A stretch of 45,350 nucleotides of DNA from Oscillospiraceae bacterium (GTDB taxonomy: Bacteria; Bacillota; Clostridia; Oscillospirales; Oscillospiraceae), in contig JAGPMA010000013.1 in the NCBI GenBank assembly GCA_018053145.1, positions 1 to 45,350 on the forward strand. Reading direction: 5' to 3'. The notes below the pieces were generated by a model. It was not told the origin of the DNA. It did no database searches and saw nothing but the letters and a program-made list of their open reading frames with translations. Position 1 is the first letter of the stretch. The number at the start of each line of letters is the position of its first letter. This document shows, one piece after another, positions 1 through 45,350 of this stretch. A program made the position numbers and the translations under genes.

Positions 1-35
1 GTATAAAACCCGCCCGAAAAGGGCGGGTTTTATAC
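1..35 (-). terminator. Rho-independent terminator of argS
   Basis: A perfect 15-bp inverted repeat (1-15 and 21-35) surrounds a 5-nt loop. The stem is GC-rich at the loop end and A/T at the base, so the minus-strand transcript ends in GGGCGGGUUUUAUAC. The last base of the argS stop codon overlaps the stem. Because it is symmetrical it could also stop plus-strand transcription entering from the left. Confidence 0.9.
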
Positions 36-1732
36 TACATTTTTTCCGGTGCCGAAACACCCACGATTTCAAGCGAGTTTGCAATTACCTTTTCAGTGCA
101 ATCGCACAATACGAGTCTTGCGTCGCGTAATGCGGGCTCGGCGTCTTTTATTCTGCAGTTGTTATAAAATCTGTGAAAGCGCGCTGCAAGCTCCGTAACA
201 TACCGGTTGATGCGAGAAGGGTCGTAGTCACGCGCTGCAAGGCGAATCTCCTCCGTGAACATGGCAAGCTGCTTAATCAGCTCGCGCTCCTGCTCTGAAT
301 TTAAAAGCGAGGCGTCAACCACCCCTTGCATCGGAACTGAATGCCCCTCCTCGGCCATGGCGGAAATCAGGCTGCAAATCCTCGCATGGGCATACTGAAC
401 ATAGTACACGGGGTTTTCGCTGTCCTGACGTATCGCAAGGTCAAGGTCAAATTCCAAATGTGTGTCAGGCTTGGCGTTGAAGAAAAATCTGCAAGCGTCA
501 ACGCCGATTTCGTCCAGCAGGTCATTGAGGGTCAGTGCCTTTCCGGTACGCTTAGAAACCTTAACGACCTCTGATCCGCGCACAAGTCGAACCATCTGCA
601 TGATTAAGAAATCGAGCTTTTTGTTCTCAAGCCCCAGAACCGGAGCAGTCATCGAAGCAGCAAAGCGGATTGCGTGCCCGTGGTGGTCCGCGCCCCAGAC
701 ATCTATGACCCTGTCGTAGCCGCGCTCAATAAACTTGTTGCGGTGATAAGCTATATCTACTGCGTAATATGTGTAAAAGCCGTTTGCGCGGCGAAGTACC
801 TCGTCCTTATCAGCACCGAAGTCCATGTTTCGAAGCCAAAGCGCGCCATCTTTTTCATAGGTGCAGCCCGCGTCCTCGAGAAGCTTAACTGTTTCGGCAA
901 CATATCCGCTGTCGTGCAGTGCGCTTTCTAAAAACCACTCGTCAAAGTGGATGCGGTAGCGCTCCAAGTGCTGCTTCATCAGCTCGATATTGTGTGGAAG
1001 CCCAAATTCGACAAACTCAACGCAGCGCTCTGCGCTGTCCATGTTTAAATATTTCTCGCCGTCGCGGTCATAAATCATTCGCGCCAGCTTCTTTATATCG
1101 TCGCCGTGATAGCCGTTTTCCGGAAAGTCCACGGCCTCCTCGCCCAAAATAATCTGAAGATAGCGCACCTCAATGGACTTTCCGAACAAGTCCACCTGGT
1201 TTCCGGCATCGTTAACATAGAATTCGCGCGAAACGGCATAGCCGGCTTTTTGCATAACGGACGCAAGTGCGTCACCCAAAACGCCGCCTCGTGCGTTGCC
1301 GATAGTCATCGGTCCGGTTGGATTTGCCGAAACGAACTCGACCATTACCTTTTCGCCATGACCCTCATCTGAGCAGCCGAAGGATGAGCCTTCTCTGCGT
1401 ACAGTTTCCAAAACGCCGCCGTACCATTTATCGGAAAGGCGAAAATTCAAAAAGCCGGGACCGGCAATTTCAACCTTTTCAAAGTAGCTGCTCGACAAGT
1501 CGATGCAGGATACCAAAATTTCCGCTACCTTACGTGGCGGCAACCCTAATGTCTTTGCTCCTGCCATCGCGTGGTTTGCGGCATAGTCACCGTTTGTGGT
1601 GTCCTTGGGAATTTCAACCTTTCCCTGAGGAAAGTCTAGGTCCGGAAAAGCACCCTGGGCAACTGCCTTTTCATAGGCCATCTCAAGCAGCCCGTCAATG
1701 GATAGTTTCGCTTCTTCAATTAGATTGGCCAT
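35..1732 (-). CDS. argS: Arginyl-tRNA synthetase (class I)
   Basis: Charges tRNA-Arg with arginine in the cytoplasm. The 565-aa product has the ArgRS layout: an N-terminal Add-1 domain (about 1-110), a Rossmann catalytic core, and a C-terminal anticodon-binding helical domain (about 440-565). The signature region reads ANPTGPMTIGNARGG, so the HIGH-type motif is TIGN, with Thr where the first His is expected. The KMSKS-type loop is present as KVSKRTGK. The ATG overlaps the TAA of the upstream DUF1934 gene (TAATG), suggesting translational coupling. The same pairing, argS with ywiB, is known in Bacillus. The gene is closed by a strong terminator. Function is secure; the motif substitution is the only oddity. 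Confidence 0.97.
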   Translation of the reverse strand: MANLIEEAKLSIDGLLEMAYEKAVAQGAFPDLDFPQGKVEIPKDTTNGDYAANHAMAGAKTLGLPPRKVAEILVSCIDLSSSYFEKVEIAGPGFLNFRLSDKWYGGVLETVRREGSSFGCSDEGHGEKVMVEFVSANPTGPMTIGNARGGVLGDALASVMQKAGYAVSREFYVNDAGNQVDLFGKSIEVRYLQIILGEEAVDFPENGYHGDDIKKLARMIYDRDGEKYLNMDSAERCVEFVEFGLPHNIELMKQHLERYRIHFDEWFLESALHDSGYVAETVKLLEDAGCTYEKDGALWLRNMDFGADKDEVLRRANGFYTYYAVDIAYHRNKFIERGYDRVIDVWGADHHGHAIRFAASMTAPVLGLENKKLDFLIMQMVRLVRGSEVVKVSKRTGKALTLNDLLDEIGVDACRFFFNAKPDTHLEFDLDLAIRQDSENPVYYVQYAHARICSLISAMAEEGHSVPMQGVVDASLLNSEQERELIKQLAMFTEEIRLAARDYDPSRINRYVTELAARFHRFYNNCRIKDAEPALRDARLVLCDCTEKVIANSLEIVGVSAPEKM

Positions 1733-2169
1733 TAAATTTCTTCCTTTTGCTCACTTACTTTGATTTTGAACATGTTGTGTCCTACAACCGAATGCTGAAA
1801 ATCCACAACATAGTCAATCTCCATATTCCCGCCGTGCTCATCAAGAGACACGGAAACATTCGTGGTATTGACCCCCATTGTTGCGCTGCCAAACGGTGTT
1901 TCGTAAAGAAAGTTATGTTTCCTGCCCTTTTCGAAAACCATACGGCTGTTGAGACTGCCTTCTCTTGTCATAACAATGCCCATCGGTCCAATTGTGAAGG
2001 AAGTTTTTGTACCTTCAAGTCCCGTAAGCTCACTTTCCATGTAGGAGAGCATCCCCTCACCGTTTTCGTAGGCAAATATCCCATCCGTCTCGAGCTGTAT
2101 TACATTGTCTTCTCCATTAGGGTCGTTTTGCGTACCCGTTATGGAGATTATTACATCTTTCATTTTCAT
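1732..2169 (-). CDS. DUF1934 / YwiB-like beta-barrel protein
   Basis: A 145-aa cytosolic protein of the DUF1934 family (Bacillus YwiB type), predicted to be a small calycin-like beta barrel of unknown function. Characteristic features are a short beta-rich N-terminus (VIISITGTQ), a central MYxESELTG-like stretch read here as YMESELTG, and a G-rich strand ending in VDFQHSVVGHNMFKIKV. It lies immediately upstream of argS with overlapping stop and start codons, the arrangement usual for this family. The start at 2169 follows an AAAGGGA element about 11 nt away; an alternative ATG is two codons in. The family assignment comes from context plus sequence pattern; no biochemical role is known to me. 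Confidence 0.82.
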   Translation of the reverse strand: MKMKDVIISITGTQNDPNGEDNVIQLETDGIFAYENGEGMLSYMESELTGLEGTKTSFTIGPMGIVMTREGSLNSRMVFEKGRKHNFLYETPFGSATMGVNTTNVSVSLDEHGGNMEIDYVVDFQHSVVGHNMFKIKVSEQKEEI

Positions 2170-2320
2170 TATATATCCATCCCTTTACTTGGCTCAAGGC
2201 GCAAAAAGGCCAATTAGTCATCATGCTATTTATTCGCGTTCACCGTTTTATAAGAAAAACATCATATTAAAATGTGCAAATCTATCCAAGCCCCATAACA
2301 TCTGCGGCGCAGACATTATA

Positions 2321-3145
2321 TTATATATTACTGCCCTTGTCAAAGGGTGCAATTCCCAGTAGAAACGGGGATATATCGTGCTTGAGCATGAGCTCCGCTG
2401 TACGAGCAAAGGATGCCGTTGACCCGGTTGTGTAGTATTCAGTTTTTGAGTCGCAACCATTGCAGGTCAAATTGTTTTCTCTCAAATTTTCGCTGAGTTT
2501 TCTTGCTGCTGCGGCTCCTGCACTTATAAGCTTAACGTCTTTGCCCATGTAATCGCTTATAACATCAGCCAAAAGCGGATAATGAGTGCAGCCCAAAATA
2601 ACGGTGTCGACTCCTGCCTGCTTTAGCGGAGGTAGATATTCCGAAACAGCCTTTAGTACTCTTTCGTCGGCTTTGTCAAATATTCCGTACTCAACCATGG
2701 TTGCGAACTTTGGACAAGCCTGCGCGGTTACAATAACATTTGGTGAAATTTCATTTAACAGTCTTTGATAAGTTCCGGACTGAATACTTGCGCGCGTAGC
2801 AAGCAAACCGATTTTTCCGCTATTCGTTGAATTGATTGCTTCCAAAACTGCAGGTTCAACGACTCCAAAAACGGGAACAGGGCTGCTTTGCATAAGCGCT
2901 TCAAGCGCATTAGAGGTTGCTGTTCCGCAAGCGACAAATACAGCCTTCACATCTCTTGCCAGCAAAAAAGCCAGATCATTTAGAGACATTTCTATTATTT
3001 GGGTTTTGTTCTTTTCGCCGTATGGCATATTATAAGAATCGCCAAGATAAATTATGTGTTCATCCGGCAAAAGATTTTTCAATTCCTGTGTTGCTGTCAG
3101 GCCGCCTAAGCCCGAATCAAAAACGCCTATGGCTCTGTTATCCAT
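2321..3145 (-). CDS. murI: Glutamate racemase
   Basis: Converts L-glutamate to D-glutamate for peptidoglycan precursor synthesis. The 274-aa product opens with the family signature (IGVFDSGLGGLTATQEL) and YLGDSYNMPYGEK. It carries the two catalytic cysteines in ACGTATS (about residue 73) and LGCTHYPLL (about residue 186). The first motif has Gly where most racemases have Asn (ACNTAS). Start at 3145 is supported by AGGAG at 3153-3157, 7 nt upstream. A sigma-A promoter sits just upstream. The cofactor-independent two-cysteine mechanism is inferred from family knowledge. Confidence 0.95.
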   Translation of the reverse strand: MDNRAIGVFDSGLGGLTATQELKNLLPDEHIIYLGDSYNMPYGEKNKTQIIEMSLNDLAFLLARDVKAVFVACGTATSNALEALMQSSPVPVFGVVEPAVLEAINSTNSGKIGLLATRASIQSGTYQRLLNEISPNVIVTAQACPKFATMVEYGIFDKADERVLKAVSEYLPPLKQAGVDTVILGCTHYPLLADVISDYMGKDVKLISAGAAAARKLSENLRENNLTCNGCDSKTEYYTTGSTASFARTAELMLKHDISPFLLGIAPFDKGSNI

Positions 3146-3175
3146 CTGTACGCTCCTATACTATAATGCCGTATA

Positions 3176-3204
3176 ATAATACCTCTATTTTCGGTTTTTT
3201 TCAA
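3176..3204 (-). promoter_or_regulatory. Sigma-A promoter of murI
   Basis: On the minus strand TTGAAA (3199-3204) and TATTAT (3176-3181) are separated by 17 nt. The -10 box lies 31 nt from the murI start codon, so the leader would be short. Confidence 0.7.
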
Positions 3205-3257
3205 GGAAAAGAGATAGTATATTGTAATATAAATTACTGGCGTTTTTCTCTGATTTT

Positions 3258-3266
3258 TGATATAAT
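3258..3266 (+). promoter_or_regulatory. Extended -10 promoter candidate for the 135-aa gene
   Basis: TGATATAAT, an extended -10 element, lies at 3258-3266. The hexamer 17 nt upstream is a poor -35. Transcription from here would leave a leader of about 140 nt before the gene at 3411. The rest of the murI-to-3411 intergenic stretch is A/T-rich and shows nothing else I can support. Confidence 0.4.
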
Positions 3267-3410
3267 CATATGTAGATTGTAATTAATCTCTCTTTGGAAA
3301 TATTTCTTTTTTATCTATGTGATAAAAGACAGAACATTATATTTTCGTTTTTAAATATAATGTTTTATAAGCGGTCAACGGCGTCGCCGAATTATTGAAA
3401 GGAGGCCGTT

Positions 3411-3818
3411 ATGGATATAAAGCTCACTACCAAGGAATTTCGGCATCTTCTTGATCTGGTTTATATCGGGAACTGGATACTAAATTCCACCAGAGCAAAT
3501 GATCGTTTTGAGGACTATGACCTGTTGCAAGAAAAACTATTCGCAATAGCTCCTCAGAATGGTCTGCCGGAGCTTGCACAAACCTATTTAGGCCACGTTT
3601 TTCCCTCTCGGGCCTATGAAGAGGGCGGAATCCATGATGCTATCGCAGACTATGAAGACGCTGTTTTCTTTGACATTTTGGCAGAGGAACTGGCAAGGCG
3701 CGATATGTCAGAGGAACAGCTAAATCCCAACGATATAAAAGAGCTTACCGCCAGAATGGATAATTATATGCTTGAATTTGAGGCAAATGGAATAGAAAAC
3801 ATCAACCTCAACATCTAA
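3411..3818 (+). CDS. Unrecognised acidic 135-aa protein
   Basis: I do not recognise a family. The protein is soluble, acidic (many Asp and Glu), helix-rich, and has no signal peptide or membrane segment. Short landmarks are IGNWILNSTRAN near residue 20, a DYEDAVFFDILAEEL helix near 85, and a C-terminal helix ending LEFEANGIENI. Start at 3411 is well supported by AAAGGAGG (3398-3405), 5 nt upstream. It precedes spoVAC on the same strand with a 119-nt gap, so co-transcription with a sporulation gene is possible but unproven. Normal codon use and a strong ribosome-binding site argue for a real gene. Confidence 0.75.
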   Translation: MDIKLTTKEFRHLLDLVYIGNWILNSTRANDRFEDYDLLQEKLFAIAPQNGLPELAQTYLGHVFPSRAYEEGGIHDAIADYEDAVFFDILAEELARRDMSEEQLNPNDIKELTARMDNYMLEFEANGIENINLNI

Positions 3819-3937
3819 TGCATCGTTTTCTTAAAATAGTCAACCCTCTTCGTACTATGATTTTTCGTGTCAAACTGAACATTTCTTTGATATTTGCCCT
3901 CCTTTTGCGGATAATAAACGTGAGAGGAGGTTTTTGT

Positions 3938-4393
3938 TTGAGTTATTTCAACATGTCAAAAGAGGAGTACGGGGCATATGTAAAAAAAGCCTCGCCGAAC
4001 TCAAAACTATTTCCTAACATTTTTAAGGCTTTTACTGTCGGCGGTGCTATATGCTGTGTTGGCCAGGCAATTCTAGAGCTTTTCTCAGCTTTGGGCTTAT
4101 CAAAAGAACTTGCGGCAACTTCAACAAGTATAAGTCTCGTATTGTTAGGCGCTCTTATGACGGGTTTAGGCCTCTATGATGACCTTGCCAAATTTGGCGG
4201 TGCCGGAACACTGGTGCCAATAACAGGCTTTGCAAATGCTGTTGTGTCCCCTGCTCTCGAATTTAAAACAGAAGGTTATATCACCGGAACAGGCGCGAAA
4301 ATGTTTATAATATCAGGGCCGGTCATCGTATACGGCATCTCGGCCTCTGTAATTTACGGAGTAATTGACTGGCTTATACGTCTTGTAAATTAG
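3938..4393 (+). CDS. spoVAC: Stage V sporulation protein AC
   Basis: SpoVAC is an inner-membrane component of the SpoVA channel that moves Ca-dipicolinate into and out of the spore; a mechanosensitive role has been described in Bacillus. The product shows the family core: FKAFTVGGAICCVGQ, LLGALMTGLGLYDDLAKFGGAGTLVPITGFANAV, and SPALEFKTEGYITGTG, followed by C-terminal membrane segments. I choose the TTG at 3938 because AGAGGAGG (3923-3930) lies 7 nt upstream. It gives 151 aa, close to the usual 150. The reading frame stays open back to an ATG at 3818, which overlaps the upstream stop codon, but the 40 extra residues are not family-like. SpoVAD and SpoVAE, the usual partners, are not next to it. 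Confidence 0.9.
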   Translation: MSYFNMSKEEYGAYVKKASPNSKLFPNIFKAFTVGGAICCVGQAILELFSALGLSKELAATSTSISLVLLGALMTGLGLYDDLAKFGGAGTLVPITGFANAVVSPALEFKTEGYITGTGAKMFIISGPVIVYGISASVIYGVIDWLIRLVN

Positions 4394-4417
4394 AACCTGG
4401 CAAAGCGATAAGAAATA

Positions 4418-4455
4418 AAACGGTCATTGTTCCCCCAAGGGAACAATGACCGTTT
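4418..4455. terminator. Bidirectional terminator between spoVAC and rplQ
   Basis: A perfect 17-bp inverted repeat (4418-4434 and 4439-4455) with a CCAA loop and A-tract/T-tract flanks sits between two convergent genes. It can end both transcripts and therefore marks the end of the whole ribosomal superoperon. Confidence 0.9.
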
Positions 4456-4464
4456 AAGCTGTTT

Positions 4465-4806
4465 TTACACGAGCTCGATAACTGCCATTTCGGCTGCATC
4501 GCCACGACGGGGTCCAATGCGAACAATGCGAGTGTAGCCTCCGTTGCGCTCTGCGTACTTGGGAGCTATTTCCTCGAAGAGTTTCTTCGCGACGTCCTCT
4601 TTCGTGATGAAAGAAAGTGCCTGACGATAATCTGCCAAAGACTTGTTCTTGCCAAGAGTTATCATTTTCTCGGTTAAAGGTCCGATTTCCTTTGCGCGTG
4701 TGATGGTTGTTTCCATGCGGCCCTTTTCGAGCAGGTCTGTAACTTGCTGTCTGAGCATGGCCATACGTGCATCAGTCGGCTTGCCGAGCTTTCTGTTTGT
4801 GGGCAT
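4465..4806 (-). CDS. rplQ: 50S ribosomal protein L17
   Basis: L17 lies near the exit-tunnel side of the large subunit. The 113-aa product has the complete bacterial form: [18 protein letters not shown] at the N-terminus, ITRAKE, and the C-terminal [25 protein letters not shown]. It is the last gene of the superoperon, 80 nt after rpoA, and is followed directly by the bidirectional terminator. A GGAGG-type ribosome-binding site precedes the ATG. Confidence 0.98.
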
Positions 4807-4886
4807 TTCGGTTTCCTCCTTTTGTGAGTGTAAAGGATTATTGAAGGCTGATGCCTTCTTAAGCAGTTGTTTATCGGACTTGAATA

Positions 4887-5837
4887 TTAATTATTGTCGT
4901 CGCAGGCAAGTGAAAGTCCCATCATAGCCAGCTTATGCTCAACTTCTTCAAGCGATTTGCGTCCGAGATTTCTAACCTTAATCATCTCGTCCTGAGTCTT
5001 TCCGATGAGGTCTTCAACGGTGTTAATGTTGGCACGCTTCAAGCAGTTGAAGCTGCGCACAGACAGGTCAAGCTCCTCAATCGTCATTTCAAGAACCTTG
5101 TCACGTTGAGTTTCAACTTTTTCCTTCACGGTTGACTCATTTCCGATTGTTTCCGAAAGGTCGGTGAACAATGTGAAGTGGTCACAGAGAATCTTTGCAC
5201 CAAGCGAAACGGCATCTCTGGGTGTGATGGTCTTGTCTGTCCAAACCTCAATCGTGAGCTTGTCGTAGTCAGTTTTATTTCCGACACGGGTATTCTCTAC
5301 GGCGTAGTTAACCTTAAGCACAGGTGAATAGATGGAGTCAACGGGAATCGAACCGATAACCTGCTGCAGTCCCTTGTTTTTTTCCGCAACGACATAGCCG
5401 CGTCCGTGGTCAACAACCATTTCCATGCTTAAATATCCGTCTGGTCCAAGAGTTGCAATATGCAAATCAGGGTTCAATACCTCAACTTCACTGTCTGCCT
5501 TAATATCACCGGCACGAACTTCGCACTCGCCGCTTGCTTCGATATATACTGTTTTCGGTCCGTCGCTGTGTAGCTTGAAAATACCGCCTTTAATGTTAAG
5601 AACAATTTCGGTCACATCTTCCTTAACGCCGGGAATTGTTGAAAATTCGTGCTGAACTCCGGCAATTCTTACTGAAGTGACCGCAGTACCGGGAAGAGAG
5701 GATAGGAGTACCCTGCGGAGAGAGTTACCCAAGGTCGTGCCATAACCGCGCTCTAAAGGTTCTACAATATACTTTCCATATGCTTCATCTGACTGACTCT
5801 CGATGCATTCAATACGCGGCTTTTCTATTTCAATCAT
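4887..5837 (-). CDS. rpoA: RNA polymerase alpha subunit
   Basis: The alpha dimer nucleates RNA polymerase assembly, and its C-terminal domain contacts UP elements and activators. The 316-aa protein has the N-terminal dimerisation domain (about 1-230, including [22 protein letters not shown]) and the alpha-CTD (about 245-310, with [16 protein letters not shown] and [10 protein letters not shown]). It sits between rpsD and rplQ, the classical alpha-operon order. An acidic stretch (CDDNN) ends the protein. Confidence 0.98.
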
Positions 5838-5914
5838 GTTTATTTACCCTCCTTCTGAGTTGGCGCGGAAAAGCGCCCTTTGTGATCAGCTTACCAATGA
5901 TGAGGGTCTCTGTA

Positions 5915-6526
5915 TTACTTAGAGTACAGCTCGACAATAAGGGTTTCCTCCACGGGGAAGTCAATATCTTCTCTTGCGGGAAGCTTTGTTACGGTTCCCT
6001 TGAGTGTATTCTTTTCACGAGCAAGCCACTGAGGCGCAGTGATGAAAATCGCGTCCTCGCCAAGCAGTCTCTTGAACATTACAGAGTTGCGGCTTCCCTC
6101 GCGAACCTCAATAACATCTCCGGGGGAGACGAGATAAGAGGGAATGTCAACGCGACGGCCGTTAACAGTGAAGTGACCGTGGCTAACTGCCTGACGTGCC
6201 TCGCGGCGTGTCATAACAAAGCCAAGACGGTATACTACGTTGTCAAGACGACGTTCAATTGTGACAAGCAGATTCTCGCCGGTGATTCCGGGAGCCTTTG
6301 CTGCCTTCTCGTAATAAGAGCGGAACTGCTTTTCAAGAATTCCGTAGATGAATTTAACCTTCTGCTTCTCCTGAAGCTGCATTGCGTATTCGCTTTGTTT
6401 CCTGCGCATCTGACCCTTGGGGTTACGGATTGTTTCACTCTTGGTCTTTGCAGTGTAACCCATGACGGCAGGAGAAATGTCCAACGTCTTGCAACGCTTA
6501 ACGATGGGCTGCATGTTTCTAGCCAT
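5915..6526 (-). CDS. rpsD: 30S ribosomal protein S4
   Basis: S4 is a primary 16S rRNA binder that initiates 30S body assembly, and in several bacteria it represses its own operon. The 203-aa product lacks the N-terminal zinc-binding cysteines (only one Cys, in VKRCKTL), so it is the zinc-free type. It has the S4 RNA-binding domain at about 95-155 ([30 protein letters not shown]). It lies between rpsK and rpoA. Zinc-free S4 is common in Firmicutes. Confidence 0.98.
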
Positions 6527-6546
6527 AATTTACTTCTCCTTCCTAA

Positions 6547-6942
6547 TTAGACGCGACGTCTTTTGGGTGGACGGCAACCGTTGTGGGGAATGGGTGTTAC
6601 GTCCTTAATAAGTGTAACTTCAAGACCTGCTGTCTGCAAAGCGCGAATAGCTGCTTCACGTCCGCTGCCGGGTCCCTTTACGAAAACTTCAACGGTCTTA
6701 AGTCCGTGCTCCATTGCTGCTTTAGAGGCTGTTTCAGCCGCTGTCTGAGCTGCGAACGGAGTTGACTTTTTGCTTCCGCGGAAGCCCATTTCGCCGGCGG
6801 ATGCCCACGAAATTGCGTTTCCGTGTACGTCGGTAATCGTAACCATGGTGTTGTTGAAGGAGGAACTGATGTGGACGACTCCTCTTTCAATGTTCTTACG
6901 CTCTTTACGGCGTGTTCTGACTTTTTTCTTAGGTGCTGCCAT
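6547..6942 (-). CDS. rpsK: 30S ribosomal protein S11
   Basis: S11 forms part of the 30S platform next to the mRNA exit. The 131-aa protein is full length, with a basic N-terminus ([13 protein letters not shown]), the core [24 protein letters not shown] and the conserved end [15 protein letters not shown]. It is separated from rpsM by 17 nt and from rpsD by 20 nt. Confidence 0.98.
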
Positions 6943-6959
6943 TACTCAAGTTCCCTCCC

Positions 6960-7328
6960 TTACTTTTTCTTGTTGGCTATAGTGCGCTTCGGGCCCTTAC
7001 GGGTACGAGCGTTTGTTTTACTTCTCTGTCCGCGAACGGGCAGACCGCGTCTGTGACGCGTCCCGCGATAGCTTCCGATTTCGATGAGGCGCTTAACGTC
7101 AAGCGCAACTTTGCGGCGAAGATCGCCTTCGACGGTGAAGTCGGTATCGATGCACTCACGCAGCTTGGCCTCGTCTTCCTCGGTCAAATTCTTCACACGG
7201 GTATCGGGGTTAATACCTGTCTTCTCAAGAATCTTTGTTGCGCTGGTTCTGCCGATGCCATAGACATAGGTCAACGCGATTTCAATTCTCTTGTCTTTTG
7301 GCAGGTCAATTCCGGAGATACGTGCCAT
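6960..7328 (-). CDS. rpsM: 30S ribosomal protein S13
   Basis: S13 lies in the 30S head, contacting the P-site tRNA and forming the bridge to L5. The 122-aa protein shows [26 protein letters not shown], the middle [25 protein letters not shown] and a basic tail (IANKKK). It follows rpmJ after a 94-nt spacer that contains small hairpins. Confidence 0.98.
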
Positions 7329-7403
7329 ATTTAATAATCATTCCTTTCGCTTATTGTTCCGCTTAATCAGCGGTCCCGCTTTTGGCAATGCTCTTACAAG
7401 CCG

Positions 7404-7422
7404 GAAAACTGCTTGCAGTTTT

Positions 7423-7423
<1 letters not shown>
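7404..7423. other. Perfect hairpin directly after rpmJ
   Basis: GAAAACTGC (7404-7412) and GCAGTTTTC (7415-7423) form a 9-bp palindrome whose last base is the first base of the rpmJ stop codon complement. The rest of the 94-nt rpmJ-rpsM spacer contains further short CCGC/GCGG complementarity. It could be an mRNA processing or stability element, or a weak partial terminator; it has no proper U-run. Confidence 0.5.
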
Positions 7424-7551
<128 letters not shown>

Positions 7552-7770
7552 TTATTTGCTTCTCCAAGTGATTCTTCCACGGGTCAGGTCATATGGCGAC
7601 ATCTGAACTGTAACCTTGTCGCCCGGAAGAATTCGGATAAAATTCATCCTCAATTTTCCGGAAATATGAGCCAAAATTGTGTGTCCGTTTCCAATATCAA
7701 CTTGAAACATCGTATTGGGCAGAGCTTCAATTACTGTGCCCTCAAACTCAATAACATCATCTTTTGACAA
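7552..7770 (-). CDS. infA: Translation initiation factor IF-1
   Basis: IF-1 binds the 30S A site during initiation. The 72-aa S1/OB-fold protein is complete: [39 protein letters not shown], and the end [15 protein letters not shown]. Its start overlaps the end of the KOW gene by 14 nt, so its translation is probably coupled to that gene. Confidence 0.98.
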
Positions 7771-8059
7771 ACTGTCTTCCCTCCTCGGTCATGCCGGCCT
7801 CGCTGCGATAAATCGCAAGCTCTTTTCGGATTGCACTGTCTGTTGTTTTGCCTTCGTTTAAAACGTCGGCAAGCTCCGGAGTACCCATCTTACCTAAGCA
7901 TAAATGCTTGAGGCTTTTCCTTTTGGGGTTCGTGAGCTTTCTCGTCTTTCCATCAACAAGCAATGCAAAGCTGTCGTCTGTTTTTAAAACGACATATTCT
8001 CTGCCTTTATCGTGACCGGCAAGAGAGAAAACGATGTCGGACGGCCTTGCGGTCTCCAT
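7757..8059 (-). CDS. KOW-domain RNA-binding protein (L14e-like)
   Basis: A 100-aa protein with an N-terminal KOW-type segment ([35 protein letters not shown], roughly residues 7-42), resembling the fold of archaeal L14e. It is followed by a basic [10 protein letters not shown] region and a charged C-terminal helix. Clostridia commonly encode this protein between map and infA; its role is not established, although the position argues for ribosome or RNA binding. The ATG overlaps the map stop codon (TAATG), and the 3' end overlaps infA by 14 nt, so it is wedged between two coupled genes. Confidence 0.85.
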
Positions 8060-8820
8060 TATAAGTCCTCCGCCATGGTCAGAATTTCCGGCTCTCCGTC
8101 TGTAATGAGAATTGTGTTCTCATAGTGAGCGGATAAACTGCCATCGACTGTAACTACCGTCCAGTCGTTATCAAGTACACGAACTGCCGCTCGTCCCATG
8201 TTGACCATTGGTTCGATTGCGATTGTCATGCCCCTAATAAGCCTTGGTCCATGCCCCGGCTCACCGAAATTTGGAACCTCGGGAGCCTCGTGTAAATTCT
8301 TTCCAATACCATGACCGACATACTCGCGAACCAACGTGTAGCCAAAGCTTTCTACGTACTCTTGAATAGCGTGGGAGATATCGGAAATGCGGCAGCCCTC
8401 GCGCGCAAACCTCAGTCCCTCGAAAAAGCTCTGCCTTGTAACTTGTATAAGACGTTTTGCTTCATCGGACACCTTGCCTGCTGTAAAGGTTCCGCAACAG
8501 TCACCGTGGAAACCACCGATATAAGCGCCGACATCTATGCTGACTATATCGCCGTCACAGATTTTACGCTTACTGGGGATGCCATGGATGACTTCGTCGT
8601 TCACCGAAATACATGCGCTGCCGGGAAATCCGCCATATCCCAAGAAGGAAGGCACAGCACCGGATTTTTTGATGAACTTGTAAATTTCATGATCGATTTC
8701 TTGGGTTGTTACGCCGGGGGTCACCATCTCCCGTCCGATTGAACGGGCTGCCGCGGTAATTATTCCCGCTTGGCGCATTTGCTCTATTTCCCGTGGGCTT
8801 TTAATTGTTATAGTGCTCAT
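8059..8820 (-). CDS. map: Methionine aminopeptidase, type I
   Basis: Removes the initiator methionine from nascent proteins. The 253-aa protein starts TIKSPREIEQMRQAGIITA. Metal ligands are visible in SIDVGAYIGGFHGDCCGTF (two Asp), GHGIGKNLHEAPEVPNFG (His), IAIEPMVNMG (Glu) and a C-terminal Glu in HYENTILIT. It lacks the SEC-C zinc extension. It overlaps adk by 4 nt (ATGA) and the KOW gene by 1 nt. This adk-map-infA order is typical of Firmicutes. Confidence 0.97.
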   Translation of the reverse strand: MSTITIKSPREIEQMRQAGIITAAARSIGREMVTPGVTTQEIDHEIYKFIKKSGAVPSFLGYGGFPGSACISVNDEVIHGIPSKRKICDGDIVSIDVGAYIGGFHGDCCGTFTAGKVSDEAKRLIQVTRQSFFEGLRFAREGCRISDISHAIQEYVESFGYTLVREYVGHGIGKNLHEAPEVPNFGEPGHGPRLIRGMTIAIEPMVNMGRAAVRVLDNDWTVVTVDGSLSAHYENTILITDGEPEILTMAEDL

Positions 8821-9449
8821 AGCCCAAGAGCCTTTACTACTGCTTTGGTCGTTTCTTCGACCGTAGTCTGATTTTCTATAGTCTTCAATTTGCCTCTCTT
8901 TTCGTAGAAGTCTTCTAGAGGCTCCGTTTCCTTGTGGTAGACGGCCAATCTGTCCAAAACGGTTGATGGGGCGTCATCCTTACGGATTATAAGCTCTCCG
9001 CCGCAGTTGTCGCAAATTCCTTGCGTTTTTGGCGGGTTTGTAACGAGATGGAATGATGCGTTGCACTCCTTGCAGGTGCGGCGTCCGGACAGGCGCTCGA
9101 CTATCTCTTCGTCCGTGATTTCAATGGCGAGAGCTACATCAATATTGATGCCCACATCCTCAAGAGCCTGAGCCTGAGGAATTGTTCTGGGCATGCCGTC
9201 CAAAATGTACCCGTTCTTGCAGTCATCCTCGGCGAGCCGCTCCCTGACGATGCCGATTATGACATCGTCGGGAACAAGCTTCCCGTTGTCAACATATTCC
9301 TTCGCTTTGAGTCCGACGGGTGTGCCGTTTTTCATCGCCGCGCGAAGTATGTGTCCGGTTGAAATGGTAGGGATATTGCACATACGGCTGAGAACCTCTG
9401 CCTGTGTGCCCTTACCCGCGCCGGGCGCACCTAAAAGAATTAGCTTCAT
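8817..9449 (-). CDS. adk: Adenylate kinase (zinc-LID type)
   Basis: Interconverts AMP and ATP with two ADP. The 210-aa protein begins with the P-loop GAPGAGKGTQ, has the NMP-binding region STGHILRAAMKNGTPVG, DGMPRTIPQA, and a LID domain with four cysteines (CKEC about residue 131, CDNC about 150). The LID therefore binds structural zinc, the Gram-positive form. GGAGGG lies 7 nt before the start. It is downstream of secY by 19 nt. Confidence 0.98.
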   Translation of the reverse strand: MKLILLGAPGAGKGTQAEVLSRMCNIPTISTGHILRAAMKNGTPVGLKAKEYVDNGKLVPDDVIIGIVRERLAEDDCKNGYILDGMPRTIPQAQALEDVGINIDVALAIEITDEEIVERLSGRRTCKECNASFHLVTNPPKTQGICDNCGGELIIRKDDAPSTVLDRLAVYHKETEPLEDFYEKRGKLKTIENQTTVEETTKAVVKALGL

Positions 9450-9468
9450 TTAGTTTCCCTCCAGAACA

Positions 9469-10761
9469 TTAATCAAGGAAGCCCTTGTAGTTACGCATAA
9501 TCATCTGAGACTCAAGCGCTCTAACGGTTTCAAGCGCAACACCGATAACGATTATGATCGATGTGCCTCCGAGCGAAATACCGCTGTTGGCGGCTGACTC
9601 GCTGCAAGCACTGATAATAACTGGAACCACTGCCACTATGCCGAGATATAAAGCACCGAATAACGTAACCTTGTTGAGGGATTTCTGAATATATTCGCTT
9701 GTCGGTTTTCCCGGACGGAAGCCGGGGATAAACCCGCCGTTCTTCTTAAGGTTGTTTGCAATTTCCACAGGGTTGAACTGAATTGTGGAATAGAAATACG
9801 CAAAGAAGATGATAAGCAGGAAATAGCAAATTGCATATAGCGGAGAGGTTAGTCCCGTCACATTTAGGAAACCGGCCCAGAAGGTTCCGGTTGCTGGTGT
9901 GGGGAAGAACGCCGCTATTGTCGGGATAAGTGAAGCGATTGATTGGGCAAAGATTATGGGAAGAACACCGGACATATTGACCTTCATAGGCAAATGTGTG
10001 CTTTGTCCTCCGTACATCTTACGTCCGACAACACGCTTTGAGTATTGAACAGGAATTCTGCGCTCAGCATTGGTAACGAAGATTATTAGAACAACAATTG
10101 CCAGTGCGCCAAGCAGCATCAGTATCAGACCAACAGGGGAAAGTCCGCCTGTCGATACGTTGGTAATCATCTGTGCAACTCCGCTGGGGAAGCGCGAAAC
10201 GATGCTGGCGAAAAGTATGATGGAAATACCGTTGCCGATACCGAACTCACTAATCTGCTCGCCGAGCCACATGATAAGTGCGCTGCCTGCGGTGAAGGTG
10301 AGGATAATTACTATTGCCTGCCAAATTCCGGTGGACTCAAGCAGTCCGTTGTTGCGGATGAGCATATAGTATGCAAAGCCCTGCAACAGACCGATAACGA
10401 CTGTTGAATAGCGAGTGATACTTGCAAGCTTCTTCTGGCCCTCTTCGCCGCCCTCTTTTTGCAAACGCTCAAGAGCGGGGATAGCGATGGTCAGCAGCTG
10501 AATAATAATCGATGCGTTGATATACGGCTGAATGGAAAGTGCAAAAATCGTCGCTTTGGAAAAGGCACCGCCGGACATCATGTTCACAAGGCCCAGAGCA
10601 GTATTCTGAAGTGTGGTGAAGTACTCTTTCAGCGCATCAATGTTAACGTAAGGAACCGGTACTGCGTTACCAAGCCGATAAAGCAGAACTATAAAGAGCG
10701 TGAAAAGGATCTTTTTACGGAGTTCTTCGATTTTCCATGCGTTACGAAATGTCTCGAGCAC
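9469..10761 (-). CDS. secY: Protein translocase subunit SecY
   Basis: Forms the pore of the SecYEG channel in the cytoplasmic membrane. The 430-aa protein has ten predicted membrane helices, starting with FTLFIVLLYRLGNAVPVPYV; the plug-region pattern GGAFSKATIFALSIQPYINASIIIQLL is intact. I use the GTG start at 10761: the SD GGAGGTGG lies within the end of rplO and the GTG abuts the rplO stop (TAGGTG), so translation is coupled. SecA, its motor, is encoded elsewhere in this window. Confidence 0.97.
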   Translation of the reverse strand: MLETFRNAWKIEELRKKILFTLFIVLLYRLGNAVPVPYVNIDALKEYFTTLQNTALGLVNMMSGGAFSKATIFALSIQPYINASIIIQLLTIAIPALERLQKEGGEEGQKKLASITRYSTVVIGLLQGFAYYMLIRNNGLLESTGIWQAIVIILTFTAGSALIMWLGEQISEFGIGNGISIILFASIVSRFPSGVAQMITNVSTGGLSPVGLILMLLGALAIVVLIIFVTNAERRIPVQYSKRVVGRKMYGGQSTHLPMKVNMSGVLPIIFAQSIASLIPTIAAFFPTPATGTFWAGFLNVTGLTSPLYAICYFLLIIFFAYFYSTIQFNPVEIANNLKKNGGFIPGFRPGKPTSEYIQKSLNKVTLFGALYLGIVAVVPVIISACSESAANSGISLGGTSIIIVIGVALETVRALESQMIMRNYKGFLD

Positions 10762-11202
10762 CTAGACCACCTCCGCCTTCCCGCCTGCGGATTCAATTTT
10801 CTGCTTTGCAGACTCGGAGAAAGCGGTTGCCTGTACGGTCAGCTTCTTGGTGATTTCGCCGTTGCCGAGAAGCTTTAAGCCATACTCACATTTAGACAAA
10901 ACTCCGGAAGCAAGCAGTTTTTCAACGGTGATAACATCGCCGTCTTCAAACTTGTTGAGAGCGGAAACATTTATTGCGGTGAGGGGCTTTGCAAAAATGT
11001 TGTTAAAACCACGCTTGGGGATACGGCGTGCCAATGGCATCTGGCCGCCTTCGAAGCCGACTCTGACGCCGCCGCCGCTGCGGGAATTCTGTCCCTTTTG
11101 ACCGCGGCCTGCGGTCTTTCCTTTACCTGAACCGTTGCCTCTTCCCTTGCGCTTGGATGCGTGGGTGGAGCCTGCAACCGGTGAAAGTTCACTTAGTTTC
11201 AT
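10762..11202 (-). CDS. rplO: 50S ribosomal protein L15
   Basis: A late-assembling 23S rRNA binder. The 146-aa product has [20 protein letters not shown], the Gly-rich [18 protein letters not shown] extension that penetrates the subunit, and the conserved [12 protein letters not shown]. The C-terminal KAEVV runs straight into the secY start. Position between rpmD and secY is standard. Confidence 0.98.
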
Positions 11203-11214
11203 GCCTGCACCTCC

Positions 11215-11394
11215 TTATTCTTCTGTTACCTTCAGAAGATAGCTGATTTGAGCTATCTTGCCTCTGGTCTGGGGGTTATCGGGCTGCACTGTCTTGTTGC
11301 CGATCTTATGCAGTCCAAGAGAGTTGGCAGTAGCGATGTGCTTGTCCATTCTGCCGTTTAAGCTTTTAACAAGCTCGATCTTGAGATTAGCCAT
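11215..11394 (-). CDS. rpmD: 50S ribosomal protein L30
   Basis: A 59-aa protein: MANLKIELVKSLNGR, then MDKHIATANSLGLHKIG, and NPQTRGKIAQISYLLKVTEE. This is the short bacterial L30. It lies 12 nt after both neighbours, between rpsE and rplO, with a GGAGG ribosome-binding site. Confidence 0.96.
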   Translation of the reverse strand: MANLKIELVKSLNGRMDKHIATANSLGLHKIGNKTVQPDNPQTRGKIAQISYLLKVTEE

Positions 11395-11406
11395 TGCTAC
11401 ACCCTC

Positions 11407-11928
11407 CTATCCTTTAATTTCTTTTACGGTTTTACCCCTGACGGCGGCAACCTGCTCCGCATCGCGGAGAGTGCGCAAACCGACCATTGTGGCAGCAACC
11501 ACATTGTGGGGGTTATTTGAACGCAGACATTTTGTACGGATGTCCTTGATTCCGGCAGCTTCAACAACTGCACGGACAGCGCCGCCGGCAATAACGCCGG
11601 TACCGGGAGCTGCGGGCTTGAGAAGAACTCTGCCTGCTCCAAATTCGCCGATTACTTCATGAGGAATCGTTGTTTCGGAAAGCGTGATGGTAGTAATATT
11701 CTTCTTTGCATCGTCAATTCCCTTGCGGATTGCTTCAGAAACTTCGCCTGCCTTACCAAGTCCAAATCCCACGCGGCCTTTTCCGTCACCGACAACACAG
11801 AGAGCGGAAAATTTAAATATACGGCCGCCCTTGACGGTTTTGGAAACGCGGTTGAGGGAAACAACTTTTTCGGTAAATTCTGAAGGTTCCTCGGAACGTC
11901 TGTTATCTCTATTGTTACTGTAAGCCAT
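11407..11928 (-). CDS. rpsE: 30S ribosomal protein S5
   Basis: S5 lines the mRNA entry site and contributes to decoding accuracy. The 173-aa protein has the N-terminal RNA-binding domain ([39 protein letters not shown]) and the S5 C-terminal domain ([32 protein letters not shown]). An extra polar N-terminus ([14 protein letters not shown]) precedes the conserved core. Confidence 0.98.
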
Positions 11929-11946
11929 TTTGTTTCCTCCTCCCGA

Positions 11947-12306
11947 CTAAAAGTTCAGACCGCCCTCGCGGGCTCCGTCTGCTAATGCCTTGACACGACC
12001 GTGGTAAAGGTAACCGCCGCGGTCAAAACGAACATCTTCAATACCCTTAAGCTTTGCACGCTCCGCTAGAAGTTTTCCAACCTTTGCAGCGGCTTCGCAG
12101 TTGCTGCCCATTCCCTCAAAGTCCTTCTCGACAGATGAGGCGCTGACTAAGGTTACGCCGTTTACATCGTCGATAACCTGAGCATAAATGTTAGCGTTAC
12201 TTCTAAAAACGTCTAGTCTTGGAGTTTCGGGCGTGCCGGATATCTTTGCACGTACTCTCTTGTGGCGCTTTAAGCGCGCTGCTCTTGTATCAGGTCTTTT
12301 TACCAT
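11947..12306 (-). CDS. rplR: 50S ribosomal protein L18
   Basis: Binds 5S rRNA in the central protuberance. The 119-aa product has the basic N-terminus [17 protein letters not shown], then [21 protein letters not shown], and the conserved [26 protein letters not shown]. It sits in order between rplF and rpsE. Confidence 0.98.
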
Positions 12307-12322
12307 TTAGGCACACCTCCTT

Positions 12323-12868
12323 CTATTTCTTAGCTCCGGTCTTGCCTTCTTTGTGGCGAACCACTTCGTTAGCATACCGGATACCCTTGCCCTTGTAAGG
12401 CTCGGGCGGTCTTTTACTACGCACATCAGCCGCAAATTGGCCAACCTTTTGTTTGTCAATACCGTTGATTACAATGGTATTCTGGCTGGGAACATCGATA
12501 GTAATGTCGGCAGTATCCTCAACAATGACCTGATGGCTGTAGCCAATGTTCATTACGAGCTTGTTGCCGTCTTTATTAACCTTGTAGCCAACACCCTGAA
12601 CAGTCAGTTCTCTTTTAAAACCATTTGATACACCCTCGACCATGTTGGCGAGAAGTGTTCTTGTCAGGCCGTGCAGAGAACGGCTATCCTTGTTGTCATT
12701 GGGACGTGCAACTGTCAGCACACCGTCATTGAGTTCGATTTTCATCGAAGGCACAAGAGTGCGTTCAAGTGTTCCCTTAGGTCCTTTTGCGATGACATGA
12801 TTGTTTTCGTCAATTGTGATTTCCACTCCAGCGGGAACGGTAATGGGAGCTCTTCCTATTCTAGACAT
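12323..12868 (-). CDS. rplF: 50S ribosomal protein L6
   Basis: L6 lies near the factor-binding site of the large subunit. The 181-aa protein consists of two tandem L6 folds (about 1-80 and 85-170): MSRIGRAPITVPAGVEI, the second-domain YKVNKDGNKLVMNIGYSHQV, and the signature RPPEPYKGKGIRYANEVVRHKEGK. Length is typical. Confidence 0.98.
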   Translation of the reverse strand: MSRIGRAPITVPAGVEITIDENNHVIAKGPKGTLERTLVPSMKIELNDGVLTVARPNDNKDSRSLHGLTRTLLANMVEGVSNGFKRELTVQGVGYKVNKDGNKLVMNIGYSHQVIVEDTADITIDVPSQNTIVINGIDKQKVGQFAADVRSKRPPEPYKGKGIRYANEVVRHKEGKTGAKK

Positions 12869-12880
12869 TCATATACCCCC

Positions 12881-13279
12881 TTACCACACAAACGCCAAGA
12901 CTTCACCGCCGACATTTGCCTTGCGTGCAGCCTTGTCAGTCATGATGCCTTTGGACGTGGAAATGATAGCTATACCCAGTCCTTTGAGGACATAGGGCAG
13001 CTCGTCAGCACCGGCATAAACGCGCAGACCGGGCTTTGATACGCGGCGAAGGCCCTGGATGGCCTTTTCCTTGCCGGGAAGATATTTAAGTGTGATGCGG
13101 ATTATTCCCTGGCCGCCGTCTTCAATAAGCTGGAAGCTCTTGATATAGCCTTCGTCCAAGAGAATGGTGGTAATTGCCTTTTTCATGTTAGAAGCGGGAA
13201 CATCGACGGTGTCGTGCTTAGCGCTTCCTGCGTTGCGGATACGGGTTAATAAATCCGCGATAGGATCGGTAATTTGCAT
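12881..13279 (-). CDS. rpsH: 30S ribosomal protein S8
   Basis: S8 is a primary 16S rRNA binder, and in E. coli it is the repressor of the spc operon. The 132-aa product starts [18 protein letters not shown] and ends with the conserved [27 protein letters not shown] place the start at 13279, where GGAGGAAATCAAG immediately precedes the ATG; the frame is open 45 codons further upstream into a non-coding-like spacer. Unusually, 368 nt separate it from rpsN. Confidence 0.98.
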
Positions 13280-13647
13280 ACTTGATTTCCTCCTTGTTAG
13301 AGTTACAGTCGATAATTCGTACTGTTGAGGCGACGAGGTTCCGAGCCAATTCTTGATTGCCCCCGGCCTTTCGTCATCCAAATGTTTATTTGCAGCGGTA
13401 AAACCGCAATACAAAACGAATGTTCTCCTTGCGGAGATTTTTCTTTGCAGGGCGTTTATTTGACTTGCGTTTTAAAACGCCCTGTATAAGTTCGTCTAGC
13501 GAGTGCAGGAATTTTCGTCAGACACTCTCGGTCTAACTCCTATTTCTGACTACACGCGCATCGCCGGAAAATTTTCTTCAGGCCAAATCGAGGCGGCGAA
13601 GCTGTATGAGCATACTGCGAGCCGACGAGATGACGCATGATGGAAAT
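13280..13647 (-). other. Long structured spacer between rpsN and rpsH
   Basis: No credible gene is present. Reading the spacer on the plus strand, I see GCGGT/ACCGC (13394-13406), TCTCC/GGAGA (about 13424-13437), and a 10-bp stem CAGGGCGTTT (13448-13457) with AAACGCCCTG (13475-13484). There is also a partial direct copy of the repeat flank (GCAGGAATTTTCGTCAG near 13505). The structured repeat itself occupies 13569-13649. In the operon mRNA the order is repeat, then the three hairpins, then the rpsH ribosome-binding site. Confidence 0.6.
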
Positions 13648-13649
13648 TT
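13569..13649. repeat. Structured hairpin repeat, copy 1
   Basis: Plus-strand reading: an outer 12-position stem (13569-13580 with 13638-13649, 11 paired) and a 3-bp ATC/GAT stem, then an internal loop GAGG/ACGA. Next come CGGC/GCCG, a small internal loop, GC/GC, a T-T mismatch, GTAT/ATAC and a 4-nt loop. The GAGG/ACGA loop can form tandem G-A pairs. The element overlaps the rpsN stop codon. Its core closely matches copy 2 at 20390-20495, whereas the outer stems differ in sequence but keep pairing. Which strand (or DNA itself) is functional is not known. Confidence 0.7.
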
Positions 13650-13833
13650 ACCAAGAAGCCTTTCTGACGCCCGGGATCTGGCCCTTATGTGCCAGCTCGC
13701 GGAAGCAAATACGGCAAACGCCGTAATCACGCAGATAAGCGTGGGGACGACCGCAGATTTTGCAGCGGTTGTACTCTCTTGAGGAGAATTTCGCCGGAGC
13801 AGCCTGCTTAATTTTCATTGATGTCTTAGCCAT
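13648..13833 (-). CDS. rpsN: 30S ribosomal protein S14, type Z
   Basis: A 61-aa zinc-binding S14 of the 30S head. The ligands CKIC and CRIC (about residues 24-27 and 39-42) flank [12 protein letters not shown], and the end [11 protein letters not shown] is conserved. It follows rplE by 11 nt. Its stop codon coincides with the edge of the structured repeat in the following spacer. Confidence 0.98.
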
Positions 13834-13844
13834 GCTTTATCCTC

Positions 13845-14387
13845 CTAAGCCTTTGCAAACGGAGCGCCCATAAGTGCAAGCAGCTCTTTTGCTTCTTCGT
13901 CGGTAGCCGCAGTGGTGCATATAGCAATGTTCATACCACGCAGTTTTTCGATCTTGTCATAGTCGATTTCAGGGAAGATAATCTGTTCCTTCAAACCGAG
14001 GCTGTAGTTTCCGCGTCCGTCAAAAGCATCCGCGTTGATTCCGTGGAAGTCACGGACACGGGGAAGCGCTACGTTGAACAGTCTGTCGAGGAATTCCCAC
14101 ATTCTGTCCTGTCTGAGCGTAACCTTGACGCCGACATTCTGTCCTGCGCGGAGTTTGAAGTTTGCAACGCTCTTGCGAGCAACTGTTGCAACAGCCTTCT
14201 GTCCGGCAATCGAAGATATGTCTTTTATAACAGCATCCAAAGCCTTCTGGTTGTCTTTGCAGTCGCCTGCGCCGACGCTGATTACTATTTTTTCTATCTT
14301 GGGAATTTGCATCGTGCTCTTGTAGGAGTACTTCTTCATAAGAGCGGGAGCGACTTCCTCAAGATATTTTGTTTTAAGTCTTGGCAT
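13845..14387 (-). CDS. rplE: 50S ribosomal protein L5
   Basis: Binds 5S rRNA and contacts P-site tRNA and S13. The 180-aa product shows [34 protein letters not shown], the [13 protein letters not shown] segment, and the end [13 protein letters not shown]. Normal length and position between rplX and rpsN. Confidence 0.98.
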
Positions 14388-14405
14388 TAAAAAGTCTCTC
14401 CTTTC

Positions 14406-14714
14406 TTATATGATTTCGCCGCACTTCTTGCAGACGCGTTCTTTTGTTCCGTCATTAAGGAACTTATGTGCTTCACGGGTAGGCTTGCCGCACTTGGGGC
14501 ATACGCGCATAACCTTTGAAGCATATATGGGGGTTTCTTTTTTGATGATACCGCCCTCTGTGCCGGGTTTTGTGGGCTTCATATGACGCTTAGCGACATT
14601 TACACCCTCAACGATGACTTTGCCGTTTTTGGGATCAGCAGAAACTACTCTGCCTTCTTTTCCCTTATCCTTGCCGGACAGAACAATGACTTTATCGTCT
14701 TTTTTAATGTTCAT
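14406..14714 (-). CDS. rplX: 50S ribosomal protein L24
   Basis: An assembly-initiating 23S rRNA binder. The 102-aa product has the KOW motif at the N-terminus ([18 protein letters not shown]), [17 protein letters not shown], and two CxxC pairs (CPKC and CKKC) near the C-terminus, suggesting a zinc-binding form. Confidence 0.97.
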
Positions 14715-14725
14715 TTCTTGCCCTC

Positions 14726-15094
14726 CTATATAACTTCGGGAGCCAACGACAGGATCTTCATGAAGTCCTTGTCACGAAGCTCACGGGCAACCGGTCCAAA
14801 AATACGGGTACCTTTGGGGTTCTTGTCATCTTTGATGAGTACTGCGGCATTTTCGTCAAAGCGTACATAGGTGCCGTCTGCACGACGAACGCCCTTTGCG
14901 CTGCGAACGATAACTGCCTTGACAACATCGCCCTTTTTAACGGTGCTGCCCGGTGCGGTCTTGCGAACGGACGCAACTATGATATCTCCGATATTTCCAT
15001 ATTTGCGCTTTGATCCGCCAAGAACGCGAATGCATTTGATCTCTTTGGCGCCGGTATTGTCGGCCACCTTGAGAAATGTTTCCTGTTGTATCAT
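14726..15094 (-). CDS. rplN: 50S ribosomal protein L14
   Basis: L14 forms intersubunit bridges. The 122-aa protein is highly conserved: [39 protein letters not shown], and the end [16 protein letters not shown]. It lies between rpsQ and rplX. Confidence 0.98.
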
Positions 15095-15106
15095 TTCGCG
15101 GCCTCC

Positions 15107-15370
15107 TTACTTTGCCTTTTCAATTATTTCTACTAGACGCCATCTCTTATCCTTGGACAGGGGACGGGTCTCCATAACTCTGACTCTGTCGCCGATTCCG
15201 CACTCATTCTTTTCATCGTGAGCCTTCAGGCGATAAGTTTGCTTGATAATCTTCTTGTACAGAGGATGCGCAACGCGGTCCTCAACAATAACGACAATGG
15301 TCTTGTCCATCTTGTCGGACACTACCTTGCCGACGCGGGTTTTGCGGGAAGATGTTCTTTCTTCACTCAT
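15107..15370 (-). CDS. rpsQ: 30S ribosomal protein S17
   Basis: A primary 16S rRNA binder with an OB fold. The 87-aa protein reads [20 protein letters not shown], then [20 protein letters not shown], and ends [17 protein letters not shown] lies six codons upstream but sits inside the GAGGAGG ribosome-binding site, so the ATG at 15370 is preferred. Confidence 0.97.
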
Positions 15371-15384
15371 TCTCGTTTTCCTCC

Positions 15385-15579
15385 TCACTGCTCGAGTTGT
15401 TTCTGGCGAATAACTGTCTTGACTCGGGCAATGTCACGGCGTACGGCAGAAATTTTTATCGGGTTGTCAAGATGGTTAGTGGCGTGCTGCATACGGAGTG
15501 TAAATAAATCCTTCTTCAGCTGCAAAAGCTTGTTTTCAAGCTCTGCGGCAGACATTTCGCGTATCTCGTTTGCCTTCAT
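15385..15579 (-). CDS. rpmC: 50S ribosomal protein L29
   Basis: A 64-aa two-helix protein at the tunnel exit, where nascent-chain factors dock: [20 protein letters not shown], then [20 protein letters not shown] and a C-terminal [17 protein letters not shown]. The frame is open far upstream, but the ATG at 15579 matches the family start and is one base away from the rplP stop codon. Confidence 0.97.
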
Positions 15580-15580
15580 C

Positions 15581-16018
15581 TTATTCACCACCTGTCTCGG
15601 AATCGGCAACTGCATCGCGAACAACAAACTTTGTCTTGCAGGGAAGCTTGTGGCTTGCAAGACGCATTGCTTCGCGGGCTGTTTCCTCGGGTACTCCGGC
15701 AATTTCAAACATGACACGGCCGGGCTTTACAACTGCTACCCAGTATTCGGGAGAACCTTTACCGGAACCCATGCGGGTTTCAGCAGGCTTCTCTGTTACG
15801 GGCTTATCAGGGAAAATTTTGATCCAAACTTTACCGCCGCGCTTGGTATAACGGGTCATAGCAATACGCGCTGCCTCAATCTGGTTTGAGGTAATCCAGC
15901 TGGGCTCAGTAGCCATAAGACCGTATTCGCCGTAAGCAACAAAGTTGCCTCTGGTGGCCTTGCCCTTCATACGCCCGCGGTGCACTCTGCGGTATTTTAC
16001 TCTCTTAGGCAGAAGCAT
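15581..16018 (-). CDS. rplP: 50S ribosomal protein L16
   Basis: L16 organises the A-site side of the peptidyl-transferase region. The 145-aa product shows [40 protein letters not shown], and [17 protein letters not shown]. The ATG overlaps the rpsC stop (TAATG). Confidence 0.98.
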
Positions 16019-16980
16019 TACGCATTGCCTCCTTCCTTAGGGGTGCCGGCTGCGGGGGTTGCGGGGGCTGCCGGTGCTGCCGGTGTTGCCGGGCCGCGGT
16101 TGTAGCCGCCAGTGCTGGGGCCACGATTGTAACCGCCGGTGCTGGGACCACGATTGTAGCCGCCCTGTCCGCCCTGAGTCGACTGACCGCCACGATTGTA
16201 GCCGCCCTGTCCGCCGCTGTATCCGCCCTGGCCGCCTTGACCACCACGGTAATTGTTGTTTCTGTTATCGCCGAAGGATTTTTTGCGCTCGCCGCGGTTA
16301 TGATCATCCTTGCGGGTCATATCCATTACGCGGGGAGTGCTGCGCAGTGTCTGGCTAAGGATTTCACCCTTGTAAATCCAAACCTTAACGCCGCAGCGGC
16401 CATAGGTTGTTGCGGCCTCTGCAAAACCATAGTCGATGTCTGCACGAAGAGTCTGAAGGGGAATTGTACCCTCGTGATAGCACTCGCTGCGAGCGATTTC
16501 AGCACCGCCCAAACGGCCGGAGCACATAACCTTGATGCCCTTAACGCCCATTTTCATGGCGCGACCCATGGAGTTTTTCATCGCACGGCGATGGCTGATA
16601 CGCTTTTCGAGCTGAGCTGCAATGCTCTCTGCGACAAGCTGTGCATCAGTATCGGGAGTGCGGACCTCAACGATTGAAAGTGCGACGGGCTTGCCAATCA
16701 TCTTTTCAACGGAGAGTCTAAGACGCTCGATTTCGGTGCCGCCTTTTCCGATTACCACGCCGGGGCGTGAGCAGTGGATAAAGATGCGAACCTTGGAGCT
16801 GTCGCGCTCGATTTCAATCTTAGGGACACCTGCGGAATACAGGGTCTTCTTCAGATATTCACGAATTTTGTAGTCTTCAACGACGAGATCGCCGACCTTA
16901 TCGTTTCTAGCGTACCATCTGGAATCCCAGTCCATGATAACGCCGACACGGAATCCATGAGGATTAACTTTCTGTCCCAT
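16018..16980 (-). CDS. rpsC: 30S ribosomal protein S3 with Gly/Tyr/Arg-rich C-terminal tail
   Basis: S3 guards the mRNA entry channel and contributes to the ribosome's helicase activity. Residues 1-223 are an ordinary S3: [20 protein letters not shown], the KH type-2 domain with [13 protein letters not shown] (about 76-88), and the S3 C-terminal domain ([25 protein letters not shown]). Residues 224-320 are an unusual low-complexity extension: a basic [12 protein letters not shown] segment, then repeated GGYNRG/GGQGG units and an Ala/Pro-rich end. Most S3 proteins stop near 210-240 residues. The reading frame is continuous, with downstream TAATG coupling to rplP intact, so the tail is real coding sequence rather than an error. 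Confidence 0.97.
16081..16257 (-). repeat. Tandem repeats encoding the S3 tail
   Basis: Imperfect short tandem repeats encode GGQGG and GGYNRGPST units (residues about 242-300 of S3). On the plus strand the recurring core is CCGCCCTGTCCGCC and CACGATTGTAGCCGCC. The three GGYNRGP(S/A)T copies near residues 273-299 are nearly identical in DNA, which indicates recent slippage or duplication. Confidence 0.85.
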
Positions 16981-16994
16981 ACTCTGCCTCCTCC

Positions 16995-17330
16995 CTAATT
17001 TTTCTCAGCCACTACGATGGTGATGTGGCTGGTTCTCTTGTTGATTCTGTACATACGACCCTGAGCTCTGGGCATGCCTCTCTTGAGGATGGGGCCCGGA
17101 TTAGCGAAGGTCTCGCTGACATAGAGCTTGTCGGTGTCCATGTGAAAATTGTTTTCTGCGTTTGCCACGGCACTCTTGAGAACCTTAATCATAAGCTCGC
17201 TTGCTGCCTTGGGTGTGTGCTGCATGAGAGCTTCTGCGGTTTTAACGTCCTTGCCGCGAATAAGGTCGCAAACTATCGAAACCTTACGGGGAGATATGCG
17301 GGCAAACTTGTGTTCTGCTCTTGCTTCCAT
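16995..17330 (-). CDS. rplV: 50S ribosomal protein L22
   Basis: L22's beta hairpin lines the exit tunnel. The 111-aa protein has [20 protein letters not shown], then [15 protein letters not shown] and the hairpin region [20 protein letters not shown], ending [11 protein letters not shown]. Full length, between rpsS and rpsC. Confidence 0.98.
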
Positions 17331-17341
17331 TTTTCTCCTCC

Positions 17342-17614
17342 TTATCTTCCGGTCTTGGAGCCGGCATGACCGCGGAAAGTGCGGGTAGGCGCGAACTCGC
17401 CCAGCTTGTGTCCTACCATATCCTCGGTTACATATACAGGGACGTGGCGGCGACCATCATGAACGGCAATTGTGTGACCAACGAAAGTCGGGAAAATTGT
17501 GGACGCGCGGCTCCAAGTTTTAAGGACCTTCTTCTCGCCGGCCTTATTCATAGCATCGACCCTTTTAAGCAGCTCCGGAGCGGCATAGGGGCCTTTTTTA
17601 ATACTTCTGCTCAT
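17342..17614 (-). CDS. rpsS: 30S ribosomal protein S19
   Basis: S19 is in the 30S head, partnering S13. The 90-aa protein reads [20 protein letters not shown], then [20 protein letters not shown] and [18 protein letters not shown]. Conserved from end to end. Confidence 0.98.
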
Positions 17615-17628
17615 TAATTATTCCCTCC

Positions 17629-18465
17629 TTACTTCTGATTGCGACGCTTGACAATGAACTTATTACTCTTGTTCTTCGTCTTGCGCGTCTTGTATCCGAG
17701 GGTAGGCTTACCCCAAGGAGTAACAGGTCCTGAACGACCAATGGGGGCCTTGCCTTCACCGCCGCCGTGGGGGTGATCACAGGGGTTCATGACGCTGCCG
17801 CGAACGGTCGGACGCCAGCCCATGTGACGTTTACGTCCGGCTTTACCGATGTGGATGTTTGCGTGATCGATGTTGCCAACCTGCCCGATTGTGGCGATGC
17901 AGTTGATGCGAATCTTACGATATTCGCCGGAGGGCAGACGAACTGTTGCAGTTTCGCCTTCCTTAGCCATGAGCTGAGCAGCAACACCCGCCGAGCGGAC
18001 GAGCTGAGCGCCCTTGCCGGGATAAAGCTCGATGTTGTGAATAACCGTACCGACAGGAATGTTGGCAATCGGAAGAGCGTTGCCGGGCTTGATGTCGGCG
18101 GATTTTGACGATACAACAGAGTCGCCGGCTTTAAGTCCAACGGGAGCAAGGATGTAACGGCGTTCGCCGTCCTCATACTCCAATAGCGCAATATGCGCGC
18201 TGCGGTTAGGGTCATATTCAAGACGAAGCACCTTGCCGGGCATTTCAAGCTTGTTGCGCTTGAAGTCGATAACACGGTATTTCTTCTTGTTGCCGCCGCC
18301 CTGATGACGAACGGTGATGCGACCGTTATTGTTACGACCGGCATTGCTCTTTAAAACCTCTACCAGGGATTTCTCGGGTGTTGCACGCTTGTCAACTCCA
18401 TCGAATCCCGAGACCGTCATATGTCTTCTGGACGGTGTAGTAGGTCTATAAGTTTTAATGGACAT
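17629..18465 (-). CDS. rplB: 50S ribosomal protein L2
   Basis: L2 is required for subunit association and peptidyl-transferase assembly. The 278-aa protein has [20 protein letters not shown], the OB-like and SH3-like RNA-binding domains, and the signature [11 protein letters not shown] near residue 228; the conserved His of the DHPHGGGEG segment is present. Confidence 0.98.
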
Positions 18466-18480
18466 ATCTCATTTCCTCCC

Positions 18481-18780
18481 TTACACCATACCCTCGAAGA
18501 TTTCGATGTTCTTGGACTTCGCGCTGAGCTTAACAACAGCCTTTTTCCAGTCGGAAGTGTAACCCGGGCGTTTTGCGCCTACGCGCTTTTCCTTACCGGG
18601 CACGATGGTTGTAGTAACTCTGATGACCTTAACGTCGAAAATTTCTTCGATAGCTTTTTTGATCTCGATTTTGTTAGCATCCTTCGCCACTTCAAAAACG
18701 TACTTTTTGATGTCGAGGTCCTCCATGGACTGCTCTGTGATTATGGGACGCTTGATGATGTCGTATGCTGTTCTAATCAT
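18481..18780 (-). CDS. rplW: 50S ribosomal protein L23
   Basis: L23 lies at the tunnel exit and docks trigger factor and SRP. The 99-aa product shows [40 protein letters not shown], and [20 protein letters not shown]. It overlaps rplD by 4 nt (ATGA). Confidence 0.97.
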
Positions 18781-19400
18781 GCGAACACCTCCTCGATTTT
18801 CTCAAGCGCAGCCTTATCGACAACAAGCTTCCCTGCATTCAAAATGTCATACGGGGAAATTATAGTTGCGATTGTTGTCTTCACGCCGGGGATGTTTCTT
18901 GCGCTCTTAATAACAGTCTCGTTGACTTCTTTTGTTATAACAAGAGCCTTACCGGTAACATTGACTTTTTCAAGGAAGCCGACAAAAGTCTTAGTCTTGA
19001 TTTCGGCAACCTTAAGGTCGTCGATTATGATGATTTCGCCTTCCGCCGCTTTGGATGAAAGTGCGCTCTTCAGTGCTAATCTCTTGACTTTTTTGTTAAG
19101 AGTGTAGCTGTAATCGCGGGGCTTGGGAGCAAACGCGACACCGCCGTGTCTCCAAACAGGTGAGCCGGCATGTCCGGCACGGGCACGACCTGTGCCCTTC
19201 TGACGCCAAGGTTTTTTAGTTGTGCAGTCGACCTCGCCCTTGGTCAGAGCGCTCTGTGTACCCTGACGGCAATTTGCGAGATGATTTTTAACTGAGTCGT
19301 GCAGAACGGACTCGTTGGGCTCAATTCCGAAGATGGATTCGGAGAGTTCGATCTCACCGACCTTTTCGCCGGCCATATTGTAAATTGGTGCTTTAGGCAT
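18777..19400 (-). CDS. rplD: 50S ribosomal protein L4
   Basis: L4 lines the tunnel and, in E. coli, represses the S10 operon. The 207-aa product has [20 protein letters not shown], the extended loop [20 protein letters not shown] (about 70-90), and the Rossmann-like C-terminal half. Whether it autoregulates here through the long rpsJ leader is not shown by the sequence. Confidence 0.98.
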
Positions 19401-19418
19401 TACATTCTCTCCTTTCCA

Positions 19419-20144
19419 TTATCTTGTTCTTGCGGAGGCCTTCTGCGGGTTGACTCTTGCGGAAGCCTTCTGCGGGTTGAGGCTGATGCCAGCTGCGGCA
19501 CCCTTGGCCTTAACGTTCTTCACGGTGTTCTTGAGATACACAATGCCACCCTTGGGTCCGGGGATTGCGCCGCGAACAACGATCATGTTCAATTCGGGGT
19601 CAACCTTGACAACGTCAAGGTTCTGTACGGTTACCTGCTCTGCGCCCATGTGACCTGCGCCGATTTTTCCCGGAAAAATTCTGGAAGGATCGGTGCCAGA
19701 ACCCATAGAACCTGCATGACGGTGAACAGGTCCGCCGCCGTGGGTCATAGGAGTTCTGTGTGCGCCCCAGCGCTTGATAACGCCGGCGTAACCTTTGCCC
19801 TTGGAGATTCCGGTGACGTCGACCTTGTCGCCCTCTGCAAAAACGCCTGCGGTGATTACATCGCCGACATTGAGAGCTTCACAGTCTTCGAGGCGGAACT
19901 CTTTGAGATACTTCTTGAGCGAAACACCGGCTTTTTGAAGGTGTCCCTTTTCAGGCTTGGAGAGCTTACGCTCAGCCTGATCCTGATAGCCGAGCTGAAC
20001 GGAAGTGTAGCCTTCCTTATCAGCATTTTTCTTCTGGACAACGACGCAGGGTCCCGCTTCAATGACGGTTACCGGAACGACTTTGCCCGCTTCATCGAAG
20101 ATCTGCGTCATGCCGACCTTTTTGCCGATGATAGCTTTTTTCAT
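19419..20144 (-). CDS. rplC: 50S ribosomal protein L3
   Basis: L3 is an early assembly protein reaching the peptidyl-transferase centre. The 241-aa product has [52 protein letters not shown] and the family end [14 protein letters not shown]-terminal extension of about 25 residues follows, ending in a duplicated NPQKASAR octapeptide. AAGGAGG precedes the start. It follows rpsJ after an unusually long 349-nt spacer. Confidence 0.98.
19428..19481 (-). repeat. 27-bp tandem duplication at the rplC 3' end
   Basis: 19428-19454 and 19455-19481 match at 25 of 27 positions and encode the two copies of the NPQKASAR peptide. The duplication is in frame and lies outside the conserved L3 fold. Confidence 0.9.
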
Positions 20145-20493
20145 GTTATTTCCTCCTTATAGGTTATTGGTCAACTCGCTTCGTCGTTAGGCCATACTCA
20201 CGCTCCGTTTCCGCTAAAGCGAAAACTGCGGCATCGTGTGGCCACCTCCTCTCAAATCAAGACCCGCTTCGCTGGGCTCTTAATTTGTTAAGAAACGAAC
20301 CAGAGGCTGCTGACTTGACCCTGTCCGTTCACGCAAGTAACAGACAATCGGGTTTTTTTGATAGATTTTCAAGTGCTTGAGTCACATCCGATTACGCAGG
20401 ATTTTTCGTTTAGGTCGATGGCGAGGCGGCACCGCTGTATGGTTTTATACTGCAAGCCGACGAGCCGAAGAGATAATCGAAAAAGGCCAGTAA
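20145..20493 (-). other. Long structured spacer between rpsJ and rplC
   Basis: No credible gene is present. In the operon mRNA the order is: the structured repeat, a stretch with an A/U-rich segment, an AGCCC/GGGTC-type hairpin (near 20260-20282), then a nested structure closed by GGCCA/TGGCC (about 20190-20243) with an inner CCGC/GCGG pairing, then the rplC ribosome-binding site. Such spacers are normally only tens of nucleotides. Confidence 0.6.
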
Positions 20494-20495
20494 TC
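20390..20495. repeat. Structured hairpin repeat, copy 2
   Basis: Plus-strand reading: outer stems GATTAC/GTAATC (20390-20395 with 20490-20495) and TTTTTCG/CGAAAAA (20402-20408 with 20478-20484). The core then runs GGC/GCC, internal loop GAGG/ACGA, CGGC/GCCG, ACC/AA loop, GC/GC, T-T mismatch, GTAT/ATAC and a GGTTTT loop. The core internal loops are the same as in copy 1, while the flanking 3-bp stem is GGC/GCC here and ATC/GAT there, a compensatory change. The edge overlaps the rpsJ stop codon. Confidence 0.7.
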
Positions 20496-20811
20496 AAAGT
20501 TTCATTTCGATTTCAACACCTGCCGGAAGTTCAAGTGACATAAGTGCCTCAACAGTTTTCTGTGTGGGGTTCATAATGTCGATCAGGCGCATGTGAGTGC
20601 GGCGCTCGAATTGCTCACGGCTGTCCTTATATTTATGAACAGCGCGGAGAATGGTGATGATTTCTCTCTTCGTGGGAAGAGGGATAGGGCCGGAAACCTT
20701 TGCTTCCGTACGCTTTGCCGTTTCAACAATCTTCTCAGCTGCCTTGTCGATAAGCTGATGATCGTAAGCCTTAAGTCTGATGCGAATCATCTTTTTGTTT
20801 GATACTGCCAT
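20494..20811 (-). CDS. rpsJ: 30S ribosomal protein S10
   Basis: S10 is in the 30S head and is also the NusE antitermination factor. The 105-aa product reads [40 protein letters not shown], and ends [22 protein letters not shown] lies 7 nt before the start. It is the first gene of the superoperon, behind a leader of about 350 nt. Confidence 0.98.
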
Positions 20812-20920
20812 TATTTTTCCTCCTGAACGTTAGTTCTCCGACGGCTTTGAACTCCGCCGGCCAAATTTTACGTTCGGTGAGAATTTTTTCTGTACACTTT
20901 GCCGTGCGTATCAGACCTTG

Positions 20921-20952
20921 TCCGAAAAACAAACCGGATCTTTGTCCGGTTT
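20921..20952 (-). terminator. Terminator-like hairpin in the S10-operon leader (candidate attenuator)
   Basis: AAACCGGA (20931-20938) and TCCGGTTT (20945-20952) form a perfect 8-bp stem with a 6-nt loop. In the minus-strand transcript the stem is followed by GUUUUU, so it has the form of an intrinsic terminator. It lies downstream of the likely promoter and about 120 nt upstream of rpsJ, where only read-through would express the ribosomal genes. Confidence 0.6.
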
Positions 20953-21166
20953 TTCCCGTACAAGCGATATACGCGTGCAACAGAAATGTTCTCAACCGCC
21001 CGATTATTTGCCGAATTGTCTCGGCAACGGACATACTCCACGAAAGTTACCGGCTCGTCCTCATAAACAAATCTGCGATCTGCTCATAACTCTAATGCCG
21101 CAATCTCCCGCTTCATCGCATTTTCGCGCAATTAGGGCGCAAGTTCCCCAATAGGCGCTCCGTTAG

Positions 21167-21195
21167 AATATCAGATAATTCTTTCTCTGTCAATA
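21167..21195 (-). promoter_or_regulatory. Promoter of the ribosomal superoperon
   Basis: Minus strand TTGACA (21190-21195) is followed after 17 nt by GATATT (21167-21172); TATTCT at 19-nt spacing (21165-21170) is the alternative -10. This is the only convincing promoter between the previous gene's terminator and rpsJ. Confidence 0.6.
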
Positions 21196-21292
21196 GTTAT
21201 TTGCATTTTTCTGTGCACAATTACGATTATGCGCGGAATGAAAAAAATAAGCCATAGTTTGCGCTCAAATTGAGGATTATTGGATAAAAGCG

Positions 21293-21324
21293 TAAAAAAA
21301 GGGAGCGGTTTTCCGCTCCCTTTT
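21293..21324 (-). terminator. Terminator of the SLH/VanY gene
   Basis: GGGAGCGG (21301-21308) and CCGCTCCC (21313-21320) with an A-tract on one side and a T-tract on the other. On the minus strand the stem is followed by a run of seven or more U residues, giving a strong intrinsic terminator. Confidence 0.9.
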
Positions 21325-21353
21325 CGCAAGTTATATATAATATTGTATAACTA

Positions 21354-22619
21354 TCAACCGCCGGAGGCAAGTATGGAGAAGTGCATATAGTCAACTGCTG
21401 TACTCCAGCCCTGACCGCCCCAGCCCCAGCCGTACATGGCAAAGGCTTTTACAACACTCCCATTCGGCGTTATGCAGTAAGGACTGCTGCTTGTTTTATA
21501 ACAGAAGCTTCCCACCTGTGCACCTGTGTTGTAGTTCACGTAGTAGTTCTCGTCATAATTGATATCGATAGCGCAGCCCCAGCTATGGCGAAGTGAATCC
21601 GAATACCTTGCCCCACCTATGCTCTTAATCGGGAATTTTTCAGGTGAATTGTAGATGTAATTAAAAATCGCTTTAACTTCTTTTTCCACAAGCTTGTGGA
21701 CAGTAAGATATGCCGTGGAAGAATATTTTACCCCTGTTTTTTCATTCAGCTTCCACACAGGAAACGAAATGTTTACCATATATCCGTTGGCATCAGCCGA
21801 GCTTGTGAAATACGTCTTAGTTGAGTTACCGAAAAGCATCTGTCTGCGCTCCGCGTTGGAAAGCGTGCGGTATTGGAACGCAAAGGACGTAAAGGTCGGG
21901 TCGACTGCATACTCTTTTTCTACAGCCCAGCTCTGCTTGGCTCTGTACTTGCTGGAAAGCAGACGCAAAATAACCGTTGTCGCCTCAGCTCTTGTAAGCG
22001 CATTGCCACCCTGGAAGGAAGAATCGTCATAGCCTGTCAGAATACCCTTGCTGTAAACCTGCTCAACAATGCTGCGGTAGGCTTGGCTCATCGTGTTGTA
22101 GTCCGCAATATGGTTTGCGTAGCTGTCGTTCGTATCCGCAAGCGTCATCTGATTTTCGTAATACACCAGATATAATACTCGGTTTATTAAAAAAGCCATT
22201 TCATAGCGGCTAATTGGCTTATCAAGCTCAGAGGCTTTAAGCGGTATGATGGGATAGGACCATTGCACTTTATTTGCATCTGATTCAACAACTTCGAGCA
22301 CACCCGCTTCGTTGAGCGCGTTCCAGTAGTTTTCCGCCCAATGTATACCTTTTGAGGGAGTCGTAGAATACAGACTTTCCCCGGCAATCATGAGAATTTT
22401 AATAAACTCGCCACGAGTAATATTGTCCTCCGGATGAAACAGTCCATTCTCATCGCCATTGATCATTCCAAGCTGCACCAGCTTTGTTACATTGTCGTAA
22501 TACCAATCAGTCGATTTCACGTCCGGAAACGTAGTCGCCGCCTCCGCCGAAATCGGAACCTGCAGCAGCATGACAATCGACATTACTGCCATTAATGTTC
22601 TTTTTAATGCTTTTTTCAT
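21354..22619 (-). CDS. Secreted SLH-domain D-Ala-D-Ala carboxypeptidase-like protein (M15/VanY type)
   Basis: A 421-aa exported protein with a signal peptide (about 1-28, ending AEA), S-layer-homology segments at about 30-85 (FPDVKSTDWYYDNVTKL, GLFHPEDNITRGEFIK) and about 165-220 (GILTGYDDSSFQGGNALTRA), and a more degenerate middle SLH region. The C-terminal zinc peptidase domain (about 330-421) has SLRHSWGCAIDIN (SxHxxGxAxD motif, His and Asp ligands) and DYMHFS (the third ligand). It probably trims peptidoglycan peptides while anchored to the wall by its SLH domains. Substrate (D,D- or L,D-peptide) is not decidable here. It lies downstream of a LysR gene on the same strand. Confidence 0.88.
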   Translation of the reverse strand: MKKALKRTLMAVMSIVMLLQVPISAEAATTFPDVKSTDWYYDNVTKLVQLGMINGDENGLFHPEDNITRGEFIKILMIAGESLYSTTPSKGIHWAENYWNALNEAGVLEVVESDANKVQWSYPIIPLKASELDKPISRYEMAFLINRVLYLVYYENQMTLADTNDSYANHIADYNTMSQAYRSIVEQVYSKGILTGYDDSSFQGGNALTRAEATTVILRLLSSKYRAKQSWAVEKEYAVDPTFTSFAFQYRTLSNAERRQMLFGNSTKTYFTSSADANGYMVNISFPVWKLNEKTGVKYSSTAYLTVHKLVEKEVKAIFNYIYNSPEKFPIKSIGGARYSDSLRHSWGCAIDINYDENYYVNYNTGAQVGSFCYKTSSSPYCITPNGSVVKAFAMYGWGWGGQGWSTAVDYMHFSILASGG

Positions 22620-22684
22620 ACCTTATCCCTCGGTTTATACTTAATGCAATGTTTATGTAAATATTTTGCTTTATCAGCACAAAA

Positions 22685-23563
22685 CTAGTTTTCTCTATTA
22701 ATGAGCTTTAAAAAAAGCGGCAAGGTCGGATTGTCATTGTCTTTTCGCCAAAATATGACAACCTCAAAGCGTGTGTCAACATCCTCCAGGGCGAGAATTG
22801 CACAGCCCTCTCCGTATTCCCGTGCCATCGGGTAGGGCACGAGCGAAATGCCGTTGCCGCTGCGTACCTGCAAAAACAGCGACTCCAGCGTCGGAACGGA
22901 TAAAATTTCGCTTCTGGGCCTATCCTTGAGTATCTCTTCCTCAAGGCTTCTAGTAAATCCACTTCTCTGCTCGCCGACGCTGACATAGTTCACATCTCGA
23001 AGCTCCTTTGCTCGAACCGACTTTTTCTGCGATAGCGGATGCTTTTTCGAAACGACAACGCAAAATTCTTCCTCCGCCACCTTGCAAAGGGAATAGCTTT
23101 CGGCTTCCTTCGGCAAAGCGTAGGAAAAGGTCACTCCCAAATCCGCCTCACCTCTTCCGACAAGTCCCAGAAGCTCCGAAAGCTCATGATGGTATATTCC
23201 GAGCGTAGTCCCGGGATAACTTGAGCAAAATTCCCTGTACGCTTCACTTAGCTTGCGCGAATTAAGCTTTACACTGGCAACGGAAAGCTCCTCTGCCTTG
23301 TCGCTTACTGCGTTTTTAACGTCTGCCTCCAGCTTCTCGGCTTCCTGCAAAAGCTTAATTCCCTCTCGATAAAGCAGACTTCCCGCCCCCGTGAGCTTCA
23401 AGCCCTTACTGTCGCGGACGAGCAGCTTGACGTTTAGGCGCTCCTCAAGTGCCGACACGTTTCGACTTGTTGTGGAATGACTAATGTACATCGTTTCCGC
23501 CGCTTTTGTAAAACTGCCGTGCTCTACAACAGAAACGAAAATTTTCAACTGTTCAAAATCCAC
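22685..23563 (-). CDS. LysR-family transcriptional regulator
   Basis: A 292-aa regulator with the LysR winged helix-turn-helix at about 1-60 (MDFEQLKIFVSVVEHGSFTK, MYISHSTTSRNVSALEERL) and a periplasmic-binding-protein-like effector domain (about 90-290). The effector is unknown. LysR regulators often control a divergent gene, but here the neighbours cdd and the VanY-like gene lie on the same strand, so its target is not evident. The start at 23563 is the family-typical MDFEQL. Confidence 0.92.
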   Translation of the reverse strand: MDFEQLKIFVSVVEHGSFTKAAETMYISHSTTSRNVSALEERLNVKLLVRDSKGLKLTGAGSLLYREGIKLLQEAEKLEADVKNAVSDKAEELSVASVKLNSRKLSEAYREFCSSYPGTTLGIYHHELSELLGLVGRGEADLGVTFSYALPKEAESYSLCKVAEEEFCVVVSKKHPLSQKKSVRAKELRDVNYVSVGEQRSGFTRSLEEEILKDRPRSEILSVPTLESLFLQVRSGNGISLVPYPMAREYGEGCAILALEDVDTRFEVVIFWRKDNDNPTLPLFLKLINREN

Positions 23564-23613
23564 TTAGGCTCTTCACTCCCTTCCGTTATCAAAATTACAG
23601 GGGGAATTGAAAA

Positions 23614-24003
23614 TTAATAGTCCCCCAGCTTAAATGGATGAGGCATAAGATCCCTCAGCTTATAGCTTACGTAGCCGCCGGACGCTCTTGCACAGAGCAC
23701 CTCCATGTCCTGTGAAAACTCGCTCATCACCTGACGACAAGCCCCGCAGGGCATACAATAATCCTCGCTTTCGCCATAAATGGCAATTCGGTAAAAATGA
23801 GTTTCCCCCTCACTTATCGCCTTGTACATTGCCACTCTCTCGGCGCACATAGTGCTGCCCAGCGCGCCATTTTCGATGTTGCAGCCAGTGAAAACACGAC
23901 CGTTTAAACATTCAAGGGCCGCGCCAACCTGAAATCTGGAATAGGGTGCGTAAGCATTTTCCGAGGCTTGTTTTGCCAGAGTCAGCAGTTCTCTGTCGTT
24001 CAT
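23614..24003 (-). CDS. cdd: Cytidine deaminase
   Basis: Deaminates cytidine and deoxycytidine to uridine forms in pyrimidine salvage. The 129-aa protein is the small tetrameric type with three zinc-binding cysteines: GCNIENGALGSTMCAERVA (CAE motif, Cys and catalytic Glu) and PCGACRQVM (two Cys). It lies 20 nt downstream of the solute-binding protein gene and probably shares its transcript. Confidence 0.96.
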   Translation of the reverse strand: MNDRELLTLAKQASENAYAPYSRFQVGAALECLNGRVFTGCNIENGALGSTMCAERVAMYKAISEGETHFYRIAIYGESEDYCMPCGACRQVMSEFSQDMEVLCARASGGYVSYKLRDLMPHPFKLGDY

Positions 24004-24023
24004 AGAAAAAACTCCTCTTTCTG

Positions 24024-25610
24024 TCAGTCCGTATTTATCTCCCAGTCCTCTATTCCGCTGAAAACATTGTCTTTTGTCGGGTTCATCCCGGTTATAACGC
24101 CTCTGTGTGTAATAACCTGCTGTTTTTCAAAGCAGACCGTAACTATTGGTGCGGTATCTGTAATGTATTTAAACATCAAATCCACAGATTTCTGACGTCC
24201 TTCCTCACCGCAGAGCATGTAGTCGTTGACATACTGCTCAAGCACGGCATCCGAAAACTTGCCGTAATTCAGACTCCCATCTGTGAACAGAAGCTTTATT
24301 AAAGAAAAATCATTCGAGAGCTTAACCTCGGCGTAATATATATCAAACTCGCCGGCGCTCAGCGCGGCGACATACGCATCCCATGATAGTTGACGCAAAT
24401 TTACCGTTATACCCATTTTCGTCAAATTATCGGCAATTGACTGCGCGGCTTGAACCTTTGCGGGGCTGTCACTGCAAACGATAAAATCGATACTAATTTC
24501 GACGGGTATTCCCGTAATCATAATCTCTCTCAAGCCATCGTCATCGTAATCCTGAACTTCCGCTGCCTCAAAGGCGTTTTCGCTCTTGCTGACCGAATAG
24601 GAAATGATATCGGAAAACGAGTCGTTATACAGCGCGCAGGTCGGATTCATCGGAAGTGTCGCCGAGGAGGCCGCTCCTCCCATGTAATCACTAACAATTT
24701 GTTCTCTGTTGACAACATATGTCATCGCCTTTCGACAAAGGGTGCTTGAGAAAAAACGGCTGCTGCTGTTGAAACCAAGATAGTGCATATTCGAAGTCGG
24801 AAAATTACGAATCTCGTTTGCCGAGCCGTAACCGATGTTGAAAAAGCCCGTTGGGTCGTTTGTCACCAAATCAATCTCAGAATCTTCAAAAGCGGTTATT
24901 ATTTCTTCCGTTTCCTTGATTTCCTTAAGATACACAGTGTCAACCGGCAGCGAAGCAGCATTTTTGTGGTCGGCAAAGGCAGTCAGCTTTGTATACTCCT
25001 CATCCGGCATATACGGACCAGTGCCCATCGGTGCGTAGTCCTCGATTGTTCCGTATTTGATAACCGGTATATCAAGCAAGGTCGGAAACTGCATATCGGG
25101 GTTATAGAGGTTGATTATAAAAAGGCTGTCGTCCATTGCTGACACGCCCATAATTGTGTCAAGCCTTGCCTTAAACTGAGGACTGCGCATGGCACGCTGA
25201 ACGGAATAAGCCGCATCAGTTGCTGTAAGCGTCGTCCCGTCCCAGAATTTAACCGAGGTATCAACATAAAAATACCAAGCCTTACCGTCGTCGCTTTTAT
25301 AGCTTTTGATAAGGTTGGGCGTTACGCTGAAGGTGTCGTCAATAGTAAAAAGCGAGTCGTACATGAGCTGTGTGCAAAGAATGTTTGAAGCGTTCGTCGT
25401 TGTAAACGGGTTGAAGCTGTATTCTTTGTTGCAGTTGAGCGAAAACACATTGTCTGCTTTATTATAGTCCTGCTTCTGAACTTGTGTGTCGGAAGCTTCC
25501 GGAAGCGGTGTTTCTTCGGCATCTCCGCTTTTTTCACAGCCGGAAAAGATGCTTAAACAGATGGCGGCACACAGGCACGGAAGAATGAGTTTTTTATTTA
25601 GTTTCGCCAT
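24024..25610 (-). CDS. ABC transporter substrate-binding lipoprotein, family 5 (peptide/oligopeptide type)
   Basis: A 528-aa extracellular lipoprotein. The signal peptide ends in the lipobox FSGC (Cys about residue 25). The SBP_bac_5 fold is evident from DNVFSLNCNKEYSFNPFTTT, the domain-I region LIKSYKSDDGKAWYFYVDTSVKFWD and NLTKMGITVNLRQLSWD near residue 390. Family members bind peptides, nickel or related ligands. No permease or ATPase gene lies nearby, so it must use components encoded elsewhere or act as a receptor. It begins 15 nt after pgeF. Confidence 0.9.
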   Translation of the reverse strand: MAKLNKKLILPCLCAAICLSIFSGCEKSGDAEETPLPEASDTQVQKQDYNKADNVFSLNCNKEYSFNPFTTTNASNILCTQLMYDSLFTIDDTFSVTPNLIKSYKSDDGKAWYFYVDTSVKFWDGTTLTATDAAYSVQRAMRSPQFKARLDTIMGVSAMDDSLFIINLYNPDMQFPTLLDIPVIKYGTIEDYAPMGTGPYMPDEEYTKLTAFADHKNAASLPVDTVYLKEIKETEEIITAFEDSEIDLVTNDPTGFFNIGYGSANEIRNFPTSNMHYLGFNSSSRFFSSTLCRKAMTYVVNREQIVSDYMGGAASSATLPMNPTCALYNDSFSDIISYSVSKSENAFEAAEVQDYDDDGLREIMITGIPVEISIDFIVCSDSPAKVQAAQSIADNLTKMGITVNLRQLSWDAYVAALSAGEFDIYYAEVKLSNDFSLIKLLFTDGSLNYGKFSDAVLEQYVNDYMLCGEEGRQKSVDLMFKYITDTAPIVTVCFEKQQVITHRGVITGMNPTKDNVFSGIEDWEINTD

Positions 25611-25625
25611 ATGGGTGTCCTTTCG

Positions 25626-26444
25626 TCATTCCGCAGCTGATACGACAATCACTGCCGCCTGCGAACCTCTTTCTCCCATGGTAGCTCTGTGCGACCAGTA
25701 TTTGTCGCTGTTGCAGGCGGTGCATTCGTCACTCACCGAAATATTCTCGTTTTTTATTCCAAGCTGAAGGAGCCGACGTCTATTGGCCTCCTTGAGGTCA
25801 ACCATGAATTTTCCGGTTTCTCCAACGGCAAAAAACGTGTCTCCGCAGTCCCCTCCCAAAAGCTTTTCAATCGCCTCGGGAACCTCCGCGTCTGTTTCGT
25901 AGCAGCACATTTCAATACCCGGGCCGATAGCCGCGTAAACATTTTCCGCATCAGCTCCAAGCTCAGTCATTTTTTTAATTGCAACACCAAGAATATCCGC
26001 AACCGTACTGCGCCAACCGCAATGAATCGCTCCGGCAACGCCAGAGTGCGGATCACAGAGCAGAACGGGAATGCAGTCCGCAGTGAAGCAAAACAGCGGT
26101 AAACCCTTTTCATTTGTCACAATGCCGTCCGCTTCATAAAGAAAGGGTTCAAAAAGCTCTCTTCTGTCCGCGTCCGTAACGATTCTGACCTCGTTTTTAT
26201 GCACCTGCTTTGTAAAACAGGGGTTTTGCTCCGGAAGCTCCAGCGCCTCTAAAACCCTGCGATAGTTCTCGCGCACATTCTCCTGGCTGTCGCCCCTGTT
26301 TTCCCCGAGGTTAAGACTGTCTAGGCATCCTGTGCTCGCTCCGCCCCATCTTGTTGTAAAGCAATGCGTAAACGGAATAGTGGGTGCCGTCATATAGACA
26401 AGCCCCTTATAGCTCATTTCCGCGAAAGGTTTAGAAAATTCCAA
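25626..26444 (-). CDS. pgeF: YfiH/PgeF multicopper-oxidase-fold protein (laccase domain, purine nucleoside phosphorylase activity)
   Basis: A 272-aa member of the YlmD/YfiH family (DUF152). Characterised homologues act on purine nucleosides, and in E. coli PgeF edits mis-incorporated peptidoglycan. The three metal-site residues are visible: QVH (about residue 80), FTADC (about 122) and AIHCGWRST (about 139). The first lies in FTKQVHKNEV. It is in line with secA, the solute-binding protein gene and cdd on the same strand. The precise activity here is inferred from family members only. Confidence 0.9.
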   Translation of the reverse strand: MEFSKPFAEMSYKGLVYMTAPTIPFTHCFTTRWGGASTGCLDSLNLGENRGDSQENVRENYRRVLEALELPEQNPCFTKQVHKNEVRIVTDADRRELFEPFLYEADGIVTNEKGLPLFCFTADCIPVLLCDPHSGVAGAIHCGWRSTVADILGVAIKKMTELGADAENVYAAIGPGIEMCCYETDAEVPEAIEKLLGGDCGDTFFAVGETGKFMVDLKEANRRRLLQLGIKNENISVSDECTACNSDKYWSHRATMGERGSQAAVIVVSAAE

Positions 26445-26495
26445 TGTTGTTGCTCCTTTAATTTTGCAAGCTGTCGATGCGCAAAGGTTTTGGGC

Positions 26496-29282
26496 TTACT
26501 CATTTCTGCCGCAGCACTCTTTGTACTTAAGGCGTCTTGAGCCATCCTCTTTCATCTTTCCGCAGGGGCAGGGATCATTTCGTCCGGGCTGTACGGCTTT
26601 TTTAATCGGCTGCTTTTTCAAGGTATCGTCACCGCCGACACTATTTATTGGTCCCTTAACAACGCTCTTTCTCTCAAGCGGCTGTTCTTTCTTCACCTGA
26701 ACGGTGAAAATGCGGCGGACAACTTCGGTACGGATACCGTTTATCATTTCTTCGAACATATCAAAGCCCTCAACCTTGTAAGCATCGATAGGCTTGCTGT
26801 TTCCGTAAGCGCGAAGACCGATTCCTCGGCGAAGCTCCTGCATTGCGTCAAGGTGCTCCATCCAGTATTCATCAACAACGCGAAGCATAATAACACGCTC
26901 AAGCTCACGCATTAGCGGCGTTCCATTCGGCATAAGCCCAAATTCATTCTCACGCCTATCGTAAACCGCTTCTGCTTTTTCAAGAAGCTCGTCCGTGAGC
27001 ATATGGGGGTTGAGCTTCTCAAGCTCTTTTTTTGTCGGCTTGAGCTCGCCCTTGTGCAGGAACAGCGCTTCAAAGGGAGCGACCGCGTCTTCGAACTGCG
27101 CAATGTCATCGAAATAATCGTGCCCCGACATGGCGGAGGAGACTGTATCTCTGATATAGTTTTCTATCATCGTGTGGATAAAGGGATTCACATCATCGCC
27201 GTCGAGCACTCTGCGGCGCTGTTCGTAAATGGTGTTGCGCTGTACGTTCATGACATCGTCATATTCCAAAACATTTTTACGGCTCTGGAAGTTACGGCTT
27301 TCAACTGTTTTCTGCGCCTGCTCGATAGCATTAGAGAGAATTTTATAGTCAAGCGGTGTGTCCTCGTCAACACCCATGCGCTCCATCATGCCCAAAACTC
27401 TTTCCGAACCAAAAAGCCGCATCAGATCATCTGTCATAGCAAGGTAGAAGCGGCTTTCACCGGGGTCACCCTGGCGTCCGGCACGTCCGCGCAGCTGATT
27501 GTCGATGCGGCGTGAATCGTGGCGCTCTGTTCCAATTATGAAAAGTCCGCCGGTTTCACGAACCTTGTCGGCTTCTCCAGCAATGGTCGCCTTGTGGAAT
27601 TCAAGCCTTTCGGTGAATAGTTTTCTGGCTTCAAGGATGATTTCGTCTGTCGTTTCAGCGAAACCCGTTACCTCTGCAATGGTTTCGTCGCTGCAGCCGT
27701 GCTTTTTAAGGTCGTGCTTGGCAAGGTATTCCGCGTTTCCTCCGAGCATAATATCGGTTCCGCGCCCTGCCATGTTGGTTGCAATGGTAACAGCGTTAAG
27801 CTTGCCGGCCTGCGCGATTATCTCCGCTTCCTTTTCATGGTTTTTTGCGTTAAGAACATTGTGCTGTATTCCCGTTCTTTTCAGCAGCGACGAAACAAGC
27901 TCACTCTTTTCAATCGAAACCGTACCGACGAGAACAGGCTGTCCCCTTTTGTTGCACTCAACGATTTGCTCAATGATGGCCTTATATTTACCGTTTTCAT
28001 TTTTAAAAACCGCATCAGAATTGTCTGTTCGAGCAAGCGGACGGTTGGTCGGAATCTCAATAATATCGAGATTATAGATGGAGATGAACTCCTCCTGCTC
28101 TGTTATCGCGGTACCGGTCATACCGGAGAGCTTCTTAAACAGTCTGAAGTAGTTTTGAAAGGTGATTGTTGCAAGGGTTTTGCTCTCGCTTGCAACCTCG
28201 ACGTGCTCTTTGGCTTCAATCGCCTGATGAAGTCCCTCGCTGTAGCGTCTGCCAAGCATGATGCGTCCTGTAAACTCGTCGACAATAAGAACCTCGCCAT
28301 CCTTGACTACATAGTCGATGTCGCGCTTCATGATACCGTGAGCCTTTATCGCCTGATTCAAATGGTGAGATAATGTGGAGTTTTCAAGCTCAGCCAGATT
28401 TTCGATGCCGAAGGCAACCTCTGCCTTTTTTACGCCGCGAGCTGTAAGTGTTGCGGATTTTGCCTTTTCGTCAACAACGTAATCGGCATCAAGGTCAACG
28501 TCCTCCTCGGCCTTTTCGTCAACACTGGTATAAACAATGGGTTTAAGACGCGAAACAAAGCCGTCGACCTGAATATAGAGATCGTTGCTCTTGTCACCCA
28601 TTCCCGAAATGATAAGCGGAGTTCTGGCTTCATCGATTAGGATGGAGTCAACCTCATCGACGATGGCAAAGTGATGCCCTCTTTGAACCATGTTGGCTTT
28701 GTAAAGTGCCATATTGTCACGCAGATAGTCAAAGCCCATCTCGTTATTCGTGCCATAAGTGATATCCGCAGCATAAGCGGCACGGCGCTCCTCATTGGAC
28801 AGCCCATGCACTATAAGTCCAACGGAAAGTCCGAGAAAACGATATACCTTTCCCATCCACTCGCTGTCGCGCTTTGCAAGATAATCGTTCACAGTTACGA
28901 TGTGAACGCCCTTGCCCTCAAGCGCATTAAGGTAAGCCGGAAGTGTGGCGACAAGCGTTTTTCCTTCGCCGGTCTTCATCTCGGAAATTCGTCCCTGATG
29001 GAGAACAATTCCGCCTATGAGCTGCACTCTGAACGGATACATCCCCAAAACTCGTTTTGAGGCCTCCCGAACAGTCGCAAAAGCTTCTGGCAAAATATCG
29101 TCCAAGGTTTCACCCTTGCCCAAGCGTTCTTTAAACTCATCCGTTTTGGTGCGGAGCTGCACATCGGACATTTCGCCGTATTTCTCGGCCAAAGCTTCAA
29201 TCCTGTCCGCAATCGGTTTTATCTTTTTCAGTTCCCTGCTGCTGTGGGTTCCGAATATTGTTGTTATTACACTCATTGGCAT
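26496..29282 (-). CDS. secA: Protein translocase ATPase SecA
   Basis: Drives preproteins through SecYEG. From the ATG at 29282 the product has 928 aa and starts [20 protein letters not shown]. Walker A is in [13 protein letters not shown], the DEAD-type box in [16 protein letters not shown], motif VI in [17 protein letters not shown]. The preprotein cross-linking and helical scaffold domains follow. The C-terminus has a SEC-C zinc motif, PCPCG to ECCG, but with 15 residues between the cysteine pairs instead of 8. I chose 29282 because AAGGA lies about 7 nt upstream; a farther ATG at 29318 lacks a ribosome-binding site. It is the only secA in the window. Confidence 0.97.
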
Positions 29283-29330
29283 AATGCCTTCCTTTGTTGC
29301 TTTTTCGGTTGTTTCCATACCTAACTACGT

Positions 29331-29339
29331 ATTGTAACA
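29331..29339 (-). promoter_or_regulatory. Extended -10 promoter candidate for secA
   Basis: Minus strand TGTTACAAT is an extended -10 about 50 nt upstream of the preferred start. The region 17 nt further up is T-rich and gives no clear -35 match. Confidence 0.4.
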
Positions 29340-29578
29340 CACAATTATGAATAAAAAAAGAGAATAATCACTGCTGTTTTAGTGTTTTGCGTTTTAATAT
29401 CTGTTATTTTAAATGATTAATTCTGAAGGATCGCTATTTCAATTATAAAATGAGGCGCGTTCCCTACCCTCTCGGCCAATACTTAACACTCGATATTCTC
29501 CTGAAATGTGATGGTTCCAAATAGTCATTGTCCCCTTATGGCCAGGCTTTTCGGCGTTATATTGGTACAGTATTACTC

Positions 29579-29607
29579 TTGACTGCATTTTAATTCTGGC
29601 GTATCAT
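29579..29607 (+). promoter_or_regulatory. Sigma-A promoter of iorAB
   Basis: TTGACT (29579-29584), 17-nt spacer, TATCAT (29602-29607), about 60 nt before the iorA start. The remaining secA-iorA intergenic region (29340-29578) contains no gene or repeat I can recognise. Confidence 0.7.
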
Positions 29608-29668
29608 AGTTTTTAGCTTTATCTCACATTAAATCAAGAAAGACACATCTGCGAAAGGATGACTTTAT

Positions 29669-31408
29669 ATGAAAACGCTGCTCTTGGGCAACGAAGCTGT
29701 CGCCCGCGGACTTTATGAGGCCGGTTGCCGCTTCGTTTCCGCATATCCCGGCACTCCCTCCACAGAGATTGCCGAAACCGTTGCAAAATACGATGAGATT
29801 TACGCCGAATGGGCACCCAACGAAAAAGTCGCCGCCGAGGCCGCCATAGGCGCCTCAATCGGAGGCGCAAGATCTTTTTGCGCAATGAAACACGTCGGCT
29901 TAAATGTCGCGGCAGACCCCTTGTTCACTGTTTCGTACACAGGAGTTAACGGTGGAATGGTGCTGGCTGTGGCCGATGACCAGGGTATGCATTCTTCTCA
30001 GAACGAGCAGGATTCTCGCCACTACGCAATCGCCGCCAAGCTTCCCATGCTCGAGCCCTCCGACAGTGCCGAGTGCCTTGAATATGTTAAGCTCGCCTTC
30101 GATCTTTCCGAGCAGTACGATGCTCCGGTGATGCTTCGCACCTGCACGAGAGTCGCTCACTCACAGAGCATCGTTGAGCTTTCTGACCGTGTTGAGCACG
30201 ATCTGAAGCCTTATGCAAAAACCCCCGCAAAATACGTCATGATGCCGGGTAACGCGAAAAACCGCCACCCAATTGTTGAAGAACGTACCAAAAAGATCAT
30301 TGATTTTGCGGAAACGAGCGGCATTAACAGAATCGAAATGGGCGACACCTCCGTTGGTTATGTAACTGGCGGTATATGCTATCAGTATTTACGCGAGTGC
30401 TTCCCTAATGCCAGCGTTCTTAAGCTTGGAATGGTCAATCCCCTCCCACTTAACCTTATCCGCGAATTTTCTTCAAAGGTTGATAAACTCATCGTTATCG
30501 AGGAGCTTGATCCGATAATTGAAACACATCTCCGCTCGAACGGTATCCGTGTTGACGGTGGCAAGGAGCTGTTTGGTCTCTGCGGCGAGCTAAGCCAGAG
30601 CAAAATCCTTAAAGCGCTGGGCATGAGCACCGCACCCTTCATCGATTTCGGCGAAACCGTGCCTCCGCGACCTCCAACGCTTTGCCCGGGCTGTCCTCAC
30701 AGAGGATTGTTTTACACCCTTAACAAAATGGGTTTAATGGTTTCCGGCGATATTGGCTGCTACACGCTTGGTTCACTGCCACCGCTCGCAGCTGTTGACA
30801 CAACCATCTGCATGGGCGCATCAATCTCCGGTCTGCATGGCTTCAATACAGTTCGCGGAGCTGAAAGCGCAAAAAAGTCCGTTGCCGTTATCGGTGACAG
30901 CACCTTTATGCACAGCGGAATCACCGGCCTAATTGACATAGTTTATAACAAGGGAATCAGCACCGTTTTGATTCTTGACAACTCCATAACCGGCATGACC
31001 GGACATCAAGAAAATCCGACGACAGGAAAAACCCTTAAGGGTGAACCTGCCCCAGCAGTTTCAATCGAGTTGCTTTGTCAGGCCGTCGGAGTAAAGCGCG
31101 TTCACGTAGTTGACCCCTATGCGTTAAAAGAGCTTAAAACGCTGCTTGCGCAGGAACTTGAAGTTGAAGAGCCTTCAGTTATAATAGCAAGGCGTCCCTG
31201 CATACTGCTCCCTGAAGTGAAGGCCTCACCTGCACTTTACGTTGAAGTCGAAAAGTGCAAGGGTTGCCGCCAATGCATGACCATAGGCTGTCCTTCAATA
31301 AGCTTTGCGGACAAGAAGGCATCCATCGACCCCACTTTATGCGTCGGCTGTGAGCTTTGCACCCAGATGTGCAAGTTTGAAGCCATTCTCAAAAAGGAGG
31401 TAAGATAA
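29669..31408 (+). CDS. iorA: Indolepyruvate ferredoxin oxidoreductase, alpha subunit
   Basis: With IorB, oxidatively decarboxylates aryl-2-oxoacids such as indolepyruvate to acyl-CoA, reducing ferredoxin, in anaerobic amino-acid fermentation. The 579-aa protein has the pyruvate-ferredoxin-type pyrimidine-binding domain (GNEAVARGLYEAGCRFVSAY), the TPP-binding domain with GDSTFMHSGITG (about 410) and DNSITGMTGHQ, and a C-terminal ferredoxin domain. That domain has eight cysteines: C530, C533, C536, C541, C558, C561, C564 and C568, for two 4Fe-4S clusters. In the second set the usual CP is CK. An AAAGGATG ribosome-binding site precedes the ATG. iorB follows after one base. Confidence 0.97.
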   Translation: MKTLLLGNEAVARGLYEAGCRFVSAYPGTPSTEIAETVAKYDEIYAEWAPNEKVAAEAAIGASIGGARSFCAMKHVGLNVAADPLFTVSYTGVNGGMVLAVADDQGMHSSQNEQDSRHYAIAAKLPMLEPSDSAECLEYVKLAFDLSEQYDAPVMLRTCTRVAHSQSIVELSDRVEHDLKPYAKTPAKYVMMPGNAKNRHPIVEERTKKIIDFAETSGINRIEMGDTSVGYVTGGICYQYLRECFPNASVLKLGMVNPLPLNLIREFSSKVDKLIVIEELDPIIETHLRSNGIRVDGGKELFGLCGELSQSKILKALGMSTAPFIDFGETVPPRPPTLCPGCPHRGLFYTLNKMGLMVSGDIGCYTLGSLPPLAAVDTTICMGASISGLHGFNTVRGAESAKKSVAVIGDSTFMHSGITGLIDIVYNKGISTVLILDNSITGMTGHQENPTTGKTLKGEPAPAVSIELLCQAVGVKRVHVVDPYALKELKTLLAQELEVEEPSVIIARRPCILLPEVKASPALYVEVEKCKGCRQCMTIGCPSISFADKKASIDPTLCVGCELCTQMCKFEAILKKEVR

Positions 31409-31409
31409 G

Positions 31410-32000
31410 ATGAGCGAAACAAAAGGAATCATGATTGTCGGTGTCGGCGGGCAAGGTACTCTGCTTGCCTCCAGAATTCTCGGAAGTGTTCTCATGGGTC
31501 AGGGCTATGACGTTAAAATGTCAGAGGTTCACGGAATGAGTCAGCGCGGCGGAAGCGTCGTAACCTATGTAAAATTCGGCGAAAAGGTATATTCTCCGCT
31601 CGTTGATTTAGGCGAGGCGGACTATATCATCGCATTTGAGCGTCTTGAGGGCGCGCGCTGGGTCTCCTACCTCAAAGAGGGCGGCACTCTCATGATTAAT
31701 GACCGCAGAATCAGTCCGATGCCTGTCATCACAGGCGCTATGGAGTATCCGACCGAAATTGTTGATAAGCTCCGCGGCAAGGGCGCAAAAATAATTGCGT
31801 GCGACGCTCTTTCAATGGCAAATGAGGCAGGAAATGCAAAATCTGTCAACGTGGTAATGATTGGTATACTCTCTGCGCTCACCGAGTTTTCCGAGGAGAT
31901 CTGGCAGGCATCGCTCGCAGAGTGCGTAAAGCCGAAATTTCTTGAGCTTAACAAAAAAGCTTTCATGCTTGGACGCGAATACGCACAAAAATGCCTCTAA
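31410..32000 (+). CDS. iorB: Indolepyruvate ferredoxin oxidoreductase, beta subunit
   Basis: The small, gamma-domain-type subunit of the complex. The 196-aa product begins with GIMIVGVGGQGTLLASRILG and SEVHGMSQRGGSVVTYVKFG, both diagnostic for the pyruvate/ketoisovalerate oxidoreductase catalytic domain. It starts one base after the iorA stop codon, with AAAAAGGAGG inside the end of iorA as ribosome-binding site. Confidence 0.97.
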   Translation: MSETKGIMIVGVGGQGTLLASRILGSVLMGQGYDVKMSEVHGMSQRGGSVVTYVKFGEKVYSPLVDLGEADYIIAFERLEGARWVSYLKEGGTLMINDRRISPMPVITGAMEYPTEIVDKLRGKGAKIIACDALSMANEAGNAKSVNVVMIGILSALTEFSEEIWQASLAECVKPKFLELNKKAFMLGREYAQKCL

Positions 32001-32032
32001 CGTCTTTTGTGCTGAGTAAACAAAATAGATTT

Positions 32033-32060
32033 ACGACGCCGCTTAAAAAAGCGGCGTCGT
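32033..32060. other. Strong hairpin after iorB
   Basis: A 12-bp perfect inverted repeat (32033-32044 and 32049-32060) with an AAAA loop lies between iorB and the Smr gene. There is no U-run on the plus strand, so it is at best a weak terminator; it may stabilise the iorAB mRNA 3' end while allowing read-through. Confidence 0.6.
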
Positions 32061-32100
32061 CCCATCGAAATATATCGCACAAACGAGAAAAGGAGATTCT

Positions 32101-32448
32101 ATGCCCGGGAAGCTGAGAGAAGTCAATATAAAAGAAGATATGCCGACTGCATCAGACGCCATAAAGCGCGTCACCTTCAACCTGCGCAACGCAAAGAGCT
32201 TAGGCTTCACGGCAATAAAAATTATACACGGCTACGGCTCAAGCGGAAAAGGCGGCAAAATACGCACAGAAACCCGCCGTTATCTTCAGCATCAGAAGGA
32301 CACTCGACAGATTAAAGACTTCATTATGGGCGAAAGCTTCTCAATATTTGACGAACCGACCAGAGCAGCATTTATTGCCTGCGACGATCTTAGACGCGAC
32401 AGCGATTTGGATCGCAGCAACAACGGAATAACGATAGTTATTCTTTAG
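32101..32448 (+). CDS. Stand-alone Smr domain protein
   Basis: A 115-aa protein consisting of little more than an Smr (small MutS-related) domain. The hallmark HGYGSSGKGGKIR (about residues 44-56) matches the HGxGxGxLR nuclease/nucleic-acid-binding motif. Smr domains occur at the C-terminus of MutS2, as DNA nickases, and as ribosome-collision RNA endonucleases. This copy lacks the MutS and ATPase parts, and its role is open. AAAGGAG precedes the ATG. It lies between iorB and a tRNA operon. Confidence 0.85.
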   Translation: MPGKLREVNIKEDMPTASDAIKRVTFNLRNAKSLGFTAIKIIHGYGSSGKGGKIRTETRRYLQHQKDTRQIKDFIMGESFSIFDEPTRAAFIACDDLRRDSDLDRSNNGITIVIL

Positions 32449-32492
32449 CCGAAGCTTTTAAAGTTGTGCAGCATAAACTATCAACAAAAATA

Positions 32493-32521
32493 TTGACATT
32501 CATATGTATAAATGTTATTAT
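32493..32521 (+). promoter_or_regulatory. Sigma-A promoter of the tRNA cluster
   Basis: TTGACA (32493-32498), 17-nt spacer and TATTAT (32516-32521), ending 19 nt before the first tRNA base. This is a near-consensus promoter, as expected for stable RNA. Confidence 0.85.
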
Positions 32522-32540
32522 TCTAAAGCTGAACTCAAAT

Positions 32541-32614
32541 GCGGGCGTAGTTCAATGGTAGAACACCAGCCTTCCAAGCTGGATACGTGGGTTCGATTCC
32601 CATCGCCCGCTCCA
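32541..32614 (+). tRNA. tRNA-Gly (TCC)
   Basis: Cloverleaf with 7-bp acceptor GCGGGCG/CGCCCGC, anticodon loop CTTCCAA (anticodon TCC), GGTTCGATTCC T arm and encoded CCA. First gene of the five-tRNA cluster. Confidence 0.97.
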
Positions 32615-32828
32615 ACGTCCAAGCAAACTGCGTATTGTTAGCTTCCGTGCAAGCACGAAAGCTCATTCACTCCGTTATTTCTCCTCTTCGCGTCAAAAGC
32701 CAAGCTTTCGCCGCGAGGATAACGAGAGACTAATAATGCGGTTTAGTTTGGCGAAAAGCGGCTGCCAACCATGCTCAGGAGCCTCGCTTGCGAGGATTCG
32801 TGCAAAGGCAGGCAGTGAGCGACGATAT
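32615..32828 (+). other. Structured spacer between tRNA-Gly and tRNA-Arg
   Basis: This 214-nt spacer is far longer than the others in the cluster. It contains a branched imperfect palindrome: an outer stem of 32624-32641 with 32730-32750, a hairpin at 32641-32662 (GCTTCCGTGC/GCACGAAAGC), and a second stem joining about 32671-32692 (CTCCGTTAT to TTCGCG) with CGCGAGGATAACGAG (32712-32726). A further hairpin, CCTCGC/GCGAGG (about 32782-32795), is enclosed by CTGCC/GGCAG. No open reading frame with a ribosome-binding site is visible. Confidence 0.5.
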
Positions 32829-32905
32829 GCGCCAGTAGCTCAGGTGGATAGAGCAACTGCCTTCTAAGCAGTAGGTCAGGGGTTCGAGTCCCTTCTGGCG
32901 TACCA
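32829..32905 (+). tRNA. tRNA-Arg (TCT)
   Basis: Acceptor GCGCCAG with CTGGCGT (terminal G-T wobble), anticodon loop CTTCTAA (anticodon TCT), T arm GGTTCGAGTCC, discriminator A and encoded CCA. Confidence 0.97.
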
Positions 32906-32954
32906 GTTTTTCTTCACAGCAGGGTGCCGGTAATGGTTTTTGGTGCAATTATAT

Positions 32955-33032
32955 GGTGGGTATAGCTCAGTTGGTTAGAGCACCGGATTGTGGTTCCGGG
33001 GGTCGAGGGTTCGAATCCCTTTACCCACCCCA
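32955..33032 (+). tRNA. tRNA-His (GTG)
   Basis: The extra 5' G (G-1) opposite C73, typical of tRNA-His, is encoded. Acceptor GTGGGTA/TACCCAC, anticodon loop TTGTGGT (anticodon GTG), T arm GGTTCGAATCC and encoded CCA. Confidence 0.97.
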
Positions 33033-33067
33033 TAAAATCATTTCCATAGTTTTGCTTGAATCTGCGA

Positions 33068-33141
33068 TGGGATATAGTGTAATGGTAACACACTAGACTT
33101 TGACTCTGGTATTGTAGGTTCGAGCCCTGCTATCCCAGCCA
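33068..33141 (+). tRNA. tRNA-Gln (TTG)
   Basis: Acceptor TGGGATA/TATCCCA, anticodon loop CTTTGAC (anticodon TTG), T arm GGTTCGAGCCC, discriminator G and encoded CCA. Confidence 0.97.
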
Positions 33142-33158
33142 TTTTTATTTTTGATTAT

Positions 33159-33234
33159 GATTCAGTAGCTCAGTCGGCAGAGCATTTGCCTTTTAAGCAA
33201 AGGGTCCGGGGTTCGAATCCCCGCTGAGTCACCA
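33159..33234 (+). tRNA. tRNA-Lys (TTT)
   Basis: Acceptor GATTCAG/CTGAGTC with one T-G pair, anticodon loop CTTTTAA (anticodon TTT), T arm GGTTCGAATCC and encoded CCA. Last tRNA of the cluster. Confidence 0.97.
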
Positions 33235-33240
33235 GCGCAA

Positions 33241-33274
33241 GCCTTGAAAACGCTAGGTTTTCAAGGCTTTTTTT
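33241..33274 (+). terminator. Terminator of the tRNA operon
   Basis: An 11-bp stem (33241-33251 and 33257-33267) with a 5-nt loop is followed by seven T residues. It closes the tRNA cluster and separates it from the riboswitch region. Confidence 0.95.
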
Positions 33275-33375
33275 AAGTTTATTACGCTTTTTAAGCTATC
33301 ACAAAGCATAAATAAAATATTTCCTTGCTAATAATCACTCGTTATATTACAATGTTTCTTAACAAATTAATAATA

Positions 33376-33545
33376 GGTGCATGGGTGCAGCTCTATACTG
33401 GAGCCGCCTAAGAGGGAAGCGGGGTGAAAATCCCCCACGAGCCCGTCGCTGTGCAGGAGGAGTCCTCTAACATAACCACTGAGCTTATGCTTGGGAAGGA
33501 GTGAGCGGATGATGATTCCAAGTCAGAAGACCTGCCCAAGCATCC
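33376..33545 (+). promoter_or_regulatory. Cobalamin (B12) riboswitch
   Basis: The conserved pieces appear in order: GGTGC at the start, GCCGCCTAAGAGGGAA, GGGGTGAAAATCCCC, ACGAGCCCGTCGCTGT, and the B12 box GTCAGAAGACCTGCC (33522-33536). The flanks GGTGCATGGG and CCCAAGCATCC can pair as P1. The expression platform (33546-33642) contains ATCCGTA (33542-33548), complementary to TACGGAT (33611-33617) followed by T residues, and then the ribosome-binding site of the next gene. Binding of a cobalamin is expected to switch off the two downstream genes. Confidence 0.93.
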
Positions 33546-33642
33546 GTATAAAAAGCCGCGAGCCCCGGCACTTGTACAGTTCTCTTTCTGGGATAACTGC
33601 GCCTTCTTTGTACGGATTTTGCCGAACAGAGGAGGATTTTTC

Positions 33643-34041
33643 ATGTCAAAGAACAAAAAAGCAGGTATTATAGCTCTATTCATCCTTGTAATACTGGTTG
33701 CTGGGTGCTACACTGCGTACCGATATCTAACGCCCAAAGCCATGTCGGGCGACAAGACCATAACGGTTTTCATCGACCACAAAATTGGCGAGGATAAAAC
33801 GCTCACCATCAGCACCGACGCTGACTATCTTCGCGGTGCGCTGGAGCAAGAAAAACTCATTATAGGAACCGACAGCGACTACGGTCTCTTTATTACTGTT
33901 ATGGATGGTGAGACCGCAGACGAGAGCAAGCAGCAGTGGTGGGGCTACACAAAGTCCGGTGAGTATGTTGAAACAGGCGTGGATCAAACAGTGATTGAGG
34001 ACGGCGACAGCTTTGAATTCACGCTCAATGAAGGCTATTAA
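33643..34041 (+). CDS. DUF4430-domain lipoprotein/membrane-anchored protein (transcobalamin-like C-terminal fold)
   Basis: A 132-aa exported protein. The N-terminal hydrophobic segment GIIALFILVILVAGC fits a signal with lipobox VAGC (Cys about residue 22). The rest is a DUF4430 domain (about 38-130), with the typical KTITVFIDHKIGEDKTLTI opening, the DYLRGALEQEKLI helix, WWGYTKSGEYVETGVDQTVI and the DGDSFEFTLNEGY end. DUF4430 resembles the beta domain of intrinsic factor/transcobalamin. AGAGGAGG supports the ATG at 33643. Control by a B12 riboswitch and overlap with an ECF S component suggest capture of a corrinoid for uptake; this is inference. Confidence 0.88.
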   Translation: MSKNKKAGIIALFILVILVAGCYTAYRYLTPKAMSGDKTITVFIDHKIGEDKTLTISTDADYLRGALEQEKLIIGTDSDYGLFITVMDGETADESKQQWWGYTKSGEYVETGVDQTVIEDGDSFEFTLNEGY

Positions 34042-34537
34042 AGCTCCGATGTCCGTAAGAGAGCTTATTGAGCTATCCCTTATGGGCGCATTAATGATTG
34101 GTACACAGGTCGCGATGTCGGCACTGCCAAATATCAATCTGATTTCAGTTTTGATAATTCTGTCTGTAATGGTCTACGGCGTAAAGGCTTTTTACCCGAT
34201 ATACGTGTTTGTTCTGCTCGAAGGGCTCATATACGGCTTCGGACTGTGGTTTTTCAATTATCTATATGTTTGGGCGATTCTCGCTTTAGTCGCACTGATT
34301 CTAAGAAAAAACACGAGCTATGTGGTTTGGGCAGTACTTGCAGGGATATTTGGTCTTTCCTTTGGTGCGCTCTGCGCGATACCGTATTTTTTCATTGGCG
34401 GACCGGCAATGGCCTTATCCTATTGGGTCAGTGGGATACCCTTTGATATTACTCACTGCGTTTCAAACTTCGTGCTGACACTTCTGCTATTAAAGCCACT
34501 TCATAAACTGTTTATGAAGTACCACAGCAAGCTTTAG
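34028..34537 (+). CDS. ECF transporter S component, probably corrinoid-related
   Basis: A 169-aa membrane protein with about five or six helices, the form of an energy-coupling-factor substrate-binding (S) subunit. Landmarks are SVRELIELSLMGALMIGTQV, the conserved KAFYPIYVFVLLEGLIYGFG and the end DITHCVSNFVLTLLLLKPLH. The ATG at 34028 overlaps the DUF4430 gene by 14 nt, giving translational coupling; an ATG at 34049 is an alternative. The EcfA/EcfT energising module is not nearby, as usual for group II ECF systems that share one module. The B12 riboswitch points to cobalamin or a precursor as substrate. Confidence 0.87.
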   Translation: MKAIKAPMSVRELIELSLMGALMIGTQVAMSALPNINLISVLIILSVMVYGVKAFYPIYVFVLLEGLIYGFGLWFFNYLYVWAILALVALILRKNTSYVVWAVLAGIFGLSFGALCAIPYFFIGGPAMALSYWVSGIPFDITHCVSNFVLTLLLLKPLHKLFMKYHSKL

Positions 34538-34561
34538 CCGTCACTCTATTTCCGCAACAGA

Positions 34562-34615
34562 ATATAGATGAAAAAGAGGAGAGTTATATCTAGCTCTCCT
34601 CTTTTTCATCTATAT
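34562..34615. terminator. Bidirectional terminator, 22-bp perfect stem
   Basis: A perfect inverted repeat (34562-34583 and 34594-34615) with a 10-nt loop lies between convergent genes. The arms carry AAAAAGAGGAGAG and CTCTCCTCTTTTT, giving U-runs in both directions. Confidence 0.95.
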
Positions 34616-34665
34616 TTCCTTGCCTATTATGTAAGCGCTGATTGCTTAATTTTTCTTTGGCCTGC

Positions 34666-35517
34666 TTATGATGCGGATACGCTGTCGCACTGTGCCTTTG
34701 CGTGTGCGTAAAACGCCTGCATCTCATCCCAGCGGTAGCTCGAGTCATAGATTTTACCATTAGGATCAATCCAGCGAATGAGCGTACCGTTATTAAAATA
34801 TAGTCTGTATTCGTTGTTGGTATTCACTTCTGTCATAAAGATGAAGTAAATTTCACCATTATCATAATACCAATGCTGATCAAATTTTCCGTCTGCACTA
34901 TCCTTAGCATACTCTCTTAAAAGCACAAGCTTACCGTCAAGGAAAAACGCCTTGGATGCGGTTTCAAAATCTTTAACCTCGCAATTAGCCAAATTGCTTT
35001 GGGCGTAGTTATATTTTACGCGAATTGCCTTGATTAATTCGGCATTCGCTGTAGTTGTCGAGCTCCCGCTATTCGACGTTTGATTGCTGCCGCTCGTGGG
35101 TGTCGGTGTGGCGGTGGGTTTTGGGCTTTGTGCAGTGCTTGAGGGTGAGGGACTTTGAGCTTCGTCCGTCGGCTTAGGACTTTGTGCAGTGCTCGACGGA
35201 GATGGGCTTTGAACACCGTCTGTCGGCTCAGGACTATTCACAAGGCTCGACGGCTCTGGGCTTTGCAAGTTATTTGTCGGCAACACCGTTTCTGCGGGAA
35301 CGCTGTCCCTATCTGCTGAAAACGACTTGACAAGCTTAACAGCGAAAAACACTGAAACAAATAGCCAACCCGCAAAAAGCACTATAAGCACAAGGCTGTT
35401 CCAGTTGAATTTTTTTGCAGGCTTAGATTTTGCACCCACCTGCATTGGCTTTACGTTTGCTTTTCCCTTGTCGTTTTGAGCAGCTCTGTTGTTTTCTCCG
35501 AACTCGTTTTTTTTCAT
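34666..35517 (-). CDS. Membrane-anchored protein with Pro/Ser repeat linker
   Basis: I do not recognise a family. From the ATG at 35517 (AGGGG about 6 nt upstream) it has 283 aa. The order is a basic cytoplasmic N-terminus (1-40), one membrane helix (about 41-62, SLVLIVLFAGWLFVSVFFAV), and an extracellular Pro/Ser/Thr linker (about 75-158) with 18-residue repeats. A folded C-terminal domain (about 160-283) is rich in Tyr, Asn and Trp (DQHWYYDNGEIYFIFM, YRLYFNNGTLIRWIDPNGK). That domain resembles toast-rack-like beta sheets seen in extracellular sensor or binding proteins. A start at 35547 is possible but has no ribosome-binding site. Function unknown. Confidence 0.8.
   Translation of the reverse strand: MKKNEFGENNRAAQNDKGKANVKPMQVGAKSKPAKKFNWNSLVLIVLFAGWLFVSVFFAVKLVKSFSADRDSVPAETVLPTNNLQSPEPSSLVNSPEPTDGVQSPSPSSTAQSPKPTDEAQSPSPSSTAQSPKPTATPTPTSGSNQTSNSGSSTTTANAELIKAIRVKYNYAQSNLANCEVKDFETASKAFFLDGKLVLLREYAKDSADGKFDQHWYYDNGEIYFIFMTEVNTNNEYRLYFNNGTLIRWIDPNGKIYDSSYRWDEMQAFYAHAKAQCDSVSAS
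35128..35235 (-). repeat. 54-bp tandem repeats in the Pro/Ser linker
   Basis: Two adjacent 54-bp units encode SPEPTDGVQSPSPSSTAQ and SPKPTDEAQSPSPSSTAQ. They are flanked by partial units upstream (SPEPSSLVN) and downstream (SPKPT). The repeats extend the linker outside the membrane and are likely to vary in number between strains. Confidence 0.85.
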
Positions 35518-35568
35518 CCGCGCCCCTACTTTCAGCCACAAATACAAATCGATTAATTTGTTAATAAT

Positions 35569-35596
35569 TGTATATCAAACCACCCCTGTTCGTCAA
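35569..35596 (-). promoter_or_regulatory. Promoter of the membrane-anchored protein gene
   Basis: Minus strand TTGACG (35591-35596), 16-nt spacer, TATACA (35569-35574) preceded by TGA, an extended -10. It lies about 50 nt upstream of the start codon and downstream of the rpoD terminator. Confidence 0.65.
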
Positions 35597-35653
35597 TGAG
35601 CTTGGACTGATTTTAGCAAAATTTCCGTTTTGTTAAATAAATCCATAATTATA

Positions 35654-35699
35654 GATAATAAAGAGGAGAGTCATAAGCAAAACTCTCCTCTTTATTATC
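35654..35699 (-). terminator. Terminator of the dnaG-rpoD transcript
   Basis: A perfect 18-bp inverted repeat (35654-35671 and 35682-35699) with a 10-nt loop begins 16 nt after the rpoD stop codon. Its core AAAGAGGAGAG is the same as in the terminator at 34562-34615. Confidence 0.93.
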
Positions 35700-35714
35700 A
35701 GATAAAATATTAAT

Positions 35715-36920
35715 TCAATTCAAAAAGTCTCTCAATTTTTTACTGCGGCTGGGATGGCGGAGTTTACGCAGTGCCTTTGCCTCTATCTGGCGGATACGCT
35801 CACGGGTGACATTGAATTCCTTGCCGACTTCTTCAAGGGTGCGCGTTCTCCCGTCCTCAATTCCGAAGCGTAAGCGTAAAACCTTTTCCTCGCGCGGCGT
35901 AAGTGTTGCGAGAACCGTCATAAGCTGCTCCTTTAGCAGCGTGAATGAGGCCGCCTCGCTCGGCTCTGAAGCGTCCTCGTCGGGGATAAAGTCGCCCAAA
36001 TGGCTGTCCTCTTCCTCGCCTATAGGTGTTTCGAGCGAAACCGGCTCCTGCGCAATTTTTAGAATGTCACGCACCTTTTCAACAGGCATGCCCATCTCTT
36101 CGGCAATTTCTTCCGGTGAAGGGTCGTGTCCCAGCTCCTGAAGCAGTTGGCGCGATACTCTTATGACCTTGTTTATCGTTTCAACCATATGGACAGGTAT
36201 GCGGATTGTGCGCGCCTGATCCGCAATTGCTCTCGTAATTGCTTGGCGAATCCACCAGGTAGCATACGTTGAGAACTTGTAGCCCTTGGTGTAGTCGAAC
36301 TTTTCGACGGCCTTAATAAGTCCCAAATTTCCCTCTTGAATAAGGTCAAGGAAGAGCATTCCACGGCCAACATAGCGCTTGGCGATGCTGACAACAAGGC
36401 GAAGGTTCGCCTCCGACATGCGGCGCTTCGCTTCCTCGTCGCCATCTGCCATTCTTATTGCAAGCTCAATTTCTTCCTCGGGAGTAAGCAGCGGGATTTT
36501 TCCGATTTCCTTGAGATACATACGCACGGGATCATCGGTTGAAAAGGAATCCACCATCGCCTCGGTGTTTGCGATTTCGTCCTCAGTGACCTCTTCAATT
36601 TCCTCAAGCTCCTCAAGCTCCGGAAGCGACTCTTCATCGATTGGGCGCAGATAGTCTTCGCCTGCGGTTTCGATTCCCAAATTTTCAAGCGTGTCGTAGA
36701 ATTTATCGATTTGGTCCGCGTCAAGGTTGAGGTTTTCAAGCACATCCATTAGCTCTTTGGAGGTGAGTTTTCCGGCCTTTTTACCCTTTTCGATTAGTTC
36801 ACGAAGCCAGTCCTCATTGGTTTTTTCGGGAACTGCTCCTGCTTCCTCCTGTACTTCTGCTTCAGCCTGCGCCATTACATCCGGCTTCTTCTTTGATTCA
36901 TCTTTTTCTTTTGCAGCCAT
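35715..36920 (-). CDS. rpoD: Primary RNA polymerase sigma factor
   Basis: The housekeeping sigma-70 factor (SigA). The 401-aa protein has region 1.1 (about 38-100), an acidic linker, region 1.2 ([20 protein letters not shown]), region 2 ([20 protein letters not shown], the -10 recognition [20 protein letters not shown]), region 3 and region 4 ([20 protein letters not shown] for -35 recognition). It follows dnaG after 5 nt, the classical macromolecular-synthesis arrangement. Promoters in this window fit its TTGACA/TATAAT specificity. Confidence 0.98.
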
Positions 36921-36925
36921 ATTCT

Positions 36926-38689
36926 TTATCCTCCATAACCCTTGCTCTCGCGCAGTTTATTAGCGATTTCGTTTAGGTTGGGTCCCTCTCCGCCGCTATT
37001 TTGCTGTTTTGCAAGCTTTTCGGTTTTTATTATTTTTATGTAATCGTTGAGAGCCCTTTCGCCGTTTGAAAGCTCCTGCGGCTCGTTAAGTATCTCTGTC
37101 AGAATCGACATTTCCTCATTTGTTAAGTGCTCTGCAAGCAAAGCCAGCGAGGGCTGAGCCCCGTGTTCGGTGTGCTGCTTAAGCAGCGCAAGAATTTTTG
37201 CGAGCAATGGAGAGGAAAAATCATCCTCCTGCAGCTCAACTTTATCTGTTAATAGCGAGGGTTCATAATATAGCAGCCTCAAAACGCCCTTTTCCGCTAT
37301 TGCGCTTTTAACATTTTCGAAGTGAAGTTTTCGCTCGCGCGGCTGATAGGCTTGCGTGGGTCTTGAATTCTCGTTCTCCTGCTTTTTTCTTGCCTGCCCC
37401 AGAAGTTTCTTTCTGACGCGCTCCACTTCGGTTATAACAGTATCCCCCGAAACTTTCGCCATTTCAGCAGCTTTTCTGGAATACACCTCGCGTTCAACGG
37501 AGCTTGGCAGGCTCGCGATAAGCCCTGTTGCATCCTTTATGAAGGCCACTCTGTTCTCGTCTGAGTCGAGATTGTATTTCGAAGCAATATCCGACAAACG
37601 ATATTCAATGTGGCTCTCTGTGCGTTTCAACAGGTTTTCAAAAGCAGCAACGCCAAACTTCTTAATATATTCATCCGGGTCTTTCGCTCCGGTCATCCGA
37701 AGTACTCTAACCTTTACATCGAGCTTCTGCAAAATTGAAATCGCCCTTTGCGAAGCCTTTTGCCCTGCCTGATCTCCGTCATAAGCAATGACGACCTCGC
37801 CCACGTACCGTGAAATAAGCCGTGCCTGCTCCGGTGTCAGTGAGGTTCCGAGCGACGCGACAGCACAGTCGATGCCTGCCTGATGCATAGCTACAACGTC
37901 TATGTTGCCCTCTGAGAGAATTATATATCCCATTTTTGACTTTTTAGCCAAATTCAAAGCGAAAAGATTGTGGCTCTTACTAAACACTAAAGTTTCGGGA
38001 CTGTTCATATACTTTGGTTCGCCATCGTCAAGTATACGTCCCGAAAAGCCGATAACGCTGCAGCGAATATCGATTACCGGAAACATCAGACGGTTTCGAA
38101 AGGTGTCGTAAATCCCCCCGTCACCTTTTTTTGAGGCCTTTGCAAGCCCCGCATCCAAAAGCTCGGGCTTTGTGTAGCCCTTTTTCTGCATTGCTTTGAC
38201 TAAAGCATCCCACGAATCGGGTGCAAAACCAAGCCCGAAGCGTGTAACCATGGCGGGAGAAATGTCTCGTTTGATTATGTATTGTCTTGCAACTTCGGCA
38301 TTAGCTGCACTAAGCTGCTCATAGAAAAAGCGTGCCGCGTCACGATTAAGCTGAAGCATTCGTTCACGCCGAGAGTAGTTTTCGTCCTTTTCGTCCTCTG
38401 GAACTGCCATTCCGACGCGTCTTGCCAGAAAGCGAATCGCATCGGGATAGGAAAGATTCTCGATTTCCATTATGAAGTTAATTACCGAACCGCCCTTGCC
38501 GCAGCCGAAGCAGTGATAAATCTGCTTGTCGTTCGAAACGGAAAAGGACGGGGATTTTTCGCTGTGGAACGGACACAGTCCGAACATATTGTTCCCGCTT
38601 TTCTTTGTAAGCTTGACGTATGAGGAAACGACATCGGTTATATCGTTGCGTTCTGTGAGCTCTTTAATGAAGCTCTCGGGAAAAGCCAT
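36926..38689 (-). CDS. dnaG: DNA primase
   Basis: Synthesises RNA primers at the replication fork. From the ATG at 38689 the product has 587 aa. It has a CHC2 zinc finger (C39, H42, C60, C63 in CPFHSEK and HCFGCGKGG), a TOPRIM core with [16 protein letters not shown] and [13 protein letters not shown], and a C-terminal helicase-interaction domain. The frame is open 54 codons further upstream, but GGAGGCGG immediately before 38689 and family alignment fix the start. It is followed by rpoD and preceded by dgt. Confidence 0.97.
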
Positions 38690-38795
38690 GTCGCCGCCTC
38701 CGTTTCTAAAAGACTTGTTATTTGTCACTATTCGATTGAAAACAACAACAGCACGTCCAAAATGCACGGGATATAAAATGCCGTACCAAGAATGT

Positions 38796-39800
38796 CTATT
38801 TAACCTGCCATGCAGCCGGAATATATATGTTGCTGAACTTGAACACCGCATAATCGTCTGTCATGCCCGAAACATAGTCGCAGATTGCGCGTTCAATGCC
38901 CTCGTCTTGGGCAATGCGCTTATAATCCTCAGGCAGCTCTTCCGGCTTTTTTACATAGAAGTCCCAGATAGCACCCAGAATGTTTGAAACCTTGGCTTCC
39001 TCGCCCTTAGCCTTCGGATTTCGATAGACCTTTTCGTAAAGATAATCATAAAAAACATTGACCGCTTCGGTCATTTCGGCAGACATATTGATTTTGCCCT
39101 CTGTACTGTTTGCAACGACATCTTTTATAACTGTGTCGATTCTTGCGCTGTGGCGCTCACCCATGCGCTCACGTACCAAAGGCGGAATATCGCTTACCGT
39201 GAGAATCCCAGCACGGATTGCATCGTCACTATCGTGGTTTATATATGCGATCTTATCCGAAAGGCGAACGGTGGTTGCCTCCGCAGTGTCATCCGGCGCA
39301 CCGATGGTATGGTTTAAGATGCCCATACGAGTTTCATAGCAAAGGTTAAGCCCAGCGCCCGATTTTTCAAGCCTGTCCACGACGCGCAGGCTTTGCTCGA
39401 AGTGCTTGAAGCCGCAGGAATAAATTTCGTTTAGCGCGCGTTCTCCGGCGTGGCCGAAGGGCGTGTGTCCCAAGTCGTGGCCCAACCCGATTGCCTCTGT
39501 CAAATCCTCGTTGAGCGCAAGCGCTCTCGAAATTGTTCTCGCAATGCGTGCGACCTCAAGTGTGTGGGTTAGACGAGTGCGGTAATGGTCCCCCTCCGGC
39601 TGAAGAAACACCTGCGTTTTGTGCTTAAGTCGGCGGAAAGACTTGGAGTGCGTAATTCTGTCTACATCACGCTGAAAGCAGGTGCGAACTTCGTCCTGTT
39701 CTTCGGGCGCGGCTCGTCCTTTTGAGTTTTCCGCCCAAACGCCGTACTTGGAAATCATAAGGCGTTCAAGCTGTTCGCGACTTTCTCTTGGGTTTTGCAA
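38796..39800 (-). CDS. dgt: dGTP triphosphohydrolase-like HD-domain protein
   Basis: Hydrolyses dNTPs to deoxynucleosides and triphosphate, helping control dNTP pools. The 334-aa protein has the HD signature with H79 (THTLEVARIARTISR), H108-D109 (GLGHDLGHTPFGHAG) and a downstream Asp in SDKIAYINHDSDDA. Its size matches the shorter dgt-like subfamily. The start is TTG at 39800 with GGAGGTGA about 7 nt away; no ATG occurs before M15. It precedes dnaG-rpoD, a common clostridial arrangement. Confidence 0.92.
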   Translation of the reverse strand: MQNPRESREQLERLMISKYGVWAENSKGRAAPEEQDEVRTCFQRDVDRITHSKSFRRLKHKTQVFLQPEGDHYRTRLTHTLEVARIARTISRALALNEDLTEAIGLGHDLGHTPFGHAGERALNEIYSCGFKHFEQSLRVVDRLEKSGAGLNLCYETRMGILNHTIGAPDDTAEATTVRLSDKIAYINHDSDDAIRAGILTVSDIPPLVRERMGERHSARIDTVIKDVVANSTEGKINMSAEMTEAVNVFYDYLYEKVYRNPKAKGEEAKVSNILGAIWDFYVKKPEELPEDYKRIAQDEGIERAICDYVSGMTDDYAVFKFSNIYIPAAWQVK

Positions 39801-39846
39801 AGCAATTCACCTCCGATAGTGGGGGGTAAAACATTCCAGGGCAATT

Positions 39847-39887
39847 TTGTACAACTCTAAGTTGTTACAAATGTCTTATACGACATT
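39847..39887. promoter_or_regulatory. Two adjacent dyads upstream of dgt
   Basis: TTGTACAAC and GTTGTTACAA (39847-39869, one bulged base) and AATGTC/GACATT around TTATAC (39870-39887) lie back to back about 50-90 nt upstream of the dgt start. Such dyads often mark operators. No regulator family is suggested by the sequence. Confidence 0.4.
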
Positions 39888-39959
39888 GCCACCCATTTCC
39901 CTCTTTTTTTATACATTATTTTTATACCTTCATAGAAGAAGTCACTCGCATAGAAAGAA

Positions 39960-39990
39960 AAAAGGGCAGCACATCTCTGTGTCGCCTTTT
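39960..39990 (-). terminator. Probable terminator after the YigZ gene
   Basis: AAAAGG (39960-39965) pairs with CCTTTT (39985-39990) and CACA (39970-39973) with TGTG (39978-39981); the minus strand continues with a T-rich run (CCCTTTTTTCTTTC). Confidence 0.5.
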
Positions 39991-40036
39991 AATTATCGTC
40001 TCTATTCTGAGATCATTTCTGTGCTTCCTGCATATC

Positions 40037-40666
40037 TCACCTGATGCGCACGCCCAAAAACTGAGACCCCAGTTCTTCACACATAGCTCTGCCATTTGAT
40101 GCGTCGATAAGCTTAACCGCGAATTCATCTGCCCTGTCTTCCCGAACAAGCGCTTCTATTATAACATCCGTTCCGAAATCTATGTTAGAAATAACGGCTT
40201 CGAAGCTTTCTAAAATACGCTTTGCGCGCTCGTAAAAGCCATAGTCACCGGAAATCACATAAGAGCGCCACTGCGCCATCTGCGAAATCCCTGCAGCGTC
40301 AAGCGCAAGCTTAGCCGCCTTTGAATATGCTCGTACAAGACCGCCGGTTCCCAACAGTGTTCCCCCAAAATAGCGGGTCACAACACAGCAGACATTTTTA
40401 ATTTCCTCGGATGAGAAAACATTCAAGGTTGGCATGCCGGAAGTTCCGCTCGGCTCTCCGTCGTCAGAATATCTCGCAATATTGTTTTCCCTAATAATGT
40501 ACGCATAGACATTATGTGTGGCATCGCGGTGCTTTTCCCGTGTTTGGCGAATGTGCTCAAGAGCTTCTTCCTCTGTGTCCGTGCGCCATACTCTTCCGAT
40601 GAAGCGGGAATGCTTTTCTATTAATTCAGCCTCTCCAAAGCCGGCAGGCACAAGATAGGTCGTCAT
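40037..40666 (-). CDS. YigZ/IMPACT family (UPF0029) protein
   Basis: A 209-aa protein of the IMPACT family, with an N-terminal UPF0029 domain (about 15-125). Markers are EKHSRFIGRVWRTDTEEEAL, HRDATHNVYAYII, RYSDDGEPSGTSGMP and VTRYFGGTLLGTGGLVRAYS. A smaller C-terminal DUF1949 domain (about 135-195) follows. The eukaryotic relative IMPACT inhibits GCN2, but bacterial function is unresolved. Located between hflX and dgt on the same strand. Confidence 0.92.
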   Translation of the reverse strand: MTTYLVPAGFGEAELIEKHSRFIGRVWRTDTEEEALEHIRQTREKHRDATHNVYAYIIRENNIARYSDDGEPSGTSGMPTLNVFSSEEIKNVCCVVTRYFGGTLLGTGGLVRAYSKAAKLALDAAGISQMAQWRSYVISGDYGFYERAKRILESFEAVISNIDFGTDVIIEALVREDRADEFAVKLIDASNGRAMCEELGSQFLGVRIR

Positions 40667-40729
40667 TGACCGCTCCTTTCCTCATTATACTCACTAATTT
40701 TATCCACGTATAATCCTAAAGCTCTGCAA

Positions 40730-42004
40730 CTATTCCTGCTCCTCGCCGCTTATGACGAAATCGCGGACCCTGCCCCAGAGCTCAGGTCTTATAACGGCCT
40801 TTACCATGATGCCGTTTTCTCCATACTCGCTTGACAACACCGAGCCCTCACGGTGTAGGAACTCCAAAACGCCCGCCTGAGTATACGGCAACAACAGCTC
40901 AACATTTTTCTTTCCGTTTTCCAGCAGCTTAGACAGAGCCGAGAGTAGCTCGGCTGTTCCCTCTCCCGTTTTTGCCGAAATGCATACGATATTTTCGCCA
41001 TGCGGCAGCTCACCTGAAAAGGCATCGCATTTATTGAAAACTCGAACACAGGGTGTATGTGCCGCTCCAAGCTGAGCAATCAGCTCATCAACTATCTCCG
41101 CCTGATTTTCCCAAGTCGGGCTTGAAATATCGATGACGTGCACAAGAACATCTGCATAGGCAAGCTCCTCTAGTGTCGCTTTAAACGCTGCGACAAGATG
41201 GTGCGGAAGCTTTCGAATGAAGCCAACGGTGTCGGAAAGCAGAATCTCCTGCGTTTCGCTAATGTGCGTACGCCTCGTCGTTGTATCCAAAGTATCAAAA
41301 AGTCTGTCATTTGCTGGGATTCCGGCTCCCGTCAGGCAATTAAGCAGTGTCGATTTCCCAGAGTTTGTGTAACCGACCAGCGCAACCACCGGCATCGAGT
41401 TTTTCTCCCTCATGCGTCGCTGTGTCCCGCGGATGCGGCGCACTTCTTCCAGCTCGTCACGCAGCTTTTGGATTTTGCGTCTTATGTGACGGCGGTCAGT
41501 CTCAAGCTGTGTTTCACCGGGGCCTCTAGTTCCGATAGGCGAAGGGCCTCCCGAAGCAGTTTGCCGCACCAAATGCTTCCACATACCAGTAAGGCGCGGA
41601 AGCAAATATTCATACTGCGCGAGCTCGACTTGAAGCTGCCCTTCCCTAGTCTGCGCACGCTGGGCAAAAATATCGAGTATCAGCCCGCTCCTGTCAAGAA
41701 CTTTTACTCCAAGCTCCTCGGAAAGCACTCTCATCTGTGATGGCGAAAGCTCGTTGTCAAAAACGGCAAGGTCGCATCCCAAGCTTTCGATAAGCGTTTT
41801 CATTTCTTCAACCTTGCCTTCGCCAATAAAAGTTCTCGCTTCGGGCGTAGCCTTGTTCTGCAAAAGATATGCTGCAGCTTCGCCTCCTGCGGTTTCAACC
41901 AGCGCCGCAAGCTCTTCCATGCTAATGTCCGTTGAGCGCTCGTCTTCCTTCATAGAATTTGCAGAAAGGCCTGCCAAAACCGCTTTTTCTTTTTTTATTT
42001 CCAT
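40730..42004 (-). CDS. hflX: GTPase HflX
   Basis: A ribosome-associated GTPase that splits or rescues stalled ribosomes. The 424-aa protein has the HflX N-terminal domain (about 1-195, VFDNELSPSQMRVLSEELGV) and the conserved SGGPSPIGTRGPGETQLETD. The G domain has G1 GYTNSGKSTLLN, G3 DTVGFIRKLPHHLVAAF and G4 FNKCD. GGAGG lies 5 nt before the ATG. A C-terminal extension ends VISGEEQE. Confidence 0.96.
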   Translation of the reverse strand: MEIKKEKAVLAGLSANSMKEDERSTDISMEELAALVETAGGEAAAYLLQNKATPEARTFIGEGKVEEMKTLIESLGCDLAVFDNELSPSQMRVLSEELGVKVLDRSGLILDIFAQRAQTREGQLQVELAQYEYLLPRLTGMWKHLVRQTASGGPSPIGTRGPGETQLETDRRHIRRKIQKLRDELEEVRRIRGTQRRMREKNSMPVVALVGYTNSGKSTLLNCLTGAGIPANDRLFDTLDTTTRRTHISETQEILLSDTVGFIRKLPHHLVAAFKATLEELAYADVLVHVIDISSPTWENQAEIVDELIAQLGAAHTPCVRVFNKCDAFSGELPHGENIVCISAKTGEGTAELLSALSKLLENGKKNVELLLPYTQAGVLEFLHREGSVLSSEYGENGIMVKAVIRPELWGRVRDFVISGEEQE

Positions 42005-42051
42005 GTAAGCCTCCGCAAAATAAATCTATATAAAGCATTTAAAAACCAATT

Positions 42052-42093
42052 TCGCCGCAAAGGGCACACTAATATAATGCCCCTTTACGGCGA
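42052..42093 (-). terminator. Hairpin downstream of the GGDEF/EAL gene
   Basis: TCGCCG/CGGCGA and AAAGGGCA/TGCCCCTTT pair with small mismatches to form a 14-bp stem. The minus strand continues with AAATTGGTTTTTAAA, so the U-run is displaced; a terminator is likely but not certain. Confidence 0.55.
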
Positions 42094-42135
42094 TAAAAAC
42101 AACCTATTTATTATTAATCGGACATCTCAAGTATT

Positions 42136-44511
42136 TTAATTGATGTCCAACTCCATCCTCTTTCGTATAGAATCAGCACTCTCAACAATCATTTCCAACT
42201 GCTTTTTTTGCGTGATGTCGAGGTTACACAAAAGATAGCTGCCTCCCGCAATCGAAACCATTGAAGTGGAAATCCATCTTGTTTCACCGTTTACAATTTC
42301 CCTGTATTCAGTTTCGAAGGGCAGTTTTATCTCATTAGCTCTTGCCGAAGTCATAAGCTTATAAATTTTATCCTTGTCGTCAGGATGAAAGATGCTATTC
42401 AGCCATCTTTCTTCAGTTTCTTCAAGGTTTCTTTCTTCATAACATTTCACATGGTTCCGGCTCAGTAAACGGAGCACGTCTGTTTTATAATTAAATTCGA
42501 AAATTTCGTCAAATATTCCATTGAGCGCGTCAGCGTATTTATTAAGCTCCTCTTCCCGCTCTGCGCGGAGTCTTTCTACGGCATCAACAACCGTCATACA
42601 GATGAGAGCCTTATCCTCTGTGCCCCCGATATGCTTTATTAGGCAATCAAGCTGTATAAGACTGCCGTCATATTTATATCGGCTGATGAATACCTTTTGC
42701 TGATTTTGAGTTCTGATTGCGGCTATGCATGCATTAAGCAGCTTATCCGCGTCCTTCGGATATACCCGCGTCATGATGTTGAGCGAATGTTCCCTAAATG
42801 CTTCTGCACTTGGATAACCCATTAGCTCATAATAAGCTTTGTTCACACGAATCGCTTCCATTGATTTGCCTGAAAGCTCGTATATTCCAAAGCCTCCAAA
42901 AACTCCGTCAAGAATGGAGTTGACTAAGCTATCAGCTCCAAAAACGGCATTGATGTTACCAAGCTGAGTAACCGTAGGCTTCTCTTTTGTCAAGGTAATC
43001 GAGTCCATATTATCAAGCAGTTTTTCGTATTCATAACGAGGCACAGGGCGCGAATAGTAGTACCCTTGAATCATCTCGCAACCAAGGGTACGAAGAAAAT
43101 CGACCTGCTCTCTTGTTTCAACCCCTTCTGCAACTACGGGGATTCCAAGCCATTTTGCCATGCGCATAACTGATGTCACAACAGTTCCGGCTCTCCCGCC
43201 GCGTTCAAAGCCCTCAAGGAAGTTCGCATCAATTTTTAGAATATCGAAATTCGAATCTTTTAGCATATTGAGTGATGAAAATCCACTGCCGAAATCATCG
43301 ATTGCAACTGTAAAACCGTATTCATGGAGCAAATCCACTACTCTGTTGATGTTTTTTGTATCAATAAAATAAGCCGATTCCGTAAGCTCGATTTCAAGGC
43401 ATTTGGTGTCAACACCGTATTTTTGAGTTAAAGCGAGAAGCCTTTGAGGGAAGTGTAAATCATGGATATGTACACGGGAAAAGTTCACCGAAACAGGCAA
43501 AACAGGCTTATTATTTGCTTGAGCATCCGCTAGGAAGCTGCACACCCTCTCAAAAATATAGAAGTCCAATCTTCGGATAAAGCCATTTCGTTCGAAAAGC
43601 CCGGCAAACCTGCTGGGTGTAATTATCTCACCATCGGGTTTCTTCCAGCGAGCCAGGGCTTCTGCTCCGATTATGGTTTCGGTGTCTGTATAGTATTTTG
43701 GCTGATAGTATTCGATAAATTCGCCGTTTTGCAAGCCCTTCATCATGCTGCCAACCATCTGCGCATCCTGCATCTGGCATTCGAGCATCGAGTCGTCATA
43801 TATCGAAATTCCTGTGCCGAAATTGTACTTAATGGTCTCTTTAGCAAGTGAGGCCTTGTCAATTATGCTTTGAGTAGTCATTTCATGATCTTCTATCAGA
43901 TAGATACCACCACACAGATAAAACGGCAGTCCTGTATCCTTAGCTTCTTTTATTGCACTTCTAAAAGTAGCAAAGATTTCTTCGCTTTCTTCCCCGTTTG
44001 CAAACCATATAAAGTGATCTGAATAAAGACGTCCGACAACGTCCCCGGTTTTTTTATTCTTCAAAGCAATGTCTGCTATGGTTTTTAGAAGAACGTCTCC
44101 CGCCTCATAACCGTAAAGCTCGTTATATGTCCGAAACGAAACAATTTCAAATGAGAGCAGGGCGCAGACGCGAGATTTACTCATTTGGGTCAGTTCCTTA
44201 CTAACCTCGGCAACAAATCCCTCCTTGTTGTACAGCCCTGTAAGAGGGTCAATAGTACATACTTGTTTGTATTTTGCTTGCTCTTTATCAATCCTAATAT
44301 CGCGCCAAATTGATATCACACCAAATATCGCAACAAAAACAAGAGCGAGTAAAAGAGATATCGCAAATGAAGTCGGGCTGAGCCAATCCTTGATTGACGA
44401 AATTTGCGTTATCGTAACGGCTTGGAGCTGCCAAAAAAACCCAACCAGTGCTGTTAACAGCAAGGCTGGTATTATAACCGCAATTAAAACATGTCTCACA
44501 TCAGTTTTCAA
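42136..44511 (-). CDS. Membrane GGDEF(degenerate)-EAL-PAS signalling protein, likely c-di-GMP phosphodiesterase
   Basis: A 791-aa protein with two N-terminal membrane helices (about 9-30 and 46-66). A GGDEF domain (about 88-245) has RLYSDHF at the active site, so it cannot be a normal cyclase. The EAL domain (about 255-505) has all key motifs: AEALARW, IELTES, IDDFGSGFSS, KIDANFLEG and AEGVET. Two PAS-like regions (about 535-650 and 665-785) follow. It most likely degrades c-di-GMP, with GGDEF or PAS as sensors. The start is TTG at 44511, with AAGGGG about 11 nt upstream; a GTG four codons in is an alternative. PAS domains after EAL are an uncommon order. Confidence 0.9.
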   Translation of the reverse strand: MKTDVRHVLIAVIIPALLLTALVGFFWQLQAVTITQISSIKDWLSPTSFAISLLLALVFVAIFGVISIWRDIRIDKEQAKYKQVCTIDPLTGLYNKEGFVAEVSKELTQMSKSRVCALLSFEIVSFRTYNELYGYEAGDVLLKTIADIALKNKKTGDVVGRLYSDHFIWFANGEESEEIFATFRSAIKEAKDTGLPFYLCGGIYLIEDHEMTTQSIIDKASLAKETIKYNFGTGISIYDDSMLECQMQDAQMVGSMMKGLQNGEFIEYYQPKYYTDTETIIGAEALARWKKPDGEIITPSRFAGLFERNGFIRRLDFYIFERVCSFLADAQANNKPVLPVSVNFSRVHIHDLHFPQRLLALTQKYGVDTKCLEIELTESAYFIDTKNINRVVDLLHEYGFTVAIDDFGSGFSSLNMLKDSNFDILKIDANFLEGFERGGRAGTVVTSVMRMAKWLGIPVVAEGVETREQVDFLRTLGCEMIQGYYYSRPVPRYEYEKLLDNMDSITLTKEKPTVTQLGNINAVFGADSLVNSILDGVFGGFGIYELSGKSMEAIRVNKAYYELMGYPSAEAFREHSLNIMTRVYPKDADKLLNACIAAIRTQNQQKVFISRYKYDGSLIQLDCLIKHIGGTEDKALICMTVVDAVERLRAEREEELNKYADALNGIFDEIFEFNYKTDVLRLLSRNHVKCYEERNLEETEERWLNSIFHPDDKDKIYKLMTSARANEIKLPFETEYREIVNGETRWISTSMVSIAGGSYLLCNLDITQKKQLEMIVESADSIRKRMELDIN

Positions 44512-44637
44512 TGCTATTAAAGCCCCTTACAATAGTAGTTTCTGCTTTTCGAGCTATCTCAAATTCGCGTGACTCAAGAATCAATGCCATTTCATGCACA
44601 TATCATCAATGTGAAAACTCTAATAAATATCGACACT

Positions 44638-44666
44638 ATTATACACAAATTGGCTTGGTCGGTCAA
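44638..44666 (-). promoter_or_regulatory. Sigma-A promoter of the GGDEF/EAL gene
   Basis: Minus strand TTGACC (44661-44666), 17-nt spacer and perfect TATAAT (44638-44643). The leader would be about 120 nt; I see no known c-di-GMP riboswitch motif in it. Confidence 0.8.
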
Positions 44667-44765
44667 CGAGGTTTTACTATTTTTTGACATGTTCATACAT
44701 TGTTCTGGCGGTAATGCGTAAATTCCAACTAACACTTTACAATACTGACCTTATGTTGTCGAAAA

Positions 44766-44802
44766 AGCGTTATTATTTTGCGTTTTAAAACGTTAATACG
44801 CT
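44766..44802. promoter_or_regulatory. 37-nt imperfect palindrome upstream of putP
   Basis: AGCGTTATT at one end and AATACGCT at the other surround the perfect palindrome CGTTTTAAAACG. It lies 40 nt upstream of the putP -35 box and may be an operator for putP, the divergent GGDEF/EAL gene, or both. No other feature was found in the 44667-44841 stretch. Confidence 0.4.
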
Positions 44803-44841
44803 AATAATTTGCACCAAGATATTTTATATCTGTTTTTTTAC

Positions 44842-44870
44842 TTGAGATATAGCAAAAAATATGGTAAATT
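44842..44870 (+). promoter_or_regulatory. Promoter of putP
   Basis: TTGAGA (44842-44847), 17-nt spacer, TAAATT (44865-44870) preceded by TGG, an extended -10. It lies about 64 nt upstream of the putP start. Confidence 0.65.
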
Positions 44871-44933
44871 CTTATACAGTGCTTAACAATTGCACTTAAC
44901 CAGAGAGGTAATTATATTTTGGAGGACTTATTA

Positions 44934-45350
44934 ATGAGTGGGGGAACCATACAAATCCTTATCGCTATGGGCGTTTATATGCTCGCGGTAATTGGCATTG
45001 GCCTGTTTTTTGCAAAGCGTGCCAACTCGAATTCCGAAAACTATTTTCTTGGCGGAAGAACTCTCGGTCCGTGGATCGCAGCAATGAGTGCGGAAGCGTC
45101 TGACATGAGCGGTTGGCTGCTCATGGGATTGCCCGGCGTCGCCTATTGGTGTGGTCTTGCCGATGCTGCTTGGACAGCGATCGGTCTTGCTGTCGGCACC
45201 TATCTAAACTGGCTTTTGGTATCAAAACGTCTGCGCCGTTACTCTGCCGTTGCAGACAACTCCATTACGATACCCGAATTTTTCAGCAATCGCTTCCATG
45301 ACAAGAAAAAGATTCTGATGTCAATAGCAGCCATCTTTATTCTTGTGTTC
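44934..45350 (+). CDS. putP: Na+/proline symporter, partial (C-terminus beyond window)
   Basis: The first 139 codons of a sodium:solute symporter are present; the frame is open at the window edge. The N-terminus begins MSGGTIQILIAMGVYMLAVI (first helix), then NYFLGGRTLGPWIAAMSAEA, SDMSGWLLMGLPG and ADNSITIPEFFSNRFHD. These last motifs are typical of PutP, which imports proline with Na+ (the SDMSGW segment contributes to Na+ and substrate binding). GGAGG lies 9 nt upstream of the ATG. Substrate is inferred from family similarity. Confidence 0.93.
   Translation, partial: MSGGTIQILIAMGVYMLAVIGIGLFFAKRANSNSENYFLGGRTLGPWIAAMSAEASDMSGWLLMGLPGVAYWCGLADAAWTAIGLAVGTYLNWLLVSKRLRRYSAVADNSITIPEFFSNRFHDKKKILMSIAAIFILVF

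Follow-up and report, generated by a model that had tools for sequence, protein, structure and literature searches.

Hairpins after the S14 and S10 genes of an Oscillospiraceae ribosomal superoperon: probable members of a dispersed repeat family with the core of Correia elements

Why do two long imperfect hairpins stand in the ribosomal superoperon of an Oscillospiraceae bacterium (assembly GCA_018053145.1), each beginning at the stop codon of a ribosomal protein gene? The window analysed here is a stretch of 45,350 nucleotides, contig JAGPMA010000013.1. The first hairpin (13569..13649, + strand) lies directly 3' of the S14 stop codon (13648-13650), in a gap of 371 nt, counted from that codon, between the upstream S14 gene (13648..13833, - strand, 61 amino acids) and the downstream S8 gene (12881..13279, - strand). 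The second hairpin (20390..20495, + strand) starts at the S10 stop codon (20494-20496), in a gap of 352 nt, again counted from the stop, between S10 (20494..20811, - strand) and L3 (19419..20144, - strand). It base pairs with this stop codon through TGATTAC/GTAATC on the operon strand. All four gene names are confirmed by NCBIfam, and the hairpins are drawn antisense to the operon.

An earlier note, made from the sequence alone, had placed two hairpins with a shared core at these stop codons, and both the sequence and a pattern search agree. The common core spans 41-43 nt (13589..13629 in the first hairpin and 20422..20464 in the second, both on the + strand). Its GAGG/ACGA loop, CGGC/GCCG stem, T-T mismatch and GTAT/ATAC stem are identical in the two copies. 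As the note described, the two copies differ in a 3-bp stem (ATC/GAT versus GGC/GCC) and in the sequence of the outer arms, which nevertheless retain pairing. Both hairpins contain the pattern CGAGGCGGC-n3-GCTGTAT-n4/6-ATACTGC-n-AGCCGACGAG, which has these 2 forward matches in the 2.25 Mb genome and 0 when read backwards. Against dinucleotide shuffles, the folding z-scores are -2.93 and -3.05 on the + strand and -1.48 and -3.05 on the - strand for the first and second hairpin, respectively. Intrinsic termination was rejected as an identity, the terminator scan having placed terminator-like sites elsewhere in the gaps and one, on the + strand, inside the second hairpin.

Further copies, which the earlier note had proposed to look for, are present in the same genome, in its relatives and in a draw of genomes from the phylum. 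A model built from three copies of this genome and one relative (R1) was searched in 39 genomes, that of the bacterium itself and those of 38 relatives. At E<=1e-3 it gave 12 places, every one adjoining S14 or S10 on the downstream side; for 13 weaker places (E 0.0055 to 0.54), tblastn showed neither gene alongside. A second model built only from ribosomal copies of this bacterial family (R2) matches 95 of 400 genomes from that family. A third (R3) matches 19 of 398 genomes of the phylum draw and counts at least 150 copies in genome G370 and 45 in G212. R3 has five matches at E<=0.05 in the bacterium's own genome, where a third strong copy is located at G000:C76:6519-6592 (E 5.9e-12).

The catalogue of copies was reduced from 162 aligned hits to 151 by removing overlaps at the same locus, and to 145 by removing five loci fetched twice; identical cores on different contigs (L190/L191, L135/L136 and L153/L154) are counted separately. 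Of these copies, 71 occur at the S14-S8 or S10-L3 junction, a share inflated by models that were seeded at ribosomal copies. The S14-S8 junction accounts for 56 (52 genomes, 20 genera) and the S10-L3 junction for 15 (15 genomes, 8 genera). Where S14 was called as the neighbor, the 74-nt match lies no more than 20 nt from the stop codon in 47 of 52 cases, and for S10 in 14 of 15. Placement after S14 or S10 is found at 0 of 28 loci from the phylum draw, a small sample in which 2 of the 28 come from this family.

Copies elsewhere adjoin unrelated housekeeping genes, for example, gyrB, groEL, glmS, secA, asnS and upp. On the numbers of genomes and copies given above, a one-off structure and a ribosomal leader were rejected. 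A cis-acting autoregulatory leader that is bound by a ribosomal protein and unrelated to repeats would explain why the structure recurs after S14 and S10 across genera. However, the same structure is dispersed beside those housekeeping genes, reaches copy numbers as high as in G370 and has its core in common with Correia elements (see below). With the dispersed copies in hand, this explanation is largely refuted and very improbable.

The earlier note took the two hairpins to be a structure under constraint and not a product of chance, and a larger alignment upholds this: in relatives it is found again behind these two genes, its loops are kept and its stems covary. Among 14 ribosomal copies (alignment A3), 17 of 23 pairs show changes on both sides, and 92% of cells pair, compared with 30-47% when slid. 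Alignment A8 holds 107 copies from 100 hand-chosen loci at E<=5e-6. It excludes three reverse-strand rows of its forerunner A7 and three further weak rows (L161, L179 and L229), and includes three rows from outside the bacterial family. Here, both sides change in 22 of 23 pairs, and 87.7% of cells pair, compared with 27-41% when slid.

Covariation might also arise without selection. If the S14 and S10 junctions merely tolerate hairpin repeats, template switching within quasi-palindromes could restore pairing in neutral residents. Several features of the copies are compatible with such a history. Tandem arrays of two or three units at 98-111 nt spacing occur in seven loci, as slippage would give. 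In some cases the arms repeat flanking sequence in inverted form, such that TTGGTGAA pairs with the S14 stop and Trp codon (L171 and L185). Presence is also patchy, and between genera S14 copies are hardly closer to one another (67% identity) than to dispersed copies (64-66%). Yet template switching would erase mismatches, and the unpaired purines at columns 16, 33 and 61 are nearly invariant (103, 102 and 106 of 107 copies). Moreover, pairing in the ribosomal copies, which come from 20 genera, is as good as in the dispersed copies (1003 of 1132 versus 1057 of 1214 cells). We consider neutral residence unlikely.

Within single genera, the S14 copies of different genomes average 74% identity (79 pairs), whereas S14 and dispersed copies of same-genus genomes are 53-63% identical (91 pairs). 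This closeness of S14 copies to each other was counted for vertical inheritance. S14 and dispersed copies from the same genome share 70-71% identity, and this similarity, like that between genera, leaves room for re-insertion or homogenization. In genus g1, 7 of 11 genomes have a copy in the S14 gap and 5 of 10 have one in the S10 gap, a patchiness that counts against the reading favored below.

Which strand folds is a separate matter. The earlier note saw potential tandem sheared G-A pairs on the + strand, antisense to the operon, and this strand does fold better for both window hairpins. Of 15 segments of 125 nt taken from the relatives and the window, 13 likewise fold better on this strand. 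The two exceptions are the bacterium's own S14 segment, where flanking bases favor the opposite strand, and the S10 segment of G006. Inside helices, read in the antisense orientation, G-U pairs outnumber A-C pairs by 295 to 119, a count that includes conserved wobble positions and is subject to detection bias, as the models were trained in this orientation. Over all pairs the numbers are 715 to 703, which is no bias. With columns 3, 4, 19, 20 and 45 removed, the ratio is 31:19 in ribosomal copies and 42:15 in dispersed copies. Thus, without the conserved wobble columns and those that pair poorly, the strand preference in ribosomal copies is weak, and it rests mainly on a few conserved wobbles.

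These biases bear on the idea that the + strand produces a small antisense RNA with the hairpin as part of the transcript. In addition to the better folding of that strand and the excess of G-U pairs, which holds in copies lying sense to genes (27 G-U versus 8 A-C), A-G mismatches far exceed C-T mismatches (982 versus 266), and columns 3/89 are most often paired as U-G (59 of 105). Passages of PMC5039591 describe predicted non-coding RNAs in or near Correia elements of Neisseria. However, a simple consensus scan finds no sigma-70-type promoter-like site in either gap on either strand, and the bias shrinks in ribosomal copies to the 31:19 given above. A bias that is the same in both orientations to genes also fits equally well with a property of the element lineage. 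An antisense RNA is quite unlikely on this evidence.

Relatives carry the core as a dispersed, transposon-like repeat. Away from the ribosomal junctions, the core sits within short miniature elements whose inverted-repeat ends differ from element to element. The copy on C76 of the bacterium's own genome has a 26-nt inverted repeat (85% complementary) and a CTAG edge, which is palindromic and ambiguous as a duplication. Read by eye, copies in G330 are flanked by direct repeats of 8-9 bp and copies in G370 by direct repeats of 4 bp; the 4-bp repeats seen in family copies include TTAA, CTAA and TCAA. The direct repeats in these two genomes are probably target duplications. Dispersed copies fit the description of miniature inverted-repeat transposable elements: in G370 and G330 they have inverted ends, direct repeats as read by eye and near-identical sister copies, and a lack of coding capacity is judged from element length alone. 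Their mobility is suggested by these features. The search for an autonomous partner of the bacterium's own element yielded none, its end motif occurring only at C76 and at C68, a short, truncated element. By eye, the two window copies show no recognizable ends with direct repeats, and no TA target duplication is readable there.

If the elements move, the fold could be a single-stranded DNA substrate for their movement or copying, as in systems with HUH transposases (REP/RAYT) or attC-like sites. A strand bias that ignores the orientation of neighboring genes would suit such a substrate, as would the position of copies directly after stop codons. A Y1 transposase domain is encoded in the bacterium's own genome (C26, distant from the window), and G370, the genome with the most copies, has three partial matches. 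However, Y1_Tnp (PF01797) occurs in just 8 of 26 genomes, comprising 6 of 16 element carriers and 2 of 10 others. No match was obtained in G330, G255, G410, G292, G212 or G122, genomes with between 4 and 45 copies, although several of these assemblies are incomplete. The probable target duplications fit DDE transposases instead, and no integron core sites were seen by eye in the window copies. A DNA substrate of this kind is quite unlikely, and the REP/RAYT system itself was rejected because 10 of 16 carriers have no Y1_Tnp match.

The earlier note knew of no named family for the hairpins. This holds for Rfam (release 15), where neither hairpin matches any family up to E 10 and nothing matches at the hairpin positions in 16 loci, so that an Rfam identity was dismissed. 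It does not hold further, as the core of the family is the core of Correia elements. Model R2 matches 14 of 15 loci from outside at E<=0.01, including a Neisseria gonorrhoeae stretch (L233, E 4.3e-8) and a Cupriavidus locus (L234, E 1.5e-9), with the proviso that these loci were selected by the core motif and their E-values and identities are not independent. Compared with three outside copies, the S10 hairpins of G335 and G023 show 72-77% identity, a level attained by 0 of 300 shuffles; for S10 of G149 and for S14 at L137 the identity is 68-76%, attained by 0 to 3 of 300. The window copies reach 59-63% against the same three, where shuffles average 57-60% and 22 to 196 of 300 do at least as well. 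Taken by themselves, the window copies show no similarity to Correia elements above that of shuffles, and their link runs through other copies at the same position. Judged by these comparisons, the central hairpin of the family is homologous to the core of the Neisseria elements (CREE/NEMIS).

Full Correia elements have 26-bp repeat ends (TATAGTGGATTAA...). These ends are absent around both window copies and around those copies of relatives that were read. A looser form of the core pattern occurs in 12 viral_contigs records, six of which have Correia-type ends, close variants or part thereof. The strict window-type pattern has 0 matches in viral_contigs, and a 151-nt copy has no match in the phage collection; carriage by phages was set aside.

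The reading that we favor, and hold to be probably correct, is that the hairpins belong, as residents, to a dispersed family of miniature repeats with the Correia core, retained after S14 and S10 and likely serving RNase III-type mRNA processing. Position, copies, covariation, the core common to the family and Correia elements, and element-like ends elsewhere are observed; mobility, early insertion, retention by selection and processing by RNase III are what we infer. The core would have traveled inside short, non-autonomous, transposon-like elements such as those of relatives and C76, with their inverted-repeat ends and probable target duplications. Copies may then have settled 3' of the S14 and S10 stop codons in the superoperon of this bacterial family and been retained there in folded form. 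Once transcribed with the superoperon, each would form a double-stranded site between two genes. An RNase III-type enzyme might cut or bind this site and so determine where the S10 and S14 mRNA segments end and how long they last. By analogy with Neisseria, intercistronic processing is the most likely function at the ribosomal copies; there, mRNA with Correia hairpins is reported to be bound by RNase III, which can cleave it (PMC2649163 and PMC10969869). It counts against processing that mostly the antisense strand folds better; RNase III would see the mRNA strand, which also folds.

A broader proposal is more tentative, and we would not yet bet on it. One hairpin core may be a module carried by miniature elements with different ends, and probably different transposases, across Bacillota and Betaproteobacteria, with selection for a strand-specific fold. 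One bacterial family would have domesticated this core at two superoperon junctions to process or insulate the transcript. Correia elements have so far been treated as a Neisseria specialty: in 2009 the repeat was stated, in a passage of PMC2649163, to be found only in Neisseria, and open-licence papers in PubMed Central yielded no print report of the core outside this genus. Finding a homologous core in a family of Bacillota (Firmicutes), in other parts of that phylum and in replicons of Burkholderiales would shift the question from what the Neisseria repeat is to why unrelated miniature elements retain one hairpin. The S14 and S10 residents offer comparable sites in 20 and 8 genera within a highly expressed operon.

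Among known systems, ERIC/IRU sequences are alike in being imperfect, intergenic palindromes of roughly 100-170 bp (PMC2229807 and PMC2759123), a likeness drawn from their published descriptions. Searched against 20,395 E. coli records, the 49-nt core gave no match up to E 10. REP and REPIN sequences are intergenic hairpins with conserved mismatches, as are the copies described here, but the unit of this family is much longer and has inverted-repeat ends. Correia elements come closest. The window copies differ from them in sitting after S14 and S10 and in their outer arms, and other relatives have other ends. What copies of relatives have in common with them is the central hairpin CGCAGACAGTAC-n-GTACGGCAAGGCG with flanks CAGGACAAGGCG..CAACGCCGTA and a directional core, written CGCAGACAGTAC..GTACGGCAAGGCG in the present orientation, inside an imperfect palindrome. 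Both also exist as many dispersed copies, and passages of PMC2649163 describe Correia elements in transcripts.

The ribosomal superoperon of the window is transcribed on the minus strand and has two long intergenic gaps, one of 371 nt between S14 and S8 (measured from the stop codon of S14) and one of 352 nt between S10 and L3; all four gene identities are confirmed by NCBIfam. An imperfect hairpin opens each gap, at 13569-13649 on the S14 stop codon and at 20390-20495 on the S10 stop codon, so that the position claimed in an earlier sequence-only note is borne out. The anatomy described there also proves correct for all elements checked against the window sequence, folding and the core pattern. 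This exact core pattern occurs twice in the window's own genome, and read backwards it does not occur there.

The gaps hold other elements as well. Two more small inverted repeats (GCGGTAAAACCGC; GGGCGTTT..AAAACGCCC) lie at 13390-13490 in the S14-S8 gap, and both are present in one relative (G001). Upstream of S8 (13290-13385, minus strand) is a conserved element, CGAAAGGCCGG..CGGAACCTCG..AACAG..CTGTAAC, which a regular expression finds in 10 of 30 S14-S8 gaps, nine of these from the window's own genus. Upstream of L3 (20145-20345, minus strand) is a recurrent motif, GTCAAGTTGGC...GCCAACCAATAACC..AGGAGG, found in the same way in 25 of 30 S10-L3 gaps from the own genome and relatives; ACCAATAACC is still visible in four of the five missed gaps, including that of the own genome. 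This motif looks like a conserved L3 leader. The only ribosomal leader that Rfam calls in the window is S10-Clostridia (21016-21124, minus strand). A cobalamin riboswitch (33366-33553, plus strand; Rfam) and a five-tRNA cluster (32541-33234) are also present.

The strict core pattern is found in one of 58 relatives, at the same S14 position, and in a public Firmicutes MAG record (PGZZ01000007.1). A covariance-model search, as the earlier note had suggested, uncovers further copies after the same two genes. A model built from three copies (R1) was searched in the own genome and 38 relatives; all 12 places at E<=1e-3 follow S14 or S10, and none of 13 weaker places does. G007, G010 and G021 have the hairpin in their S14 gaps as well, and G029 has it in its S10 gap. 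Within the own genus a copy is present in 7 of the 11 S14 gaps and in 5 of the 10 S10 gaps; the S10-gap copy of G005 is without the inner loop. Matches begin within 20 nt of the stop codon in 47 of 52 cases with S14 called as neighbour and in 14 of 15 with S10. Read by eye, L171, L185, L173, L150, L139 and other loci, from several genera, have an outer arm (TTGGTGAA or similar) that pairs with the stop and Trp codons of S14, so that the hairpin extends into coding sequence. The S10-L3 gap of G007 (L039) has no S10 hairpin, and what look like both flanks in shortened form (TAATTGCTGCATGTAATT, by eye) resemble a site that is empty or has undergone excision. In G015 (L021) the S14-S8 gap is 907 nt long, with an apparent reading frame beginning soon after S14.

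The expectation of conserved loops with covarying stems is upheld. The two arms change together: those that read TTTTCTTCA/TGATGGAAA in the window read TTGCCTTCA/TGAAGCGAT in the strict-core relative. Both-sided changes occur at 17 of 23 pairs among 14 ribosomal copies and at 22 of 23 among 107 copies. Each alignment was itself fitted with this structure in the model, a bias in its favour that the controls remove only partly. In the 107-copy alignment, both-sided-change cells number 538 against 162 expected from shuffling, and 87.7% of cells are paired, compared with 27-41% for slid structures.

Folded alone, both window hairpins are better on the plus strand, antisense to the operon, and among 15 segments, each 125 nt long, 13 show the same preference. 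A strand-symmetric alignment of 145 copies, read in model orientation, has 295 G-U against 119 A-C oppositions inside helices, 715 against 703 when all positions are counted and, among mismatches, 982 A-G against 266 C-T. The direction of the G-U excess inside helices is the same in all context classes, and much of it comes from a few conserved wobble positions; without these and poorly paired columns, G-U to A-C stands at 31:19 in ribosomal and 42:15 in dispersed copies. A consensus scan found no antisense promoter-like site. We read the strand bias as characteristic of the lineage of the element; it is weak evidence for present-day events at the ribosomal copies.

The repeat is also dispersed: of 145 copies catalogued in the host family, S14-S8 holds 56 and S10-L3 holds 15, and the other 74 lie at different places. 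A model built from the 14 ribosomal copies (R2) matches 95 of 400 genomes of the host family at E<=0.01, where chance would give about four were the rough E-values exact. A model from 107 copies (R3) at E<=0.05, applied to 17 chosen genomes, finds 5 matches in the own genome, 45 in G212, 24 in G330, at least 150 in G370, and none in G003 or G008; at E<=0.001 it matches 19 of 398 genomes in an even phylum draw. Among the dispersed copies, 51 have called genes on both sides, and 46 of these are flanked by codirectional genes, the model strand being antisense in 34 and sense in 12, with each tandem unit counted separately and genes called mechanically. Of 30 neighbouring proteins scanned, NCBIfam matches 25 at E<=1e-20, and these 25 are mixed, mainly housekeeping. 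In seven loci two or three units stand in tandem, at a spacing of 98-111 nt.

Side by side, copies in multi-copy genomes run outward from the hairpin into group-specific inverted-repeat ends. G330 copies have GGTAYTGTCA ends with direct repeats of 8-9 bp, and one G370 group has GGAAACGCTGATT ends with direct repeats of 4 bp (TTAA, CTAA, TCAA), the direct repeats being read by eye; another G370 group has AGAGCCTGTTTCATATCTC ends. In the own genome, the copy on contig C76 carries an inverted repeat of 26 nt that is 85% complementary and begins CTAGTTCTCTGTTGC, and C68 (L283) holds a truncated element with C76-type TTCTCTGTTGCAGC ends and about half of the core. The genome also encodes, away from the window, one intact-looking Y1 transposase domain (C26, 4379-4732, minus strand; PF01797, E 1.2e-44).

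Similar cores occur in more distant bacteria. The pattern from relatives' cores is in 12 of 2.9 million viral_contigs records, six of which show TATAGTGGATTAA, the ends of Correia elements, in full, in closely similar form or in part. In the plasmid collection, BLAST with a 49-nt core gives 88 places in six records; these come from Eleftheria terrae (E 4e-5), from Cupriavidus metallidurans (E 0.02) and from N. gonorrhoeae (E 0.2 and 3). R2 matches 14 of 15 loci outside the host family at E<=0.01; L232, L233 (N. gonorrhoeae) and L234 (Cupriavidus) score E 1.5e-9 to 6e-8. The S10 copies of G335 and G023 are 72-77% identical to three outside copies, a level reached in 0 of 300 shuffles. For the window's two copies alone, identity to these three is not above shuffles; their Correia link therefore runs through a chain of related copies, in which they share position and covariance family with clearly Correia-like copies. 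The passages of PMC2649163 on Correia elements (CREE) give core ends CCGGTACGG and TCAGGACAA, with variants AACAAAAA or AAATTTAAA, and the viral_contigs records agree with the features described there.

The stop-codon hairpin spans 20 genera at S14-S8 and 8 at S10-L3, and ribosomal copies pair as well as dispersed ones. S14 copies within one genus are 74% identical to each other and 53-63% to dispersed copies; between genera the values are 67% and 64-66%, and inside one genome S14 and dispersed copies share 70-71%. The small between-genera difference and the within-genome identity argue against a simple history. The main rival to a functional role is that the ribosomal hairpins are neutral residents renewed by recombination; against this speak columns 16, 33 and 61 of the 107-copy alignment, unpaired purines that are nearly invariant. 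Most likely, the hairpin in the operon mRNA would act as an RNase III-type processing or stabilising site, by analogy with Correia hairpins in Neisseria transcripts, described as such sites in passages of PMC2649163 and PMC10969869.

Small mobile hairpins as such are already known. In the open-licence literature searched we found no published report of this core outside Neisseria, with several kinds of ends, or fixed in a ribosomal operon. A passage of PMC4853749 likens a Thiomargarita MITE to Correia elements in general structure but describes its internal sequence as divergent.
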